Shown here: positions 1-64,000 of the stretch, in pieces
Layout of the letters: every line of letters begins with the position of its first letter
How positions within the stretch are numbered: the first letter of the stretch is position 1
Origin: Bacteroidota bacterium
GTDB lineage: Bacteria; Bacteroidota; Ignavibacteria; Palsa-1295
Direction of reading: 5' to 3'
DNA length: 64,000 bases
NCBI GenBank assembly: GCA_030706745.1
Contig: JAUZNX010000007.1
Coordinates: forward strand, 1 to 64,000
Made by a program: the position numbers and the translations under genes
Notes under the pieces: model-generated
Database searches by the model: none
What the model was told of the DNA's origin: nothing
The model's input: only the letters and a program-made list of their open reading frames with translations

Positions 1-146
1 CTCCGGAACAGGGTCGATAATGCATCTAACAGTATCGCCGCTAAGGAACGGTGAAGTTCACCACGCTTCTGCTACACTCCGTCTGTTGCGGTTTATATAC
101 CGTAACAAAGGCTGCTACAGAATGTGAGCAGTATACAAGGAGCGCA

Positions 147-308
147 ATATTCGTAGCCCCCGGCGTGAGCCGGGGGTAACAAATTGCAAATGTGCACCAA
201 GCTCCAGCGGAGCGACATATTCTTGGGCGCGCAATGTGTCGCACCTACGGCGCTCGAATCCCAAAATCAAAACGCAAACCCCCGGCTCACGCCGGGGGCT
301 ACAAATAT
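147..308. repeat. Inverted pair of GC-rich palindromic (REP/BIME-like) repeats
   Basis: Two perfect hairpins, each with an 8-bp GC-only stem (CCCCCGGC/GCCGGGGG), lie at 157-176 and 279-298. Their 4-nt loops are GTGA and TCAC, so the copies are in opposite orientation. The flanks also match in inverted fashion (ATATTCGTAG before the first, CTACAAATAT after the second). The surrounding 390 bases hold further GC-rich partial palindromes, for example around 312-342, and no convincing gene. This resembles BIME-type interspersed repeats in other genomes; the assignment is by appearance only. Short ORFs across it are by-products of the repeat. Confidence 0.7.
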
Positions 309-393
309 CTCGCCCCTGACGGGGCCGCCCCAACCGGGGCTGGGTTGCGCCGCTTCGCGGATTTGATCGCTTCACAACTTCGCGGCACGCCCC

Positions 394-828
394 TCAATCA
401 ATCATCACCACGCCGATCTTCTTCAGATAATAATCTCTCCAGACCGCTCCATTCGAATATCCAACGATGAGCGAGTCGGCGGTTTCCGTCATGACGGAAA
501 TCCACTCATGCGTATTGTAGCGGGAGTCGCTGGTGTTGAAAGTCCAGCCCTTCGTGCCTTGCAAGAGATGGAGTGTGTCCGTTGAACCATTGCCATCATT
601 CATCGTAACTCGCAGTTCGGCCCGTGACGGGTTATTGGCTTCGAACCATAATGCCGTAGCCGGATAGTCGGACGTAATCCCGCCATCGTTACCATTGTGT
701 GCATGTCCGACGCAGGTCATACCAGGGTCAGGCGCGGGGGGCTGGGTCGGCGTCCGCTTACACGCCGCACCCAAAAATGCCAGCGCGCCAATCGTTGCCA
801 GAATAAATGAACGAGGGGTATACTTCAT
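394..828 (-). CDS. Small predicted lipoprotein, function unknown
   Basis: This 144-residue protein starts with a basic n-region and a hydrophobic segment, followed by a lipobox-like LGAAC at about residues 19-23. It is probably a lipid-anchored periplasmic or outer-membrane protein. A Thr/Pro-rich linker (KRTPTQPPAPDP) follows the cysteine. The remainder is Gly/Asp/Asn/Ser-rich and looks like a small beta-structured domain. I recognise no family. It stands alone on the minus strand between the left-hand repeats and mscL, with about 100 nt on the mscL side. The start at 828 gives a complete signal peptide. Confidence 0.65.
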   Translation of the reverse strand: MKYTPRSFILATIGALAFLGAACKRTPTQPPAPDPGMTCVGHAHNGNDGGITSDYPATALWFEANNPSRAELRVTMNDGNGSTDTLHLLQGTKGWTFNTSDSRYNTHEWISVMTETADSLIVGYSNGAVWRDYYLKKIGVVMID

Positions 829-929
829 GGTCGTTTACAATTTAAGGTTACACAATCATCCACAGCGGCGATGGGCCGCTGTTCTGTAAATACAGTACAG
901 TCACAATCGGTTGCCCACGCGCCACGACC

Positions 930-1331
930 TCACACCGGCGAGGTGCAGAACTTGCACTTCTTCGCCGCCGCCGGAATCTTCTCTAAACATTCAGGACAAT
1001 CCTTCATGGCCGGTTCATTCTTCTTCGGCAGGAGCGCCTTCGTGATTAGAAAGACGATGTAGGAAATGATAACGAAATCGAGCGCGGTGCCAGCGAGATC
1101 GCCATACTTGATCGCAGTGATCGTCTCTTTGCCCGCCGCATCGGTCGCGTGTTTGAGTACGAGTTGCGCTTCGCGCCAGTCGCCCGCCGGTAGGATGAGG
1201 GTGATGATGGGCATCAGCAAATCGGAGACGACGCCGGTCACGAGCTTGCCCGTTGCCGCGCCAATGATAACACCAATTGCCAGTGCCAGTGCGTTGCTCT
1301 GTGTGAGAAATTCCTTGAATTGTTTAATCAT
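930..1331 (-). CDS. mscL: Large-conductance mechanosensitive channel MscL with C-terminal zinc ribbon
   Basis: The 133-residue protein opens with the MscL signature (MIKQFKEFLTQSNALALAIG) and has two membrane helices, TM1 about 15-45 and TM2 about 75-98. MscL is a homopentameric inner-membrane channel that releases solutes under hypo-osmotic shock. After TM2, instead of the usual short helical bundle, the protein ends in a small CxxC...CxxC module (CPEC...CKFC) resembling a zinc ribbon. The start at 1331 was chosen because homology begins there; an upstream in-frame extension to 1559 only overlaps the preceding gene. It begins 14 nt after the stop of the upstream gene, so co-transcription is likely. 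Confidence 0.93.
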   Translation of the reverse strand: MIKQFKEFLTQSNALALAIGVIIGAATGKLVTGVVSDLLMPIITLILPAGDWREAQLVLKHATDAAGKETITAIKYGDLAGTALDFVIISYIVFLITKALLPKKNEPAMKDCPECLEKIPAAAKKCKFCTSPV

Positions 1332-1345
1332 TGTTCTTTGGGAGG

Positions 1346-2104
1346 TTACTTCTGCTGCATTGCGGAAACTGGTACGATCTTCGTCGCGCTCGTCGTGTGC
1401 TGCACGTAATGCGGCAGCGATTGAACGTTCGTGGTAAACACTTCGGCGCGGTAGCGATCGCTCCACTCGCCGTAGCGGGTGGCTTGCACGAGTCGTCCTT
1501 TCGTATCGCGCAGGAAACCCTGATCGGCCTCGATAAACGCGTTGATCGCCGGGTCCCACTGCCGAACGCGCAGCTTCTCGTAGGAGACGAAGTATCCCTC
1601 GAAATGCGCGTCCTGATACGCGATGGAGTAGATCGCGCCGATCTCCGGATTGATCGCCGCTAACTGATAGCGCCCGCTGGCGACTTCATCGGTGTGCGAG
1701 TGTTTCGTCGCCTCATCGAGTATCACTTGCTGACCGATGAGCGCGCCGTTCGGCGCAATCTGATACGTCAGGCACCGTGCTTCATCGATGCGATCGGGAT
1801 CGCGCACGGTGAAAATCAGCATCGGCAATCGCGAGGCGCCGAAGTGTCCGCAATAGAAGCTTTCCTTCGTGCCATTGGCAAGCACGGGGAAAATCGTCTC
1901 ACCGCGCACAGTGTCGCGTGAGGTACGCCATGTTTTGATGCGCACTTCGATGCGGCCATCGCCCAGTTCGGTCAGCGCGACTCGGCCCTTGAAGGATTTC
2001 AGGTGCACGGTGCGCTCGTAGCTCGGCCGCTTCGCCGGCGCCGCAAGTGATGCAATGGACGCGCAGAACAGGATGCAGGAAACTGCGAGAATCTTCATAG
2101 TCAT
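1346..2104 (-). CDS. Secreted protein of unknown function
   Basis: The 252-residue protein has a clear signal peptide (MTMKILAVSCILFCASIASLAAPA) and would be exported to the periplasm. The mature part is beta-rich, with many charged and aromatic residues and no obvious catalytic motif, membrane helix or T9SS sorting domain. I do not recognise the family. It precedes mscL by 14 nt on the same strand, suggesting a two-gene unit. About 70 nt separate it from the end of mqnC upstream, so it may also be read from the mqn operon. Confidence 0.7.
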   Translation of the reverse strand: MTMKILAVSCILFCASIASLAAPAKRPSYERTVHLKSFKGRVALTELGDGRIEVRIKTWRTSRDTVRGETIFPVLANGTKESFYCGHFGASRLPMLIFTVRDPDRIDEARCLTYQIAPNGALIGQQVILDEATKHSHTDEVASGRYQLAAINPEIGAIYSIAYQDAHFEGYFVSYEKLRVRQWDPAINAFIEADQGFLRDTKGRLVQATRYGEWSDRYRAEVFTTNVQSLPHYVQHTTSATKIVPVSAMQQK

Positions 2105-2176
2105 ATTCCTTAGCCTGCTAATATCGCTAATTTGGCGCGCAAAGTCAAGCGGTGTGGCGAAAACGCGCCAAAATCG

Positions 2177-3349
2177 TCAATCCTGCAGCACCGGCAGCGA
2201 TGTCAGTATTCCGCTGGCACCCATCTGCACGTCCAGACGCGCGGTGTTCAGCGCGGCTGCAGGGTACTCGCCTTGCCCATACTCCGCGATGATGTCGTAA
2301 AGCGTTGTTCGCTCGGCGGGCGTGTAGCCGGCCGAGCGGATGAGATCGACCATCTCGCGCACGGAGGTCGTGTGGACGAAATTCGCGGAGGCATGGACGT
2401 TCTCCTCTTCGAGCACGCCGCCGAAATCATCGGCGCCGAAAGCGAGCGCGATTTGCCCGATCTTCTTCCCTTCCGAGAACCAACTCCCCTGAATGTGATC
2501 GAAGTTATCCAAGAAGATTCGTGCGATCGCGATCATTTGCAGATAGCGCGTGCCGGTCGCGTATGTCGGGATAATCTTTTCGAGCGGCGTATTGCCCGGC
2601 TTGAAGCTCCACGGCACGAACGCGGTGAAGCCGCCATACTCATCCTGCAAATCACGAATGACCGCGAGGTGCTCGATGATATCTTCGTCTTTCTCCAGGT
2701 GGCCGTACATCATTGTCGCGGTAGACTTATAGCCGAGCTTGTGGGCCTCCCGCATGACCGATAGCCAATCGGCGCTCGTGCCTTTGCGGTTCGAGATTTT
2801 CTTCTTCACGCGGTCGCTCAGAATTTCCGCACCGCCGCCGGGGATGCTATTCAATCCCGCTTCCCAAAGCTTCGCAAGTACTTCAGGAATCGAAAGTCCC
2901 GAAACTTCACCCATCCCAATAATCTCGCTGGTCGAGAAGCAATGCGGATGTATCTCTGGCACTTCTTGCCGAGTGCGCCGGACCATCTCCAAATAATACT
3001 CGAATGGAATCGCAGGATTCACGCCGCCTTGGAGCAGCACTGTCCGCACGCCACGCTTTGCAGCGGCTTTGAAGCGCGCGATCATGTCATCGACCGAATG
3101 CGTGTAGGTATCGGCATCGCCCTCGTGCCGATAGAACGCGCAGAAGATGCAGTCGATGTTGCAGATGTTCGTGTAGTTCGGGTTCGAATCGATCACGAAG
3201 GTGACACGACGTTTCGGGTTCTTGCGGTACCGCACGGTCTCCGCCAGCTCGGCTAGATCGAGCAGTGACGCATTTTGCAGCAGCCAGAGGCCTTCCTCAC
3301 GGCTAAGGCGAGCGTTATCACTTACCGATCTGCGAATTGTTTCAAACAT
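2177..3349 (-). CDS. mqnC: Cyclic dehypoxanthinyl futalosine synthase MqnC (radical SAM)
   Basis: MqnC converts dehypoxanthine futalosine to its cyclic form in the futalosine pathway of menaquinone synthesis. The 390-residue protein has the radical-SAM CxxxCxxC cluster motif (C63, C67, C70 in CNIDCIFC), the family's FVIDSNPNYTNIC lead-in, a PGGGAE motif near residue 180 and an MMYGH motif. Length and motif order fit MqnC rather than MqnE. Its start overlaps the 3' end of the cation-transporter gene by 8 nt, so it is the third gene of the unit mqnE-mqnA / transporter / mqnC. MqnD lies far away at 32.9 kb and no mqnB is visible. Confidence 0.93.
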   Translation of the reverse strand: MFETIRRSVSDNARLSREEGLWLLQNASLLDLAELAETVRYRKNPKRRVTFVIDSNPNYTNICNIDCIFCAFYRHEGDADTYTHSVDDMIARFKAAAKRGVRTVLLQGGVNPAIPFEYYLEMVRRTRQEVPEIHPHCFSTSEIIGMGEVSGLSIPEVLAKLWEAGLNSIPGGGAEILSDRVKKKISNRKGTSADWLSVMREAHKLGYKSTATMMYGHLEKDEDIIEHLAVIRDLQDEYGGFTAFVPWSFKPGNTPLEKIIPTYATGTRYLQMIAIARIFLDNFDHIQGSWFSEGKKIGQIALAFGADDFGGVLEEENVHASANFVHTTSVREMVDLIRSAGYTPAERTTLYDIIAEYGQGEYPAAALNTARLDVQMGASGILTSLPVLQD

Positions 3350-4040
3350 GATTAATTGATGTAGGTGAACAAACGGTTAGATCGCGATCTCCACAGCCGC
3401 AACCAATATGACCCCGCTTTGCGGCGGTCAGTGCTTCTATCGCTTCCGGAATCAACCAAAATAAAAATGCAAGAGAGACCACACTATCAACCCACCACCA
3501 CCCGGTCACGGCATTTGCAGCGAGACCGGCTAAGAGCGCTCCCGCCATGTATCCGCATGTTAAGGAACAGGCGGCATCGGCCCTGAGTGCGCTACTGTTC
3601 AGCTCTTTGGCGAGTGTCTTCTTTTTCACACTCAAGAGAGGCATCCCAACCACGGCAGCGATCGAAACAGCGATACCGATCGCGGAAGTCTCCATTGCAC
3701 GAGCATTCACCAAGCCGTAAATCGACTCGACGATGATGTAAACGCACAGAGCAAGAAGAGCGTAAGCACTCACCCAGGCAGCAATGCGCTCAGCGTGATT
3801 GACTTGTTCCTCCGATCCATGCCGGCGCTCCAGGATCAACCTCCAGAGCAAGATTGCAGCAGAGATGAGTTCGATGAAACTATCCGCCCCAAACGCAACA
3901 AGCGCAGTGCTGCACACCGCAATACCCGACGCAATGGATGCGACTGCTTCGACGACCATCCAACCAATCGTGATCTGCTCGATTCGAATGGCGGAAGCAA
4001 GCGGATTGCGTTTAGTCACGAATTTGGCCTGCGTATTCAT
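3342..4040 (-). CDS. Cation transporter of the cation diffusion facilitator type
   Basis: This 232-residue membrane protein has about six predicted helices. It carries GADSFIE in the second helix and RADAACS in a later one, matching the paired acidic metal-binding positions of cation diffusion facilitators. It would export a divalent metal by proton antiport; the metal cannot be read from the sequence. The cytoplasmic domain typical of larger members is missing, and the C-terminus instead has a short Cys-rich tail (GCGCGD). The gene overlaps the end of the mqnE-mqnA fusion by 29 nt and the start of mqnC by 8 nt, so it is embedded in the menaquinone operon. Why a metal transporter sits there is unclear. 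Confidence 0.75.
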   Translation of the reverse strand: MNTQAKFVTKRNPLASAIRIEQITIGWMVVEAVASIASGIAVCSTALVAFGADSFIELISAAILLWRLILERRHGSEEQVNHAERIAAWVSAYALLALCVYIIVESIYGLVNARAMETSAIGIAVSIAAVVGMPLLSVKKKTLAKELNSSALRADAACSLTCGYMAGALLAGLAANAVTGWWWVDSVVSLAFLFWLIPEAIEALTAAKRGHIGCGCGDRDLTVCSPTSINHV

Positions 4041-5946
4041 CCTTCAACGTAGAACGCATCTCCATCTTCCCCAGGCTCTCATATTCCATCTCGAACTCCG
4101 CCATGGCTGCGTGCTCATCGATCGAGAAGCGGTAGCGGAATTGCGAGAGATAATCGGATACTTCGGAGACACTCATGCCGAGTCGCGCGCCGTGCTCACG
4201 GCCCAGTTCGCCGTAATTGCCGGCGGCGTTCTGAAGCGAACGTTCGAGCGAATCGATGATCTCAGTTCTGGCGGCCTCCGGCGTCCCTTTACGAATCGCC
4301 CAGACGGCGAAGACGAACGGCATCGCCTTCCACGCACACCACTCTTCAGCAAGATCGAACACTCCGTCGAATCCCGGAAGTCCCCCACCGTAGGCGCTGC
4401 TGAGCGCGCCGTCTCCAATCAGAAGTACAGCATCGAAATCCGAATCACTCTGATAGATTCTGTTAATTCTCTGGAATGTATAGTCAGTGATGCCATGCCG
4501 CTTCTCCAACAGAAGCCGAAGTAACTCGACGCTGGTGGAAGTCTCCGAGGTGATGCCGATTCGCTTTCCGGCTAAGTCCTTCCAATCGTACTTGCTGAAG
4601 AGCAGCACCGAATTCGCTTTGCCTTTGACGGCCACGCCATAATCCAATCGCTCGAAGTCATCGCTCATCGACATATAGTCTCTTAGCGACATCGGTCCTG
4701 CGGCGACACTCCCCTGCTTCGCCAGTTGACCAAATGCATGCGGCGCAAGCGGAGCGAGCTTCACATTGTTGGAGTATCCTGAAAAGCCATTGTAAAACGG
4801 CACGGAGTTCAGGTACGGCATTTTGCTTACGACCGACCACTCCTGCTTCGGATAAATCTCGATGGGATTGTACCACACATCGCGCTCGACCGGAAGCTTG
4901 CCCGCTTCGTGAATGATCGAAATCAACTTGCCTTTTGCAAGCTCCATCGGACTGATCGCGCCGGCATCGTGCGCGATGCGCTCCTCGCCGACCGTGCCGT
5001 CCATATCGTCCGCGCCGAAGTTCAGCGCAATCGTCGCGACTTCCGCCGTGAGCATCACCCAGTAGGCTTTGATGTGCGGGACATTGTCAAGCATGAGGCG
5101 CGAGACGGCGATCGTCTTCAGGTCGTCGATCGCGCTCGTAAAATCATTGCGTGTCTTGATGCCTGTATTGCCCGGCTGGAACGCGAGCGGAATAAAAGCG
5201 AGAAATCCGTTCGTCTCGTCCTGACACTCGCGGACGCGCAGCATGTGCTCGATGCGCTCTTCCATCGTCTCGATGTGTCCGTATAGCATCGTCACGTTGG
5301 AGAGAATGCCCATGCGGTGCGCGGTCTTGTGAACCTCGAACCAGGTCTTCGCGCCAATCTTCTGCTTGAACAGCTCTTTGCGGACGCGCTCGGAAAACAC
5401 TTCTGCGCCGCCGCCAGGCATCGTCCGAAGTCCGGCTTCCTGCAACTCGCGTAGCACCTGCTCGTGCGACTTCTTGAACTTTTTCGCAAAATAATCGATC
5501 TCCACCGCCGTGAACGCTTTCACGTCCACGTTCGGGAATTGCGTCTTGATCGTCCGGACCATATCGAGATAAAACTCCCACGGCCATTTGGGATGCAGAC
5601 CAGCGGTGATATGGACTTCGTGCAAATCGGGACGAAGCTTCGAGAGCATCTCTGTGAGCGTCATCTCGTAAGCTTCCGGCGAGTCCGCTCGAACGGCGAA
5701 ATCGCAAAACTTGCAGGAGAGCACGCACACGTTGGTCGGCTCGAGCTTCCGGTTGAGCACGAAATAGACGGAGTCTCCCGATTTCGCGCGCGCAACTTCG
5801 TTGGCCATCCGGCCAACGCCGATGAGGTCATCCGAGGCGTAGAGCGCGAGGCCATCTTCTTTCGTCAGCCGCTCGCCGGAGCGGACTTTATCCCAAATGG
5901 GGACTAATGCTTGGTCGCGGAACGTGAAGGTTTGCGAAGAATTCAT
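4012..5946 (-). CDS. mqnE-mqnA: Fused aminofutalosine synthase (MqnE) and chorismate dehydratase (MqnA)
   Basis: One 644-residue polypeptide holds two steps of futalosine-dependent menaquinone synthesis. Residues 1 to about 370 are a radical-SAM aminofutalosine synthase with CxxxCxxC at C74/C78/C81, an HITAGLHP motif, PGGGAEVFSERVR and MLYGHIET. From about residue 372 a chorismate-dehydratase domain follows, starting with the MqnA-type YLNSVPFY motif and a periplasmic-binding-protein-like fold (GITSETSTSVELLRLLLE). MqnA makes 3-enolpyruvyl-benzoate and MqnE uses it, so the fusion joins consecutive enzymes although the order in the chain is reversed. No stop or frame change separates the halves. 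It is the first gene of the operon, with about 235 nt of promoter-bearing DNA before the divergent gene at 6183. Confidence 0.92.
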   Translation of the reverse strand: MNSSQTFTFRDQALVPIWDKVRSGERLTKEDGLALYASDDLIGVGRMANEVARAKSGDSVYFVLNRKLEPTNVCVLSCKFCDFAVRADSPEAYEMTLTEMLSKLRPDLHEVHITAGLHPKWPWEFYLDMVRTIKTQFPNVDVKAFTAVEIDYFAKKFKKSHEQVLRELQEAGLRTMPGGGAEVFSERVRKELFKQKIGAKTWFEVHKTAHRMGILSNVTMLYGHIETMEERIEHMLRVRECQDETNGFLAFIPLAFQPGNTGIKTRNDFTSAIDDLKTIAVSRLMLDNVPHIKAYWVMLTAEVATIALNFGADDMDGTVGEERIAHDAGAISPMELAKGKLISIIHEAGKLPVERDVWYNPIEIYPKQEWSVVSKMPYLNSVPFYNGFSGYSNNVKLAPLAPHAFGQLAKQGSVAAGPMSLRDYMSMSDDFERLDYGVAVKGKANSVLLFSKYDWKDLAGKRIGITSETSTSVELLRLLLEKRHGITDYTFQRINRIYQSDSDFDAVLLIGDGALSSAYGGGLPGFDGVFDLAEEWCAWKAMPFVFAVWAIRKGTPEAARTEIIDSLERSLQNAAGNYGELGREHGARLGMSVSEVSDYLSQFRYRFSIDEHAAMAEFEMEYESLGKMEMRSTLKDEYAGQIRD

Positions 5947-6182
5947 TCAGGCTTTTCTTGAATATCCATTGAGCGAGCGGCTAAACACCTCCGAGGATGC
6001 TTGCGCTCCGGGGAAAGCATACCGGTTGCCCCCAATTCATTCGCACTCTACTGCCCGCATCCGGTAATATTTCTGTCAATGGAAGGTAAGAATATTGACC
6101 AAAAATTCTTCCGATAACGCCCAACTTCGGTCACAATCATCCGAATTTGACGGGGCTTACATTTGGCTGCGAATGACTGCCT

Positions 6183-6995
6183 ATGAAACCTGCTGGTATT
6201 CTCTCATCGACACCGGCCAAGCTCGCCGCGGCGCTTGGCCTTGTGAGCCTGTATACGTTTGGCCTACGGCCTCGAATGGTCCGGTGGGGAGCGACCCCGG
6301 AAGAGATCGACGAGCCCTTTCCGGGCGCCAATATCATTCCGGGTGGCACGCGGAGCGGGACGATGGCGATTACGATCGATGCGCCACCACCGAACGTCTG
6401 GGCGTACTTGGTACAAATGGGGGTGGACCGTGGCGGCTGGTATAGTTGGGACAATCTCGATAACTGGGGACGCACCAGCACGGACCACGTCCATCCGGAA
6501 TGGCAAGAGGTCAAATTGGGCGATCGTTTCTACTCTATGCCGGACAAGAGCCAATGGTGGGAAGTGGCGGCGCTCGAACCCGAACACTTTCTCGGCTTGC
6601 GCGTAGCGATCGATCTCCATGGACACTGGTTCGATCCGAACGGCAAGAAGCCGGAGCATTACACCGATTCGATCTGGGGCTTTTTGCTGAAGCCGCTGCC
6701 CGGCAACCGCACGCGGCTTATCGTAAGTGGCTATTGGGACCTCCAACCGAAGTGGCTCCAGTTGCCAGCAAGTTTCTTCCTTCTCGAACCTTCACACTGG
6801 ATCATGCAGATGCGACAGTTCACAAAACTGAAGCACCTTGCCGAAGCCGACTATCACGCCGAACTCGAGCAACGCAGCGGACACACCGCTCTGCGAACTT
6901 TGCGCCGAAGATCCAAGGTCAGTGGAACCTTGGAGCAACGCAGAAGACAGGGCGAATCTTCCTCTATAGGTCAACCATGGCAACCACAACTGTAG
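6183..6995 (+). CDS. SRPBCC (START-like) family protein
   Basis: The 270-residue protein has an N-terminal hydrophobic stretch (about 10-28) and a SRPBCC-like ligand-binding domain (about 60-225), with the features IDAPPPNVWAYLVQMG, GGWYSWDNLDNW and a beta-rich tail. Such proteins bind hydrophobic ligands; no specific substrate can be inferred. The last 40 residues are Arg/Gln/Ser-rich, look non-globular and are partly encoded by a direct repeat (6867-6877 and 6933-6943) around a hairpin. The real domain may therefore end near 6880. The 3' end overlaps the next gene by 19 nt. Confidence 0.75.
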   Translation: MKPAGILSSTPAKLAAALGLVSLYTFGLRPRMVRWGATPEEIDEPFPGANIIPGGTRSGTMAITIDAPPPNVWAYLVQMGVDRGGWYSWDNLDNWGRTSTDHVHPEWQEVKLGDRFYSMPDKSQWWEVAALEPEHFLGLRVAIDLHGHWFDPNGKKPEHYTDSIWGFLLKPLPGNRTRLIVSGYWDLQPKWLQLPASFFLLEPSHWIMQMRQFTKLKHLAEADYHAELEQRSGHTALRTLRRRSKVSGTLEQRRRQGESSSIGQPWQPQL

Positions 6996-8065
6996 ATTAC
7001 GTCCGAGTCATGCATCCGGCACCAGCGTCAGGTGCTCAGTCGAAGTGGCAGCGGATCACCCTGGTAAGCGTTCTTGGTTACGAGGCCTTAGGATGTTTGG
7101 TGGGAGGCAGCTTTCTTGTCGCGGCACCGGAGGGCTCACTCATGGACATGCCGGTTAGCATTATGCACGGCACCTTCCCCGATTTCCTCATCCCCGGCAT
7201 GATCCTCTTTGCACTGGGACTGCTGAACGCCGCCGCGTTTTTCGCAGTCTTTCGAAGATCCCACGCCGATTGGCTGATGGCTGGCCTTGCATTGGGCGGC
7301 CTCACGATCTGGTTCTGGGTCGAGATTGCCATACTGCTTGAGCTTCACTGGTTGCATGCCATGTGGGGTCTGCCAGTCCTGCTCGGCGGTTTGGTCGCAA
7401 TCCCTCTTTTACCGGATCGTGAGGAAACACTTCGCAAGGGATTCCTGATTGGCGGCATTCTCGCATCGTTGCTGTATGTCGCAATTAACATTATCGTAGC
7501 ATTGCAGTGGCCCACCTACAATTCCGCTTCACAAACGGTAAGCGAACTCTCTGCGGTCAACGCTCCGACTCGAACACTCTGGCTGGTGCTGAGCACACCT
7601 TATACATTCCTGATGATGGCATTTGGCTGGGGCGTTTGGCAATCGGCACGAGGAAGCAGACCGTTGCGCATCGCGGGCGATCTATTGCTGGCCTATGCCG
7701 CGTTGGGGCTCTTATGGCCGCTTGCACCGATGCACCTACGCGAAACGTTGGCAGCAGGTGGAGCGACATTCTCCGATACCCTGCACCTTACCCTTGGGGC
7801 AGTAACCGAGGTCCTCTACTTATGCGCGCTCGGTTTCGCGGCAAAGGCACTCGGCAAATCGTTTCGAGTCTATTCCCTCGCGACATTCGTGGTGCTTCTT
7901 GTCTTCGGCATCCTCACATTTTTGGATGCACCGGGCCTCAGCACAAATCAACCCACGCCGATGATTGGAGTATGGGAACGCATCAATATCGGCGTCTTCT
8001 TGCTCTGGGTCGTGGTGCTGGCGATCGAGCTCTTGCCACTTCAAAATACTGCAGCCTCAAAGTAA
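6977..8065 (+). CDS. Polytopic membrane protein with a DUF998-like C-terminal half
   Basis: The 362-residue protein has about nine to ten hydrophobic helices. The N-terminal half (about 25-150) looks like a four-helix membrane domain. The C-terminal half (about 155-355) contains the YNSASQTVSELSAVNAPTR segment typical of the position after the first helix in DUF998-type proteins. Function is unknown. The start at 6977 (MATTTVDYVRV) was chosen because the upstream in-frame extension back to 6500 only repeats the overlapped SRPBCC gene in another frame. The pair of genes is probably co-transcribed. Confidence 0.78.
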   Translation: MATTTVDYVRVMHPAPASGAQSKWQRITLVSVLGYEALGCLVGGSFLVAAPEGSLMDMPVSIMHGTFPDFLIPGMILFALGLLNAAAFFAVFRRSHADWLMAGLALGGLTIWFWVEIAILLELHWLHAMWGLPVLLGGLVAIPLLPDREETLRKGFLIGGILASLLYVAINIIVALQWPTYNSASQTVSELSAVNAPTRTLWLVLSTPYTFLMMAFGWGVWQSARGSRPLRIAGDLLLAYAALGLLWPLAPMHLRETLAAGGATFSDTLHLTLGAVTEVLYLCALGFAAKALGKSFRVYSLATFVVLLVFGILTFLDAPGLSTNQPTPMIGVWERINIGVFLLWVVVLAIELLPLQNTAASK

Positions 8066-8096
8066 CCCCGCGATAGAAACGATTCGAAAGAGATTT

Positions 8097-8115
8097 GTCA
8101 TGGCAATGCCGTGAC
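8097..8115 (+). terminator. Possible weak hairpin after the membrane-protein gene
   Basis: A seven-pair stem (GTCATGG/CCGTGAC, one G-T pair) with a 5-nt loop lies 31 nt after the stop at 8065. No U-run follows directly, so this is a weak candidate. Confidence 0.3.
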
Positions 8116-8226
8116 TTATCTTGTCAACCTGTGTTTGATTTTTGATGTATTTTTGTGCCATTCACAATTGACCAGAGGTTGCCCCTTTTATCAGCCATCA
8201 TGACTCTCATGAGCAAATGTCTTGTA

Positions 8227-9639
8227 ATGATACGTCTTCTTGCGCTCAGTCTCGTAATCTATGGGCTTCAGCCAGGCAGCGCCAGCGCCCAACAGCCGCC
8301 GCTGATCTGGCAAAATGACACGGTATTCCGTTCCGTAGTCGGACGGGTGATCCAAACCGGAGTCGGGTTTAAGAATGCCTCGAATACACGAGAACTGCAA
8401 ATCAAGGACATGTACTTTGAGCATCAGGCCGACAGTGTATTTATTGTTGACGAGCATTATAGCACCAAGCCGTTCACTCTGCCCGCAAACTCCGTCAGTG
8501 GTGCTAGTATTCGGTTCAAATCGCCAGCATACGCCACGACTGTGCATGACAACCTTATCGCGCTCTGTGCATATACCGATGATCCGAGCAATGTAATGAC
8601 TCTTAAGCGAGCGTATGTGGGCACGACCACCACCGATAGCTCCTCGGATAGCAACCGCGCGTGCGTCTACGGTCACGATTGCAACAGCATGTTCCCGATC
8701 AATCCGGGCGATACTTCATACGGGCTGTTGTGCTATGAACTGGAATACCTTCCTCGAGACACGGTCTATATCACGAGCATCGAGTTTGTCGGTCGTGATG
8801 CTGCTTCGTTCCATCTTGTGAATCCGACGTTCCCGAAGTCCGGCACTATGTTCCAAACACCCGTAGGGCGAATCAGCCAGCCCTACGTCTTCAGCCCGGT
8901 GCGCCTGACAGGTCCAAAGCGCTATATTGCGACGGCGATCGCAAAAATGTACTCGTCGGACGGCATTCTCTGTCATGAGTCGGACATTGACGTAATGGGA
9001 TACCTTGCAACTGCTGGGCAGGATACTTCTGTCCTGGATCTCTTCCGTTCGGATTCGCTGCCGGTTCATTTCAGCAAGGACTCGACCACTCGCTGGCATC
9101 AAGTCCTCTTCATCAATAATTCTCCTTCCACGATCAAAATTGACAGCGCGTATATGGGTTCGGGGGACTGTTTCGAAATCGACGAGTCTTATCCTCCATA
9201 CGGCACGCAAATCCATCAGGGCGAAGCGTTCTCGGCAAACTTTTACTTCCGTGGTGACTCGACTTCCGCCGGCTGGGATTGCAGGGACACATTGTTTATT
9301 ATTACGGAGAACGCGCTTCAAGCGCTCAGCTTCCCATTGCATAACATATTCCGGTCGCAGGCAACAGTGGGCACTGCTCCGGCTCCACTCCAATTGTCAT
9401 TGATTCCGAACCCTTCGAATGGATCAGTCGATATCCAGACTGGCACTGATGGAATCGGCACCCACATCGAGATCTACGACATTCTCGGCAATCTCGTGGC
9501 ATCACGCAGCACTGCACAATGGCACTGGATGGGTATCGCCGCTGATGGAAGCTCCGTACCAAATGGGACATACATCGTCCGAATCAGTAATGGGGCCACC
9601 GGCAATGCTGCCTCCCGACGCTTATTGATAAACCGATAA
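8227..9639 (+). CDS. Secreted protein with T9SS C-terminal sorting domain (paralogue 1)
   Basis: A signal peptide (MIRLLALSLVIYGLQPGSASA) is followed by a beta-sandwich-rich body resembling choice-of-anchor/HYDIN-type repeats. The C-terminal sorting domain of about 85 residues has NPSNGSVDI, IYDILGNLV, NGTYIVRI and a final RRLLINR. The protein would cross the outer membrane by T9SS and be anchored or released. Starts at 8200, 8209 or a GTG at 8155 are also in frame; 8227 was chosen by alignment with the signal peptide of the tandem paralogue at 9695. The two copies share organisation throughout, including a TTTDSSSDSNR...VYGHDC stretch. No enzymatic motif is seen. Confidence 0.85.
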   Translation: MIRLLALSLVIYGLQPGSASAQQPPLIWQNDTVFRSVVGRVIQTGVGFKNASNTRELQIKDMYFEHQADSVFIVDEHYSTKPFTLPANSVSGASIRFKSPAYATTVHDNLIALCAYTDDPSNVMTLKRAYVGTTTTDSSSDSNRACVYGHDCNSMFPINPGDTSYGLLCYELEYLPRDTVYITSIEFVGRDAASFHLVNPTFPKSGTMFQTPVGRISQPYVFSPVRLTGPKRYIATAIAKMYSSDGILCHESDIDVMGYLATAGQDTSVLDLFRSDSLPVHFSKDSTTRWHQVLFINNSPSTIKIDSAYMGSGDCFEIDESYPPYGTQIHQGEAFSANFYFRGDSTSAGWDCRDTLFIITENALQALSFPLHNIFRSQATVGTAPAPLQLSLIPNPSNGSVDIQTGTDGIGTHIEIYDILGNLVASRSTAQWHWMGIAADGSSVPNGTYIVRISNGATGNAASRRLLINR

Positions 9640-9694
9640 CGAAGATCGCATCGCCAACTTCATATCTACCCAAATTAATACGATCACTCTGATT

Positions 9695-11092
9695 ATGATG
9701 AAACGCCTTCTCGCATTCTGCGCTCTATTTCTCGCGCTTCAAATCGTTACCGTGCGCGCCCAAATGCCGATCGCATGGCAGGGAGATACTATCTTCCACT
9801 CCGTGGTGGGCCGGACGGTCCATAGTGGAGTGTCCTATCAGAATTTATCCTGGAAGCGGTATTTGCACGTCGTCAACGTGTACTTCGTGAATCAGGCGGA
9901 CAGCATCTTCTTCGTCAATCCTCCGTTCCAGGGGCCACCATATATCCTTCCGCCCCAGTCATGGGGTTCCACGGGGTTCGTGTTCAAAGCTCCAAAGGCC
10001 GACACCACCGTTTACGATACGCTCGTTACGGCATTTGCCTATACGGACGACAGCACAAATGTGGTGCAAGTGAAGCGCCTCTGTGTCGGGACCGCGACAA
10101 CCGACAGCTCCTCCGACAGCAATCGCGTGTGCCTCTATGGACACGATTGTGTCATGCTCCAGCCAGTCTCGTTCGGTGATACTGCGTTCGGCGAACTCTG
10201 TTATGAAGTAGACTACGTCCCGATGGATACGATTCATATCATGAGCATCGAGATCACCGGACGTGATGCGGCATCCTTTCATTTGATTGATACCACGATG
10301 CCCAAATCCTCCGCTTACTTTGGGAGAATTAGTGAACCCTATTATTTCTCACCGGTCCGCCGGACGGGAGTGAAGCGTTATGAAGCGACCGCGGTCACCA
10401 AGGTCTATTCTTCGGATGGCATTCTCTGCCATGAGTGCGATGTTCCTCTGACCGGCTATACTGTCATGCAACGACAAGACAGCCTGCCGGTCAATCTGTT
10501 CGGCTCGGATACATTAGCACTTCACTTCAGTGCGGACTCGACGGTCTTTTACCACGTACTTGAATTTCGAAATAATTCCAGCGTCCCGGTCAAGCTCGAT
10601 ACCGCCTATATGAACCCCGGCACGTGCTTCGCGATAGATGGCGGATCTCCTCCCTTTGGGACAAGGCTTCAGCCAGGCGATCTCTATAATGTTGACGTCC
10701 ACTATTGCGGCGACTCCACCGCGGCCGGTTGGGATTGCTCGGACACCATGTTTATCGTTGCCGAGAACGCGCTGCAAGTCCTCTCCTTCCCCATGACCCA
10801 TCTCCTGCCGGCCGCTGGAGTACGCCTCCCACCAACTCCGCTGCAGTTATCGCTGAGTCCAAATCCTTCGACTGGTTCTGTCGATATTCAAACCGGCTCC
10901 GATGGAATCGACACCCGCATCGAGATCTATGATATTCTCGGTAACCTTGTGGCGTCACATACCGGCACTAGCTGGCATTGGACGGCGGTCGACCGGATCG
11001 GCAGTCCCATTCCGAATGGCAGCTATATCGTTCGAATCAGCGAGGCCTCTTCTGGCAGAATCTCCTCCCAACGTTTGCTAATCGCTCGGTAG
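9695..11092 (+). CDS. Secreted protein with T9SS C-terminal sorting domain (paralogue 2)
   Basis: The 465-residue tandem paralogue of the preceding gene has a signal peptide (MMKRLLAFCALFLALQIVTVRA), the same beta-rich body and the same C-terminal sorting domain (NPSTGSVDI, IYDILGNLV, NGSYIVRI). Matching segments differ mostly at third codon positions, so the duplication is not recent and the protein has been kept under selection. Conserved cysteines (LYGHDC, GELCYE, GILCHE, GWDC) suggest disulphides in the exported protein. The copies are 55 nt apart and probably form one unit. Function is unknown. Confidence 0.85.
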   Translation: MMKRLLAFCALFLALQIVTVRAQMPIAWQGDTIFHSVVGRTVHSGVSYQNLSWKRYLHVVNVYFVNQADSIFFVNPPFQGPPYILPPQSWGSTGFVFKAPKADTTVYDTLVTAFAYTDDSTNVVQVKRLCVGTATTDSSSDSNRVCLYGHDCVMLQPVSFGDTAFGELCYEVDYVPMDTIHIMSIEITGRDAASFHLIDTTMPKSSAYFGRISEPYYFSPVRRTGVKRYEATAVTKVYSSDGILCHECDVPLTGYTVMQRQDSLPVNLFGSDTLALHFSADSTVFYHVLEFRNNSSVPVKLDTAYMNPGTCFAIDGGSPPFGTRLQPGDLYNVDVHYCGDSTAAGWDCSDTMFIVAENALQVLSFPMTHLLPAAGVRLPPTPLQLSLSPNPSTGSVDIQTGSDGIDTRIEIYDILGNLVASHTGTSWHWTAVDRIGSPIPNGSYIVRISEASSGRISSQRLLIAR

Positions 11093-11262
11093 TGGCCTAT
11101 TGAGCGATTGGCTGTTCCCCCTCCTTTTCAAGGAGAGGCAGGCGGCTTTGACATTCGTGATGAAGAGAAACTATGCAAACGGTTTCTGGTACAGCGCATG
11201 AATTCTTGTAGGATAAGGCTAAAATGGATTTAGCTTGCTAACACAAGAAAAGGAGCTTTACT

Positions 11263-11916
11263 ATGAGACGCGCTATTTTCACGATCATTACGTTCGTGAT
11301 GTTGCTGGCGGTTGGCACCTCGAATGCCGATGCCAAACGACATCACCACCGAAAATACCATCGAGTCGCTGCGAGGGTTGTCACGCGACCATCTCGTTCG
11401 CACGGAGTGAACCTCAACGGTAACGTCGGCGTCGGCGTCGGGCCCATTCACGTTGGTGCTGGCGCGGGTGGCGGCGTGCAAGTCCATGAGCGGACCATTC
11501 CGCCGGACTTGTTAAATCAATCTGATCCACCTCCAAGTCCAACCACAGCCTTTCTGTGCCCATCGCTCGATACCGCACAATGCAATGTACCCGTGCCTGG
11601 AACCACGACCAGTGCATTTGTGCCTTCCGGAGCGCCCCAATCAATAGCAGCAGTTGAGATACCCTCCAATTATTTCTATTATGCCTCGGTGGTCTATGCA
11701 CCGCCGAAGGCAGTTACCGTCGGCGGGTTTTCGGTGCCCGTGACGGGTGATCCGCTATACTTTAGTTTATTCAAGCACCGTCATGGCGAGGCGCCACCAA
11801 CGCACAATCATAAAGGCGAGGACGCGACCGCGGCCTTTGGCGCAAGCCCTCGACCCGGTGGATTGCCGGAAAGCATCAGCAGCTCGGTCTATTCTGTTGC
11901 TCCGAAGGAACAGTAA
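11263..11916 (+). CDS. His-rich secreted protein of unknown function
   Basis: The 217-residue protein has a signal peptide (MRRAIFTIITFVMLLAVGTSNADA), then a basic His-rich segment (KRHHHRKYHR), a Gly/Val repeat-like stretch (GNVGVGVGPIHVGAGAGGG) and a Pro/Ser-rich, probably disordered body. A clear ribosome-binding site (AAGGAG at about 11249-11254, 8 nt before the ATG) supports the start and is unusual for this window. The histidines may bind metal; that is only an inference. A strong inverted repeat follows the stop. Confidence 0.72.
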   Translation: MRRAIFTIITFVMLLAVGTSNADAKRHHHRKYHRVAARVVTRPSRSHGVNLNGNVGVGVGPIHVGAGAGGGVQVHERTIPPDLLNQSDPPPSPTTAFLCPSLDTAQCNVPVPGTTTSAFVPSGAPQSIAAVEIPSNYFYYASVVYAPPKAVTVGGFSVPVTGDPLYFSLFKHRHGEAPPTHNHKGEDATAAFGASPRPGGLPESISSSVYSVAPKEQ

Positions 11917-11941
11917 CGATAATTCTTAACAACCCACTACC

Positions 11942-11977
11942 ATGAGTCCCATGAGATCGATATCTCATGGGACTCAT
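11942..11977. terminator. Bidirectional terminator with a 16-bp perfect stem
   Basis: ATGAGTCCCATGAGAT at 11942-11957 is exactly complementary to 11962-11977, with a 4-nt spacer. It lies between the convergent ends of the His-rich protein gene and the SDR gene, 26 nt and 20 nt from their stops, so it can serve both. T-rich DNA follows on the plus side. Confidence 0.8.
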
Positions 11978-11996
11978 CGTTTATTAAACTACCAAC

Positions 11997-12776
11997 TTAT
12001 TGTCGGTGAACTGTGGTCGCCGAAGCCTGCGCGGTCGGGAAGATAACGATCTCCGCAATCTGCACATGGGGAGGGCGCGTCGCACACCAGAGGATGGTAT
12101 CGGCGATGTCCGAAGCCTGCAATGGCTCGAAGCCTTTGTATACTGTCGATGCGCGTTCAGTATCGCCGTGGAATCGGACTTCCGAAAATTCCGTCTCGAC
12201 AAGTCCCGGATCGATTGTCGTCACCCGCAGCGGAGTATCGACGACGTCCAATCGCAAACCTTTTGTGATGGCATCGACCGCATGCTTCGAAGCGCAGTAG
12301 ACGTTCCCCTTCTGATAGACTTCATGTCCCGCGATCGAACCGATATTGATAATGTGCCCGTGTTTGCGCTCGATCATGCCCGGCATGACCTTACGCGTCA
12401 CATAGAGTAAGCCCTTCACGTTCGTATCGAGCATCTCTTCCCAATCCTCGATCGATCCTTCGTGCAACTTATCGAGTCCGCGCGAAAGTCCCGCATTGTT
12501 GACGAGAATGTCAATGTGCCTCCACTCTTCCGGCAGCGCATCGAGCGCCTGGTCCACCGCCTTGCGATCGCGAACGTCGAGTTCGAACACATGAATCTTC
12601 GCTTCGGGATGAACGCGATAGAGATGGGCCTTCAGCTCTTTGAGCCGGTCGATCCGCCGCGCGCACAGCAGCAGCGAGGCGCTCTCGGCGGCGAATGCAG
12701 TGGCCGTAGCCTGACCGATCCCGGAGGAGGCGCCGGTGATAAATACAGTTTTGCTTTGAAGCTTGGTTGGAGTCAC
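11997..12776 (-). CDS. NAD(P)-dependent short-chain dehydrogenase, YdfG-like
   Basis: The 259-residue classical SDR has the cofactor motif TGASSGIG (about 14-21), an ARR basic motif after beta-2 that favours NADPH, NNAG (about 92-95), a catalytic Ser in INIGSIAG, and YCASK as the YxxxK pair. It most resembles the 3-hydroxy-acid / serine dehydrogenase branch (YdfG), which oxidises L-allo-threonine, serine or 3-hydroxypropionate. That substrate range is an inference. The gene stands alone, with a strong terminator on its 3' side and about 170 nt of intergenic DNA upstream. Confidence 0.88.
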   Translation of the reverse strand: MTPTKLQSKTVFITGASSGIGQATATAFAAESASLLLCARRIDRLKELKAHLYRVHPEAKIHVFELDVRDRKAVDQALDALPEEWRHIDILVNNAGLSRGLDKLHEGSIEDWEEMLDTNVKGLLYVTRKVMPGMIERKHGHIINIGSIAGHEVYQKGNVYCASKHAVDAITKGLRLDVVDTPLRVTTIDPGLVETEFSEVRFHGDTERASTVYKGFEPLQASDIADTILWCATRPPHVQIAEIVIFPTAQASATTVHRQ

Positions 12777-12946
12777 GATCTTTTCCGGTTATTTGGACAG
12801 CGCAAACATTGGACCGTCACGACAAATTCAACGTGCTAAATATTATTTGCAGCATCAGGGTCGTGACAGATCAGGATGCGAAGCGGTCCCAATTGAGAGA
12901 CAAGAGATCGGCCGCGTAATATCTTAGGAAGCGGAGAGATCATTCC

Positions 12947-13963
12947 TTAGTGCGCGACCAAAAAGCGCATCGTAACAACCTTGTCCCGAGTCTGAGCCTC
13001 GAGTAGATAGAGTCCGTCAGGCACCAAGGAAGCGTCGAATACGAGGTCTGAGCTGACATCGCGAAACTCCTTCACGCGAGTGCCGAGAATATTGCGAATA
13101 GTAATCTGATCGAACCGCATCCCATGCAGTGCAATCGTCGCGGCATCCGAACACGGATTTGGATAAATCGAAACTGGAGAGACCTTGGTAGGCGCAAACT
13201 CCACATCTTGCTCAGGAGCGTTCACGCCATCGCCTTCCAGAAGCAACATTGTTGAATCACCCCTCAGTGGGTCGAAAAGAAATGTGGTGTCGACATAATG
13301 TCCGGGTTGTTTCGGTTGAAAACGGGCGAAGCCTTCGTGATCATGATCCATAACACAATATCCACCCACCGGTCCTGTCCCAGCAAACATCGGCTCTATC
13401 GAATCATCTGCATAAAAAGGAGCTCTTACGTTGAGAATCTTGAGGTACCGGTAACGACTCCCGAGTGAATCGATGAAGATGTGCCGCGAGAGGCTTTGCG
13501 ATGCGATGCTGGCCGTGTCTACTTGGCCGAAACTTAGTAGTGTGGTATCACTGCGGGCTCGTCCCACAATTTTCGGATCATAGACATACCCGAATATCAT
13601 GAAGTAACCATACAACCCCGACGGTTGCACGATCACGCCATTTGGCATTCCAGTGCATGGCGGCTGCACCCAGTCCTTCAAATTTACAGATATCCGTATG
13701 TGTGCTTGCGTCGGAAACCTCCCTCCCCAGCACATCACACTGCTCGGATCGGCCGTTATGCCTGATGAACCTTCAAAGTTGAAGTTCATTACCGAGTCAG
13801 AATAAACAGTGAAGTTTGTTCCGAAGCTCAAAACTCCTGAATTGGCCGGAGCTGCGAAGAAGACCGACTCTGGTGAAAATCCCCCATACCAATGTTGAGC
13901 CTCGACGCGAAGCGGAATCACGGTGAGGAGAGCCAAAACTACCCATGTCGCGCGCGATGTCAT
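12947..13963 (-). CDS. Secreted protein with T9SS C-terminal sorting domain
   Basis: The 338-residue protein starts at 13963 (MTSRATWVVLALLTVIPLRVEAQ), which gives a clean signal peptide; an in-frame extension to 14098 adds residues without signal character. The body is beta-rich and aromatic without a recognised domain. The C-terminus has a sorting domain (YPNPCSDAATIALHG, NILGTRVKEF, PDGLYLLEAQT, MRFLVAH). It is expected at the cell surface. About 80 nt separate it from hmgA upstream on the same strand. Confidence 0.82.
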   Translation of the reverse strand: MTSRATWVVLALLTVIPLRVEAQHWYGGFSPESVFFAAPANSGVLSFGTNFTVYSDSVMNFNFEGSSGITADPSSVMCWGGRFPTQAHIRISVNLKDWVQPPCTGMPNGVIVQPSGLYGYFMIFGYVYDPKIVGRARSDTTLLSFGQVDTASIASQSLSRHIFIDSLGSRYRYLKILNVRAPFYADDSIEPMFAGTGPVGGYCVMDHDHEGFARFQPKQPGHYVDTTFLFDPLRGDSTMLLLEGDGVNAPEQDVEFAPTKVSPVSIYPNPCSDAATIALHGMRFDQITIRNILGTRVKEFRDVSSDLVFDASLVPDGLYLLEAQTRDKVVTMRFLVAH

Positions 13964-14043
13964 ACCACAAAGATACGAAAGCTCGACGAATAGCGCAAGG
14001 TCATTTCGCAGTGCCCCAGAGTGGAGGTATGCGCTGTTGACTC

Positions 14044-15186
14044 TTACGTCTTCACGGTCTCCTTCTTCTCCTGCCAACTTGCCCAATACTCTTTCCATTC
14101 GGCGGCTTCCGCGGCGGGTGCGATCTTCAAAGGATGCTTGGCGTCGAGCATCATTGCGTACTCGTTCGTGCGCGTGATATTCGGGTTTGCCTTCAGCGCC
14201 TTCGGGTGCGGACCGTGATGAATGCCCTGCGGGTGCAGCGTCATCATCGCCGCCTTAATGTTATCACGCGAAAAGAAATCGCCATCGTGATAGAATAGCA
14301 CCTCATCGTAATCTGTGTTGCGGTGGTAGAACGGCACACGCAGCGTATCCGGATCTTCTTCGAGCGGGCGCGGCAGGAACGAGCAGATCACGAAGTTCTC
14401 CGCAAGGAATGTGGTGTGCGCACTCGGTGGGAGGTGTACGCGCGGCGACATCACTGGCCGGATGTCGCGCATATTGATCTTAAAGACCGTGAGGTCACCC
14501 TTCCAGCCAACGAGATCGATCGGATGAAACGGATAGAAGACCGAGGTGTATTCGCCCAGCCGCTTAATTCGAAGTTCGTACTCTTTGCCGTTCGTCTCCG
14601 GCTTCTTCTCGTACGGGATGAAATCCGGGATGGTGATGGCCGACATATCGTAAAGCGCGTGCATCCCGATCAGTCCTTTTTGCTCAGGCGTGGGCGGCAG
14701 AATTTCCGAATGCGCTTCGACCACGACAATGAAATTCTCTTTCGTCTCCGGCACGAATCGATAGGTCGTGGCACGCGGAATCGCAATGTAATCACCGCGC
14801 TCATAGCCGATCACGCCGAAGTCCGTCTCGATCGTGCCGTGACCCTGATGAACAAAGAACAGCTCGTCACCATCGGCATTGCGCGAGTAATATGGCGCAG
14901 CCTCCGCGCGGCGACTAATGGAGAGGATCAGATCGTCATTATACAGGACCGGCTCCGGCACCCCACGCGCGTCCCGCATATCCGAAGGCTCGACTTTGTC
15001 GAGATAAAATGCGTGGGGACGCAGGTTGCCTTCGATCCGTGTCCAACCCGTCGGCGGGTGCGTGTGATACAAATGCGAGACGCGGCCAAAAAAACCCTCG
15101 CGTCCGTGCTCTTCCTCGAATGTCCCCTCCGGCAGCGCGACGTGCGCCTGCCTGGTCGCCTTCCCTTTTACAATTGGCCAGTTCAT
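14044..15186 (-). CDS. hmgA: Homogentisate 1,2-dioxygenase family protein
   Basis: The 380-residue double-cupin protein resembles the short homogentisate dioxygenases of Bacteroidota. It has an HRNTDYDEVLFYHDGDFFSR segment and LHPQGIHHGPHP near the C-terminus, supplying His/Glu/His iron ligands. The enzyme opens the homogentisate ring with O2 to maleylacetoacetate in tyrosine/phenylalanine breakdown. The His-to-Glu spacing is one residue longer than in the longer, human-type enzymes, as in the Bacteroidota branch as I recall it. No maleylacetoacetate isomerase is adjacent; an FAH-family hydrolase lies at 38.6 kb. It is divergent from the methionine sulfoxide reductase gene with 100 nt between. 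Confidence 0.75.
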   Translation of the reverse strand: MNWPIVKGKATRQAHVALPEGTFEEEHGREGFFGRVSHLYHTHPPTGWTRIEGNLRPHAFYLDKVEPSDMRDARGVPEPVLYNDDLILSISRRAEAAPYYSRNADGDELFFVHQGHGTIETDFGVIGYERGDYIAIPRATTYRFVPETKENFIVVVEAHSEILPPTPEQKGLIGMHALYDMSAITIPDFIPYEKKPETNGKEYELRIKRLGEYTSVFYPFHPIDLVGWKGDLTVFKINMRDIRPVMSPRVHLPPSAHTTFLAENFVICSFLPRPLEEDPDTLRVPFYHRNTDYDEVLFYHDGDFFSRDNIKAAMMTLHPQGIHHGPHPKALKANPNITRTNEYAMMLDAKHPLKIAPAAEAAEWKEYWASWQEKKETVKT

Positions 15187-15286
15187 GTTTGTTCTCCGAT
15201 GATGACAGAGAAAAAGTGTGAGCGGGTTGCTTTAATTCCTTTGGCCTCTGCCGAATCTAAGATTAAGCACGGTTCGTTAAGGTCAC

Positions 15287-15769
15287 ATGCCTTCGTTATC
15301 CACCTCTCTGCGCGATTTGATAAGCCCGGATGAACCTCTCATCACCGCTCTCTCGAATGCGGCGGCACTGCTCTATACCTCACTCGATCGTATGAACTGG
15401 TGCGGGTTCTATCTTTTCAATGGCGAGCAGTTGGTGCTGGGACCATTTGGCGGCAAACCCGCTTGCACGGTGATTCCAATGGGGAAAGGTGTGTGCGGCA
15501 CGGCCGCCATGGAGCGAAGAATCATTCGTGTTGCTGATGTCAACGAGTTTCCCGGTCACATTGCGTGCGATCCGGCATCGCAATCGGAAATCGTGCTGCC
15601 GATCATTCTTTCCGATGGCCGGCTCTTCGGCGTGCTGGATATCGACGCACCGATGAAGAACAGATTTGGGGGACCTGACGAGCGCGAACTCGCTTCCGTC
15701 ATTGCCGTATTGACTGAGAAGATCGAGCTGATTGCCAAACGCACCGGTGATCTCTGGCGCATGATTTAG
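15287..15769 (+). CDS. msrC: Free methionine-(R)-sulfoxide reductase (GAF domain)
   Basis: The 160-residue protein is one GAF domain with the fRMsr signature: NWCGFYL, LGPFGGKPAC, GKGVCGTA, FPGHIACDPASQSEIVLP. C60, C70 and C94 align with the three redox cysteines of the E. coli enzyme. It reduces free methionine-R-sulfoxide in the cytoplasm using thioredoxin and so repairs oxidative damage. The gene is complete, divergent from hmgA and convergent with the OmpA-family gene. Confidence 0.92.
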   Translation: MPSLSTSLRDLISPDEPLITALSNAAALLYTSLDRMNWCGFYLFNGEQLVLGPFGGKPACTVIPMGKGVCGTAAMERRIIRVADVNEFPGHIACDPASQSEIVLPIILSDGRLFGVLDIDAPMKNRFGGPDERELASVIAVLTEKIELIAKRTGDLWRMI

Positions 15770-15777
15770 CTTCACCA

Positions 15778-15799
15778 GGGACAAGCTAAAGCATGTCCC
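15778..15799. terminator. Weak hairpin between convergent genes
   Basis: GGGACA (15778-15783) and TGTCCC (15794-15799) form a 6-bp stem with a 10-nt loop between the stops at 15769 and 15803. There is no clear U-run, so terminator function is tentative. Confidence 0.4.
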
Positions 15800-15802
15800 A
15801 CA

Positions 15803-17821
15803 TTATTGTGCCTTCAGAATCGATTCCAGTGGCGTCTCCACCTCGACACGTACCGTCCGGCAATAATACCGGCCTTCGGGCAGATGATTATCGTATAAGA
15901 GATTCGATGGCCCGATCCCTTTCGTCTCGGTAATCTTCGCATCCGGTTTATCTGCCAGCAGAAGATCGCGCACATGGAATGCGCGGTCTTCGGACAGCTT
16001 CTGATTGTGCTGCAGTTCTCCCAGATTGTCTGTCGAGCCGATGATTGTGACCGTCGATGCCGGATAAAGTGACTTCTTCACAAACTGCGAGATCATCCGC
16101 TGATTTTGCCGATTGATATCGGACTGATCGAAATCGAATACAATGAGCGAGAGCCGGCTCAGTTCGAGCGGATTGACTGTCTTCGAGGCCGGCAGAGCAA
16201 TGCTCACTGTGGATTGCGCGCCATTAGTGGCGCTCGCTGTAAGTTCGCACTGCAGTGAATCGTGCTCGTTCAATGTCTTCGCGATGGATTCAACTTGGCC
16301 GGCAGCAGGCTTCCACTCAATTGTTTGCGGCGGCGCATCTGTGCCGGCGGTTTCATACACGGTCGCGCCACTCTTGCGGATCGCAAGATGCCAATCACGC
16401 ACACCAATTCGGCTCGTCGCAGTGAGACTGAGCGGCAATAGAGCCGGAGTCGCGGTCTCTTCACGGAATCGTTCGTGCACAATCGGACGTAGAATATCGC
16501 TCGAAGAGGAGAGCTCAACGCGCCGGTTCTCCTCGAAGCCCTCGGCATATTCCGTGCTCGAAGGATTCTTCGGCGTCGTGCTGGTCGTCACGATCAACCG
16601 TTCCGGAGCAATCCGCCATGCAGTCGCAATGTACTTGCGAACAGCTTCGGCCCGTGACATCGCAAGCGCAGCACCATTACCCTTCATCGCTCCTCCCTCG
16701 TTTGTTTCCTCGCGGCCATCGGTTGTACCGTTGATCGTGAGCGTCGCATCGGGATTCGCACGCATCCGGCCGCCAATCACATTCAGAATCTGATAATAGG
16801 ACTCGAGCGACTTGTGCGGCAATTCATTTTCTCGAAATTGCGCAATTTCGAATGGCGTGAGTTGCGCGAAGCGGTCCGAGAGCGTGGCGCTCGCGCTATC
16901 GAAGAAGATGTACGGCAGAATCGGAAATGTTTCGGTCACCGTCGTCTCAATAATATGGAATGGCTCACCAGAAAGCGAGACGGCGGCCAGCTTCGGCGCC
17001 ATCGTGCGCGGGTCCTCGCGTTGCTGAACGATGGGCGGCGGTGGTTTTGGCGGCGGAGGCGCATCGAAATGCGGAGGCTTGTTCCAGCGCAGGGCTATAC
17101 TGGCATGAAGCGATACTACATGCCATCGGAACCCGCTCTCCACATTATTGAGTGGGTAAAAGTATGAGAGTTCCGGCGCAGCGGTTATCATTGTACTCAG
17201 CGGGACTTCATACCCAATCGTCCCGGTAAGCCCAAAGCTTGTTTGGATCCCGGGAATAACCCCAGAGCTGTCGGTTCGCGTCGTCGTACCGGTTTCCGGA
17301 TAGAGCACGCCGGACGGCGAAAGAATCTTCTCGGTCTGGACGTATGTCGTCGAGCGCCCCATCGGCAATCCGGCATTGAAGCCAGCACCAATATACCCGG
17401 CAAATCTCGCCAGCGGTCGAAGGCGCAGACCACCCGAAATGTCGAAGTATGTTAAGCTTGCGCTGTAAGAGCTTTGCCGGACAAACGGGACGTAGTTATT
17501 CGTGTTCGGATCGAGCACCTGAAGATTACTCGAAAGAGCTTCGCCAAAGCTGCCTCCACGATCGGCCATGCCAAGACCGAATGTCAGGTCCAACCGCCGA
17601 AACGAGTTGAACGGCACTTCGCCAAAAAGTTGAGCAGCATAGCCGCTGCCCCGTCCGTTCGAGTATTGCCCACACGTGGGACAGATTGCGTCCGTGTTGT
17701 GGAAGTTCTCCAAATAACTCGCCCGAAACCCAAGATGGAACGGCGAGATGGTCATGTCCTGCGCAATCCCGGATCGGGTGAGCAGTGTAGCTATGGCGAG
17801 GACAAAGAAGATTCGCTTCAT
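15803..17821 (-). CDS. OmpA-family outer-membrane protein with two OmpA-like domains
   Basis: The 672-residue protein has a signal peptide, an N-terminal region of about 230 residues resembling an outer-membrane beta-barrel (alternating aromatic strands, CPTCG near residue 45), and a proline-rich hinge (PPPPKPPPPIVQQRED). A first OmpA-like peptidoglycan-binding domain lies at about 350-450 (DATLTINGTTDG, AEAVRKYI, NRRVELSS). A beta domain follows, then a second OmpA-like domain to the C-terminus (VFDFDQSDI, NQKLSEDRAFHVRDLL, VRVEVETP). It would link the outer membrane to peptidoglycan. Its start overlaps the stop of the giant T9SS gene by 4 nt, so it is the last gene of the four-gene surface operon. 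Confidence 0.88.
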   Translation of the reverse strand: MKRIFFVLAIATLLTRSGIAQDMTISPFHLGFRASYLENFHNTDAICPTCGQYSNGRGSGYAAQLFGEVPFNSFRRLDLTFGLGMADRGGSFGEALSSNLQVLDPNTNNYVPFVRQSSYSASLTYFDISGGLRLRPLARFAGYIGAGFNAGLPMGRSTTYVQTEKILSPSGVLYPETGTTTRTDSSGVIPGIQTSFGLTGTIGYEVPLSTMITAAPELSYFYPLNNVESGFRWHVVSLHASIALRWNKPPHFDAPPPPKPPPPIVQQREDPRTMAPKLAAVSLSGEPFHIIETTVTETFPILPYIFFDSASATLSDRFAQLTPFEIAQFRENELPHKSLESYYQILNVIGGRMRANPDATLTINGTTDGREETNEGGAMKGNGAALAMSRAEAVRKYIATAWRIAPERLIVTTSTTPKNPSSTEYAEGFEENRRVELSSSSDILRPIVHERFREETATPALLPLSLTATSRIGVRDWHLAIRKSGATVYETAGTDAPPQTIEWKPAAGQVESIAKTLNEHDSLQCELTASATNGAQSTVSIALPASKTVNPLELSRLSLIVFDFDQSDINRQNQRMISQFVKKSLYPASTVTIIGSTDNLGELQHNQKLSEDRAFHVRDLLLADKPDAKITETKGIGPSNLLYDNHLPEGRYYCRTVRVEVETPLESILKAQ

Positions 17822-20800
17822 CTCACCACCACCATCCGTTGCGTAGCATGGTAATCTCCCCCTTGCAGCTCGATCACATACATGCCACTCGCCAGTGACT
17901 CCGTGCCAAACTCGATGTGATAGGAGCCATGTTGGATCGTCTTATTGCCATCGAGCAACGTCAGCACACTCTGACCGACACTGCTCAGGACGCGCAACGT
18001 CGGCTGCGAATCTTCCAGCAGTGACACGTCGAGCGATACCCGCCCTGTGGTTGGATTCGGAGTCGGCACTGTCATCGCATTCAGTCCCTCGTGAAAGATT
18101 AGCCGCGAAATACTGCAGCGCCCCGCAATGGCAACGGTTGTTGTGTCGCCGATCGGGATCGGCTTGATAAACATGATCGAATCGCTCGTGAACCGGCCCG
18201 GAGTCAGCAACATGGTCGAGAGAATGCTATCGGGGACCGTAATGAGAAACTTGGCACGCGCGATTTCACCCTGCGCAACGTCCTGAGACTCCGGCAAGAG
18301 AATGTCGAGCGCACCGGTTTGATCGGTCACCCTTGCGGTCGCATACGCTGAAGACATACCGAGATATTCCAGCGAGCGCGCGTCGTATGTCAGAGCGAAC
18401 CGCATGTCCAGCGGCGTGAGCGGCACCGAGCGATCGATCAGAATCGGCAGCTCGATCGTATCCGCAATGCGACCTCCAATGGAGTCTATCGACATGACAG
18501 TAGGCTTCAACTCAAGCTTAAATGGAAACGGCGGCGCATATCCATAGCTCTGGAGATGTCCGGTATCGATCGTATAGCAGGCGGCGTGACCCGGCCAATT
18601 GACCGACGTGTTTGCGGTGATCGTCGTGTCCCACGCGCTGTCGGCACGCGGACAGAACCGGATCGTGAGCGTGACGGAATCACCCGGCGCAATCGTACTT
18701 CCAAAAGGCGCGCTCGGTGGCACAACCGAGTGCCATGGCGGCAGACCGGTCAGCGAGTCCAAACGCACCGGCATAAAGCCCGTATTATGGACCGTCACGG
18801 TTTCATCACCGCATTGCTTCACGTTCACGGTATCGAAGTCCGTGACTTTGGTGAGTGCGATCGTGGGCTCGTCGATCTCGATCCAGCGACGGTCGATCCC
18901 GGCGACGATCTTGAAAAACACGATGGAATCACTTTCGAAATCGATACTGTCCAGCGTGATGGGGAATACCTTTGGCCCGCCAATGACTTTGAGCCGCACC
19001 GTATTGATTACGCCGGCGGAAACACCGCCGGCCTTCGTGATCGCGACACCAGCGCCATTAATGGTGTCGCGGGCGCTGATGGAATTCGTATAGGTTGAGG
19101 ATGCGCCAAGCACCTGCAACTCGGTCGTATCATACCCGAGATGATAGAACAGGTCCATCGGCTCCAGCGGCACATCGCGACTCGTCAGGATTGGCAGCAC
19201 CAGAGTGTCGCAAATCGAAAGGTGGACCGTATCCTTCCCGATTCCGAGCGTATCGAACATGGCCAACTGCAGGCCATACGCCGGTGCGAAGCCCGAGCCC
19301 ATCACGAGCACCGTCGAATCGAAGCCGCCGCATGGATGTGAAGTCCAGAGCCGCATTCGAGCAACATAGAGTTTCGGCGCGCGCGGGAAGAACCCGAGCC
19401 TGATCTTGAATTTCTGAGTGCGTTTGATCGTCCAGGGCGGCAGGTTGCCCATTGAATCCCGCGCGGAAAATACCTGCTGATCGGGATCGAATGTCACAGA
19501 ATCGATCTGAATATAATCCCCATCCGGATTGAGCGTGATATCCGGCACCGTAATCGTAACGGCCTGAGGCTGCGCGGACGTATCGACCCGCGTGGCCGGA
19601 AATTGAACTTGCGAGACATTCGGTTGAAAATTCATCTCGCGCCGCCCCGAAAGCATCGTTCGAAACTCCGTCGTCCATCCCTGAGAGTGAGCGCTGATAT
19701 GCAGCGTGTCATTCTTAATGAGATTCGCTTTCGTCGCAGGGATATCCGGACAGAAGGTAACGATCAGGGTGTCGGCAGATTGCGCGCCGATCGTCTTCGG
19801 CAACGAGCGATCGCCGGTCGATTTCCACTGCCAGTGGAAAGTCGATGGCACCAGATTCGTGACGCCAAATCCATCGACCCAAACGGAGTCGATCGAGATC
19901 GGGACGAAATTGCTGTAGTTTGGCAGCGGGACTTCACGAGCGATACAATCGCAAGGCCGCACGAGTCCGTAGTTCATAAAGCTCACGGGCACCTGAAGTT
20001 TTACGGATTGTCCATGCCCCGTCAGCATTCCTGTAAGACTCATGGTGCATGGCGAATCCACCTGCACCGTGAAATTTGCGTTGTAATCGGAGTCGCCGGT
20101 CGGATCGAACTCGACCTGCAGCCACAACGAGTCACGCGGTCCTAGCACAGTCGGCAGCGCGGGGTTGGTACTAAGCAACGCATATCCATACGGCACAGCA
20201 ACGCTCGTGATCTTCTGTGGCACCGTACTCGCATTCTCGATCAAGATCGATTGCTGCTTATGCCAGCCGGCTTCGACGATGCCATACGTTGTTAGCGGCG
20301 TCACATAGAGCTTTGGAGCGACGCTCGTCGCACGGACAATAATATTATAGACCTGACCATCCGAAAGCGTAACAGAAATATACACTTCGTCCGCACGATC
20401 GTTCGCTAAATCGTTCGGCGTATAGACTATGTTAAAGACGTAAATCGAATTATTGGCCATCGTACCAGCCGGCATCGGATTGACAAGCTGGAACTTCCCC
20501 GTCGGATCGATCAATTGACAATTTGTGATCGCGAGCGACTGGCCGGAGATATTCGTCATCGCAATGCTTCCCGTTTCGGAGCCGCAGCCAATCACGTTGG
20601 ATATATCGAGATAAGACGGATTGAATGAGAATGCCTGAAACGTACCCATTCCACTGACCGGAATGCACTTCGTCTCATAACATCCCTCATCGAAGACGCA
20701 GAGCGTATCGTAGTACATTTGCGTCTGGCGAGGACGAAATGTCAGTTGAACCGGAAGTGTCTGGTGTGAGCTCAAATGCAGGGTCCGCCCGCCGGTGACT

Positions 20801-22764
20801 GTAAAGACATCGCCCATCCGCAAGTAAGCATCCAGATTCCGAACGTCGGTGCCACTATCGATCAGGTCGGCATTCTGCTGCGCGCTCTTACCGATGGTGA
20901 CTGGACCGAAATTCACCGCTGGCGTGAGAAATTCGACATCGACCGAATATCCTCTTCCCGATAGGGTGACGGTCTTTGCCAGTTCACAGCCGTGATAGTT
21001 CGCGGTCACGCGCAACGTCCCCGCGAGCGGCCCCGGCACGAGCGGTCGGAACCGCGCATACGTCGGAAGATAGGCTGCCTTGGGAGCCAGCTTCATCGGA
21101 AGTGTAATTCCGGCGCCGAAGAAATTCGGTGGGTCGTAAATAATCGAATCAACAAACAAGGTATCGCTCGCAAGATCGCGATACTGAAAGGTCTGCGTTC
21201 CACTGATAAAGCCCGGACAAATCTCACCGAAGTTCATGGTGGTGATGGGACCTTTGCCACTGGCGAGTAAGAGCCCCAGGACATCTTGCACACGACCCGA
21301 GACTGGAATTACGCCGCTACCCGGACAGGTCTCGTCGCTCACGATACGGAGCGTATCAAGCAGGGTCTTCGATGAATCCAGCAGATCCATGCGTACCGTA
21401 ATCGTCACGCAGGCCCCTTTCGGCAGCACGGTCGGCAATGCGGCCGAGGATCGCCAGGTAAAGTGACCGCTATCGAGTGAAATGTTCGAGATGGTGACGG
21501 TTCTCCCGCTCGGATTGCAGATCGTGAGCGTTGCTTCCGAATAGGTCGTGTTCTGGCATCCCACATAGATAGTATCGAGCGCAAGTTTATCGACCGAGTA
21601 GTTGAGTTCGGTGGTGCGCTGGATCTTCAAAGGGATGTAAATCGGATTGCCACAAGAGTTGGCGTTCGCAACTGCGATCCCGGCCGAGACAGGACCGATC
21701 AGGTCCGAGTGCATCTGCACCGTGAAGGTCGCAGGTATATTTTGTGCGAGCGTCAGCGTGTTGGTCGAAAGTTTGAAGAGCTTCGCATCGGCGCCATAGG
21801 TGCCTAGCGTCACACGATCGCCACAGGCAGAGCTATCGGTCAGCGTGATCGTAAAGGTCGTGTCTTCGGTGCAAATCAACTTCGCAGTAACCACGGCGGG
21901 TGACGCCTTGTAGGTAACTGGAATCACGCGGAGGCTGGTATCGCAAAACGCGCCGCTACGAAGAAAGCCTGTGTGATTGTTGCCGGTCGCATCGCACAAG
22001 AGTTGCGCAGACCGAGCCTCATTACACCGGTAATAAAGCTCAAGGCCAGGCTCGTTGCCGTTGAGCGAGATGATTCGCTGGCACGCAAGCTCTTGTCCGC
22101 TGAGGGCACGATGCCACAAGCGTATCTCATCGAGCTGCCCCAGAAACGCTCGATGCCGGAGAGTGTCATCATACAGCGCATTACAACTTCCGATCTGCAA
22201 AGGCAGCAGACGGTCCTCCGGCGTATGCAGTCGATTGCAGGGATACAAAGGATTCGTCGCCGTGGCGAGCAACATGCCATCGACATAAATCTTTGCGGCT
22301 GTGCTCCGCGCATCCCAAACAGCAGCGACATGACGCCAGCCGTTCGTATATAGATCGGGGACGGTCGCGATCGCAATGGTATTATCGCTATCACCTTTGT
22401 ATGAGTTGTCCTTGCTTAACGCAAAGACAAGTTTTGTATCCTGTATATAGAATACCCACTGATCGTTGTTGTCTTTGTTCGGGCCCCAAAGTCCCGCGAT
22501 ATACTGGATCTTACCCGGCTGCTGCTCCGGTGCGATCCAGGCCTCGAACGTGAGCGCGGTATCCATCCCATAAATCCGGTAGGATGTGTCCACATCCACG
22601 TATTGCGCCCCCTTGCCATGCGATACCGAAATCGTGACCGCATGACCGACACATTCTTTATCTTTATCACAACTTGCTGGAAACTGCGCACGCGCGGAAC
22701 AAGCCAATAGCAGTATGGCAACAATTCCGGGAAGGCTCCGCGCAATCCGACCGATCGGTCTCAT
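17818..22764 (-). CDS. Giant T9SS surface protein with LamG and HYDIN-like repeats
   Basis: This 1648-residue protein has a signal peptide followed by a LamG/concanavalin-A-like domain (about 45-270; FEAWIAPEQQPGKIQYIAG, WRHVAAVWD, LDEIRLWHRAL). Many beta-sandwich repeats of about 100-110 residues then follow, of the choice-of-anchor-D / ASPM-SPD2-HYDIN type, with recurring patterns such as NFGxVxxG and SGxxxxLP. Two cohesin-like stretches lie near 1240-1330 and 1480-1580 (LGYDTTELQVLGAS, LTYDARSLEYLGMS). The C-terminus is a T9SS sorting domain (PNPTTGRVSLDV, GMYVIELQ, TQRMVVVR). It is probably a long surface adhesin or scaffold. The gene starts 10 nt after the DUF1501 gene and overlaps the OmpA-family gene by 4 nt. 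Confidence 0.88.
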   Translation of the reverse strand: MRPIGRIARSLPGIVAILLLACSARAQFPASCDKDKECVGHAVTISVSHGKGAQYVDVDTSYRIYGMDTALTFEAWIAPEQQPGKIQYIAGLWGPNKDNNDQWVFYIQDTKLVFALSKDNSYKGDSDNTIAIATVPDLYTNGWRHVAAVWDARSTAAKIYVDGMLLATATNPLYPCNRLHTPEDRLLPLQIGSCNALYDDTLRHRAFLGQLDEIRLWHRALSGQELACQRIISLNGNEPGLELYYRCNEARSAQLLCDATGNNHTGFLRSGAFCDTSLRVIPVTYKASPAVVTAKLICTEDTTFTITLTDSSACGDRVTLGTYGADAKLFKLSTNTLTLAQNIPATFTVQMHSDLIGPVSAGIAVANANSCGNPIYIPLKIQRTTELNYSVDKLALDTIYVGCQNTTYSEATLTICNPSGRTVTISNISLDSGHFTWRSSAALPTVLPKGACVTITVRMDLLDSSKTLLDTLRIVSDETCPGSGVIPVSGRVQDVLGLLLASGKGPITTMNFGEICPGFISGTQTFQYRDLASDTLFVDSIIYDPPNFFGAGITLPMKLAPKAAYLPTYARFRPLVPGPLAGTLRVTANYHGCELAKTVTLSGRGYSVDVEFLTPAVNFGPVTIGKSAQQNADLIDSGTDVRNLDAYLRMGDVFTVTGGRTLHLSSHQTLPVQLTFRPRQTQMYYDTLCVFDEGCYETKCIPVSGMGTFQAFSFNPSYLDISNVIGCGSETGSIAMTNISGQSLAITNCQLIDPTGKFQLVNPMPAGTMANNSIYVFNIVYTPNDLANDRADEVYISVTLSDGQVYNIIVRATSVAPKLYVTPLTTYGIVEAGWHKQQSILIENASTVPQKITSVAVPYGYALLSTNPALPTVLGPRDSLWLQVEFDPTGDSDYNANFTVQVDSPCTMSLTGMLTGHGQSVKLQVPVSFMNYGLVRPCDCIAREVPLPNYSNFVPISIDSVWVDGFGVTNLVPSTFHWQWKSTGDRSLPKTIGAQSADTLIVTFCPDIPATKANLIKNDTLHISAHSQGWTTEFRTMLSGRREMNFQPNVSQVQFPATRVDTSAQPQAVTITVPDITLNPDGDYIQIDSVTFDPDQQVFSARDSMGNLPPWTIKRTQKFKIRLGFFPRAPKLYVARMRLWTSHPCGGFDSTVLVMGSGFAPAYGLQLAMFDTLGIGKDTVHLSICDTLVLPILTSRDVPLEPMDLFYHLGYDTTELQVLGASSTYTNSISARDTINGAGVAITKAGGVSAGVINTVRLKVIGGPKVFPITLDSIDFESDSIVFFKIVAGIDRRWIEIDEPTIALTKVTDFDTVNVKQCGDETVTVHNTGFMPVRLDSLTGLPPWHSVVPPSAPFGSTIAPGDSVTLTIRFCPRADSAWDTTITANTSVNWPGHAACYTIDTGHLQSYGYAPPFPFKLELKPTVMSIDSIGGRIADTIELPILIDRSVPLTPLDMRFALTYDARSLEYLGMSSAYATARVTDQTGALDILLPESQDVAQGEIARAKFLITVPDSILSTMLLTPGRFTSDSIMFIKPIPIGDTTTVAIAGRCSISRLIFHEGLNAMTVPTPNPTTGRVSLDVSLLEDSQPTLRVLSSVGQSVLTLLDGNKTIQHGSYHIEFGTESLASGMYVIELQGGDYHATQRMVVVR

Positions 22765-22774
22765 CCAATTGGTC

Positions 22775-24382
22775 CTATTTGATGACTGTTACCATTCTCG
22801 TGACTTGTGCATCACCGGCACGCATCGATAGCACATAAGCCCCCGTTGGCACATTGGCAGCTATCGGCAGCGCATAACTCCCGGCGATGAATGGCTGCTC
22901 GGTGATCAGCTGCACAATTCGGCCATCCATGGATGTCATTTCAATCTTGACATACGCATTCCGTGGCAGGTCAAAGGCAATCGTGCCGGTTGCTGGCAAT
23001 GGATTCGGATAGACGGCAAGCGACAGCGGGAGCGTGTTTGACTTCGCAACCCCAGCCTGCGGCTTGAACAGCCCCGGAAATGGCTCGAGCGTGCTATCCT
23101 TCATCACCGTCCGCGTGTCATCCAGCGATAACCCAAACCAATCGGTGAGCACCGCGGCATAGACTGTGCGATAATCGATTTGCCACGCGAGATCACCATT
23201 CGCATCCAGATGCGAAAGATCGGGAGTCTGACCGAAGACCGCGGAAGCGACTGCTGCGCCAAAGACAAACTGCACGGACGCAGCACCATGATCGGTGCCG
23301 TAACTCGCGTTCTCTTGCGGACGTCGACCAAACTCGCTCATCGTCATTCCGACGACACGCTTCGAAACGTCCATCCCGGCAGCATCGAGTTGAAGCAGAT
23401 CGTACTGGAACTGCGCGACTGCATCCGAGAGTGAGTGCAACAAATTCGAATGAGCACCCTGGCCGGTCCCTCCGGGACTTGCCTGACTCACGTGAGTATC
23501 GAATCCTCCAAGACTAACGTAATAGATTCTCGTATCCAATCCACCCGCAATCAGCGCAGCAACGCTTGCCATTTGCTGCGAGAAGCTATCGGAGCCATAG
23601 GCTCCCTTCAGCTTGGCTTTGCCGGCAGTGTATGCATCCTTCACGCGTTGCGCGTAAATATTCGAGCGGTTGGCGATATCTTGTACAAACGCATACTCCG
23701 TCGCATATCGAGTTCCGGTGGCCTGATCGTCGAGCGTATCGTTGGCCGCGCTGAGACCGCCAGCCTGCAAGCTTGGATTCGCAACCTCGATGCCCATGCG
23801 GCCCTTCTCACTGGTCAGCGCCAGTGAGAATCCTCCAAAGTTGATCGCGAGGGGATCGGCCGGAAGTGAGTTTGGAAAATTGGGATACTGCCGTTCGAGA
23901 AATCGGCCGAGCCAGCCGGTGTCGAGCACATCCTGTGCGTTGCTATCATTGATACCCGAGAGCCAGATGTCCGTCGATCGAAAATGCGAAAGATTGGGAT
24001 TATCGTAGCCAATCCCTTGAATGATCGCGAGCGTGCCGACGCCAAGCATTCCGGCAAAGCCCGTTTGTCCATTGCCACCGGCCCGGGCAAGACCAGGGTT
24101 CAGATAGCCGTTGCCATAGTTATACAGATTCTGTTTCAGGATTCCGATGCCATTGGTCGGATCGCGAAGCACATAATATTGCGGGTCATCGGCTGGTACC
24201 ACCGTGTTCAGCCCATCATTGCCGCCGAACATTTGGACAAAGATCAGAATCTTGTCATTGCTCGCATCGAGTTGCGCGAGCAAATGCAGTGGCGAAGAGG
24301 GCAGCGCATAGATCTTGTCCAGCAGCACGGGCGTCACCGCCGCTGCTCCCAATGCTCCTTGAAGGAAGGTACGTCGTTTCAT
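22775..24382 (-). CDS. DUF1501 family protein with T9SS sorting domain
   Basis: The 535-residue protein begins with a twin-arginine-like leader (MKRRTFLQGALGAAAVTPV). The DUF1501 domain follows (about 40-430), with FVQMFGGNDGLNTVVP near the start, HFRSTDIWLSG, GGFDTHVSQ and MSEFGRRPQENASYGTDHGAA, a metal-site-like pattern of the alkaline-phosphatase/sulfatase superfamily. A C-terminal sorting domain (YPNPLPATGTIAFDL, GAYVLSMRAGDAQ) targets it to T9SS. DUF1501 proteins are nearly always paired with a DUF1800 partner, as here, and their role is not established. It starts 88 nt after the DUF1800 gene. Confidence 0.92.
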   Translation of the reverse strand: MKRRTFLQGALGAAAVTPVLLDKIYALPSSPLHLLAQLDASNDKILIFVQMFGGNDGLNTVVPADDPQYYVLRDPTNGIGILKQNLYNYGNGYLNPGLARAGGNGQTGFAGMLGVGTLAIIQGIGYDNPNLSHFRSTDIWLSGINDSNAQDVLDTGWLGRFLERQYPNFPNSLPADPLAINFGGFSLALTSEKGRMGIEVANPSLQAGGLSAANDTLDDQATGTRYATEYAFVQDIANRSNIYAQRVKDAYTAGKAKLKGAYGSDSFSQQMASVAALIAGGLDTRIYYVSLGGFDTHVSQASPGGTGQGAHSNLLHSLSDAVAQFQYDLLQLDAAGMDVSKRVVGMTMSEFGRRPQENASYGTDHGAASVQFVFGAAVASAVFGQTPDLSHLDANGDLAWQIDYRTVYAAVLTDWFGLSLDDTRTVMKDSTLEPFPGLFKPQAGVAKSNTLPLSLAVYPNPLPATGTIAFDLPRNAYVKIEMTSMDGRIVQLITEQPFIAGSYALPIAANVPTGAYVLSMRAGDAQVTRMVTVIK

Positions 24383-24470
24383 AGTATTTCCGAAGTAACG
24401 AGTGATGGGTCCCGGGCAGGATGTAATGCCACAGTGCGGCCGTCGCTTGTTACGAGTTTTCCCTCACTGG

Positions 24471-26045
24471 TTAACAGAGTTCAAAATCAGGCAACGATGC
24501 CATGTCGCTCAGCAAATCGCGAAGATTGCGCGCCGCGGTCGCGTCACTACCGTTCAGGATGCTCGCCCATTCGTAGACTGGCGCTCCCGCCGTAAGCTTT
24601 GAGGCAAATGTCGTTTGTCGCTCGGTCGATAGTGGACGTGGAAGCAGTAGTTGCCCAATCTGCGTCACCAGCGCGTTCGCATCCGTGTAATTCGCAAACT
24701 GTTTGATAAAGGCGATCGCAGATGCATCATCCAACGTTTGAATGACCGCGCTCGCTTGCGTGCCCCGAATGGGATATGTATTCGTGGTGATCCAATCGTG
24801 ATAGCCAGTCCATCCCGAGACGTTCGGCGGCTGGAAGAGTTGTTGCCCGATTGCAGTCATATTCGCATCCACCGGATAGCTCGCGACGAGCTGCTTCGCC
24901 ATTCCGATCACATACTCCGCCGGCGACTTGATCTGCGCGCCAAGATTGGCATTGTCGAAAAAATGGGCGGACTTCAGGAGTGCCGAAATGACCGGCTTGA
25001 TTTCCCAATTACTTTGGATCAGGAGAGCCGCCATAGCGGCGACCACGGTTTGATCTACCGAAGCCGGGTCACTATAGACAAAGAACCGGTATAGCTTCGT
25101 CGAGAGAAACGTCGCAATGGCTGGACTCCGCTGTGCAAAGAGCACATCGACCAGCCGATCGATCTCGTTCTTCTTGACCAGAAATTCCGTATTCGTCGAG
25201 GTATCGATCGGTGGAAACTGCTGGCCCAGATACGTCTTGCCGCTGGTATCGTGATCGGCAGGACTAAAATACGTATTGAAAATACCATGCGGAGCGGGCG
25301 CATCTGTATACTGACCAACGCGCCAGCCGCTCAGGATCTTTGCCGCCTGCTGGACATCGCCTTCAGTGTACTGACCGAGTCCGCAGGTATACAGCTCCAT
25401 GAGCTCCCGCGCATAATTCTCATTTGGATGGCTCCCGCTATTCTCGTTGCCACCCAGGAAGATAAGCATGGCGCCATCGAGCGTGACAGCCTTTACCAGG
25501 TCTTGAAAATTGCCTAACGCGTTCGAGCGAAAGAGCTCGTTTTGCCGGTACAGAAGTGGTGCTATTGTATAATCGAGATTGCCGAGATCAAATTGTGTCG
25601 TGAAGTGACTGCTCCAGAAGAAGGTCATCTTCTCCTGAATCGAAGTCTGGGCATTCAGTTGCAGAGCAGACCACCAGGCTCGTAACGCTGCCGCATCGGC
25701 TGCCCACTGACCAAATATTCCGTACTGCGCCTGAATCGCAAGCGGGTATGGGTTCTCGGTTTGGTCATTCGCGGCGGCTGGGGGTGTTGGAGAAGTTGTT
25801 CCAGACAAAAGCAAATCAACCGCGGTCCCTGGATCGGCATGTGTGAGGAGTGTCTGGATGTCCGCCCACGTCGGGCCCATCATTGTTCGGCGCAGCAAGT
25901 GCCCGGCCCGATAGGCATCCCACGGCGAGTTCGCGTCCGGTACAAACGGATCCAAGCCGGATGTCAGCGGTGCGAGGCGATTCTTCGAGGAGCTTGGTTT
26001 CCAGGCCGTAAGAAATCCACGGCGTGAAATAGCAGTCTGCGACAT
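24471..26045 (-). CDS. DUF1800 family protein
   Basis: The 524-residue protein is placed to start at 26045 (MSQTAISRRGFLTAW), giving a twin-arginine-like leader; an upstream in-frame extension to 26126 has no supporting features. It carries DUF1800 marks: AYRAGHLLRRTMMGPTWADI, MTFFWSSHFTTQFD, NENYARELMELYTCGLGQYTEGDV, AKILSGWRV and a PNVSGWTGYHDWI motif near 430. The ENxARELxELxxLG segment is diagnostic of the family. It is the first gene of the surface operon, followed by its usual partner DUF1501. Cellular role is unknown; export through Tat is inferred from the leader. Confidence 0.92.
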   Translation of the reverse strand: MSQTAISRRGFLTAWKPSSSKNRLAPLTSGLDPFVPDANSPWDAYRAGHLLRRTMMGPTWADIQTLLTHADPGTAVDLLLSGTTSPTPPAAANDQTENPYPLAIQAQYGIFGQWAADAAALRAWWSALQLNAQTSIQEKMTFFWSSHFTTQFDLGNLDYTIAPLLYRQNELFRSNALGNFQDLVKAVTLDGAMLIFLGGNENSGSHPNENYARELMELYTCGLGQYTEGDVQQAAKILSGWRVGQYTDAPAPHGIFNTYFSPADHDTSGKTYLGQQFPPIDTSTNTEFLVKKNEIDRLVDVLFAQRSPAIATFLSTKLYRFFVYSDPASVDQTVVAAMAALLIQSNWEIKPVISALLKSAHFFDNANLGAQIKSPAEYVIGMAKQLVASYPVDANMTAIGQQLFQPPNVSGWTGYHDWITTNTYPIRGTQASAVIQTLDDASAIAFIKQFANYTDANALVTQIGQLLLPRPLSTERQTTFASKLTAGAPVYEWASILNGSDATAARNLRDLLSDMASLPDFELC

Positions 26046-26230
26046 AAGACAATCCGATAGTGGCGGCGCGATGGACGATCCCCTGACGACTTCAGGGCTT
26101 ACCCATAGAGGGCGGCAAAATGGCAACGCGAAAGATCAACCGAACGGCCGAGCGGATTGATTCCGATCAACGCGATAACGACATAATTCCACCCGTGGGA
26201 AGAACACGGTGTGGCGAGCAAACTCACATT

Positions 26231-26440
26231 TTAGTATTCGTCTGAATGCATTGATGAACGATCAGCCACGCCGTTCGAGGCATAGGGATCGATATCACCG
26301 AGATAGGACTCGATCATCCGCTCGATCAAGCGCACCTCGTTGAGTTCGAGCGCGACATAGATTGGCTCCCGCTCGCTCGTGCGCTCGGCGTCGCGGACTT
26401 TTTGGCTCAAGGCCATCAAACGGTCAAGAGTTGCGATCAT
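26231..26440 (-). CDS. Small acidic helical protein of unknown function
   Basis: This ORF of 69 residues starts at 26440 (MIATLDRLMALSQKVRDAE), preceded by a plausible GGAGAG ribosome-binding site 7-8 nt upstream. The sequence is strongly helical and rich in Glu, Arg and Leu, with no membrane segment. It sits beside the DnaA-box cluster, upstream of the DUF1800 gene. No family is recognised; coding is suggested by the ribosome-binding site and amino-acid composition only. Confidence 0.5.
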   Translation of the reverse strand: MIATLDRLMALSQKVRDAERTSEREPIYVALELNEVRLIERMIESYLGDIDPYASNGVADRSSMHSDEY

Positions 26441-26483
26441 CTGGGGTCTCTCCAAGTGGATGAGTCCTTGTGAAAGCGAGGGC

Positions 26484-26621
26484 TCATCCACAGCTTGTGA
26501 ACAAATGGCTGTGGACAAATATACGAATCTATTTGCCGGAATGCAATAGGTGCCCGTGAAAAATGAGCAGGATTCAGCAAATAGTTATCCACAATCTTAT
26601 GGTTACCCGTAGTTATCCACA
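26484..26621. other. DnaA-box cluster, candidate replication origin
   Basis: Two perfect DnaA boxes (TTATCCACA) lie at 26585-26593 and 26613-26621, in the same orientation and 28 nt apart. One-mismatch boxes lie at 26484-26492 (TCATCCACA, plus strand) and 26510-26518 (TTGTCCACA on the minus strand). The latter two form an inverted pair (TCCACAGC/GCTGTGGA). A weaker match is at 26496-26504. AT-rich DNA at about 26516-26535 could be an unwinding element. Genes to the left run mainly leftward and those to the right mainly rightward. The last two boxes overlap the end of the Rsm22-like gene. dnaA itself is not in the window. Confidence 0.55.
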
Positions 26622-27808
26622 CTTCCGGAGCATTCGGCATTACTAATAACTCGGACTTCCGATTCGTGCCCGATCTTGACATCGTGTTCCCTCACCTCGA
26701 CTCCCGAGATCTGGACCAGATCGTATCGCTCCAGCTTCGTAACGGGTCGATTTGTCGTTGACTTATCTCGTTTGTTCATGACATATTCCCACCGCCCAAG
26801 CTCGTTGCAGATGAACCCACGATGGCGCCCCTTTTCATCGAACCGCTCGCTGACGACACGCCCAACAGAGCTGAGATCGCGGTGGGCCTGGAAACTGTCC
26901 GAGAGGTTCACATCCTCACGGAGAAAGACTGCATACGTCGCTTTGAGCGAGAGCCGAAGTGTCCCGGCAACATCATCGATCGTCTGGATAAAGCCGGGGC
27001 GCTTCCAAGGTATCTCGGTATGGCACCAGTTGTTCTCATCCTCGAGTGCCGGGCAGTCGCCGCTCCGACAACACGGCGAGAACACATGGAAACCGGCTGC
27101 GACCATCCGGTCCCGAAATCTCAGCGCCCGGCGAGAGACTTCTCTGCTCGCCGGCTCGATCATGATTGCCGCGCCGTGCTCCGCGAGCGATCGATCGATG
27201 AATGCAATTATTTCCGCATCCTGCATTTCATCTATTTCCCCAAGGACATTCATCAACGAGATTAAGTCGAATGTGCGATCATCCTTCGCGATGGCAAGCG
27301 CGGTTAAATCGATCTGGGATGTCGATACGCGAAGATCGAGTGACATTTTTAGATTAGATGCAAACTGCCCGACCGTCCGCAGATTTCGCGCGAGCTTATC
27401 CCGCGCATCGGCGTGAAGTGTACTGATGGCTGGCTGTTCACGTTCGAGATAGGTCGCCAGCCCCCAAATTGCCGCGCCCGTCCCCGTACCAAGATCGAGA
27501 TGGTGAAGCTCCGAACGATTCGCGAAAAATCCGGAGCGTGCAAGCTCGCGTAATGGCGGCCAAAGCTTCAGAAGATTGGTCGTAGTATAGTAGAGAAAAT
27601 ACGCCTGCTGTTGATCCTCATCGCGCAAGTATTCGGAGCGAACAAATTCCTCGCGCGACTTCGTCAGTCCCTCCGAAAGTTGGATCACATCCCGCGCAAT
27701 CCTCGCAAGCTTCGTTCGGGTCTCCTTGCTTGCTGGTCTATCGTCGATAAGCCGCAGGCCAAGAACCTCTTCGAGCGCTACGGTGTACTCTCGTGGCAGT
27801 TGTAACAT
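26603..27808 (-). CDS. Rsm22-family class I methyltransferase with C-terminal cysteine cluster
   Basis: The 401-residue protein has a helical N-terminal region, a SAM-binding Rossmann domain with HLDLGTGTGAAIWGL (about 103-117), and a C-terminal cysteine motif (SPCCRSGDCPAL...NWC) characteristic of Rsm22/METTL17-like proteins. That motif would bind a metal or Fe-S cluster. Homologues act on the small ribosomal subunit; the bacterial substrate is not established. Its start codon overlaps the start codon of divergent mtgA in a shared CATG. Its last codons are part of the DnaA-box cluster. It reads toward the origin-like region. Confidence 0.82.
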   Translation of the reverse strand: MLQLPREYTVALEEVLGLRLIDDRPASKETRTKLARIARDVIQLSEGLTKSREEFVRSEYLRDEDQQQAYFLYYTTTNLLKLWPPLRELARSGFFANRSELHHLDLGTGTGAAIWGLATYLEREQPAISTLHADARDKLARNLRTVGQFASNLKMSLDLRVSTSQIDLTALAIAKDDRTFDLISLMNVLGEIDEMQDAEIIAFIDRSLAEHGAAIMIEPASREVSRRALRFRDRMVAAGFHVFSPCCRSGDCPALEDENNWCHTEIPWKRPGFIQTIDDVAGTLRLSLKATYAVFLREDVNLSDSFQAHRDLSSVGRVVSERFDEKGRHRGFICNELGRWEYVMNKRDKSTTNRPVTKLERYDLVQISGVEVREHDVKIGHESEVRVISNAECSGSVDNYG

Positions 27809-28595
27809 GGAAACCGCAACACGTCAAACAACCAGTGTCGCTCCGCAGCTTGCCGCCGGAGGAGAACTTCCAGCTCAAACGATTGCGCCGCGCAAACGCC
27901 GTTGGTATTCATGGTTGTGGCGGATTGCGCTGATTGCGCTCGCGATTCCCATCGTTCAAGTCGCCGCACTGCGGTTCATCAATCCGCCCGTCACGACGAT
28001 GATGGTCTTCCGAATGTTCGATCATTTGTTCGCCGGCGAGCGGATCACATGGTCGCATACAAATCTTGGTCGCAACGAAATTTCGCCATATCTCTACTCC
28101 GCCTTCGTTGCCGGAGAGGACCAGCGGTTCTATCAGCATCATGGCTTCGATCTGGTCGAGATTGAAAAGGCACAGCAATCTCACGCCCGACACCCGAACC
28201 GCCCCATGCGCGGCGCGAGCACGATCTCGCAGCAAGTCGCAAAAAATCTTTTCCTGCCACCATGGCATAGCTTCATTCGCAAAGGTGTCGAAGCCTATTA
28301 CACCGTGCTCATCGAGTTCATGTGGCCGAAAGAGCGGATCCTCCAGATGTATGCGAACGTGGCGGAGTTCGCACCGAATGTCTATGGCGCGGAGGAAGGT
28401 GCACTATTCCACTTCAAACGTCATGCAGGCCAACTCACACAGCAGCAGGCCGCGCAAATGGCCTCGGTGCTCCCGAACCCAAAGCGATGGAGTGCTTCCC
28501 ATCCATCTGCGTATATCCAGCGCCGGGCTGCCCGTATCCTGCGCCAAATGCGCGGCATCCCGAGTGATGAAGATGAAGATGGCGAACCGGATTAG
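27807..28595 (+). CDS. mtgA: Monofunctional peptidoglycan glycosyltransferase MtgA
   Basis: The 262-residue protein has a short cytoplasmic tail, one membrane helix (about 37-57) and a GT51 glycosyltransferase domain: AGEDQRFYQHHGFD with the catalytic Glu, GASTISQQVAKNLFL, WPKERILQMYANVAEF and GAEEGALFHF. It polymerises lipid II into glycan strands at the inner membrane without a transpeptidase domain. The start at 27807 overlaps that of the divergent Rsm22-like gene by two bases; no later start would keep the membrane anchor. It converges with the sigma-factor gene, 13 nt from its stop. Confidence 0.94.
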   Translation: METATRQTTSVAPQLAAGGELPAQTIAPRKRRWYSWLWRIALIALAIPIVQVAALRFINPPVTTMMVFRMFDHLFAGERITWSHTNLGRNEISPYLYSAFVAGEDQRFYQHHGFDLVEIEKAQQSHARHPNRPMRGASTISQQVAKNLFLPPWHSFIRKGVEAYYTVLIEFMWPKERILQMYANVAEFAPNVYGAEEGALFHFKRHAGQLTQQQAAQMASVLPNPKRWSASHPSAYIQRRAARILRQMRGIPSDEDEDGEPD

Positions 28596-28608
28596 AAATA
28601 GCGTGACG

Positions 28609-29280
28609 CTATAGCGTGACGCTCACCGCGCGTAAAACGTGATGGACGATCGCATCACAGCGCGCATTACCGAATTCATAAAGATCCGGGCCTACGTAAT
28701 CGCGAAGCCGGGCTTGCAGTAGTCTTCGCGAGCGATGAAGTCTGACCTTCACATTCGATTCTGAAATTCCAAGACTTCGGGAAATATCGGCGATACTCAT
28801 GTCCTCGATTTCGCGCATGACATAGACAATGCGGTGATCCTTCGGCAATTGTTCGATAGCGTGTTCGATGACACTCCGCAATTCGCGGCGCAGCAACTCC
28901 CGCTCGGGCGTCGGCGATGGAGAGGCTATGTGTTCGGCTGCATCGAGACCCAGACCCTCTAATTGTCCTTGCTCGCTAATGGCCGGCCGTTTCTTTCGAA
29001 GGAACATCAGACCCTGATTGATGAGAATGCGTGTCAGCCAGGTTGCAAACGCACTCTCCCCGCGAAATTGCGGAAGCTTCAGATATGCCTGAATATACGT
29101 TTGCTGCAGCAGATCGTCACACTCGATATCCGGAATGCCCAGGCCGCGCGCAATCCGGTAGAGCCGCTGATTGTATCTCTTCATCAACACCGCAAAAAGT
29201 GCAGCCTCTCCGGCGACGATTCGCTGGGCCAATTCCTGGTCGGTCGGTCCCTTCTGTACGCTGGGCTTCTTAATCGGCAT
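28609..29280 (-). CDS. ECF-type RNA polymerase sigma factor
   Basis: The 223-residue protein has sigma region 2 (about 30-95; DDLLQQTYIQAYLKLPQFRGESAFATWLTRI in two overlapping parts) and sigma region 4 (about 135-190; LPKDHRIVYVMREIEDMSIADI and a helix-turn-helix LGISESNVKVRLHRSRR). These define the sigma-70 ECF (RpoE-like) family. There is no obvious anti-sigma gene next to it. It is divergent from a locus with a frameshifted lipoprotein, a small membrane protein and a DUF2231 protein, where a 26-bp motif is repeated before two start codons. It may control that locus. Confidence 0.9.
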   Translation of the reverse strand: MPIKKPSVQKGPTDQELAQRIVAGEAALFAVLMKRYNQRLYRIARGLGIPDIECDDLLQQTYIQAYLKLPQFRGESAFATWLTRILINQGLMFLRKKRPAISEQGQLEGLGLDAAEHIASPSPTPERELLRRELRSVIEHAIEQLPKDHRIVYVMREIEDMSIADISRSLGISESNVKVRLHRSRRLLQARLRDYVGPDLYEFGNARCDAIVHHVLRAVSVTL

Positions 29281-29314
29281 GTGCGTTTCCTTAACTGTAA
29301 CCTTTTCTGATTAG

Positions 29315-29340
29315 ATGCATCCACAGCGCGTACGTTACAA
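29315..29340 (+). promoter_or_regulatory. Copy 1 of a repeated promoter/operator motif
   Basis: This 26-bp element (TGCATC, then GCGCGTA, then GTTACAA) matches 20 of 26 positions in the second copy at 29624-29649. It ends 26 nt before the ATG at 29367; the second copy ends 27 nt before the ATG at 29677. Equal spacing to two start codons implies shared control, plausibly by the adjacent sigma factor or a repressor. It also lies 35 nt upstream of the sigma gene start. Confidence 0.55.
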
Positions 29341-29366
29341 TGTGCCTCACTCAATCGAGAAAAATC

Positions 29367-29596
29367 ATGCAAACGACACACCGACCAGCAATTCTTCTTA
29401 CACTTGCCAACTTGGCCTTACCTTTATGTCTACTCTTTCCGGGTGCGGAGAACCGGCTCGAAGCTTCGAGAAGCTGGAGAGAGTGAGCGATCCCTCGGCC
29501 GCGCGGACGGCAGCAAAGTATTATACCACCGTGAAGAAATTGAATCTTTCAGAGCAGCAAAAGCTCGATTTGGTCGAATGCTTGGAATCGCTATAA
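29367..29596 (+). pseudogene. Small lipoprotein gene split by an apparent 1-nt frameshift
   Basis: From the ATG at 29367 one frame reads a good signal peptide (MQTTHRPAILLTLANLALPLCLLF) but stops at 29486 after non-protein-like sequence. The neighbouring frame carries SGCGEPARSFEKLERVSD onward to a natural end LVECLESL at 29596. Adding one T to the run in CTCTTTCCGGG near 29444-29452 would join them into a roughly 76-residue lipoprotein with lipobox LLFSGC. The start is spaced from the repeated motif exactly as in the next gene. Either the assembly lost a base or the gene is a recent pseudogene. Confidence 0.5.
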
Positions 29597-29612
29597 GCGA
29601 TTGTTGTAACCA

Positions 29613-29629
29613 ATGCACATTTGGTGCAT
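29613..29629. promoter_or_regulatory. Inverted-repeat operator candidate
   Basis: ATGCAC (29613-29618) and GTGCAT (29624-29629) form a perfect 6-5-6 dyad that overlaps copy 2 of the repeated promoter motif. The size suits a dimeric repressor or activator. Confidence 0.4.
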
Positions 29630-29649
29630 CTAATGCGCGTAGGTTACAA
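29624..29649 (+). promoter_or_regulatory. Copy 2 of a repeated promoter/operator motif
   Basis: This is the second copy of the TGCATC-GCGCGTA-GTTACAA element, 27 nt before the start of the membrane-protein gene at 29677. Differences from copy 1 fall mainly in the short spacers between the three conserved blocks. Confidence 0.55.
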
Positions 29650-29676
29650 AATTCTCAAACAAAAACATCTTATCCA

Positions 29677-30015
29677 ATGCTTACTGTATCTATCGTACTC
29701 TTTGCAGTCGCCGCCGTCTTCGGGTTGATGAATTTGATCGCCGTACTCAAAAGCCAGGCGACCAACAAGGCCGTCGTCTATCTGCACGGCCTCGTTGCAG
29801 CCACCGGTTTGGTGCTCCTCATTGTATATGCGATGGGCGCCGACGCCAGGAGTGTCTCGACGAGCATTACACTCTTCGTCATTGCGGCGCTCGGCGGATT
29901 TCTCCTCTTCGCACGTGATCTGATGAAAAAGGCCGGACCGAAATGGCTCGCGGTCGTCCACGGGCTTATTGCCGTCGCCTCGTTTCTTATTTTGCTGACA
30001 GTAGCATTCGGATAA
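29677..30015 (+). CDS. Small four-helix membrane protein
   Basis: The 112-residue protein is almost entirely hydrophobic, with four helices (about 2-22, 32-52, 60-80, 90-111). Short polar turns separate them (LKSQATNKAV, GADARSVSTS, KKAGPKW). I recognise no family. It starts 27 nt after copy 2 of the repeated motif and ends 12 nt before the DUF2231 gene, so the two are almost certainly co-transcribed. An in-frame upstream extension to 29404 lies in intergenic DNA and was not used. Confidence 0.78.
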   Translation: MLTVSIVLFAVAAVFGLMNLIAVLKSQATNKAVVYLHGLVAATGLVLLIVYAMGADARSVSTSITLFVIAALGGFLLFARDLMKKAGPKWLAVVHGLIAVASFLILLTVAFG

Positions 30016-30027
30016 TTCATCAACAAC

Positions 30028-30480
30028 ATGCTGCGCGATCTATTGAGGGGGAAGCTCTTCGGGCATCCCATCCACGTCATGCTCGTACACTTTCCCGCTG
30101 CACTTTTGCCAACGGCGGCAGCATTCGATGCGCTAGGCATCTTCGGACATCTGTCGTTCATGCTGGACATTACGCTGCTTCTTTGGCCCGGCGTTACCAT
30201 GGGATGGCTCGCCGTTGGCTTTGGCTTATGGGATCTAATCCGTCTGCCACAAGCCTCGCCCGAACTGTCGATGGGATTAGTGCATGGCGGTATTAACGCA
30301 TCGGCCTTATCAGGATTTACCTGGGCATTATTCCTCGCCTCGCACCCAGGCGATCAGGTCATTCGCCTCGCCGTCGAACTCCTCTGCACGGTCTTGATGC
30401 TCGTTGGCAATAAATTTGGAGGCGATCTAATATTTCGTTATGGAGTTGGACGCACAAAGCCAGGTGCAATCAACCAATAA
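30028..30480 (+). CDS. DUF2231 family membrane protein
   Basis: The 150-residue protein has the DUF2231 opening GHPIHVMLVHFPAALLPTAAAFD and about four membrane helices. It has conserved histidines at about 13, 16 and 21 and another in LVHGGINASAL that could bind metal or haem. Members are uncharacterised inner-membrane proteins. It forms a pair with the preceding membrane protein and faces the ECF sigma gene. Confidence 0.85.
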   Translation: MLRDLLRGKLFGHPIHVMLVHFPAALLPTAAAFDALGIFGHLSFMLDITLLLWPGVTMGWLAVGFGLWDLIRLPQASPELSMGLVHGGINASALSGFTWALFLASHPGDQVIRLAVELLCTVLMLVGNKFGGDLIFRYGVGRTKPGAINQ

Positions 30481-30787
30481 ACTGCCGGACAATTTGCATC
30501 TCCAAATCGTGCTCTCGTCACTCAACCCTTTCAATCCACGCATCGCCATTTGCTTGCCTGGTAAGCATGTTCGAAGCCCCCTGGCCAACGGCGTGTGTGC
30601 ACGCCCCGCAACGCGTATGCACCGGGCGCCGAGGCGTTCAAAATCATGCGAGGCAACTTCTTCGTCCAAGCAGTTAAAGATATGGGACACATCCGAGATG
30701 ATTTCGCATGCCGAAATCCGTATGGGCAGAATCCTTGCCGGGCTCCGCTTGTTAGCACGCGCTCAAGAAAGGAAACGCAATACTCCC
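30481..30787. other. Intergenic region upstream of tdh
   Basis: These 307 bases hold no gene I can support. An in-frame upstream extension of tdh and two opposite-strand ORFs cover it, but none has protein-like composition, a signal peptide or a family motif. It presumably carries the tdh promoter. An AAAGGA about 14 nt before the tdh ATG is the only ribosome-binding-site candidate. No riboswitch was recognised. Confidence 0.5.
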
Positions 30788-31867
30788 ATGCCAGAAACAA
30801 TGATCGCCCTTCGTAAGACCAAACGGGCTCGGGGCGCTGAAATCCAGGAAATTCCGATCCCCGAGATCAAGCCCAATGAGGTCCTCATCAAAGTGCAAGC
30901 ATCCAGCCTATGCGGTACCGATGTCCATATCTATGAATGGGACGCCTGGGCACAATCACGCGTTCTGAACGTCCCCTATACCGTGGGCCACGAAACGACC
31001 GGGGTGATTGTCAAAAAAGGCAGCGTTGTTTCACGGGTCCAGGAAGGCGATGTCGTTTCGGTCGAGACGCATATCCCATGCCTACACTGCAAACAGTGCA
31101 TGACGGGACAAATGCACATCTGCCACAATCTCAAAATTTTGGGCGTCGATACGAACGGTGCGTTCGCTGAGTATCTCGTCGTGCCGGAAGTTGTACTCTG
31201 GAAGAACGACACGACGATCCCGCCTGAGTATCTCAGTATTCAGGAGCCACTCGGCAATGCGGTACATGCGACCCTCATCGAACCAGTCCACGGCAAGAGT
31301 GTCGTAATTCTGGGCGACGGCCCGATCGGCCTGTTTTCCGTCGGCGTGGCTCGTGCTTCCGGTGCCACACAAATTTTCCTTACGGGGATCGAGCCGTTCC
31401 GACTCAACATTGGCAAGCAGATGGGCGCCGACCGTATTATCAATGTTGCCAATGAAGATGCGGTCTCAATTGTCAAGGAAGCGACCGGAGGAATTGGTGC
31501 TGATGTCGTGATCGAGATGTCCGGTGTACCCAGCGCGATGCAGGATGGCATTAAAATGCTCCGCCGTGGCGGGCGCTATTGCTACTTCGGCATCTTCAAG
31601 GAGAACTTGGTCCCGACACCGCTCAATGATATTATCTTCAATGGCGGCCGCTTCTATGGCATTAATGGCCGGCTCATGATGGACACCTGGTTCACAGTCT
31701 CGAACTTACTCTCCTCAGGCCGATTGAATGTCCGCCCTGTTGTGACACACAAGATGCCACTTACAAATTTCGAAGAGGCATTCGAACTCATGATCGAATC
31801 GCCGAAGAAAGTCGGAAAGATCGTGCTGTTTCCGGATGTCTCGTTTATGAAGAACGGTCACGCCTGA
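30788..31867 (+). CDS. tdh: L-threonine 3-dehydrogenase (zinc-dependent)
   Basis: The 359-residue zinc alcohol-dehydrogenase-family protein has the catalytic zinc site LCGTDVHIYEWD and GHETTG. Its structural zinc cysteines are in CLHCKQCMTGQMHIC, and the NAD-binding site is GDGPIGLFSVG (about 178-188). The CGTDxHIYxWD pattern is typical of Tdh, which oxidises threonine to 2-amino-3-ketobutyrate. No kbl lyase gene is adjacent. The start at 30788 begins the conserved domain; the longer in-frame ORF back to 30440 overlaps the DUF2231 gene. Confidence 0.9.
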   Translation: MPETMIALRKTKRARGAEIQEIPIPEIKPNEVLIKVQASSLCGTDVHIYEWDAWAQSRVLNVPYTVGHETTGVIVKKGSVVSRVQEGDVVSVETHIPCLHCKQCMTGQMHICHNLKILGVDTNGAFAEYLVVPEVVLWKNDTTIPPEYLSIQEPLGNAVHATLIEPVHGKSVVILGDGPIGLFSVGVARASGATQIFLTGIEPFRLNIGKQMGADRIINVANEDAVSIVKEATGGIGADVVIEMSGVPSAMQDGIKMLRRGGRYCYFGIFKENLVPTPLNDIIFNGGRFYGINGRLMMDTWFTVSNLLSSGRLNVRPVVTHKMPLTNFEEAFELMIESPKKVGKIVLFPDVSFMKNGHA

Positions 31868-31891
31868 GGCCTTCCACTGCAATAACGCAAA

Positions 31892-31914
31892 AGGGACGTG
31901 CAGTGCACGTCCCT
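31892..31914. terminator. Bidirectional terminator with a 10-bp perfect stem
   Basis: AGGGACGTGC pairs with GCACGTCCCT around a 3-nt loop, with A-rich DNA on the left (a U-run for minus-strand transcripts) and AAATT on the right. It lies between the convergent tdh (stop 31867) and the basic protein gene (stop 31938). Confidence 0.8.
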
Positions 31915-31937
31915 AAATTGACCGGTTCGTAATCAGG

Positions 31938-32309
31938 TTACTTTCCGGTTTTGTCCTTCAGCAGCTCGTGGCGGTTCTTGGTCAAATTGCGGTGCACTTT
32001 GCGAATGTTCTTCACGTCCTTCTTCAAATCTTTCACATCGGCCTTGGCTCCTGTTGTATTCCCGCTCTTCAGATCGTTCCGAAGTGTGGCCTTATCCTTG
32101 GCAATATCCTTTCGCAGCGCATGTTGAATGCGCTTGTCGCGACGCACAGCTTTAGCGTCCTTTTTCAAATCATGACGTACGGAATCGGGCGCAAATGCCA
32201 GAGTGCGGGCCTGTAGGGCCTGAGTACCAAGCATGGATGCGCCAAATGCGAATATCGCGAGCATAATGAGCCGGCCGATCAGGCTGGAGTGTTTCGATGC
32301 AAGTTTCAT
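31938..32309 (-). CDS. Secreted, very basic helical protein
   Basis: The 123-residue protein has a signal peptide (about 1-35, ending near LQARTLA). A highly charged region of short Lys/Asp/Arg-rich helices follows (KKDAKAVRRDKR, LRKDIAKDKATLRNDL, DVKDLKKDVKNIRKVHRN). The heptad-like pattern suggests an extended or coiled-coil periplasmic protein. No family is recognised. It is convergent with tdh across a strong terminator. Confidence 0.65.
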   Translation of the reverse strand: MKLASKHSSLIGRLIMLAIFAFGASMLGTQALQARTLAFAPDSVRHDLKKDAKAVRRDKRIQHALRKDIAKDKATLRNDLKSGNTTGAKADVKDLKKDVKNIRKVHRNLTKNRHELLKDKTGK

Positions 32310-32513
32310 AGGTTACCTCTCAAACGAAGTTGGTTATTGGGAGTGAAGGTTATGCCTTCGTCATTTCATGATATGACGCCGAATCAGCTCGGTGGTTTAA
32401 GTCCGGCATCTCGATGTTTGAGTCAAACGATGCCATTTCTTCGTATCTTTCGTTTTGAGAGTAACGGCGCAGAGTCCTCTCTGCGTATCCGTCCAACAAA
32501 ATCATTCGCTCCT

Positions 32514-32819
32514 ATGAAGAAGTCACTTCTCATTAGCAGTACCGTTGTTGTCATCGCATTACTCATCATGGGGTTCGAAGGAAGCGATCGGAAAAAGCTG
32601 ATCGCGGTCGAGCGTGCCGGCACCGGATGGCATACGACGATCTATATCAATCCCAATCAGGTCGTCGGCTTCGAGCAGGCACAACCAAATATGGATGGCG
32701 CAAACACGCGGATCTATTTCGGCTCGCCATCGCGCGGCGTCGATGATAAGACCATCGTGCTTGGCGTCACAAACGATTTTAACGAGTTCAAAGACGCCAT
32801 GGAACAGGCGCTGCCGTAA
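32514..32819 (+). CDS. Small secreted or anchored protein, unknown function
   Basis: The 101-residue protein starts at 32514 (MKKSLLISSTVVVIALLIMGFEG), giving a signal peptide or membrane anchor. It has a compact alpha/beta body (TTIYINPNQVVGFEQ, TRIYFGSPSRGVDDKTIVLGV, FNEFKDAMEQAL). A longer in-frame ORF back to 32289 lacks coding character before this start. The body resembles a small PH-like or regulatory domain, but no family can be named. Confidence 0.65.
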   Translation: MKKSLLISSTVVVIALLIMGFEGSDRKKLIAVERAGTGWHTTIYINPNQVVGFEQAQPNMDGANTRIYFGSPSRGVDDKTIVLGVTNDFNEFKDAMEQALP

Positions 32820-32931
32820 TCGGAACGTCACATTCTCCCAGAAGATAGCGAACTTCCACCGCCGTCTCCTTCGTTCAGGCGCGGCACAATTCCTATTCCC
32901 ATTTTTCTAATTCCGCATTTCTATTCCTGCC

Positions 32932-33771
32932 TTGAACTTATTACAAATCGGCCACTCCCCGGATCCCGACGATGCTTTCATGTTTTACGGCTTTGCCACC
33001 AAGAAGGCAACCATCCCGGGATACGAGATCGACCACGTGCTCGATGATATTCAGTCGCTGAACGTTCGCGCGATGTCAGGCGAACTGCCTGTTACGGCGA
33101 TCAGCGCGCATGCCTATCCGTATGTGGCCGACAAATACTGGATTATGAAAACCGGCGCCTCAATGGGTGAAGGCTATGGTCCGATTATCGTCTCGAAGAA
33201 GTATAAGACGATTCAAGAACTCGAAGCTGACCCGAATGCGGTCATCGCGCAACCCGGCAAGCTGACCACGGCGAATCTTTTACTTCGCGCCTGGTTTGGG
33301 CATATCCAGTCTCGCGAAATGGCGTTCGATGCCATCATTAGCGCCGTGCTCGATGGCTCCGTAGATGCAGGATTGCTCATCCATGAAGGCCAAATCACCT
33401 GGAAAGACTATGGCTTGAACAAGCTGGCCGATTTCGGAGAAATCTGGCAAGAGAAGACCGGCGGCTTGCCACTTCCGCTCGGACTCGATTGCGTGCGCAA
33501 AGACCTGGGCGAAGAGATGGCTCGCATCATTTCACAATCACTTCGCGATTCAATTAAGTGGGCCTATCAGGACGAAAAAGAATCCGTCGAATACGCACTG
33601 CAATGGGGCCGCGGCATCGATGCGGACACTGGCGCTCGATTCGTCAAAATGTATGTCAATGATGTAACCATCGACATGGGCGAGCGCGGCAAAAAGGCGC
33701 TGGAGTACCTATTCCGCTTGGGATCGGAAGCTGGGATTATTCCTGAAGTCGGTGAAATACACCTGTATTAA
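32932..33771 (+). CDS. mqnD: 1,4-dihydroxy-6-naphthoate synthase MqnD
   Basis: The 279-residue protein has the MqnD opening IGHSPDPDDAFMFYG, then LNVRAMSGELPVTAISAHAYPYV, GPIIVS and DAGLLIHEGQITW. It turns cyclic dehypoxanthine futalosine into 1,4-dihydroxy-6-naphthoate, the last dedicated early step of the futalosine menaquinone route. It complements the mqnE-mqnA fusion and mqnC at 2-6 kb. The start is a TTG at 32932, since no ATG fits before the conserved MNLLQIGHS. No clear ribosome-binding site precedes it. It stands alone, upstream of relA/spoT. Confidence 0.93.
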   Translation: MNLLQIGHSPDPDDAFMFYGFATKKATIPGYEIDHVLDDIQSLNVRAMSGELPVTAISAHAYPYVADKYWIMKTGASMGEGYGPIIVSKKYKTIQELEADPNAVIAQPGKLTTANLLLRAWFGHIQSREMAFDAIISAVLDGSVDAGLLIHEGQITWKDYGLNKLADFGEIWQEKTGGLPLPLGLDCVRKDLGEEMARIISQSLRDSIKWAYQDEKESVEYALQWGRGIDADTGARFVKMYVNDVTIDMGERGKKALEYLFRLGSEAGIIPEVGEIHLY

Positions 33772-33870
33772 CAGGTAATGTGGCGCGTCCCCCTGTTGGG
33801 TGAAGCGCCGTTAATGTCCCGATGAAACCAGCTACGCGCGGCAGTACGTTGCTATTATTGGTACTACGTT

Positions 33871-36225
33871 ATGGCCGCAGAAATATTGACAACAACGAGG
33901 TCAACCGCACCATCCATTGATGGCGATGAACGCCGCACGCCGGCGAAGGACGGGCGTCCTGCCGATGCTCGCGCCCAGGAAGGGCGCAACCCGGAAGGAC
34001 GCGGCCCGGAAGGACGCGCTGCGCGGTGGAGCAGCGCAACGAATGATGAGTTGTATGCCGATAAGCTAAATGATCTTCTCGCCGCATGCCGCAAGAATCT
34101 TCGTGCGCTCGATGAAGAGCTAATTATTCGTGCGTTTCGGCTATGCTACGAAGCGCATAAGAACGACCGGCGCGCCTCTGGCGAGCCATATTTCATCCAT
34201 CCGTTCGAGGTTTCGATGATCGTCGCGCAGGAAATCCCGCTCGATGATATTTCAATCGTCTCCGCACTGCTGCATGATGTGGTTGAGGACACCGTCTATC
34301 AACTCTCGGAGATCCGCGAAGAATTTGGCAATGAAGTCGCGGACATTGTGGATGGAGCCACGAAGATAACCGATATTTTCAAGTCCCGCGAAATCACACA
34401 GGCCGAGAGCTATCGAAAGCTCCTGCTCTCGATGGTCGGCGATGTTCGCGTCATGCTCGTCAAATTTGCCGATCGCCTGCACAATATGCGGACGATTGAA
34501 TACTTGCCGCCGGAGCGGCAGTTCCGCATGGCAAAGGAGACGCTCGATATTTACGCTCCCTTTGCCAATCGCTTCGGACTTGGTCGCATCAAGTGGGAAA
34601 TGGAGGACCTCGCGTTCAAGGTCCTGAACCGCGAAGCCTTCAATGACATCAAGAAAGCCCTGGCCGAAAAGCGGATCGAGCGCGAAACCTATATCGCGAG
34701 CTTTATCGAGCCGATTGTCGAGGCGCTGAACGAGCAGAAATTCAAATTCGAAATTGTCGGGCGGCCGAAGCATCTCTTCTCGATCTACAACAAGATGATC
34801 CGTTTAGGGAAAGGCCTTGACGAAGTCTACGATCTTTTTGCGATCCGCATTTTACTCGATACGCCCAACGATAACGATTGCTTCGCAGTCTTTGGCATGG
34901 TTTCATCGATCTATACGCCTGTCCCTGAGCGATTCAAGAATTACATCTCTCTGCCGAAGAAGAATGGCTACCAGTCCATTCACACAACCGTAATCGGGCC
35001 TAATGGTCGTATGGTGGAAGTTCAGATTCGCACGCGGGCGATGAATGAGATTGCGGAAAAAGGAGTCGCGGCGCACTGGAAATACAAAGAGCATATCACA
35101 GCCGCCGATCCTGATTTGGAGGAGTGGGTCAAGTGGGTCCGCGATGTCTTCGAGCAGCATGGCGAAGATGCCCCGAGTGTCCTGCTCGAAAGTTTCAAGC
35201 TGAACCTCTACCAGGACGAGATATACGTTTTTACGCCGAAGGGTGAGCTGCGTATACTTCCGAAGGGCGCTACAGCGGTCGATTTTGCATTTGAAATCCA
35301 CTCACAAGTGGGGCTTCGTACGATCGGCGCGAAAGTGAATGGACGCATTGTCCCGCTGCATCAAAAGCTTTCGAGCGGCGATCAGATCGAAATCATCACG
35401 TCGAAGAACCAGTCGCCCACATCGGACTGGGAGAAGTTCGTCGTCACCCATAAAGCGCGCTCGCACATTCGCCGATTCTTGAACGACGAGCAGCGCGTGC
35501 GCATCCAGCAAGGCCGCGATCTCTGGCGTAAACGTCTCGAGAAAGCGCGACTGCACGTCAATGACGATATGCTGGTCCGCTTTGCCTCCTCCACGCCGCT
35601 TGGAACTCTGAGCAAGTTTTACGCGGCCATTGGCGTGGCAGATATCGAGATCGAAGACTATCTCAAGCGCCTGAAAGATTGGCTGCGTCCCGGGAGCGCG
35701 AAGGACGATCGTGGAGCCGAGAAACGTGACGAGCCAACAACGGTCTCCTATATGGAGCACTCACGTGCCACAACGGGCATCCTGATTCAGGGCCGAAAGG
35801 ATAATCTGCTCTATAGCTATGCAAAGTGCTGCAATCCTGTGCCGGGAGATGAAGTGATTGGAGTCGTGACGATTGGCAAGGGCGTCAAGATTCACCGCAC
35901 GAGCTGCAAGAACATCCAGAAGCTGCAGGCCAGCGGAGAAGAGCGGCTGATCGATGTCTCGTGGCCGAGCACGGAAGAAGGCGCGGACTACTTAGTCGGC
36001 GTTCGCGTTTTTGGCGAGGACCGCCCTGGGATGCTCAGCGATCTCACACACGTAATCTCAAGCTACAACAATACGAATATCCGCTCGGTCAATATCGATT
36101 CGAAGGACGCGATGTTCGATGGCAAGATGACGGTCTTTGTCAAAAACACATATCATCTCGCGCGGTTGGTCGAGAAGCTCCGTAAAGTCCGTGGCGTCAC
36201 CAGCGTGGAACGATTCGAAGAATGA
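33871..36225 (+). CDS. spoT: Bifunctional (p)ppGpp synthetase/hydrolase, RelA/SpoT family
   Basis: The 784-residue protein has a disordered N-terminal extension (about 1-55) and an HD hydrolase domain (about 80-215; HPFEVSMIVAQ, ALLHDVVEDT, FADRLHNMRT). The synthetase domain spans about 265-375 (KHLFSIYNKM, GYQSIHTTV, EVQIRTRAMNEIAEKGVAAHW), then TGS (about 430-490; YVFTPKGELRILPKGATAVDFAF). A CC-containing zinc-finger region (YAKCCNPVPGDEVIG) and a C-terminal ACT domain close the chain. Both active sites look intact, so it should make and degrade (p)ppGpp. The extension is built from three 15-bp tandem units at 33971-34015 (xxEGR repeats). It overlaps the HIT gene by 4 nt. Confidence 0.94.
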   Translation: MAAEILTTTRSTAPSIDGDERRTPAKDGRPADARAQEGRNPEGRGPEGRAARWSSATNDELYADKLNDLLAACRKNLRALDEELIIRAFRLCYEAHKNDRRASGEPYFIHPFEVSMIVAQEIPLDDISIVSALLHDVVEDTVYQLSEIREEFGNEVADIVDGATKITDIFKSREITQAESYRKLLLSMVGDVRVMLVKFADRLHNMRTIEYLPPERQFRMAKETLDIYAPFANRFGLGRIKWEMEDLAFKVLNREAFNDIKKALAEKRIERETYIASFIEPIVEALNEQKFKFEIVGRPKHLFSIYNKMIRLGKGLDEVYDLFAIRILLDTPNDNDCFAVFGMVSSIYTPVPERFKNYISLPKKNGYQSIHTTVIGPNGRMVEVQIRTRAMNEIAEKGVAAHWKYKEHITAADPDLEEWVKWVRDVFEQHGEDAPSVLLESFKLNLYQDEIYVFTPKGELRILPKGATAVDFAFEIHSQVGLRTIGAKVNGRIVPLHQKLSSGDQIEIITSKNQSPTSDWEKFVVTHKARSHIRRFLNDEQRVRIQQGRDLWRKRLEKARLHVNDDMLVRFASSTPLGTLSKFYAAIGVADIEIEDYLKRLKDWLRPGSAKDDRGAEKRDEPTTVSYMEHSRATTGILIQGRKDNLLYSYAKCCNPVPGDEVIGVVTIGKGVKIHRTSCKNIQKLQASGEERLIDVSWPSTEEGADYLVGVRVFGEDRPGMLSDLTHVISSYNNTNIRSVNIDSKDAMFDGKMTVFVKNTYHLARLVEKLRKVRGVTSVERFEE

Positions 36226-36686
36226 CCATGACCAATGAGGACTGCATCTTTTGCAAGATTGTCCGCGGCGACTTTCCATCCTGGAAGGTCTTCGAGTCGG
36301 CGTCACATATAGCGTTCTTAACTCCTTTCCCGAACACCCCCGGCTTTACTGTCGTCATCCCCAAAGCACATGAGACCGGTGCGATCCTCTCAATGGACGA
36401 AGAAAAGTACTTGGACCTGATGATGGCTGCGCGGAATGTCGCCCATACCCTGGAACGCGCACTGAACTGCAAGCGCGTTGGGTTGATTGCCGAAGGGATG
36501 GGTGTGGACCACGCTCATGTGAAGCTCATTCCGATGCACGGCATTCCTGATGGTCCCTGGAAACCGATCCTCAGTAAAGAACCGCGTTTTACCGAAATCT
36601 ATCAGGGCTATCTCACCACCCACGATGGTCCACGGATGCCGGACGCTGAACTCACTCGAGTCCAAAACCTCATATTAAGTGCCTGA
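36222..36686 (+). CDS. HIT family protein
   Basis: The 154-residue protein has the histidine-triad motif HAHVKLIPMH (about 98-107) and an N-terminal CIFCKIVRGDFPSWKVFE typical of Hint/HIT nucleotide hydrolases. These cleave AMP-linked phosphoramidates or dinucleoside polyphosphates; the substrate is unknown here. The start overlaps the spoT stop (ATGA); a second ATG at 36228 is possible. It overlaps ruvX by 8 nt, giving a spoT-HIT-ruvX operon. Confidence 0.9.
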   Translation: MTMTNEDCIFCKIVRGDFPSWKVFESASHIAFLTPFPNTPGFTVVIPKAHETGAILSMDEEKYLDLMMAARNVAHTLERALNCKRVGLIAEGMGVDHAHVKLIPMHGIPDGPWKPILSKEPRFTEIYQGYLTTHDGPRMPDAELTRVQNLILSA

Positions 36687-37128
36687 CGATAACCGTTATC
36701 GCATAATGGCGCTCGACTACGGCACGAAACGAGTGGGCGTCGCCATTTCGGATCAAGGCCGAATGCTTGCCTCGGCTCGGGGCACGATCCCGAACGATCA
36801 GAATCTTATTCGAACGATCGTTGCATTGGTGCAGGCAGAGTCCGTTCGCACAGTGCTGCTCGGAATCCCACGCACACTTAAGAATACGGAGAGCGCCATG
36901 ACAAGCGAAGTCCTGAAATTTCGGAAACGACTTCAGGCTGCGCTTGATCCGATTGGCGTTGCGGTGGTGGCACGTGACGAGCGACTGACTTCCATCATTG
37001 CGGGGACCAATATCGCCGAGCGCGGCATGAGTAAATCGCGCCGCGAGCAAAAAGGGCTGCACGATGAGGAGGCAGCGCGGATCATTTTGCAGGAGTATTT
37101 GGACAGTTCTGGAAACCGGGCGCTCTGA
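36679..37128 (+). CDS. ruvX: Putative pre-16S rRNA nuclease / Holliday junction resolvase YqgF
   Basis: The 149-residue protein has an RNase-H-like fold with IMALDYGTKRVGVAISD at the N-terminus, VLLGIP, RDERLTS and a C-terminal DEEAARIILQEYL, matching YqgF/RuvX. Acidic residues in DYG, E of DER and the DE pair would form the metal site. The family matures the 16S rRNA 5' end. The start is a GTG at 36679 that overlaps the end of the HIT gene. Confidence 0.9.
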   Translation: MPDDNRYRIMALDYGTKRVGVAISDQGRMLASARGTIPNDQNLIRTIVALVQAESVRTVLLGIPRTLKNTESAMTSEVLKFRKRLQAALDPIGVAVVARDERLTSIIAGTNIAERGMSKSRREQKGLHDEEAARIILQEYLDSSGNRAL

Positions 37129-37216
37129 TGCCATCCCAGGGCAACGGACAGATTGCGACTCGCGGCGTAGTATATTTGCAGTGTCGGTTTCATTCCTTTC
37201 TAAGTCCAGGTAAATC

Positions 37217-38515
37217 ATGGCTCTGTTTCGCCCAATCCTACTCTGCATTCTGGTCACAGCATTCTTCATTTCCTGCTCATCAAATCCTGCTGCGCCGCCT
37301 GCATCTTCCGGTTCCATCGCCAAAGGCGACACGGCTCGGCATGCGCTCCGAATCACCCCTGATTCGAGCACGGCCCAGCCTCACAGCACAGTCACGTTCA
37401 AGATTTCCGCAACGCCCAGCCCCTTGCCAAAGCCTTACACCATTACGTGGTTAGTTGACACAGTGCGCATGTTTCGCACGAGCCTCGACACATGTTCGTT
37501 TACATTCAATGTCTCCGGAAAGCATTCGATCAAGGCGGTGTACGTGGATTCCACTGGCGTTGCGCGCGATTCTGCGCGGACCATCATCACAATCATGACG
37601 AGGGACACCGCAATTGACACGTCAACATTTGCGTTGCCATCCACGCTCGGCTCGTTCAAGTTTGTTCGCAATGGCGATACGCTCGATCGCGCGAACGTCC
37701 CATCCTATTGCGACGCGATGGCCAGCTACTACAATGAATATTTCGACGGTACGCCGGGAAACCGCATCGCCATTGGCTTCAATTATTCCTCGACACAATA
37801 TAGTAGTCGTGGCGATTTCGGGTTGACGATTTGGTGCGGATTGACGAAGGGCCTTGTGCCCGCAACCTATGCCATTACAAGCAACGCAGACCAAACGGGC
37901 TGCTGGGCCAGCGAGCGGAGCGTCGATAACTGGTACTCTTCCGTACATGCGAGCGGCTACTTTACAATCACGAACATTGACACGGTCCAGAACATGATGT
38001 CCGGTTCGTTTTCGGTTGTCGTCGTGGAAACGACTCCGAACAATCCGAATGTGTTCGACACGCTGAAGGGCACGTTCCGGAATGTCTGTTTTCACAGTGG
38101 ATTGTTCGGACAGGGCTCGATGACAGCCACTGCCGGAACCCTCCAGTTCAAGCCGAACCCAAACCGCGATGATCCGACGGTCGATTACATCGTCGGCAGC
38201 GATCAACTGGTTGTGCACTGTGTCGAGCTGGATGCAACGCAGCAAAGCCTTCAGTTGAACGTCTATGCTCCAGCAGTCGGCATATTCCCGCTCACGTGGG
38301 CGATAAAGTCCGGAACCGGCTTCGCGCAATACAGCGCAGGCATGGATGTATATTCCAACATGTATGGCGGAAGCGGCACGCTTACCATCACAAAATTCGA
38401 TACCGTCGCACGCCGGATGTCCGGTACCTTCTCATTTACAGCGCAGACCAGTAGCCATCAGTCGATTACAATTACGAACGGCGTGATCGATAATATGATG
38501 TTCGCGAGGGAGTAA
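37217..38515 (+). CDS. Lipoprotein with PKD-like and duplicated DUF6252-like domains
   Basis: The 432-residue protein has a lipoprotein signal (MALFRPILLCILVTAFFISC, lipobox FISC). A PKD/Ig-like domain follows (about 45-130; TVTFKISATP, GKHSIKAVYVD). Two similar beta-domains come next (about 140-290 and 300-432), each ending with a MSGSFSV/MSGTFSF strand and a GTFRNV/GVIDNM strand, as in DUF6252-like proteins. It should sit in the outer membrane or on the surface. No catalytic residues were recognised. It follows ruvX by 88 nt. Confidence 0.78.
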   Translation: MALFRPILLCILVTAFFISCSSNPAAPPASSGSIAKGDTARHALRITPDSSTAQPHSTVTFKISATPSPLPKPYTITWLVDTVRMFRTSLDTCSFTFNVSGKHSIKAVYVDSTGVARDSARTIITIMTRDTAIDTSTFALPSTLGSFKFVRNGDTLDRANVPSYCDAMASYYNEYFDGTPGNRIAIGFNYSSTQYSSRGDFGLTIWCGLTKGLVPATYAITSNADQTGCWASERSVDNWYSSVHASGYFTITNIDTVQNMMSGSFSVVVVETTPNNPNVFDTLKGTFRNVCFHSGLFGQGSMTATAGTLQFKPNPNRDDPTVDYIVGSDQLVVHCVELDATQQSLQLNVYAPAVGIFPLTWAIKSGTGFAQYSAGMDVYSNMYGGSGTLTITKFDTVARRMSGTFSFTAQTSSHQSITITNGVIDNMMFARE

Positions 38516-38616
38516 ATGAGGCCCTTGCCATTATTTGGGCAATGCGGACTCCGAGACGCCATTTGGGTGTTATGTTTCAATGTGATATTGTATAAACTTC
38601 CTGAGCCATACCAACT

Positions 38617-39303
38617 ATGAGGCTAATTTTCGATCGTCCCAGTGAAGAAGAGTACGAAGCAGGAACGGTCTTCTGTGTCGGACGCAATTTCGTCGAGCAT
38701 GCCGAAGAACTCGGCAATGAAGTGCCACAAGACCCGATTATTTTTACGAAGCCGTACAATGCCATCCGGCATGGCTCATATAACATCATCGAGTATCCGC
38801 CGCGTACAAAGGAACTTCATTTCGAGGGCGAACTCATCCTGCTACTGCGCGGGGGCGGTCGAAATATTCAGGCTTACAGTGCAGCCGACGTCATTGCCGG
38901 CTATGGCGTCGGGCTTGACCTGACAATGCGCGATTTCCAAAATGAAGCGAAGCGCAAAGGCTTGCCCTGGACCGTCGCAAAAGGCTTCGACGGCGCAGCA
39001 CAGATCAGCCATTTTATTCCGTTCGAATCGGCGCCGCCATTCGAAGAGCTTGGCTTTTCACTCTGGGTCAACGATGAGCTTCGACAGCGCGCATCAACGA
39101 ACCAGATGATCTTTTCTCCAGAGATGCTGATGCCGTATATCTCGAGATTCTTCGCCGTCCGACCCGGCGATCTTCTCTTCACTGGGACACCCCGCGGCAC
39201 CGGTCCTCTGGCAATCGAAGACAAGATCATCATGCAGCTACATACCGCAAATCCAGACGAAGTACTGCTCGATTTTCACGCGCAAGTAACAGAATGGGGA
39301 TGA
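38617..39303 (+). CDS. Fumarylacetoacetate hydrolase (FAH) family protein
   Basis: The 228-residue single-domain FAH protein carries VGRNFVEHAEELGNEVP, IIFTKPYNAI, LHFEGELILLL with the metal-binding Glu pattern E...E, a downstream TMRDFQNEAKRKGLPW metal ligand region, and FTGTPRGTGPL. Such short members hydrolyse acylpyruvates or decarboxylate oxaloacetate and similar compounds. Assignment to homogentisate breakdown with the hmgA product is possible but not shown by linkage. It stands alone between the lipoprotein and glycosyltransferase genes. Confidence 0.85.
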   Translation: MRLIFDRPSEEEYEAGTVFCVGRNFVEHAEELGNEVPQDPIIFTKPYNAIRHGSYNIIEYPPRTKELHFEGELILLLRGGGRNIQAYSAADVIAGYGVGLDLTMRDFQNEAKRKGLPWTVAKGFDGAAQISHFIPFESAPPFEELGFSLWVNDELRQRASTNQMIFSPEMLMPYISRFFAVRPGDLLFTGTPRGTGPLAIEDKIIMQLHTANPDEVLLDFHAQVTEWG

Positions 39304-39370
39304 TGGCTCCTTGCGGAATATGCGGGATGAAGGCGGGGTAATGAGGGTTCTGTGGTCACGCTCATAACGG

Positions 39371-40513
39371 ATGAATATCTACTATCTTTCGGGTTTGTTT
39401 CTGCTGGCCGTCTTGATCTACTTTGTCGAGCATGCTCTGTATGCCATCGGGGTCTTTCGGGCAATGCGAGAACCAAGTGATGATCTCGATATAGCCAATC
39501 GCGATGCGGATCTGTCGCCATTGCCAAGTTGTACGGTTCTTGTCTGCGCGCGCGATGAAGAGCTGAACATCGACCGATGCCTTGCATCACTCGAGAAAAT
39601 CGATTATCCAAAAGACCGACTTCAGGTCTTGATTGTTGATGATAAATCGACCGACCGCACGCCGCAAATTCTCGAAGCGTGGAAGCAACGCATGCCAAAC
39701 TTGCAGGTTCTCCGAACCGGTGAAGAAATCATGCACATGCGCGGCAAAGTCAATGCGCTCACGCAAGGCATGGATCACGCTACCGGGGAATTTGTCATGA
39801 TCACTGATGCTGACAGCCACGTCCGGCCAAACTGGGTACGGCAATATCTGAAGTACTATCACGATGACACAGGAATGGTCGCGAGCATCACGCTGCTCGA
39901 TGTGAAGTACTTTCTCGATGGCATCCAGTCGATCGACTGGTCGTATCTGCTCGGACTCGCAATGGCCAGCGCGAACGTGAATATTCCACTCAGCGTCATC
40001 GGCAATAACATCTCGGTGCGCCGTGCCGCCTATGAAGATGTTGGTGGATATCGAACAATTCCGTTCAGCGTGACAGAAGACTATGCACTGTTCCAGGCCA
40101 TCTGGCGCAAGAAGCCCTGGAAGGTCAGCTTCCCGCTCCATGGCGACCTCACGGTAATGAGCCAGCCCTGCCCGAACTTCCGTGCCTGGTGGCGGCAGAA
40201 GCACCGATGGGTCAAGGGTGGCGAAAGCCTGAAGGCGCTCGGGTACCTTATTTTTATCATTGGTCTTCTTGGTCACGCCGCGATGATCGCCGCACTCTTC
40301 GTGCTGCCCGTCGCCGCAGCGCTTGCCGTCATCGCGATAAAATGGTCCGCCGACCTGCTCATCATCCTGCCTGTGCTCACCCGGACCAGCAAGCAATCGT
40401 TGCTGAAGTTCTTTCCGATCTATGAAGTTTATCTTGCCCTCTTTATCTTTTCGATGCCAATCATGATGATGCAGAAGAATGTCAAGTGGAAGGGGCGGGT
40501 GTACAAGCATTGA
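39371..40513 (+). CDS. Family 2 glycosyltransferase, membrane-bound
   Basis: The 380-residue protein has an N-terminal helix (about 3-24) and a GT-A domain: LVCARDEELNIDRCLASL, VLIVDDKSTDRT, MITDADSHVRP as the DxD, TEDYALF, and QKHRWVKGG as the Q/RW-type motif. Two or three C-terminal membrane helices follow (about 290-365). This architecture fits processive or lipid-linked sugar transfer at the inner membrane. The donor is unknown. It overlaps the next gene at TTGA. Confidence 0.88.
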   Translation: MNIYYLSGLFLLAVLIYFVEHALYAIGVFRAMREPSDDLDIANRDADLSPLPSCTVLVCARDEELNIDRCLASLEKIDYPKDRLQVLIVDDKSTDRTPQILEAWKQRMPNLQVLRTGEEIMHMRGKVNALTQGMDHATGEFVMITDADSHVRPNWVRQYLKYYHDDTGMVASITLLDVKYFLDGIQSIDWSYLLGLAMASANVNIPLSVIGNNISVRRAAYEDVGGYRTIPFSVTEDYALFQAIWRKKPWKVSFPLHGDLTVMSQPCPNFRAWWRQKHRWVKGGESLKALGYLIFIIGLLGHAAMIAALFVLPVAAALAVIAIKWSADLLIILPVLTRTSKQSLLKFFPIYEVYLALFIFSMPIMMMQKNVKWKGRVYKH

Positions 40514-41346
40514 GACGAGCAGTCGTACTCGTCATATTATTTCTGGCTCCGGTGATTAGTAATGCTCAGCCGGGGGTCGCCTGGGCTTCCACGAGCCCAA
40601 TACCAGAGTGGTCATCAGAACCGACTCGATTCCTTGAACCGAATCGATTTGCTATTGTGAAAGAATTATCAGACCGCACCATGTGGCTACAAATGGGATT
40701 TGGTCGCCCTATTCTTCAGGTTGGAACCCGAGCCGGTCTTGGCCTCGAGGGCGAAGCATGGAGCCGTCTTCGATTACTTTCAGACTTCCGATTCCCGGTC
40801 GAGACGGTTGATTATTTCTTTGGTGCCTTCCTGCTATGGGGAGACGGCATCTCAAATTGGCGCGCGCGAATCAGTCACATTTCTTCGCACGATGTAGATG
40901 GCAAAGACACGGTTGTAGCGGGATCGAGCAGCAAATATAGCCGCGAATTTGTTGAGGCAATGTGGCAAACGCCGCTTTGGATCGATCATAACTTCCTTCT
41001 TACAATCGGCATTCGGAGTTACTTTCACCAGGTCACAAAGATAGAGCCGTGGATCGCAGCACCCGCGGACCTAACTTGGTGTTTCTTTCGTAACTCAACC
41101 CGGGAAGCCGGCGAACAGGGACGACTTCTTTCCTGGACACGCCGTACACTAAACCTATTTGTTTCGAGCGATTCGGGACCGGTCTTCCCTTCCTTAGCAA
41201 CTGGCTTTCGTTTCGAGCAATCGGCAGAGCACCTAGGTACATCCGACCTAATTTGCTATTACTATTACGGCGCCTCCTGGGCTGGCACGGATGCGGGTGC
41301 AAAAGTAAGTCAACTCAAATTACAACTCGATGTCCGAGGTCTCTAA
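40510..41346 (+). CDS. Outer-membrane-like DUF1207-type protein
   Basis: The 278-residue protein starts at a TTG at 40510 overlapping the glycosyltransferase stop, which gives a signal peptide (MRRAVVLVILFLAPVISNA). The mature part resembles DUF1207 proteins: LEGEAWSRLRLLSDFRFPVETVDYFFG in two overlapping parts, WRARISHISSHDVDG, and a KYSREFVEAMW segment. Alternating aromatic strands suggest a beta-barrel. Longer starts (40486) lie in the upstream gene and lack a signal. The family match is by pattern and moderate. It overlaps the protease gene by 17 nt. Confidence 0.65.
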   Translation: MRRAVVLVILFLAPVISNAQPGVAWASTSPIPEWSSEPTRFLEPNRFAIVKELSDRTMWLQMGFGRPILQVGTRAGLGLEGEAWSRLRLLSDFRFPVETVDYFFGAFLLWGDGISNWRARISHISSHDVDGKDTVVAGSSSKYSREFVEAMWQTPLWIDHNFLLTIGIRSYFHQVTKIEPWIAAPADLTWCFFRNSTREAGEQGRLLSWTRRTLNLFVSSDSGPVFPSLATGFRFEQSAEHLGTSDLICYYYYGASWAGTDAGAKVSQLKLQLDVRGL

Positions 41347-42382
41347 CTCATCGATCTCCACCCCGATTCCGGGTCGAACGCCAGTCCAGCGCTTATTCGA
41401 TCGTGCGCTCGGCAAGCAGCGGCTCTGGCTGCACATCACGCTATTCGTCCTCACGTTCTTCACCACGACCGTTGCGGGTGTTCAGTGGCGCGGGCTTGCA
41501 CACGATCTCGGCGATATTGCGAATCTCCACTTCGGATTTGAATACGCTGCGCTCATCCTTGCATTCCTGACAGCGCACGAGTTCGGGCATTTCATCGCCG
41601 CGCGAATTCATGGCGTTGATGCGACACTCCCCTACTATATTCCATTTCCGGGCTATATGTCGGGCCAGATCAACTTTGGTACACTCGGCGCCGTAATCCG
41701 GACCCGCTCTCGGGTGCCATCGAACAAAGTTATGTTCGATATCGGCGTTGCCGGACCAATCTCCGGCTTCATCGCTTGCATTATCATACTTGCCATCGGC
41801 TTTGCGACGCTGCCCGGTATCGAGTATCTGCAACAGATTCACCCCGGCTATCCGAATGTGCCCAGCGGGCCTGGTGTAATGGAGTTGACCTTCGGTAAGA
41901 CCATCTTCTTCACGATCATGGAGAAGCTCTTCGCAAATTCCAATGGATACATCCCGCCCATGACGGAGATCTATCACTACCCGATGCTCTGCGCTGGCTG
42001 GTTCGGATTATTCGTGACAGCTCTGAATCTGCTGCCTGTCGGACAGCTCGATGGTGGACACTTGACTTACACGCTCTTCGGTCGCCGCGCCCATCGCACG
42101 ATCGGACAACTGACCGCGATCGGACTTTTCGCAATCTCTTTGCCGTCGGCGGCGCTTTATATCTTCGACACCCCGCCGGGATGGCTGCAAAGCCTTATGA
42201 TTCCCGGCGGAGAAATGTGGCTCATGTGGGCGATCATTACAACGCTCATCATTCGCTTCCATCACCCGCCTTCCGAGGACGAGAGTCCGTTGGACCTTCG
42301 CCGTTCGATTATTGGCTACATCGCGATCCTGATCTTCATCCTCTGCTTCACACCCTCACCGCTCGTCGTGACGGGACAGTAG
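41330..42382 (+). CDS. Site-2 protease family (M50) membrane metalloprotease
   Basis: The 350-residue polytopic protein has the zinc-site helix TAHEFGHFIAARIHG (HExxH variant HEFGH, about 83-87). A second metal motif, NLLPVGQLDGGHL, lies near residues 230-242. About seven membrane helices are predicted and no PDZ domain is seen. Such proteases cut membrane-embedded regulators such as anti-sigma factors; the substrate is unknown. It ends 31 nt from the convergent benzoyl-CoA operon. The three genes 39371-42382 overlap and form one unit. Confidence 0.9.
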   Translation: MSEVSNSSISTPIPGRTPVQRLFDRALGKQRLWLHITLFVLTFFTTTVAGVQWRGLAHDLGDIANLHFGFEYAALILAFLTAHEFGHFIAARIHGVDATLPYYIPFPGYMSGQINFGTLGAVIRTRSRVPSNKVMFDIGVAGPISGFIACIIILAIGFATLPGIEYLQQIHPGYPNVPSGPGVMELTFGKTIFFTIMEKLFANSNGYIPPMTEIYHYPMLCAGWFGLFVTALNLLPVGQLDGGHLTYTLFGRRAHRTIGQLTAIGLFAISLPSAALYIFDTPPGWLQSLMIPGGEMWLMWAIITTLIIRFHHPPSEDESPLDLRRSIIGYIAILIFILCFTPSPLVVTGQ

Positions 42383-42413
42383 AGCGAGAAGGAAACGGCC
42401 TCGCCTCCCTCGG

Positions 42414-44441
42414 CTAATTGCCAGTGAAAGTTACCTTCTTCCCTACCGAGCTGAGCCCTAACAAGGCATCGCTTGTGCGGAAGATGGCCGGAAGTTCTTC
42501 GAGTTCGGAAAAACAACCTCTGGCCTCGTTGACGAGCCGTTCGGCAACGTGAAGCGCGATCGGCGCCTTCTGGCGAATGCGCTTACGGAATCGGTCGATT
42601 TCATCATTGGCCAGGCCGCTCGAAAGCGGTTGATCACTGATCAGCTTATCCACCGTCACTTCCTCGAAGAGACTATTGATCGCAGCCCAGGGATGTGTGG
42701 CAGAAGCCTGCTCGAGTTGCCGCCGGGTCATGTTACCCTGTAATATCTGGAAATACTCATCGGACTCGATGACGCTATCGATCAGCCCCACCTGAGCGGC
42801 ATCGGTGGCACCGAGCATCTCGCCCGTGAAGATGAGATATTTCGCAATCCCTTTTCCGGTTCGGCGCACGGTACGTTGCGTACCACCGAGTCCGGGATAG
42901 ATACCGATACCAGTCTCAGGAAACGCAAGTTGAGCATCCTTGAGCGCGTATATTTCATCGGCGCACAGCGCGAGCTCGAGTCCGCCGCCCAGCGTCAGAC
43001 CGTTTAGCAGCGCAATCACCCGCTTTGGGCAGCGGTCGATGCGATCAAATACTTGTTGCGCACGCTCGGTAAATTCGATGATGCGCTCGATGCTTCCTTT
43101 GCGAATGTTTTTGATAAAGAACCCAATATCCGCACCGGCTACGAATGCTTTGCCTGTTCCCGTAAGTACGATCGTGTCGCAGCGCGGGTCGCGCGCAGCT
43201 TCTTCGAATCGCTCCGAGAGCTGCGTGATGACATCTTCGTTCAATGCGTTCAGATCCTCGGGTCGCTCGAACGTGATAATCGCCGTGCGGGCAGAATAGC
43301 GAAGCGACACAAATTGCATCGGCTCGAATGCCGTTGCGATTCCCTGTAGCACCTCGGACTCATACCGTTTGGCGATTGCATTAATCATCCGATCCACAGT
43401 ATCACGGCCAGCCGCCTGCATCATCTCAATCGGCCCCTTACGCCATGCCAGACCGATGCGAGCTCCGCGATTCAGTTCCGAAGGCGTGCAGACGTCCTCG
43501 GCAAGCAGTTCGCCGCAAACAAAGAATACCACGCCGAGCATCCGGTCGCGAATCGCTTGCTCAACATCCGGATTGACCGGTGCAGAATCGGCGGTATCTT
43601 CAGCGATCTCCCATGGGTTGCCTTTCGAGCCCTGGTCTCTTAGTACCTTCGCAACAGCATAGAGCGGCCCGAGCGATTCGAGCGTCCGTTCCGCATGATA
43701 CGCGATGGCCACGCCGGTGGCGTTCATCAACGCGAACGGCCCCATGCCAATTTGGAACGTGGAGCGGCAAACACTGTCGATGATTCGCGTGGCTTCGGCA
43801 GGATTTTCGCCTGCAATACCTTCTTCAAGCAGCCGCGCTGCCTCATTCAGCCATGGTACAAAGAAACGATTCACTACAAACCCTGGCCGGTCACGGCATA
43901 CGATCGGGTCTTTTCCGGTCTCGAATGCAAACCGTTGCAGCGCCTGGACTGTCTCAGGGGATGTGCATTCTCCCGGGATGATCTCGACGAGCCGGTTCTT
44001 TGCTGCATGGAAGAAGTAGTGTACTCCGCAGAACCGAGCTCGATTCGATACGGACTTCGCAAGGACCGATACGGAGAACGATGACGTGTTCGTGGCAATG
44101 ATCGCCTCGTCGCGCAGGATAGCACTCAATTTTGCGAAGAGCGCCTTTTTGGCTTCGAGATCTTCAAAGATTGCTTCGACGACGAGATCACAGACTGCAA
44201 GGTCCGTTGCCTCCGCCGTGCCGTGGATTCGCCCTAGAATGTCTTCTACCTGATCGCTGGTGAATACCTTGCGAGCCACTCCTTCAGCTAGACTTGCTTT
44301 GAGTGCAGCCATGCCACGCTCGACAAAACCCAGCGTTCGGTCATGCAGGATAACCGTGAATCCTTCTTGTGCAAATTTCTGCGCAATCGCCGCGCCCATT
44401 GTCCCGGCGCCGACCACGCCAACTGTCTCAATCGCTTTCAT
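42414..44441 (-). CDS. 3-hydroxyacyl-CoA dehydrogenase / enoyl-CoA hydratase fusion
   Basis: The 675-residue bifunctional protein has an N-terminal NAD-binding 3-hydroxyacyl-CoA dehydrogenase (VGVVGAGTMGAAIAQ at about 7-21, NTSSFSVS, CRDRPGFVVNR). A helical C-terminal dehydrogenase region and a crotonase domain from about residue 380 follow (ERPEDLNALNED, GTGKAFVAGADI, GGGLELALCADE, PETGIGIYPGLGGTQR). This order, dehydrogenase before hydratase, is the reverse of FadB and matches archaeal-type fusions. In this operon it would oxidise 3-hydroxypimelyl-CoA to 3-oxopimelyl-CoA; the hydratase may serve later crotonyl-CoA. Last gene of the operon; its start overlaps dch by 14 nt. Confidence 0.9.
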   Translation of the reverse strand: MKAIETVGVVGAGTMGAAIAQKFAQEGFTVILHDRTLGFVERGMAALKASLAEGVARKVFTSDQVEDILGRIHGTAEATDLAVCDLVVEAIFEDLEAKKALFAKLSAILRDEAIIATNTSSFSVSVLAKSVSNRARFCGVHYFFHAAKNRLVEIIPGECTSPETVQALQRFAFETGKDPIVCRDRPGFVVNRFFVPWLNEAARLLEEGIAGENPAEATRIIDSVCRSTFQIGMGPFALMNATGVAIAYHAERTLESLGPLYAVAKVLRDQGSKGNPWEIAEDTADSAPVNPDVEQAIRDRMLGVVFFVCGELLAEDVCTPSELNRGARIGLAWRKGPIEMMQAAGRDTVDRMINAIAKRYESEVLQGIATAFEPMQFVSLRYSARTAIITFERPEDLNALNEDVITQLSERFEEAARDPRCDTIVLTGTGKAFVAGADIGFFIKNIRKGSIERIIEFTERAQQVFDRIDRCPKRVIALLNGLTLGGGLELALCADEIYALKDAQLAFPETGIGIYPGLGGTQRTVRRTGKGIAKYLIFTGEMLGATDAAQVGLIDSVIESDEYFQILQGNMTRRQLEQASATHPWAAINSLFEEVTVDKLISDQPLSSGLANDEIDRFRKRIRQKAPIALHVAERLVNEARGCFSELEELPAIFRTSDALLGLSSVGKKVTFTGN

Positions 44442-45279
44442 TGATTACTCCTTGGATGTCCGCGATCTTTGGCGCGCTCATCCATTCTGGTTTTCGTTTT
44501 TCGAGAAATGCCGCGATCCCTTCGTTGGCATCGTGGGTCTCCATAAGTTCATGGACATAGAGTCGTTCGAGCCGCGGAAGGTGCACTCGAAGTGTCTCTG
44601 TAAAAACCGATCGTTCTGCTTGCGTGGCAAACCGAAGAGAACTCGCACTTTTCGGAAGGAGATGCGTGCGAATCCAATCATCGGCGCCGTCCCGCAGGGC
44701 CTCTGTCGTTTGGTACAATCGATTGACAAGGCCCATTGCATAGGCGCTCGCCGCGGGGATATTCTCACCGGTAAGCAATACTTCCTCGGCGCGACCATAG
44801 CCAATCTTGAGCGGAAGCAGGAGCGAGGCAGGTGGTGGAAAGACCCCAAGCTTGATTTCCGGCTGACCGAAGACCGCCGTCTCATCGGCAAAAATGAGAT
44901 TTGTGGCAAGCACCACTTCCATTGCGCCGCCGAGACAATATCCGGAAACAACGCTGATGACTGGAATCCCAAGCGTCGCGATGTCCTGAATTAAGCCATG
45001 GAAATCGTGGATCATATCGGCGGCATGTACGCGTGTATGTTCCTCGACACTCGCACCAAATGAGAAGTGTTTTCCCTCTCCGGTAATAATAACGGCCTTG
45101 ACCGTCGGATCCTGTTTGATTGCAGCAAGCGATTTCCGCAATTCCTCCATCGCCGCACGAGTAAGGATATTGCCCTTGCTACCCGTCAATGTGAGACGCA
45201 CGCACGAGGGCTCGGGCGCGCCAGTGGCAAGCGCACGCTCAATGCGAAGGCATCTCAGTTCTGTGTCAGAGACCTTCAT
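44428..45279 (-). CDS. dch: Cyclohexa-1,5-diene-1-carbonyl-CoA hydratase
   Basis: The 283-residue crotonase-family protein carries HFSFGASVEEH (71-81), which I recognise as the hallmark of Dch/BzdW dienoyl-CoA hydratases, plus KGNILTRAAM and GYCLGGAMEVVLATN for the oxyanion hole. It adds water to the benzoyl-CoA reductase product to give 6-hydroxycyclohex-1-ene-1-carbonyl-CoA. It overlaps oah by 4 nt and the downstream dehydrogenase fusion by 14 nt. Start at 45279 gives the usual family length. Confidence 0.9.
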   Translation of the reverse strand: MKVSDTELRCLRIERALATGAPEPSCVRLTLTGSKGNILTRAAMEELRKSLAAIKQDPTVKAVIITGEGKHFSFGASVEEHTRVHAADMIHDFHGLIQDIATLGIPVISVVSGYCLGGAMEVVLATNLIFADETAVFGQPEIKLGVFPPPASLLLPLKIGYGRAEEVLLTGENIPAASAYAMGLVNRLYQTTEALRDGADDWIRTHLLPKSASSLRFATQAERSVFTETLRVHLPRLERLYVHELMETHDANEGIAAFLEKRKPEWMSAPKIADIQGVINESD

Positions 45280-46370
45280 ACTTGCGCAAATTGCGGAGAA
45301 ATTTCTCGAACGAGTTCTTCGGTCCAGGGAGTACCTTCGGCGAGCAATTGTCTCAGTCGGATAAAATCGACCTCGCGATGCTCCTTCGGCCCGTCATTGA
45401 ATGCCTTGAAGCCAGCAGAAGCTTCGGTCATCATATTGAGCCCGAGCCACTCGCGATTGCTCTCTTTATTCGCATCCCAATGCTCGAGCTTCTTCTTTCG
45501 CACCGATCCAAGCGTCTTTGTGAGGCAGTTCGGGAATGTGTTCATGAGCTTCATGCACAGCCGTTCGACTGCGTCATCGAGCTTCGAAAGATCAATCGTC
45601 GCCCGCTTCATTAGCGCCTTGCCATCGGCGAGCGCAGTACCGGTCTTCATCGTACCGTATACAAGCTGGCCACTCTCATCGACCCAGCGATCGGTGACCA
45701 CTAACGGATTCGGTACCCAAGCGCCATCAATGCGAGTTGCAGGCACGACTTCTGTGATGAGACCATATCGATAGGCTTCGTGTGCGGTCCAGGGTTCACA
45801 GACCGTACAGGAAAACATCGCACGCTCGATGCCTACGAACAGATGAAGGAAGTCTGTCGAGCCGCCATCCGGAGCACTCCCATGCTTCGGTCCAGCCTGA
45901 CCAAACCGAGCGAGGTCCTGTGCGATAGAGTAATCGCAGGCCATGCCAATCTCCTGCCCACCACCAATGCGCATACCATTGACACGATTGATGACCGGCT
46001 TATCACACATGAGAATGGCCGAGACCATATCGTTGAAAAGCCGCATGTACTGCTTGTACTCTGGCGGATTCCCGGCATAGTACTCGGCATATTCTTTGGT
46101 ATTGCCGCCGGTGCAAAATGCTTTGTCACCGACGGCGGTGAATACCACGGAGGACACGCTGCGATCGTTAGAGGCTTCGCGAAATGCGAGGATCACCTCT
46201 TTGATCATCTCGGTCGTATAGGAGTTATACTGATCGGGATTGTTCAGGACAATCCAGGCATTGAACAAGCCATCGATGGCTTCGCCGGTACTGGTCCTGC
46301 AGGGGCGCTTCTCGAAGTTGATGTGCGAGTATTCGGCCCGCACCAAATTGTGATTGATGAGTTGCTTCAT
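45276..46370 (-). CDS. oah: 6-oxocyclohex-1-ene-1-carbonyl-CoA hydrolase
   Basis: The 364-residue crotonase-superfamily ring-opening hydrolase has the typical Oah features: an N-terminal ANHNLV-like lead (LINHNLVRAEY), LNNPDQYNSYTTEM, AVGDKAFCTGGNTKEYAEYYAGNP, NGMRIGGGQEIGMACDY and GPKHGSAPDGGSTDFL. It hydrates and hydrolytically opens the ring to 3-hydroxypimelyl-CoA. The extended length and the GSAPDGG segment separate it from ordinary enoyl-CoA hydratases. It overlaps had and dch by 4 nt on each side. Confidence 0.94.
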   Translation of the reverse strand: MKQLINHNLVRAEYSHINFEKRPCRTSTGEAIDGLFNAWIVLNNPDQYNSYTTEMIKEVILAFREASNDRSVSSVVFTAVGDKAFCTGGNTKEYAEYYAGNPPEYKQYMRLFNDMVSAILMCDKPVINRVNGMRIGGGQEIGMACDYSIAQDLARFGQAGPKHGSAPDGGSTDFLHLFVGIERAMFSCTVCEPWTAHEAYRYGLITEVVPATRIDGAWVPNPLVVTDRWVDESGQLVYGTMKTGTALADGKALMKRATIDLSKLDDAVERLCMKLMNTFPNCLTKTLGSVRKKKLEHWDANKESNREWLGLNMMTEASAGFKAFNDGPKEHREVDFIRLRQLLAEGTPWTEELVREISPQFAQV

Positions 46371-47440
46371 GGTCGTAATGGATTGCCGTTCGGTACGAGG
46401 ACTGAGCGTTTCGTGTATTTGTGCGCGAGCGTATTATGAAATATTTGATTGATATCGTCCATCGGAAATTTCTCGACAAACGGCTCGACAGTGAGCCGGC
46501 CATCCGCGAAGAGATCCAGAATCTCCGGATACAGCTCCGGCTTGCAAGCCCAGGTGCCGATCATCGTCGCATCGAAGGCCATGAGATTGCTCAGGCGGAC
46601 TTCCATCTTATCCATCGTGAAGCCAACGATCGAAACCGTTGAGGCATAGGACATAAGATTGAATGCCAGTTCTTGTCCCGCCTTCGTACCAGAAAATTCG
46701 AAGATCTTCCAGCCGTTGGTGGGAGTTCCAAGCTTCGTCGCGAGTTCGCGCACTTTGCTCTTGATAGCCTTAAGTTCGAGTCCGCTTGTATTCAGTGTTG
46801 CGGGAATGCCCATGGCCGAGGCCGATGCAAGCCGCTCATCGCTGATGTCGATAGCGAGCACCTTGCCACCGTACAGCTTGGCGATCAGCGCGCCATAAAT
46901 GCCGACGCCGCCGATTCCAACAACAATCGCAAGATCGCCGGCCACAAGGCCAGACTTCCTCACGGCCTGATATGGGGTGGCCACCGCATCCGCGATCACA
47001 CTGAGCGTTGCAAGATCATGATGTTGCAGCAGTCGCTCGGGTACCGGACAGAGAAAGCGAGCAGGCACAGTGATGTGCGAGGCAAAGCCTCCGTCAAAAT
47101 CGTTACCCGGCATCTTCTGATTGCGGCAAATATTGCTTCGACCGGACGTGCACAGCTCGCACTCACCGCATGGCAAGACTGCCGGAATAATGACACTACG
47201 TCCGATGAGTTCGGTTGGTCCATCCTCGACCACGCCGCTGATCTCGTGACCAAGTGTCAGAGGCAACGCATGACGCGTCGCTACGCCATCGTGCCAGAAT
47301 CCAATGTCGGTGTGGCACACGCCGCAGCCGGCAATTTTGATGAGTGCCTCGCCCGCCGCTAACGTCGGAATCGGAATCGAGGTCTGCACCAAGTCCGCAT
47401 CGCGGGCGACCATGCGCCAGGAGGAGAGTGTCTTTGCCAT
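46367..47440 (-). CDS. had: 6-hydroxycyclohex-1-ene-1-carbonyl-CoA dehydrogenase
   Basis: The 357-residue zinc-dependent medium-chain dehydrogenase has GCGVCHTDIGFWHDG with the catalytic Cys42. Structural zinc cysteines are C91, C94, C97 and C105 (CGECELCTSGRSNIC), and the NAD site is VVGIGGVGIYGAL. It oxidises the Dch product to 6-oxocyclohex-1-ene-1-carbonyl-CoA using NAD. The position between thiolase and oah supports Had over generic alcohol dehydrogenase. The start at 47440 begins the conserved protein; an in-frame extension to 47656 only overlaps the thiolase gene. Confidence 0.92.
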   Translation of the reverse strand: MAKTLSSWRMVARDADLVQTSIPIPTLAAGEALIKIAGCGVCHTDIGFWHDGVATRHALPLTLGHEISGVVEDGPTELIGRSVIIPAVLPCGECELCTSGRSNICRNQKMPGNDFDGGFASHITVPARFLCPVPERLLQHHDLATLSVIADAVATPYQAVRKSGLVAGDLAIVVGIGGVGIYGALIAKLYGGKVLAIDISDERLASASAMGIPATLNTSGLELKAIKSKVRELATKLGTPTNGWKIFEFSGTKAGQELAFNLMSYASTVSIVGFTMDKMEVRLSNLMAFDATMIGTWACKPELYPEILDLFADGRLTVEPFVEKFPMDDINQIFHNTLAHKYTKRSVLVPNGNPLRP

Positions 47441-47448
47441 TGAAGTGC

Positions 47449-48711
47449 TTAGTTGAGATTTTCGAGTAGCATCGCCGTGCCTTGGCCGCCGCCAATACAT
47501 GCGGTGGCGATACCGAAACGGACGTTGCGCTCCTGCAGCGAGCGAGCAACGGTGAGCGCGAGCCGCGTGCCTGTCGCCGCGAGCGGATGCCCGAGCGCAA
47601 CGGCTCCACCATTCACGTTTACTTTCTCGTGATCTAGTCCGAGCACCCGCTCGCATGCAATTACTTGCGCCGCAAATGCTTCGTTGATTTCGAAGAGTCC
47701 GATATCAGAAACAGTCAGACCAGCCAACTCGAGGAGCAATTGAATTGCCGGTACGGGGCCGATGCCCATATACTTTGGATCGACGCCACACGTTGCAGCA
47801 GCGACGAGACGAGCCAGCGGCTTCGACCCATTTCGCGAAGCAGCTTTGGAGCCCGAACTAATGATGACCGCGCTGGCGCCATCCACAATTGCTGCACTGT
47901 TTCCAGCCGTTTGCACACCATCCTTCCGGAACGATGTTGGCAACCCGGCAAGGGCTTCGGCGGTCGTCGCACGAATATGCTCGTCCTTCGACACGATGCT
48001 GCCCTTCTTACCGACGCGAATTGCCCGTGGCTGCAATCCTTCAACTGCAAATGTTGTGGATTGGACCTCGGTGATCTCAGGCGCGAAGTATCCGCGTTCC
48101 TGGGCCTTGGCCGCGCGGTCTTGTGAGCACTTGCCAAAGGCGTCCGTGTCTGCGCGCAGGATGCCGTATTTCTCGGCAACATTTTCACCGGTTTGCCCCA
48201 TTGAGAATCCGGCTGCTGTATCATCCAGTGCTTCCCAAAGCATGTCCTTGAAAACGACTTGCCCTAAGTGATAGCCCATCCGATTGCCGAAGCTAGCCGT
48301 CGGAGCAAGCGACATACTCTCGGCGCCGCAGCATAGCACCGTGTCTGCCTTGCCAAGCATGATCTGTTCCGCGCCGGTCACCATCGTTTCAATTCCCGAT
48401 GCGCAGATCCGCTGCACTTGAAGCGCCGGGACTCCGATTGGAAGGCCAGCATAGAGTGCGATATGTCGCGCTACGAAATACGCATCATAACTCGCCTGTC
48501 CGATATTCGCGATGATGGCCTGATCGACATCGGCTGGGGACGTGCCGGTCCGTTCAAGTGCACCCCGCGAAGCAATGATACCGAGATCTGTCGGTGAAAT
48601 GCGCGAAAGCGAGCCGCCCAAATCTCCGAACGGAGTCCGAGCTCCTCCGAGAAGGACGATGTCATCGAACGTAATGCCGATTCCGCGCTCAGAATGATGA
48701 AAACTCTTCAT
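47449..48711 (-). CDS. Thiolase (acyl-CoA acetyltransferase)
   Basis: The 420-residue thiolase has the active-site Cys103 in QVQRICASGIE, the NEAFAAQ motif, GGAVALGHPLAATG with the catalytic His, and CIGGGQG near the end with the second Cys. In this operon it most likely cleaves 3-oxopimelyl-CoA to glutaryl-CoA and acetyl-CoA. It overlaps the ketopantoate-reductase/activator fusion gene by 4 nt and precedes had by 8 nt. Confidence 0.93.
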   Translation of the reverse strand: MKSFHHSERGIGITFDDIVLLGGARTPFGDLGGSLSRISPTDLGIIASRGALERTGTSPADVDQAIIANIGQASYDAYFVARHIALYAGLPIGVPALQVQRICASGIETMVTGAEQIMLGKADTVLCCGAESMSLAPTASFGNRMGYHLGQVVFKDMLWEALDDTAAGFSMGQTGENVAEKYGILRADTDAFGKCSQDRAAKAQERGYFAPEITEVQSTTFAVEGLQPRAIRVGKKGSIVSKDEHIRATTAEALAGLPTSFRKDGVQTAGNSAAIVDGASAVIISSGSKAASRNGSKPLARLVAAATCGVDPKYMGIGPVPAIQLLLELAGLTVSDIGLFEINEAFAAQVIACERVLGLDHEKVNVNGGAVALGHPLAATGTRLALTVARSLQERNVRFGIATACIGGGQGTAMLLENLN

Positions 48712-50648
48712 GCAGTTGCTTCTGTAAGGATGGGAAGTGGTATGGATGATTTCTCATCCGGGCAGGAGGTTACCGTGGCCACTGATGTCGGCGCTTGCGT
48801 CGGCGACACGGGCTGGATATTAGCATGGCGCTGCGCAAATAATGCCGCGCCAAATGCCACGCAAAACTGTGGGTTGGAAACTATGCTAACCGGCTTCTGA
48901 AATCGCTCGGCCAACAAAGTCCGGAGGAATGGATGGTAAGCGATGACACCGCCCGCAAGCACGATCGGAAGATCCGAATCGGTCTTCAGTTTATGGATAC
49001 GGTTGGCTAATGAAAGATAGACGCCTCGGGCGATATCTTCGATCGGTACTTGATCGAAGCTCCATTTCATTACTTCGGTCTTTGCAAAGACCGTACAAAA
49101 ACTGTTCAGCTCTTTTGCGGTCGAAGACAATGCGGCGAGTTTACTCATCTCGTCGATCGGGATTTCGACCTTCTCGGCCATCTCCGTCAGGAACGCGCCG
49201 GTGCCAGAGGCACACTTCGAGTTCATATAAAAATGCTTTACGGCGCCACTCTTATCGATAGTAATGATCTTGATATCTTCGGCGCCGATATCAATGATGT
49301 TGGAGCCTGCGCCTGTCAGTTGGAAGACTCCACGTGCCGCACAGTGGATCTCCGTCTTGGTTACGTCCGCGCCGGGAAATTGCTCGCGTCCATATCCGGT
49401 CGCACAAATTGTGTGAATCGGGAAGCGGTCTCGGACCTCATCGAGGGTATTGGCAAGTGGTTTCTTATCTCGCGTGAGTGTCTTGACCACTTCATGGTAC
49501 AGGACATCGCGCTGGTCGTTGATGACGACGATCTTCGTGTAAGCCGAACCAAGATCGACACCGAGATAGTATTTACCACTCTGGCCGTTGGCTTCTGCCG
49601 GAATATTCGGCAGTGCAAATTGACCACGCTGAATTGATGGTCGCACCGGAGCTGCACCCTGAACGGCCAACGATTTTTGCGTGATCGCCTTCACCATATT
49701 TGTGAACGCCAGGTGCATCGGCGTTGGCAGATAGTGTTTCTTGCCGTATTCGACAAACTTGCCGTTGAGATAATCGATCTCGGTTGGCCGCTTGTGCATT
49801 AAATCAACGGCAAGCGATGGAAAGTGACTTCCCGACTTGCGGAGATAGCGCATGCAGTGCCGAATGAAATTCACTTCAAAATGAATGTTTTCGGCTTTTG
49901 CAATCGCAATGGACTCCATGATGACCTGCTCGATGATATCGACCATATCGGGCAGGGCCATGACCTCCTTCATGTTCATTTGAGCGACACCACAAAGTGC
50001 GCTCAGAGAGGAATTGAGAATTGTCTTTTCCCAAACCCGACGGAGAATCTCGAAGGAATCGACAGCCAGCGTATCCAGATGCACGCTCGAAAGCAGATCA
50101 GCCCACCAGCGAGCCTCTTCGGTTTTCGAGTCATCGATTGAGGCGATGTAATTCGGTGGATTGAAGAAGCTGACGCCGATCACGTTTGGTGCTCGATGGT
50201 TGCCGGCATAATTGACCACCATCCGAAATGTGTTCGATTCACCAAACGCCTCGGCCAATTCCAGTTCGGTATCGATCCCGTTTTGTACGCTAATGAACAA
50301 CGTTCCTGCTCTCGGAAAGTCCGCCATCTCACGGATGAGCCCCGCGAGATGATAGGCCTTGACACAGAACACGATGATATCTGGCTTCACGGCCAGCAAG
50401 TCGCGAACTGACGTGAAGAGATGTTCGAACGTTGCCTTCTTGCGCATGACGCCGGACAATTCGATACCCTCCTTTTGAATAAGGTGCATCCGCGCCTTAT
50501 CCAAATCGCACAGCAATACGTCGAATTCTTCGCCATTCGCTTGTTGCGCAGCTTCCTGTAAGTGCACCGCGAGGATCTGGCCGACGGGCCCCAGTCCTAC
50601 GACTGCAATCTGCTTGCGTTTTGGTTCGCCCATCTGTGTTTGTTCCAT
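48708..50648 (-). CDS. Ketopantoate-reductase-family domain fused to a BcrD/HgdC-type ATPase activator
   Basis: The 646-residue protein has two complete-looking parts. Residues about 10-325 are an ApbA/PanE-type reductase: Rossmann loop GLGPVG (18-23), CVKAYH with K97, the catalytic K208/N212 pair in WEKTILN, and RPTEIDYLNG (287-296). A Pro/Gln/Ala linker (about 328-358) follows. Residues about 360-625 are an ASKHA ATPase of the BcrAD/HgdC activator family: GVDLGSAYTKI, ATGYGRE, IDIGAEDIK, and both cluster cysteines (C479 in CASGTG, C518 in SFCTVF). The activator half should use ATP to push electrons into its partner, probably the adjacent 50648-51886 product. The start touches that gene's stop (TGATG). 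Confidence 0.88.
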   Translation of the reverse strand: MEQTQMGEPKRKQIAVVGLGPVGQILAVHLQEAAQQANGEEFDVLLCDLDKARMHLIQKEGIELSGVMRKKATFEHLFTSVRDLLAVKPDIIVFCVKAYHLAGLIREMADFPRAGTLFISVQNGIDTELELAEAFGESNTFRMVVNYAGNHRAPNVIGVSFFNPPNYIASIDDSKTEEARWWADLLSSVHLDTLAVDSFEILRRVWEKTILNSSLSALCGVAQMNMKEVMALPDMVDIIEQVIMESIAIAKAENIHFEVNFIRHCMRYLRKSGSHFPSLAVDLMHKRPTEIDYLNGKFVEYGKKHYLPTPMHLAFTNMVKAITQKSLAVQGAAPVRPSIQRGQFALPNIPAEANGQSGKYYLGVDLGSAYTKIVVINDQRDVLYHEVVKTLTRDKKPLANTLDEVRDRFPIHTICATGYGREQFPGADVTKTEIHCAARGVFQLTGAGSNIIDIGAEDIKIITIDKSGAVKHFYMNSKCASGTGAFLTEMAEKVEIPIDEMSKLAALSSTAKELNSFCTVFAKTEVMKWSFDQVPIEDIARGVYLSLANRIHKLKTDSDLPIVLAGGVIAYHPFLRTLLAERFQKPVSIVSNPQFCVAFGAALFAQRHANIQPVSPTQAPTSVATVTSCPDEKSSIPLPILTEATA

Positions 50649-51886
50649 CAGGCTTCCACTCCGAGCTTGGCATCCACCAGTTGTTCCAGAAACGCTTCGA
50701 TCTTGGTGATGGACTGTCCTTCCGAGAAGAATCGCAAATCACAAAGATCGCCTTCGATTACCAGGGAGGGCACACCAGTCACCGCCTGCAGCCTTGGCGG
50801 CATTCCGAACCGGGAATTCGTATTGTTGAAACAGGTCCGAGCATCATGGTAAATGATCCCGTCGACGCGATACTCCTCCATGAGTTCGGCAAGCATTTTC
50901 TCTTTGGCTTGTTCGCTCCGATTGATGAAGATTTGAGTATAAGCGAGCGCGGTCGATTCGAATGGGTTCGTCTCGTCCATCGTGTCGAGAATCCAACTGT
51001 TGCAGTAAGTCGATGCAACCACAACCGAATTGTTGGAGTGAAACAGATTGGAGATCGCACGCAGCTTGCCCCAGATCGGCATTCCATCCCAGTAGATCCG
51101 GCAAATCTCATTCGGGGCAACACCAACCCCGGTGCCGACCCGGCCCATGACCTCGACGAGGAGCGCTTCGTAGTAGCTCACTGCGTATTCAGTACCGCGC
51201 AAGACCACAATCGGTCCCATGTGAATGCAGCCATCGAAGAAGTTGAGTGGAGCAGGTGAGGTTTTTGCCGTCTCAAGGACCAACCGCCACAAGACTGACG
51301 CTTCCTTACTGAGCCTGACGGTTTCGCGAAACCGATCGATATCAAAATGGACGCCGCTGACCTGTTCGAGGATCGGGATGAGTGATTCAAATTGGCGCCG
51401 TACGTCGGCAACGTGCTCGGATGTAACCTCATCTACAAACCGCGGTGGATTGACTGTCACGAGCGGAACATTGAAATGCCGAGCGTAGAAGGAGAACCAG
51501 TCCTGTACCTCTCGGCATTGATTTGTCGTCACGGCCAGGACATCTGGGCGCGGAACATGGCTCAAGCCATAGTGCTGGGTTAGCGGCGTTTTGCCCTCGA
51601 GGAACGCACCAATGTCACTGGTAAGATAGGAGCAGATGTCCGCAGCATATCCTTGCTTGACAGCGACCGGAATAAAATCGCTTGCCTGCCGGGTTGCGCC
51701 AAGCAGTGCACCATGGTTCTCCGGAAAATACACTTCGAATCCAAACGCCCGCAATAGTTCAGCCGGGCCGGTACTTGTACACCAGGCAACTTTCTTTCCA
51801 GTCTGCTCGCACTCGCCCAACCGGGCGAAATACTTCCGCATGGTCTCTTTGAGCAGTTGCGTCGAGTGCAATTCCTGGGTTGCCAT
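50648..51886 (-). CDS. Additional BCR/2-hydroxyacyl-CoA dehydratase-like catalytic subunit
   Basis: The 412-residue protein belongs to the HgdB/BcrB/FldBC superfamily. It has CTSTGPAELLRAFGFEVYFPE, ICSYLTSDIGAFLEG (C85), TTNQCREVQDWF (C124) and DARTCFNNTN (C352). These are the three cysteines expected to hold a [4Fe-4S] or double-cubane cluster. It is neither BcrB nor BcrC, both of which are present upstream, and it has no second dehydratase subunit beside it. It may therefore act as a homodimer, as the double-cubane-cluster protein of Carboxydothermus does. Its likely activator is the fused protein that follows immediately. Substrate is unknown. Confidence 0.88.
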   Translation of the reverse strand: MATQELHSTQLLKETMRKYFARLGECEQTGKKVAWCTSTGPAELLRAFGFEVYFPENHGALLGATRQASDFIPVAVKQGYAADICSYLTSDIGAFLEGKTPLTQHYGLSHVPRPDVLAVTTNQCREVQDWFSFYARHFNVPLVTVNPPRFVDEVTSEHVADVRRQFESLIPILEQVSGVHFDIDRFRETVRLSKEASVLWRLVLETAKTSPAPLNFFDGCIHMGPIVVLRGTEYAVSYYEALLVEVMGRVGTGVGVAPNEICRIYWDGMPIWGKLRAISNLFHSNNSVVVASTYCNSWILDTMDETNPFESTALAYTQIFINRSEQAKEKMLAELMEEYRVDGIIYHDARTCFNNTNSRFGMPPRLQAVTGVPSLVIEGDLCDLRFFSEGQSITKIEAFLEQLVDAKLGVEA

Positions 51887-51894
51887 TGTTATTC

Positions 51895-53694
51895 CTAATG
51901 AGCAGACGTGGAAGATTGAAGTGCTACGACGAAGTGATTGCCCATTGGAGGGGTAGCCTCGGATTCGACATTGCGATAGATACGATCGATTGCCGAGCGA
52001 TATGCAGCGACAACTTTGTCCGGAATTACTTTCATCGAAGGCGTTAGGGTACCGCTATCGATCGAGAGTTCGTCATCGACGAGGATCGCATAGGGAACGC
52101 GCGCAAATTTCGGCGTGATCGTCTCGTTTGCCTCTACCAGGCAGCCATGCAAGCACTGCGAAAGATCATCGAGCGATCGCGGACATACGCATCCCGCGTT
52201 AGCAGGATGGTCTGATTCGTGGCCCTGACCACGAAGAAGCCCGCGATTTGGAAAGAGCAATGCCACCGGAAACTTCTCCCCGCGGCCTTCGAGCACGACA
52301 AATGTCAGGTAAGGACAGGCGCCCTGCAGCGCGCGCTCGATGTCAGCCGAAACGATCTTCTCCCCATTCGATAGTTTGAAGATCCGATCGTTTCTGCCAA
52401 TAAGCCGAAGGCCTTCCTCACTAAGCGACCCAATGTCACCTGTTCGGAACCATCCATCTTCGGTAAACGAGGCCGCATTGGCCTCGTCGTTGGCAAAATA
52501 TCCGCGCATCACATTTGGACCATGAACTTGGATTTCGCCATCAGATGCAATTCGCAATTCGATACCAGGTATGGGATGCCCAACAATTCCGGATTTGCGT
52601 TTCGACTGAACTCCGGTGATCGTGCAGCATGGAGAGGTTTCGGTAAGCCCCCACCCTTCGATGATTCGGACCCCATGCTGTTCGAACTCACGCGCCACGA
52701 ACTCCGGCAATGGAGCCGCTGCGGTAAAAACAAATTTCAAATCCGGATGGAAGAACGCCTCGAGTGCTTCACGATCGCCACGCACCAGATCAACGAGCGA
52801 TTGATAGACGCGCGGCACACTAAAGAATGCGGTCGGGCGGATTTGCTCCCACTGTTCGAGAATCGACCGAGGGTCCTTTCCAAATGATGGTTCGAGCCAC
52901 ATCGGCACGCGGCGGTAGAGCGAGGTAAACAACTCGAAAATCCCACCGAAACTATGATGCCATGGCAAATACGAGAGCAGCCGATCGTTCTCGTTCAAAT
53001 TCCAGACTTCCTCGAGCGCCGCCTGCTGCGAAAGGATATTCCGATGGGAGAGCTCGACTAATTTTCGTTTTGCTGTCGTACCCGAGGTATATTGCCGCAG
53101 GCAAATCGCATCAGGATCGGCGCCGAATGAAAGTGCGGAAAGATCGAATGGATCCAGATGCGCATCATCCGTTTGACGAACGACACCCTCCGTAAGCAAT
53201 CCGAATGGCAATAAATCCGGAAATCGCACATCTCGCACATCATCAAATACAAACAGCCGCTCAATTTGTGACGTCGGTGACATGCGCTGGAGTTGCGCCG
53301 CTCCCTGAACCGCGACGATGCGCGCACCGGAAAACTCGAGCAGGTGATCGAGCATCGCCGGAGGATAAAACGGAAAGATCGGAACGGCAACTCCTCCGCT
53401 TGCCATCACGGCCAGCTCGAGTTCCAGCATCTCCAGCCGATTCTGCGAAACGATCGCAACGGCCTCACCTTCACGAAGTCCGTTCTCGCGAAGTCCGCGT
53501 GCAATCATGCAGACGGTCTCCACAAGATTCAACCAATTCGGACCCTGCCACCCATTCCGGGTCAGTTGGCAAAAGGTCCCGCCTCGCGGAAGGTGCCGAA
53601 CATTGTGCTCGAGCATGGATGCAATGTTTGGAACCACCGGACCAAGCGGCGAACCTTGCGTGTTCGTGAGAATAGTCGATACTGAGTCGCTCAT
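51895..53694 (-). CDS. AMP-forming acyl-CoA ligase, long-chain-like
   Basis: The 599-residue adenylate-forming enzyme has the P-loop YTSGTTAKRKLVELSH (altered from the usual TSGTTGxPKG), EGWGLTETSP, DGWFRTGDIG and the catalytic Lys in LTPSMKV near the C-terminus. Overall it is closer to FadD15-like long-chain ligases than to benzoate-CoA ligases. Its substrate could be an aromatic, cyclohexane or dicarboxylic acid; this is not decidable here. A Cys-rich insertion (CVCPRSLDDLSQCLHGC) precedes the C-terminal subdomain. The start at 53694 is 2 nt after the bcrD stop; a longer in-frame start at 53787 would overlap bcrD. Confidence 0.88.
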   Translation of the reverse strand: MSDSVSTILTNTQGSPLGPVVPNIASMLEHNVRHLPRGGTFCQLTRNGWQGPNWLNLVETVCMIARGLRENGLREGEAVAIVSQNRLEMLELELAVMASGGVAVPIFPFYPPAMLDHLLEFSGARIVAVQGAAQLQRMSPTSQIERLFVFDDVRDVRFPDLLPFGLLTEGVVRQTDDAHLDPFDLSALSFGADPDAICLRQYTSGTTAKRKLVELSHRNILSQQAALEEVWNLNENDRLLSYLPWHHSFGGIFELFTSLYRRVPMWLEPSFGKDPRSILEQWEQIRPTAFFSVPRVYQSLVDLVRGDREALEAFFHPDLKFVFTAAAPLPEFVAREFEQHGVRIIEGWGLTETSPCCTITGVQSKRKSGIVGHPIPGIELRIASDGEIQVHGPNVMRGYFANDEANAASFTEDGWFRTGDIGSLSEEGLRLIGRNDRIFKLSNGEKIVSADIERALQGACPYLTFVVLEGRGEKFPVALLFPNRGLLRGQGHESDHPANAGCVCPRSLDDLSQCLHGCLVEANETITPKFARVPYAILVDDELSIDSGTLTPSMKVIPDKVVAAYRSAIDRIYRNVESEATPPMGNHFVVALQSSTSAH

Positions 53695-53696
53695 GA

Positions 53697-54599
53697 TTAA
53701 CCCCTCATCACGCCCTCTGTGGGAACACGATTCTCCGTCCCGTTCCGGCCATTCCGTCCGAGACGGAAATAGCGGTATCCTCCCCAAAGAGATGCGCCAA
53801 TTGCTCCGGCATAGATCGGCGCTGGGTGCGTCAGGACAGTATATTGTTGTTTAGTATCCTTCGCGAGCAATTCTTCGACGGCCTGTACCATGCCTTTGTT
53901 CAGTCCGAGCCCGCCGGTCAGTACGATCGGTGATTCGGCTTTGAGCGACAAAAGCAATCGAACAATGCGCGTCGCCACCGAAAGATGGATTCCCTTAATG
54001 ATATTCTGGGTCGCAATACCCCGCGAAACCATGTTGATGACGTCCGTCTCGGCCAGGACCGCGCAGATCCCCGAGGGTTGCTCGGGATTAGTCGCCTGGA
54101 GCGAAATATCTCCGACCTCTTCGATTGAAAGGCCTAGATAGCGGGAGATATTCTCGATAAATTGCCCTGAACCAGAAGCACACTGACCCGTCATCTTATG
54201 ATCGAGCACTCGGCCAGTCGAGTCGATCTTGATTGCGCGGGCATACAGGGCGCCCATGTCGACGACAGTCCGTGCCTCTGCACAGAAACTGTGTGCTCCA
54301 CGTGCGTGCGTGGTCATTCCATAAAAGTGACCGGTCTTGCGTTCGACCATTTCGCCCTCGCCCGTCGACGCGATATAGGATACGCCATCGAGGCCAATCC
54401 CATAATCATCGGCAATACTCTTGATTAAATCGTCGGCTACCGGGACCGGGTTACGCTTACGAATCTTCTCCATTCGCCGGCGGACCACACGTGTCTGTGC
54501 CACGCCGCGATCATCCTCCGAATATTCCGTGAGAACCGCCTTGATGACACTGCCGCCGACATCGATGCCGAGCGTGTATATGAACCGGTTCTCGCTCAT
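53697..54599 (-). CDS. bcrD: Benzoyl-CoA reductase ATPase subunit D
   Basis: The 300-residue ASKHA ATPase matches BcrD/BadG: TLGIDVGGSVIKAVL, ASTGEGEMVERKTGHFYGMTTHARGA in overlapping parts, VVDMGALYARAIKID, and cluster cysteines C140 (GQCASGSGQF) and C179 (GICAVLAETDV). With BcrA it forms the electron-activating heterodimer that hydrolyses ATP and holds a bridging [4Fe-4S] cluster. It overlaps bcrA by 4 nt. The C-terminal RLGRNGRNGTENR tail is longer than in proteobacterial BcrD. Confidence 0.93.
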   Translation of the reverse strand: MSENRFIYTLGIDVGGSVIKAVLTEYSEDDRGVAQTRVVRRRMEKIRKRNPVPVADDLIKSIADDYGIGLDGVSYIASTGEGEMVERKTGHFYGMTTHARGAHSFCAEARTVVDMGALYARAIKIDSTGRVLDHKMTGQCASGSGQFIENISRYLGLSIEEVGDISLQATNPEQPSGICAVLAETDVINMVSRGIATQNIIKGIHLSVATRIVRLLLSLKAESPIVLTGGLGLNKGMVQAVEELLAKDTKQQYTVLTHPAPIYAGAIGASLWGGYRYFRLGRNGRNGTENRVPTEGVMRG

Positions 54600-56038
54600 C
54601 CTATTTCCTCCTCCATCGTCGGCATGATTGGTGCCGACGAGCGTTTCGCTCGTGGCAATTCCACATTGACTCCTAAGCGCGCGAATCGGGCGCCACCCAA
54701 CGCACCCATAAAAATGGAATCCGTGTGGATGTTCATCGTAATATCGGCACCATAATTCTCTGTAATGAATCCTCGAAGATACTTAAGCACCGCCGGGTTA
54801 CGGGCGACACCCCCCGTAAAAGTAAACTCATTTCGGACGCCACCAGAACGCGCGATCAAGGACATCGCACGTTGCACAATCGCTTTATGCAGGCCACCTA
54901 AAATGTCCTCACGAGGAACACCCAGATTTTGCAGTTCACGAAGTTCGGCGCCCGCGAAGACGGTGCATGTTGAGCTGATTGTCGCGTCGCATGTTGCGCG
55001 AGTTGCTGTCTCCCCGAGCTCGCTAAGAGTGATTCCCAACTCGTCGGCGATATAGCCCAAATATCGCCCGCAACCCGCAGCGCAGCGGTCGTTCATTTGA
55101 AAGCTCGTGACGAACCCTTGATCGTCTACCTGGATGGCCTTCGTGTCCTGCCCGCCAATATCCAGAACGGTTCGCGTGTCCGGAAATGCGATGTGTGCAC
55201 CAAAGGCGTGACAGAGAATCTCGGAGCGAATGCACTCCTTCGGAAACGGAAGAAGCGCTCGACCATAGCCGGTACCAACCATGTTCGCAATCGCGATCTC
55301 TTGAGCGGCAATGCGATCGATGTGCCGCTTGATCGTTTCGGATACTTCGCGGACATTGCCCGCCAGCAGATTAAGCTCCTCGTCAAATGAGACGCCCGGT
55401 GGGAGAATGCGTTCGGCAAATCCCGCATATTTCTCCTTCAGGATGTCCATTGCTTCGTGGACCAGTGCGGCGAAATCCATAGGGAGGATTTCATTCTCGA
55501 CGGGCGTGATGCTCTTATCGAAGACCGTCATGAGCGGCTCGAATAGCATAGGATCCAGTTTGCCAACTCGATGATTGTACTGCTCGAAGAAGATGTCTCG
55601 GAAGAACTGGTTCTTTGAACCCAACTTACCGTGAAGGTACTCTTGCTTGATCGCAGGAATTGCGACTTCGAAATTGTTTCCGAGTGCCGCAAGGATCCGT
55701 GGCTGGCGATCGATCGGAAAATACGCGGTCGTCGTCGAGACCATCTGCCGATACAGCCGGTCGGCTCGGACGCGAAATTCCAAATACTGGAATGCATCTT
55801 CCAGATCGGCGACATAGCGCCTCAATTCCGGGTTGGCCTCTAATTCCGAGTGAAGAACTCGCTTCAGTAGCGAGAAGCGAGCGTTATAGACCGCCGCCAG
55901 TCGGGCGATTTCGGAGGCCACTTCGTAATTCGCTCGCGTATTTGTAATACCACGACCAATGATCTCATCATTCTGATTGATGATGACCGCCTTCGAAGTG
56001 GTCGAACCCAAGTCGATGCCAAGATAGTAGCTGCTCAT
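54596..56038 (-). CDS. bcrA: Benzoyl-CoA reductase ATPase subunit A
   Basis: The 480-residue ASKHA ATPase is larger than BcrD through an internal helical insertion (about 45-245). It has YYLGIDLGSTTSKAVI at the start, MVGTGYGRALLPFP, VLDIGGQDTKAI, cysteines in NDRCAAGCGRYL (C319) and SSTCTVFAGAE (C358), and FTGGVARNPAV. This matches BcrA/BadF. It partners with BcrD to transfer electrons to the BcrBC core. Overlaps of 4 nt with bcrB and bcrD show tight coupling. Confidence 0.94.
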   Translation of the reverse strand: MSSYYLGIDLGSTTSKAVIINQNDEIIGRGITNTRANYEVASEIARLAAVYNARFSLLKRVLHSELEANPELRRYVADLEDAFQYLEFRVRADRLYRQMVSTTTAYFPIDRQPRILAALGNNFEVAIPAIKQEYLHGKLGSKNQFFRDIFFEQYNHRVGKLDPMLFEPLMTVFDKSITPVENEILPMDFAALVHEAMDILKEKYAGFAERILPPGVSFDEELNLLAGNVREVSETIKRHIDRIAAQEIAIANMVGTGYGRALLPFPKECIRSEILCHAFGAHIAFPDTRTVLDIGGQDTKAIQVDDQGFVTSFQMNDRCAAGCGRYLGYIADELGITLSELGETATRATCDATISSTCTVFAGAELRELQNLGVPREDILGGLHKAIVQRAMSLIARSGGVRNEFTFTGGVARNPAVLKYLRGFITENYGADITMNIHTDSIFMGALGGARFARLGVNVELPRAKRSSAPIMPTMEEEIG

Positions 56039-57456
56039 AGCGCACCCTCCTGCTGAAGCACTGGTAGGATCATGCTACACTGCTCGCCGGACGAAGTCTG
56101 TTCGGGTTTACTAAACTGGTGCCGTCCACCGACTCGCTTTCGCTGGTCCATCATCTGGAAGAAGGAATCGAGACGATTCTTAATGTTCGCGTAAGAAAAG
56201 TAGCGCGGATCGACCAGATCAGACTCGATGAAAGATACTGGCACGCCGAGACGCTGTTCGAGTTCGCGCATGATCAGCAATTGCCCGGCGGAGAAGGAGT
56301 TACAGCTCTTGATCGAGTTGATCAGGAAACCGTCGGCTTTGTAGTCCTTGATGAATCCTTCGAGGAGGTTCACACGCTCCGGCAGGCTGATATTGGTATA
56401 ACACCCCATGCAATATCGTGCAAGGCTTTCCAGCGGGTTATCCGGATCGTGACGAAATCCATTATCGAAGAGCCCGCCGACTTTCGTATATGAAGACGCC
56501 ACAACTACCGCACCCATATCGTAGAACAGCTTCCAGAATTCGCGGAAGTGGGTCCAATTCGGGGGTCCTTCGACAACGAGCCGGAATCGCTCCTCTTCTA
56601 GTTCGCCTTCCGGTGTGACGGGAGTGCGACCTTCTCTGGCGCGCTCGGCTACTTCAAGATACAACTGATGGTAATATTCAACCGCGCTCTCGGCCCCGCG
56701 AAATCCGGCGTTGATCGGGCCGATATAGTAGACACCGGCAAAATATGCATCGATCGGTGACGGTACGATCTTCGTCAGATCGAAGATCTTTGAAATCCAA
56801 TCTTCACTTTCACTCGCAAGTCCGAGATGCCTCGAGAGTTTCTCGGGATTGAATTTCTTGCCGGAGACCATTTCCATCTTAGGGATGACGTCCTCCTCGA
56901 GCTGGCGTACCATATAGGTCACCATGTCCTCGGTTATGACACCATCCGCCGCATACGGCGTGTGGAGCATGGCCGTTGGCACGCCCGGATAGAGCTTCTG
57001 AAGATTCTCAAACCACTTCAGAAAAGTGAAGCAACCGGTATAGCTCAGAAGAAGCAGGTCAGGGGGTGGAAGCTTCTCGCCGGTCGGTCCGATGTTTCCA
57101 TTCAGGAACATGCCGACGTCACACTTCACATATGTGCAGACATCCTCTGAATATCCATATTTCTCTGCATCGCGAATCAGCGAACCCGATTTTTTGCGCA
57201 TGCCCCATTGCAGCGCATTGATTTCCGGATAGACCGGCAGCATATCGAATGCAAGGATCAACTCCGAAAGATTACCCGGCACGAACGTATAGACTACTTT
57301 GCGTCCGGTATCTTTTGCAGTGGTAAGATCGTGGAAAAGGTCGCCGAGCATTTGCTTCTGCAGCAGCATGCTCCGTTCCTTGATGACTTCCGAGGGCTTC
57401 GCTGCAGCTTTGGCAGCGCCTTTTAAGAATGGCGGAGGTGCGATTATTTTCGACAT
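56035..57456 (-). CDS. bcrB: Benzoyl-CoA reductase catalytic subunit B
   Basis: The 473-residue protein matches BcrB/BadE: TFVPGNLSELILAFDMLPVYPEINALQ in overlapping parts, EDVCTYVKCDVGMFLNG, SYTGCFTFLKWFENL, RYCMGCYTNI and SIKSCNSFSAGQ. These supply the cysteines for [4Fe-4S] binding. With BcrC it binds benzoyl-CoA and reduces it to cyclohexa-1,5-diene-1-carbonyl-CoA. The C-terminal tail (about 440-473) is Gln/Ser-rich and probably disordered. It begins 3 nt after bcrC. Confidence 0.94.
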   Translation of the reverse strand: MSKIIAPPPFLKGAAKAAAKPSEVIKERSMLLQKQMLGDLFHDLTTAKDTGRKVVYTFVPGNLSELILAFDMLPVYPEINALQWGMRKKSGSLIRDAEKYGYSEDVCTYVKCDVGMFLNGNIGPTGEKLPPPDLLLLSYTGCFTFLKWFENLQKLYPGVPTAMLHTPYAADGVITEDMVTYMVRQLEEDVIPKMEMVSGKKFNPEKLSRHLGLASESEDWISKIFDLTKIVPSPIDAYFAGVYYIGPINAGFRGAESAVEYYHQLYLEVAERAREGRTPVTPEGELEEERFRLVVEGPPNWTHFREFWKLFYDMGAVVVASSYTKVGGLFDNGFRHDPDNPLESLARYCMGCYTNISLPERVNLLEGFIKDYKADGFLINSIKSCNSFSAGQLLIMRELEQRLGVPVSFIESDLVDPRYFSYANIKNRLDSFFQMMDQRKRVGGRHQFSKPEQTSSGEQCSMILPVLQQEGAL

Positions 57457-57459
57457 AGA

Positions 57460-58725
57460 TTAAGCGATTGCAGTTAGATCTTCAATCACGGTCGGCAGCC
57501 ACATGTGGGAGTCAGGCTCCGAGCCGTCAGCACCGGAACCCCAGAGTTTGATCGAGTCCGAGAAAGCGCCAACTTCCTCCTTGATGACCTTGAATTGGCC
57601 CGTATTCTCACTATACTGAAATCCAATTGTCCGAACACCAGCGCGTTCGAGTCCAAGTTGAAGCTCAGGCCGATCGAGCAGGGCTGGATCGCAGAAGCTC
57701 GGTGCGGCGAAGATCACACCGTCCGCCTTTCGGCTTTTGACGAGACTCGCCAGACGTTCGACTTTTGTCCCGCTAGCTGGCGCAGCTTCATAGAGGGATG
57801 CGGAAAACGTCGAATGCTGGAGATACGCATCGACGATTGCCCCGAGTGGGTCGCTCGTATCCTCAGCAATATCACCTTCGATCCATCGCGAGCCCAGCAT
57901 GAAATCATCGTCTACAATGTAGCAACCAGCCAGTTCGATTGTTTTGATCAGCCCAACTGGAGGCTGCTCACAGAATGCCCCACTGATCACAACTCGGATG
58001 TTGTCCAGCGGACGTCCGCGATCATCCTGAAGGTATGCTTCAAGCTCATACAGAATATTATTGTGCTCCTCCACTGGCATGGCTAACCCACTCCGAAGTA
58101 CATTGTACCAGTCCACTGCGGATACCCGCCAGGGATACTCTTGCCGGATTGTAACAATGCGCTCGATGAGCGCCCGATTCTCATTATAAAGTCGAATAGA
58201 ATGATTTAGTCGTTCCACCCATACTTCGTTTTCGAAGGGTACTGTTGAACGGTGTGACAATATCCCTTCAACAGTAGTCTCGATTTCTCGCCGATAGTAA
58301 GCACCACCGACCGACGGAAGGAAATTTTGCGGCAGGTCAAGATATTTGACGAATACATCGGGCTTAAAGATTTGGAACATTCCCGACAAGTTTCGGATCA
58401 CGTCGCAAATCGATGGAAAGATGAATGCATCAAACTCGGCAAAAGCACCGCTCATCGCCAATTCCACGACGCCGCGTGGTAAATGACAGATATAAGACTG
58501 ATAGTATGCATCTCCTTTGATGATCTGCATCCGATCGCCAGTACCCATGATTCCGACTGGGAGTCCGCCCATCGCATGGATTACTTCTCGAGGGATGTAA
58601 ATCGGCAGATAGCCAGCGAGGAAACGCTCAGAACTTGCGCGTTTCCATGCTTTCGCATGTGAGAATTGTAGATCGAATGCGATGTGCTCGCATTCCGAGA
58701 TTAACTTCTCGAATGTTCGGTGCAT
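57460..58725 (-). CDS. bcrC: Benzoyl-CoA reductase catalytic subunit C
   Basis: The 421-residue protein matches BcrC/BadD: GYLPIYIPREVIHAMGGLPV, IMGTGDRMQIIKGDAYYQSY, ICHLPRGVVELAMSG, FPSICDVIRNLSGM and ISGAFCEQPP, with cysteines for the iron-sulfur cluster. It is the first gene of the operon. The start at 58725 was chosen because the conserved protein begins with MHRTFEKLISECEHIAFD. A longer in-frame start at 58968 would consume the intergenic region and adds residues without similarity. Upstream is a 9-bp inverted repeat that may be an operator. Confidence 0.93.
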   Translation of the reverse strand: MHRTFEKLISECEHIAFDLQFSHAKAWKRASSERFLAGYLPIYIPREVIHAMGGLPVGIMGTGDRMQIIKGDAYYQSYICHLPRGVVELAMSGAFAEFDAFIFPSICDVIRNLSGMFQIFKPDVFVKYLDLPQNFLPSVGGAYYRREIETTVEGILSHRSTVPFENEVWVERLNHSIRLYNENRALIERIVTIRQEYPWRVSAVDWYNVLRSGLAMPVEEHNNILYELEAYLQDDRGRPLDNIRVVISGAFCEQPPVGLIKTIELAGCYIVDDDFMLGSRWIEGDIAEDTSDPLGAIVDAYLQHSTFSASLYEAAPASGTKVERLASLVKSRKADGVIFAAPSFCDPALLDRPELQLGLERAGVRTIGFQYSENTGQFKVIKEEVGAFSDSIKLWGSGADGSEPDSHMWLPTVIEDLTAIA

Positions 58726-59057
58726 TATCGTGGAAGATACTCGCAGGTCTGCGCGAATTACGAACGTATGGGGCGCAGGACAAGGAATTGGAGCACAAGC
58801 ACTCTGCCACAGGCCATCTTCTCTATATAGGGAATGAGAAGATGCCGATTGCGCTCCATTTCGAAGGGAGAAGCATGACAAAGCTAACACTGTTCGTAAG
58901 ATTACTTTACAGAGTGCAATAAAGAAACTTAACTCTTGGGTGATAAGAGTAAGAAGAATTCTCGCCATTGACCAAATGCCAAAGCTAGAGCGGGCATCTC
59001 ATGGGGCATCCTCTCGGACTGTAAAGGCGGCACAATAGTGGAGCGATCAGCTTCAAT
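58726..59057. promoter_or_regulatory. Divergent control region of the bcr operon and the molybdenum genes
   Basis: These 332 bases separate bcrC (minus) from mocA-like (plus). CATCTTCTC (58815-58823) and GAGAAGATG (58836-58844) form a perfect 9-bp inverted repeat with a 12-nt spacer, 90 nt before the bcrC start. A smaller ACTCTT/AAGAGT dyad lies at 58932-58950. These are candidate operator or leader-hairpin sites. No regulator gene lies next to them. A TTGACC near 58968 could be part of a -35 element for the plus-strand genes. Confidence 0.5.
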
Positions 59058-59714
59058 ATGTCGGTACATGCATCTGAAGTTGTAATTCTCGCGGGTGGCG
59101 CCTCTTCGCGAATGGGTTCGGCGAAGGCACTTCTAGCCTATGCTGAAGGTGAGACGTTCCTCGATCATATTATAGCATCGTATCGCGCCGCGGGTGTGGA
59201 TCGCGCAATTGTCGTATGGTCTGAGTCTGCCAGCCGGGATCCGCGGGTGCTGCATGCAATAGCGCATCCACTGACCATCAGCCTCAAAACCCGACACGTG
59301 TTTCATGAGAATCCATCCGCCGATCGACTGGAATCCATTCGATTCGGATTGCGCAATTGGAATGGAGAGTCCAGTGTGTTCTTGCAGGATGTGGATCGTC
59401 CCTTTGTCAATCCATCGGTAATTGCTGCGCTCCTGAGCTGTGAAGAATGCACCGATTTTGCCGCGCCCGACGTATTCGGTCATGCCGGCCATCCACTTCT
59501 ACTTTCCGAGACAGTCAGCCATGCTGTTCTCGAAGCGCCCACGACGGGTATGGATTTCACGCTTCGAGATATTTTGCGACCCTTTCAACGCACTCTAGTG
59601 CGGGTCGGGTCGATGGAGGAAGCTTTCTTCCTTTCGATCAACATTAATACACCGGCGGAATACCGCGAGTACTTCCCTGTTCCTGAGTCCGTGAACGAAT
59701 TGGTCCCCGCGTGA
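59058..59714 (+). CDS. Molybdenum cofactor nucleotidyltransferase, MocA/MobA-like
   Basis: The 218-residue NTP-transferase has VVILAGGASSRMGSAKALL (8-26), the nucleotide-binding loop of MobA/MocA, and LQDVDRPFVNPSVI for the metal-binding aspartate. GHAGHPLLLS resembles the GHPV/I motif near the substrate site of MocA. MocA makes molybdopterin cytosine dinucleotide, the cofactor form of xanthine-dehydrogenase-family hydroxylases. Next to XdhC and the Hcr-like enzyme this is the likely role. It overlaps xdhC at GTGA. Confidence 0.82.
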   Translation: MSVHASEVVILAGGASSRMGSAKALLAYAEGETFLDHIIASYRAAGVDRAIVVWSESASRDPRVLHAIAHPLTISLKTRHVFHENPSADRLESIRFGLRNWNGESSVFLQDVDRPFVNPSVIAALLSCEECTDFAAPDVFGHAGHPLLLSETVSHAVLEAPTTGMDFTLRDILRPFQRTLVRVGSMEEAFFLSININTPAEYREYFPVPESVNELVPA

Positions 59715-60601
59715 CGAATACTATTCTTCACAGTATTATCCAGCTCCGTGAGCGGCGCGAACCGGGCGTGCTGTGCACGATAGTTAAAACCGAAGGTTCA
59801 ACTCCGTTGAAGGCTGGCGCGCAAATGTTGGTGCGAACAGATCGTTCGATCGTCGGAACAATCGGCGGCGGCGCACTGGAACATGCCGCGATCGATGATG
59901 CCGTACAGACAATAGCATGCGGTAGCAGCCAGCTGTTCCAGCATCACCTTACCCGCGATCACAATATGTGTTGCGGAGGTACGGTACATCTATACACACA
60001 ATTCCTGGACATCCCGGCTCAATGCGTCATCTTTGGCGCAGGACATGTGGGAAGCGCTCTTGCAGCGATTCTTGTACCCCTGGACTTTAATGTTCTGCTT
60101 GTCGATGGACGTCCTGGCATCATTGACCACGTGACGAAGGCTTCCAACTCACGAGGACAGGCTGAGAGCCTCCACCAAGGAATCACTTTCATCAATGAAG
60201 CTCCAGAAGTAGCCCTTTCATCATTGCTCTGGGACACGAATACCTATGCCGTCATCGCAACTCATAGTCATTCACTCGATCGCGAAGTTCTTCGGCTCGT
60301 GCTTCGTCAGCCATACAAGTACTGTGGGATGATTGGGAGCAAGCGCAAGGTGATCGTGAGCCGAAAGCTCTTCCTGGATCGTGGATGGGCAACCGAAGAG
60401 GAGCTAGATCGTGTCGACATGCCCATCGGCATAGACATCGCCGCCTGCAGCCCAGCAGAAATTGCTGTAAGCATCGCGGCTGGGATGGTTGCAATCAAAA
60501 ACCAGAGCAAACCAACACATACGAAGGACAAAATACCTATAACGAATGAGTTGCTCGACTATGAGCAAACTTCTGAAGGCTTGTGTGTTCTTCATTCATA
60601 A
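59711..60601 (+). CDS. xdhC: XdhC-family molybdenum-hydroxylase maturation factor
   Basis: The 296-residue protein has the XdhC N-terminal domain (GVLCTIVKTEGSTPLKAGAQML in overlapping parts, GTIGGGALEHAAI, NMCCGGTVHLY). A Rossmann-type C-terminal domain follows (VIFGAGHVGSALAAIL, VIATHSHSLDREVL, YCGMIGSKRK, GIDIAACSPAEIAVSI). XdhC binds the molybdenum cofactor and delivers its sulfurated form to xanthine-dehydrogenase-like enzymes. The start is a GTG at 59711 overlapping the previous stop. It belongs to the same transcript as the Hcr-like enzyme. Confidence 0.92.
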   Translation: MTNTILHSIIQLRERREPGVLCTIVKTEGSTPLKAGAQMLVRTDRSIVGTIGGGALEHAAIDDAVQTIACGSSQLFQHHLTRDHNMCCGGTVHLYTQFLDIPAQCVIFGAGHVGSALAAILVPLDFNVLLVDGRPGIIDHVTKASNSRGQAESLHQGITFINEAPEVALSSLLWDTNTYAVIATHSHSLDREVLRLVLRQPYKYCGMIGSKRKVIVSRKLFLDRGWATEEELDRVDMPIGIDIAACSPAEIAVSIAAGMVAIKNQSKPTHTKDKIPITNELLDYEQTSEGLCVLHS

Positions 60602-60645
60602 TTCGTAATTCATAATCTGCAATTTCAACTTCCCCGCTTCCAATA

Positions 60646-61158
60646 ATGATTTCCCCAGCATTGCAACAACTCTACGATGAGCATGAGACTATTCTCGTCG
60701 CGATCGACCGTCTCAAAAATGAACTCCGCGCCGACGATCCCGCGAGTCAGGCCGAACAACTTCGGACACTTCTTCTTTTTTTTCGCGAATATGCCGATGG
60801 CTACCATCATCAAAAGGAAGATGATATCTTGTTTCCAGCGTTAGCCGATGCAAATCCCGCGATTGAAATGCTGACTGGTAGTCTGGAGGATCATCATGCA
60901 CTTTTCCGCGAATCGCTCGCGGCTGCGGAAGCGGCCATCAATGCCAATGACTGGAAGACAACGTGTGCCACATTCGAAAAATATGCTTCGGATCTCATTG
61001 ATCATATCAGCGCGGAGAATGACGAACTATTCGTCGCTGCCGAAGATGTCCTGAGTGATAGCGACCGAGAACGAATCCATTTCCAATTCCTCGATACGGA
61101 TCGTGAACTCGGAATCGAACGAAAGAAACAATGGGAGGAGGAAATGTCACGTGGCTGA
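60646..61158 (+). CDS. Hemerythrin domain protein
   Basis: The 170-residue protein has the hemerythrin pattern of His and acidic ligands on four helices: LYDEHETI, YHHQKEDDILFPAL, LEDHHALFRESL and LIDHISAENDELF. It should bind a di-iron centre and O2 or NO in the cytoplasm. Placed between molybdenum-maturation genes and an SDR in an anaerobic aromatic locus, it may sense or scavenge oxygen to protect the Fe-S enzymes; that role is inferred. It overlaps the SDR gene by 8 nt. Confidence 0.9.
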   Translation: MISPALQQLYDEHETILVAIDRLKNELRADDPASQAEQLRTLLLFFREYADGYHHQKEDDILFPALADANPAIEMLTGSLEDHHALFRESLAAAEAAINANDWKTTCATFEKYASDLIDHISAENDELFVAAEDVLSDSDRERIHFQFLDTDRELGIERKKQWEEEMSRG

Positions 61159-61894
61159 CCATGCACGCATCGCAATCGTAACGGGTGGCGCCCAGGGAAT
61201 CGGTGAGGCGATCGCGCAACGGCTTGCATCACAAGGATGCTTTGTCATCATCGTCGATCTGGCTGCGGAACTCGGCGATGCTGCTGTGGAAGGCATTGGC
61301 CGCGACCGAACCACATTCCATCGCTGCGATATTTCCGACGCTGATGACGTGCGACAACTATTCGAGTGGGTTCGAGCAACATACGGTCACATCGACGTAC
61401 TAGTCAATAACGCCGGCGTCATCCGCGATCATATGATATGGAAAATGACACCCGAGGAATTTGACTTGGTCATTCGGGTGAACCTGCGCGGGACCTGGCT
61501 CATGTGCCGCCAAGCGGCTATGGTAATGAAGGAGCGCAAGACTGGGGCAATTATCAACATTTCATCCAGAGCCTGGCTTGGCAATTTAGGCCAGACCAAC
61601 TATTCTGCTTCGAAAGCCGGAATCGTCGGGCTAACACGATCACTCGCATTGGAACTTGGCCCGCACATGGTGCGAGTGAACGCGGTCGCTCCGGGATTGA
61701 TTGACACACCGCTCGCGCGCGCCCTGCCTCCAGAAGTTCAACAGAAACTCATTAACGCACAGCCAACCCGAAGTATGGGGCAACCCGAAGACGTAGCCGA
61801 GGTCGTTGCATTCCTTGCATCGGACGAGTGCCGGTTCATGACAGGACAAGTTCTATATGTTGACGGGGGCAAGAGTATTGGAGCTGGTATCTGA
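61151..61894 (+). CDS. Short-chain dehydrogenase/reductase, FabG-like
   Basis: The 247-residue classical SDR has TGGAQGIG (about 11-18), NNAG, a catalytic Ser in INISSRAWLG, and YSASK. The C-terminus ends in TGQVLYVDGGKSIGAGI as in FabG/BadH-type enzymes. The acidic residue after beta-2 (VDLAA) favours NAD. A role in ring-hydroxyl oxidation, for example a BadH-like 2-hydroxycyclohexanecarboxyl-CoA dehydrogenase, is possible but not decidable. The start is a GTG at 61151, since the ORF upstream of it only overlaps the hemerythrin gene. TGATG links it to the next gene. Confidence 0.85.
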   Translation: MADHARIAIVTGGAQGIGEAIAQRLASQGCFVIIVDLAAELGDAAVEGIGRDRTTFHRCDISDADDVRQLFEWVRATYGHIDVLVNNAGVIRDHMIWKMTPEEFDLVIRVNLRGTWLMCRQAAMVMKERKTGAIINISSRAWLGNLGQTNYSASKAGIVGLTRSLALELGPHMVRVNAVAPGLIDTPLARALPPEVQQKLINAQPTRSMGQPEDVAEVVAFLASDECRFMTGQVLYVDGGKSIGAGI

Positions 61895-64000
61895 TGCAGA
61901 CACTGACACTTCGAGTTAATGGCCGCGAGCGGAGCTTCCTGATTGAGGAACACGAGACGCTCGCCCGGGTGCTTCGCGAGAGAGCTCAACTTACAGGCAC
62001 AAAGATCGGCTGCGAGCAGGGAAGCTGCGGAGCCTGCACTGTCCTCGTCAATGGACAGCCAACACTCAGCTGCATCACGCCGGCACTGAGATACGATGGG
62101 GCCGAAGTCACAACCGTCGAGGGAGTCGCGAATGGCAGCAAACTCAACGCGGTCCAGGAAGCACTCATCGAACACGGCGCGTTGCAGTGTGGATATTGTA
62201 CGCCTGGCATTGTAACGACTGCAACAGCATTTCTAGAATCGAACCCTCATCCCACCCGCGCGGAAATAGCCGAGGCGATCTCGGGAAATATCTGCCGTTG
62301 CACCGGCTATCAAAAGATCATCGATGGGATCGAAGCAGCAGCGAATGCTGAATTCCAGCCAGAACAACCTTCAATTCCGCATGCCGGCAGTGTGATCGGG
62401 AAGCGTACACCCCTGCTCGACTCGCGCAAGAAGGTGACCGGCGAAGCAAAGTTCACCGATGACATCATCGTGCCCAACGCGCTCTTTTGTGCATTCCTGC
62501 GGTCCACCGAACCGCACGCCACCATCGAGAGCATTGACACCACCGCCACTCTCGCTATGCCGGGCGTAAGAGCGGTGGCAACCGGTAAGGACTTGACCGA
62601 GACCTTCGGAGTGCTTGCCATTTCGCAGGATCAGACGGCCATTGCGGTTGAGAAGGTACGGTTTATTGGTGAGATCGTCGCCGCAGTCGCAGCCGAGACA
62701 GAAGCAGAAGCACGTAATGCCCTCAAGACCATCGTTATCCGATACAAACCGCTGCCCACCGCCTTTCACTGGAAGGACGCACTAAGACCGACCGACAAGG
62801 CCGGACTCATTCACGAGCAATCGACTAAACATGGATGCAATCTCCACAAACAAGCGGAGATGCAGTTGGGAGCGCGCGACGAGACCCGACCTTCGGCTTT
62901 TACATCGTCGATGGAGTTTGATTTTCCTGGCATCAATCATGCCTTCCTTGAACCACATGCAGCCATTGCAGTCTGGGATGAACATGACGGCCTCACGCTG
63001 ACATCGGCTACGCAGGTGCCACATTACACCCAGCGCGCACTCGCAAAAGTACTTCATTTGCCTCTGGAGAAAGTCCGCGTGATTAAGCCATTCGTTGGCA
63101 GCGGGTTCGGCGGCAAGAGCGATCCATTCGCACACGAAATGATCGTCTCCTACTTTGCGATCAAAACCTGCCGCCCCGTTCGGACGCGGCTCAGTCGCGA
63201 AGAAGTGTTTTTGACGAATCATGGCCGTCATCCAACCCACATTGCGCTCACGACTTCTATGGATGCTGCAGGCAAGCTACTCAGCACCAATGCCGATGTG
63301 GTGATCGATGGTGGCGCATACGGCAGTTTCGGAGTTGTCACGACGTATTACAACGGAGTTTTGCTCCAGGCGCCGTATGCGCTCGATCAGTATAGCTTCC
63401 GATCACGGCGCGTCTACACGAACAAACCGGCCTGCGGCGCGATGCGCGGCCACGGTGCGGTCAATCCACGATATGCGATGGAAGTCGTACTCGACGATCT
63501 CGCCCACCAGGCTGGCCTCGATCCTATCGAGCTTCGACTGCAAAATCTACTGCCCGGTAATACACAAACACTGGGGCAGTACCGAATTACCAGCAACGGA
63601 CTCCCCGAAGCTATTGAGACCATCCGACGTGACTCTGGCTGGGATGAAAAGCATGGGAAGTTGCCGCATGGCCGTGGTATCGGTGTCGCATGCGGATTCT
63701 TCATCAGTGGCAGCGCGCTTCCGATCATCTGGAATGACCTGCCACAGTCCGTCGTCCATCTCAAAGTGGATTTCGATGGCCGCGTTGTAATTTATTCCGG
63801 TGCGAGCGATATTGGCCAAGGCTCGGATACCATGCTAGCACTGGTGGTCGCCGAAGAACTCGGCGTTTCGCTCTCAAAAACATTCGTTCACGCCGCTGAC
63901 ACCCGGTTCACGCCTGTTGACCTGGGCAGCTACTCGAGTCGGGTGACCTTTATGGCAGGCAATGCCGCCAAGAGCGCGGCGACGAAAATGCGAGAGACAA
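61894..64000 (+). CDS. Fused [2Fe-2S]/molybdopterin hydroxylase, 4-hydroxybenzoyl-CoA reductase-like (HcrC-HcrA), partial
   Basis: The reading frame runs without a stop from the ATG at 61894 past the window edge; 702 codons are visible. Residues 1-160 are a two-cluster ferredoxin-like subunit with C40, C45, C48, C60 and C99, C102, C134, C136. From about residue 165 a molybdopterin-binding large domain follows (LLDSRKKVTGEAKFTDD, FVGSGFGGKSDPF, GGAYGSFGVVTTYYNGV, ACGAMRGHGAVNPRYAMEV, SGASDIGQGSD, VDLGSYSSRVTFMAGNAA). These motifs recall HcrA, which removes the para-hydroxyl of 4-hydroxybenzoyl-CoA reductively. In Thauera HcrC and HcrA are separate, so this is a fusion. An FAD/Fe-S beta subunit may lie beyond the edge. 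Confidence 0.8.
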   Translation, partial: MQTLTLRVNGRERSFLIEEHETLARVLRERAQLTGTKIGCEQGSCGACTVLVNGQPTLSCITPALRYDGAEVTTVEGVANGSKLNAVQEALIEHGALQCGYCTPGIVTTATAFLESNPHPTRAEIAEAISGNICRCTGYQKIIDGIEAAANAEFQPEQPSIPHAGSVIGKRTPLLDSRKKVTGEAKFTDDIIVPNALFCAFLRSTEPHATIESIDTTATLAMPGVRAVATGKDLTETFGVLAISQDQTAIAVEKVRFIGEIVAAVAAETEAEARNALKTIVIRYKPLPTAFHWKDALRPTDKAGLIHEQSTKHGCNLHKQAEMQLGARDETRPSAFTSSMEFDFPGINHAFLEPHAAIAVWDEHDGLTLTSATQVPHYTQRALAKVLHLPLEKVRVIKPFVGSGFGGKSDPFAHEMIVSYFAIKTCRPVRTRLSREEVFLTNHGRHPTHIALTTSMDAAGKLLSTNADVVIDGGAYGSFGVVTTYYNGVLLQAPYALDQYSFRSRRVYTNKPACGAMRGHGAVNPRYAMEVVLDDLAHQAGLDPIELRLQNLLPGNTQTLGQYRITSNGLPEAIETIRRDSGWDEKHGKLPHGRGIGVACGFFISGSALPIIWNDLPQSVVHLKVDFDGRVVIYSGASDIGQGSDTMLALVVAEELGVSLSKTFVHAADTRFTPVDLGSYSSRVTFMAGNAAKSAATKMRET

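Follow-up and report, generated by a model that had tools for sequence, protein, structure and literature searches.

It is common, albeit not obligatory, for dnaA to lie next to oriC, and B. subtilis has intergenic DnaA clusters outside the origin, e.g. between gcp and ydiF. As a transcription factor, DnaA is known mainly from a few models, such as E. coli, B. subtilis and Caulobacter (see also PMC8203912).

In B. subtilis, the small-protein gene sda has several DnaA boxes in its promoter and is activated by DnaA (PMC4447404, PMC8203912). The dnaA, mioC and rpoH promoters of E. coli are instead DnaA-repressed, with DnaA sites in the promoter regions, and E. coli DnaA prefers pairs of boxes with a 2-3 bp gap (PMC11317965). 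Loci of the datA/DARS type act on the availability of DnaA in E. coli (PMC12371093). In the open literature, we found no paper joining DnaA boxes, Bacteroidetes and transcription factor.

Here, we describe a cluster of DnaA boxes in an uncultivated Bacteroidota. The window, i.e. the whole stretch of DNA that was analysed, is 64,000 nucleotides long and is the start of a 206-kb contig. We find it likely that the cluster serves as the operator of a family-specific small gene with a DnaA-regulated promoter, and not as a chromosomal origin.

The nearest functional analogue appears to be sda, which the locus broadly resembles. Both have a small-protein gene with a multi-box promoter region away from the origin, and DnaA, the transcription factor at sda, is predicted to act as one here. 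However, DnaA activates sda, whereas a box in the window covers the -7 element, making repression more likely. The phylum and the promoter type are also different, and no homology between the proteins is claimed.

With the repressed promoters of E. coli, the locus shares DnaA sites in the promoter region and, as a prediction, DnaA as the repressor. The E. coli targets are mostly double boxes with a 2-3 bp gap, while the upstream pair here (boxes A and B, Table 1) is 28-31 nt apart. We saw no convincing double box of the E. coli type in the window, where one member of the only close pair has four mismatches. As the A/B pair lacks the 2-3 bp gap, the binding mode may differ from that of E. coli DnaA.

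The box cluster and its promoter

All four boxes listed by the first-pass annotation are present: two perfect TTATCCACA with a start-to-start distance of 28 nt, one TCATCCACA on the forward strand and one TTGTCCACA on the reverse strand, see Table 1. We simulated 2000 sequences of 64 kb with the first-order composition of the contig: they contain on average 0.31 perfect 9-mers each, and not one (0/2000) has four boxes of no more than one mismatch inside 138 bp. The 3.81-Mb genome contains 24 exact 9-mers, and the pair in the window is the only one in the same orientation separated by no more than 60 bp. Of the parts of this genome that were examined, none has a denser DnaA-box cluster. The number of boxes, their sequence and their conserved geometry support the proposal that they are putative DnaA-binding sites.

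Table 1. Features of the locus. Offsets are given relative to the -7 element.
Feature	Position	Strand	Description
DnaA box A	26613..26621	+	perfect TTATCCACA; along the promoter TGTGGATAA; offset -99; overlaps the 3' end of the Rsm22-like gene
DnaA box B	26585..26593	+	perfect TTATCCACA; offset -71
DnaA box C	26510..26518	-	TTGTCCACA; orientation opposite to A and B; overlapping both the -7 element and the point where transcription is expected to start
Weak box	26496..26504	-	TTGTTCACA; 2 mismatches; offset +18; in G000 and G001 only
DnaA box D	26484..26492	+	TCATCCACA; along the promoter TGTGGATGA; offset +30
-33 element	26543..26546	-	TTGC; TTG invariant in 8/8 genomes; spacing to the -7 element 19 bp in the window
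-7 element	26516..26523	-	TATATTTG; fits the Bacteroidota consensus
Small gene	26231..26440	-	69 aa (26234-26440), MIATLDRLMALSQKVRD...; family-specific
Rsm22-like methyltransferase gene	26603..27808	-	upstream neighbour of the promoter; stop at 26603-26605
Monofunctional transglycosylase-like gene	27726..28595	+	neighbour
Sigma-factor gene	28609-29280	-	right of the boxes
DUF1800 gene	24471..26126	-	next gene, same direction; possibly co-transcribed with the small gene
DUF1501 gene	22775..24382	-	with C-terminal sorting domain; after DUF1800, same direction

The 162-bp gap between the Rsm22-like gene and the 69-aa gene (26441-26602) contains a leftward promoter, TTG-N19-TATATTTG. The consensus for the -7 element in Bacteroidota is TAnnTTTG (cited in PMC7366714). 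The boxes lie on or near this promoter, at -99, -71, +4 and +30 around TTGC-N19-TATATTTG, as would be expected of a DnaA-regulated promoter. Box A sits within the last codons of the Rsm22-like gene, whose nearest named relative is from a Candidatus Kapaibacterium MAG, with 74% identity. On this basis, the DNA of the window is assigned to a Kapabacteria-type bacterium within Bacteroidota.

In G003, G004 and G005, too, the small gene is followed by a DUF1800 gene, and in G002 this gene is orthologous and collinear. In G001, a part of the DUF1501 gene lies downstream of the small gene on the same contig. The best matches of the DUF1800-DUF1501 pair in G007 are about 40 kb from its small gene.

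The small protein is present in 13 out of 13 genomes of the family and in none of the 378 other genomes of the class. We found no Pfam or NCBIfam family for it, nor any sequence match in the PDB. The AlphaFold model is a helical hairpin with two main helices and has a low confidence (mean pLDDT 66), i.e. it is too weak for the function to be inferred from it.

Conservation of the proposed operator

The regions upstream of the small gene were compared in twelve genomes, mostly fragmented assemblies. G010 was left out of the offsets, as its gene start was not recognised by the script. Offsets were measured from the A of ATATTTG (the -7 element) and read without gaps; the alignment that defined the boxes was also used to describe them.

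Conservation of the boxes in relatives, suggested earlier as a check of the cluster, holds for a part of the family. Eight genomes keep them at near-fixed offsets, seven from the genus of the window (G000-G006) and one from a sister genus (G009). In the four genomes from two other genera (G007, G008, G011, G012) the gene and the promoter core are kept without boxes.

Among the box-bearing genomes, box A is always at -99 or -100, and the inverted box C always at +4 with one or two mismatches, ATATTTGT.CAC being invariant in its alignment. Box B is found at -69 to -71 in six genomes and is missing in two; the spacing from A to B is 28-31 nt. At +30, the position of box D, six of the eight have a box-like site with no more than two mismatches. 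Per alignment column, the information drops to about 0.1 bit between A and B, while box A has 0.9 and the stretch of the -7 element and box C 1.5-1.7. Using a model of the 148-bp region, we obtained one full-length match per genome in all eight (E <= 7e-23), and among the matches listed the weaker ones are partial and mostly cover the core promoter.

The gene upstream of the promoter is not the same in all these genomes. The Rsm22-like protein was not found in G003-G006, and the small gene is preceded by an HPr kinase gene in G003, by rho in G005 and, farther off and recognised from the same protein sequence, by rho in G006. The boxes and their offsets are unchanged in the congeners with HPr kinase or rho upstream. 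A change of the upstream neighbour thus leaves the operator in place, and we conclude that the boxes are part of the promoter and travel with the small gene. An arrangement of sites that is conserved with its gene, here in eight genomes with varying upstream genes, is what a DnaA-regulated promoter would show.

In the four genomes without DnaA boxes at this promoter, GTGCTCCC/GGGAGCAC palindromes flank the same promoter core. G009 has both a GGAGCACG stretch and the boxes upstream of its small gene. We do not claim the GTGCTCCC...GGGAGCAC palindromes as a substitute operator at -100, the upstream copy being within the Rsm22-like coding sequence.

Origin, titration site or chance

The first-pass annotation had read the cluster as a possible chromosomal origin away from dnaA. 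An oriC of the genus within the promoter region of the small gene is, in our view, very improbable. An origin of this kind would share with the locus an intergenic cluster of boxes, and in its favour this one is the densest of the DNA examined and has the only close pair of exact boxes genome-wide. The skew minimum on the contig of the congener G002, spanning ~10-55 kb, also includes its copy at 20.7 kb, so that in G002 an origin could lie in that neighbourhood; the flat stretch of skew there runs well past the conserved 15-kb block. On the 206-kb contig of the window, GC skew amounts to -2.6% to the left of the boxes, to -3.1% in the 26 kb that follow and to -2.0% in the remainder; its sign does not change at 26.5 kb, the outcome that the first-pass annotation had named as refuting an origin. 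A switch of gene direction had been placed at the cluster. A mostly rightward run does exist, from about 29.4 kb, with leftward genes again from 42 kb, but the switch is not at the boxes, as the Rsm22-like and sigma-factor genes to their right are leftward. By eye, no strikingly AT-rich unwinding region is seen between the boxes. The cluster is further tied to a single promoter at near-fixed offsets, and two sister genera lack boxes at this place; both the skew and this linkage speak against an origin. There is no dnaA nearby, as had been observed, the single match being at 318 kb on contig C1, which is not the contig of the window. Using dnaA as a marker for the origin failed, no box cluster being found in the 20 kb around it, and no origin was located in the stretches of this genome that were sampled. 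If the cluster is not an origin, it could mainly be a site that titrates or inactivates DnaA, like datA, or reactivates it, like DARS, and several strong boxes outside the origin would suit such a site. The non-origin clusters of datA, DARS and the intergenic regions of B. subtilis are similar in this respect, but that of the window is promoter-anchored. A geometry fixed on the -7 element is needless for a sink, and a better candidate exists in the same family, the 181-bp element described below; we regard the titration reading as improbable. Titration might occur as a side-effect, but it would not account for how the boxes are anchored on the promoter. A chance cluster, or a by-product of the end of the Rsm22-like coding sequence, would agree with the overlap of box A and the last codons. 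It did not arise in the simulations, congeners with another upstream gene than the Rsm22-like one still have the boxes, and judging from the sequences this reading is already refuted by positional conservation.

In the sampled contigs of G007, a well-assembled relative, the skew switches from positive to negative at C5:110-180 kb, and no switch from negative to positive is seen inside the large contigs. The short G-rich motif AGGGRAG, which is strand-biased with the GC skew in G007 and is possibly a polarity motif, is rarer in the G000 genome than its reversed control (477 vs 704 sites). It was discarded as a marker of replication polarity, as among the matches listed the polarity on C1 is mixed.

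The 181-bp element is a DnaA-box-like element located beyond the transglycosylase gene, in G007 at C2:50548-50728, where it lies between convergent genes, and also in G008, G010, G011 and G012. The span from the first to the last motif is exactly 181 bp in four genomes and 183 in the fifth, and in two genomes the element has a double box with a 3-bp gap (TAATCCACAAAGTTATCCACT). Weak counterparts were seen at G000:C2:480102-480302 and in G002, G003, G004, G005, G006 and G009. In six genomes of the genus of the window they are between two conserved convergent genes, one for a ~400-530-aa protein and one for an alpha/beta hydrolase; in G009 these two genes are near but not immediately flanking. 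We rejected the idea that the cluster in the window is a displaced copy of this element, because in this genus weak counterparts of the element exist at other places. It was also rejected as a skew-defined origin, having no inflection at it in G000 C2, G004 C4 or G007 C2. With its location between convergent genes in G007, the element resembles datA, DARS and the B. subtilis intergenic clusters more than the cluster of the window does; its role may be datA/DARS-like or that of an origin.

Proposed regulation of the small gene

In the operator reading, the 69-aa gene, and possibly also DUF1800 and DUF1501 after it, would be transcribed from the leftward promoter. The predicted DnaA sites are A and B, some 70-100 bp upstream; C, over the -7 element and the transcription start; and D, which lies a short way into the transcript. 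Cooperative binding could start from A and B, whose sequences are the strongest. As box C lies over the -7 element wherever the operator is present, DnaA, probably as DnaA-ATP and cooperatively between A/B and C/D, would most likely keep RNA polymerase off the promoter. Expression of the small gene would then be expected whenever little free DnaA-ATP is present, e.g. once initiation has taken place, and would thereby be coupled to the replication cycle. Points against the operator reading are the wide spacing of A and B, the mismatches in box C, the loss of box B from two genomes, the activating role of DnaA at sda, and the use of one set of sequences both to identify the elements and to describe them.

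Within this reading, repression is somewhat favoured over activation. Activation of the same promoter through A and B, as at sda, is a variant that we think unlikely: the position of A and B upstream of the promoter and the precedent of sda in B. subtilis (PMC4447404) are consistent with it, but the location of box C over the -7 element in 8/8 genomes favours occlusion.

Implications

The locus warns that origins are poorly predicted from clusters of boxes alone. If DnaA does control this promoter, a multi-box DnaA operator at a family-limited gene in an uncultivated Bacteroidota is a concrete target for studies of the coupling between replication and expression, and the sister genera with and without the operator offer a natural comparison. 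More tentatively, the lineage may have a gene that reports replication status, i.e. a small protein under DnaA control in part of the family, with an operator gained or lost between sister genera around an unchanged core promoter. It might then be an independent Bacteroidota counterpart of B. subtilis Sda.
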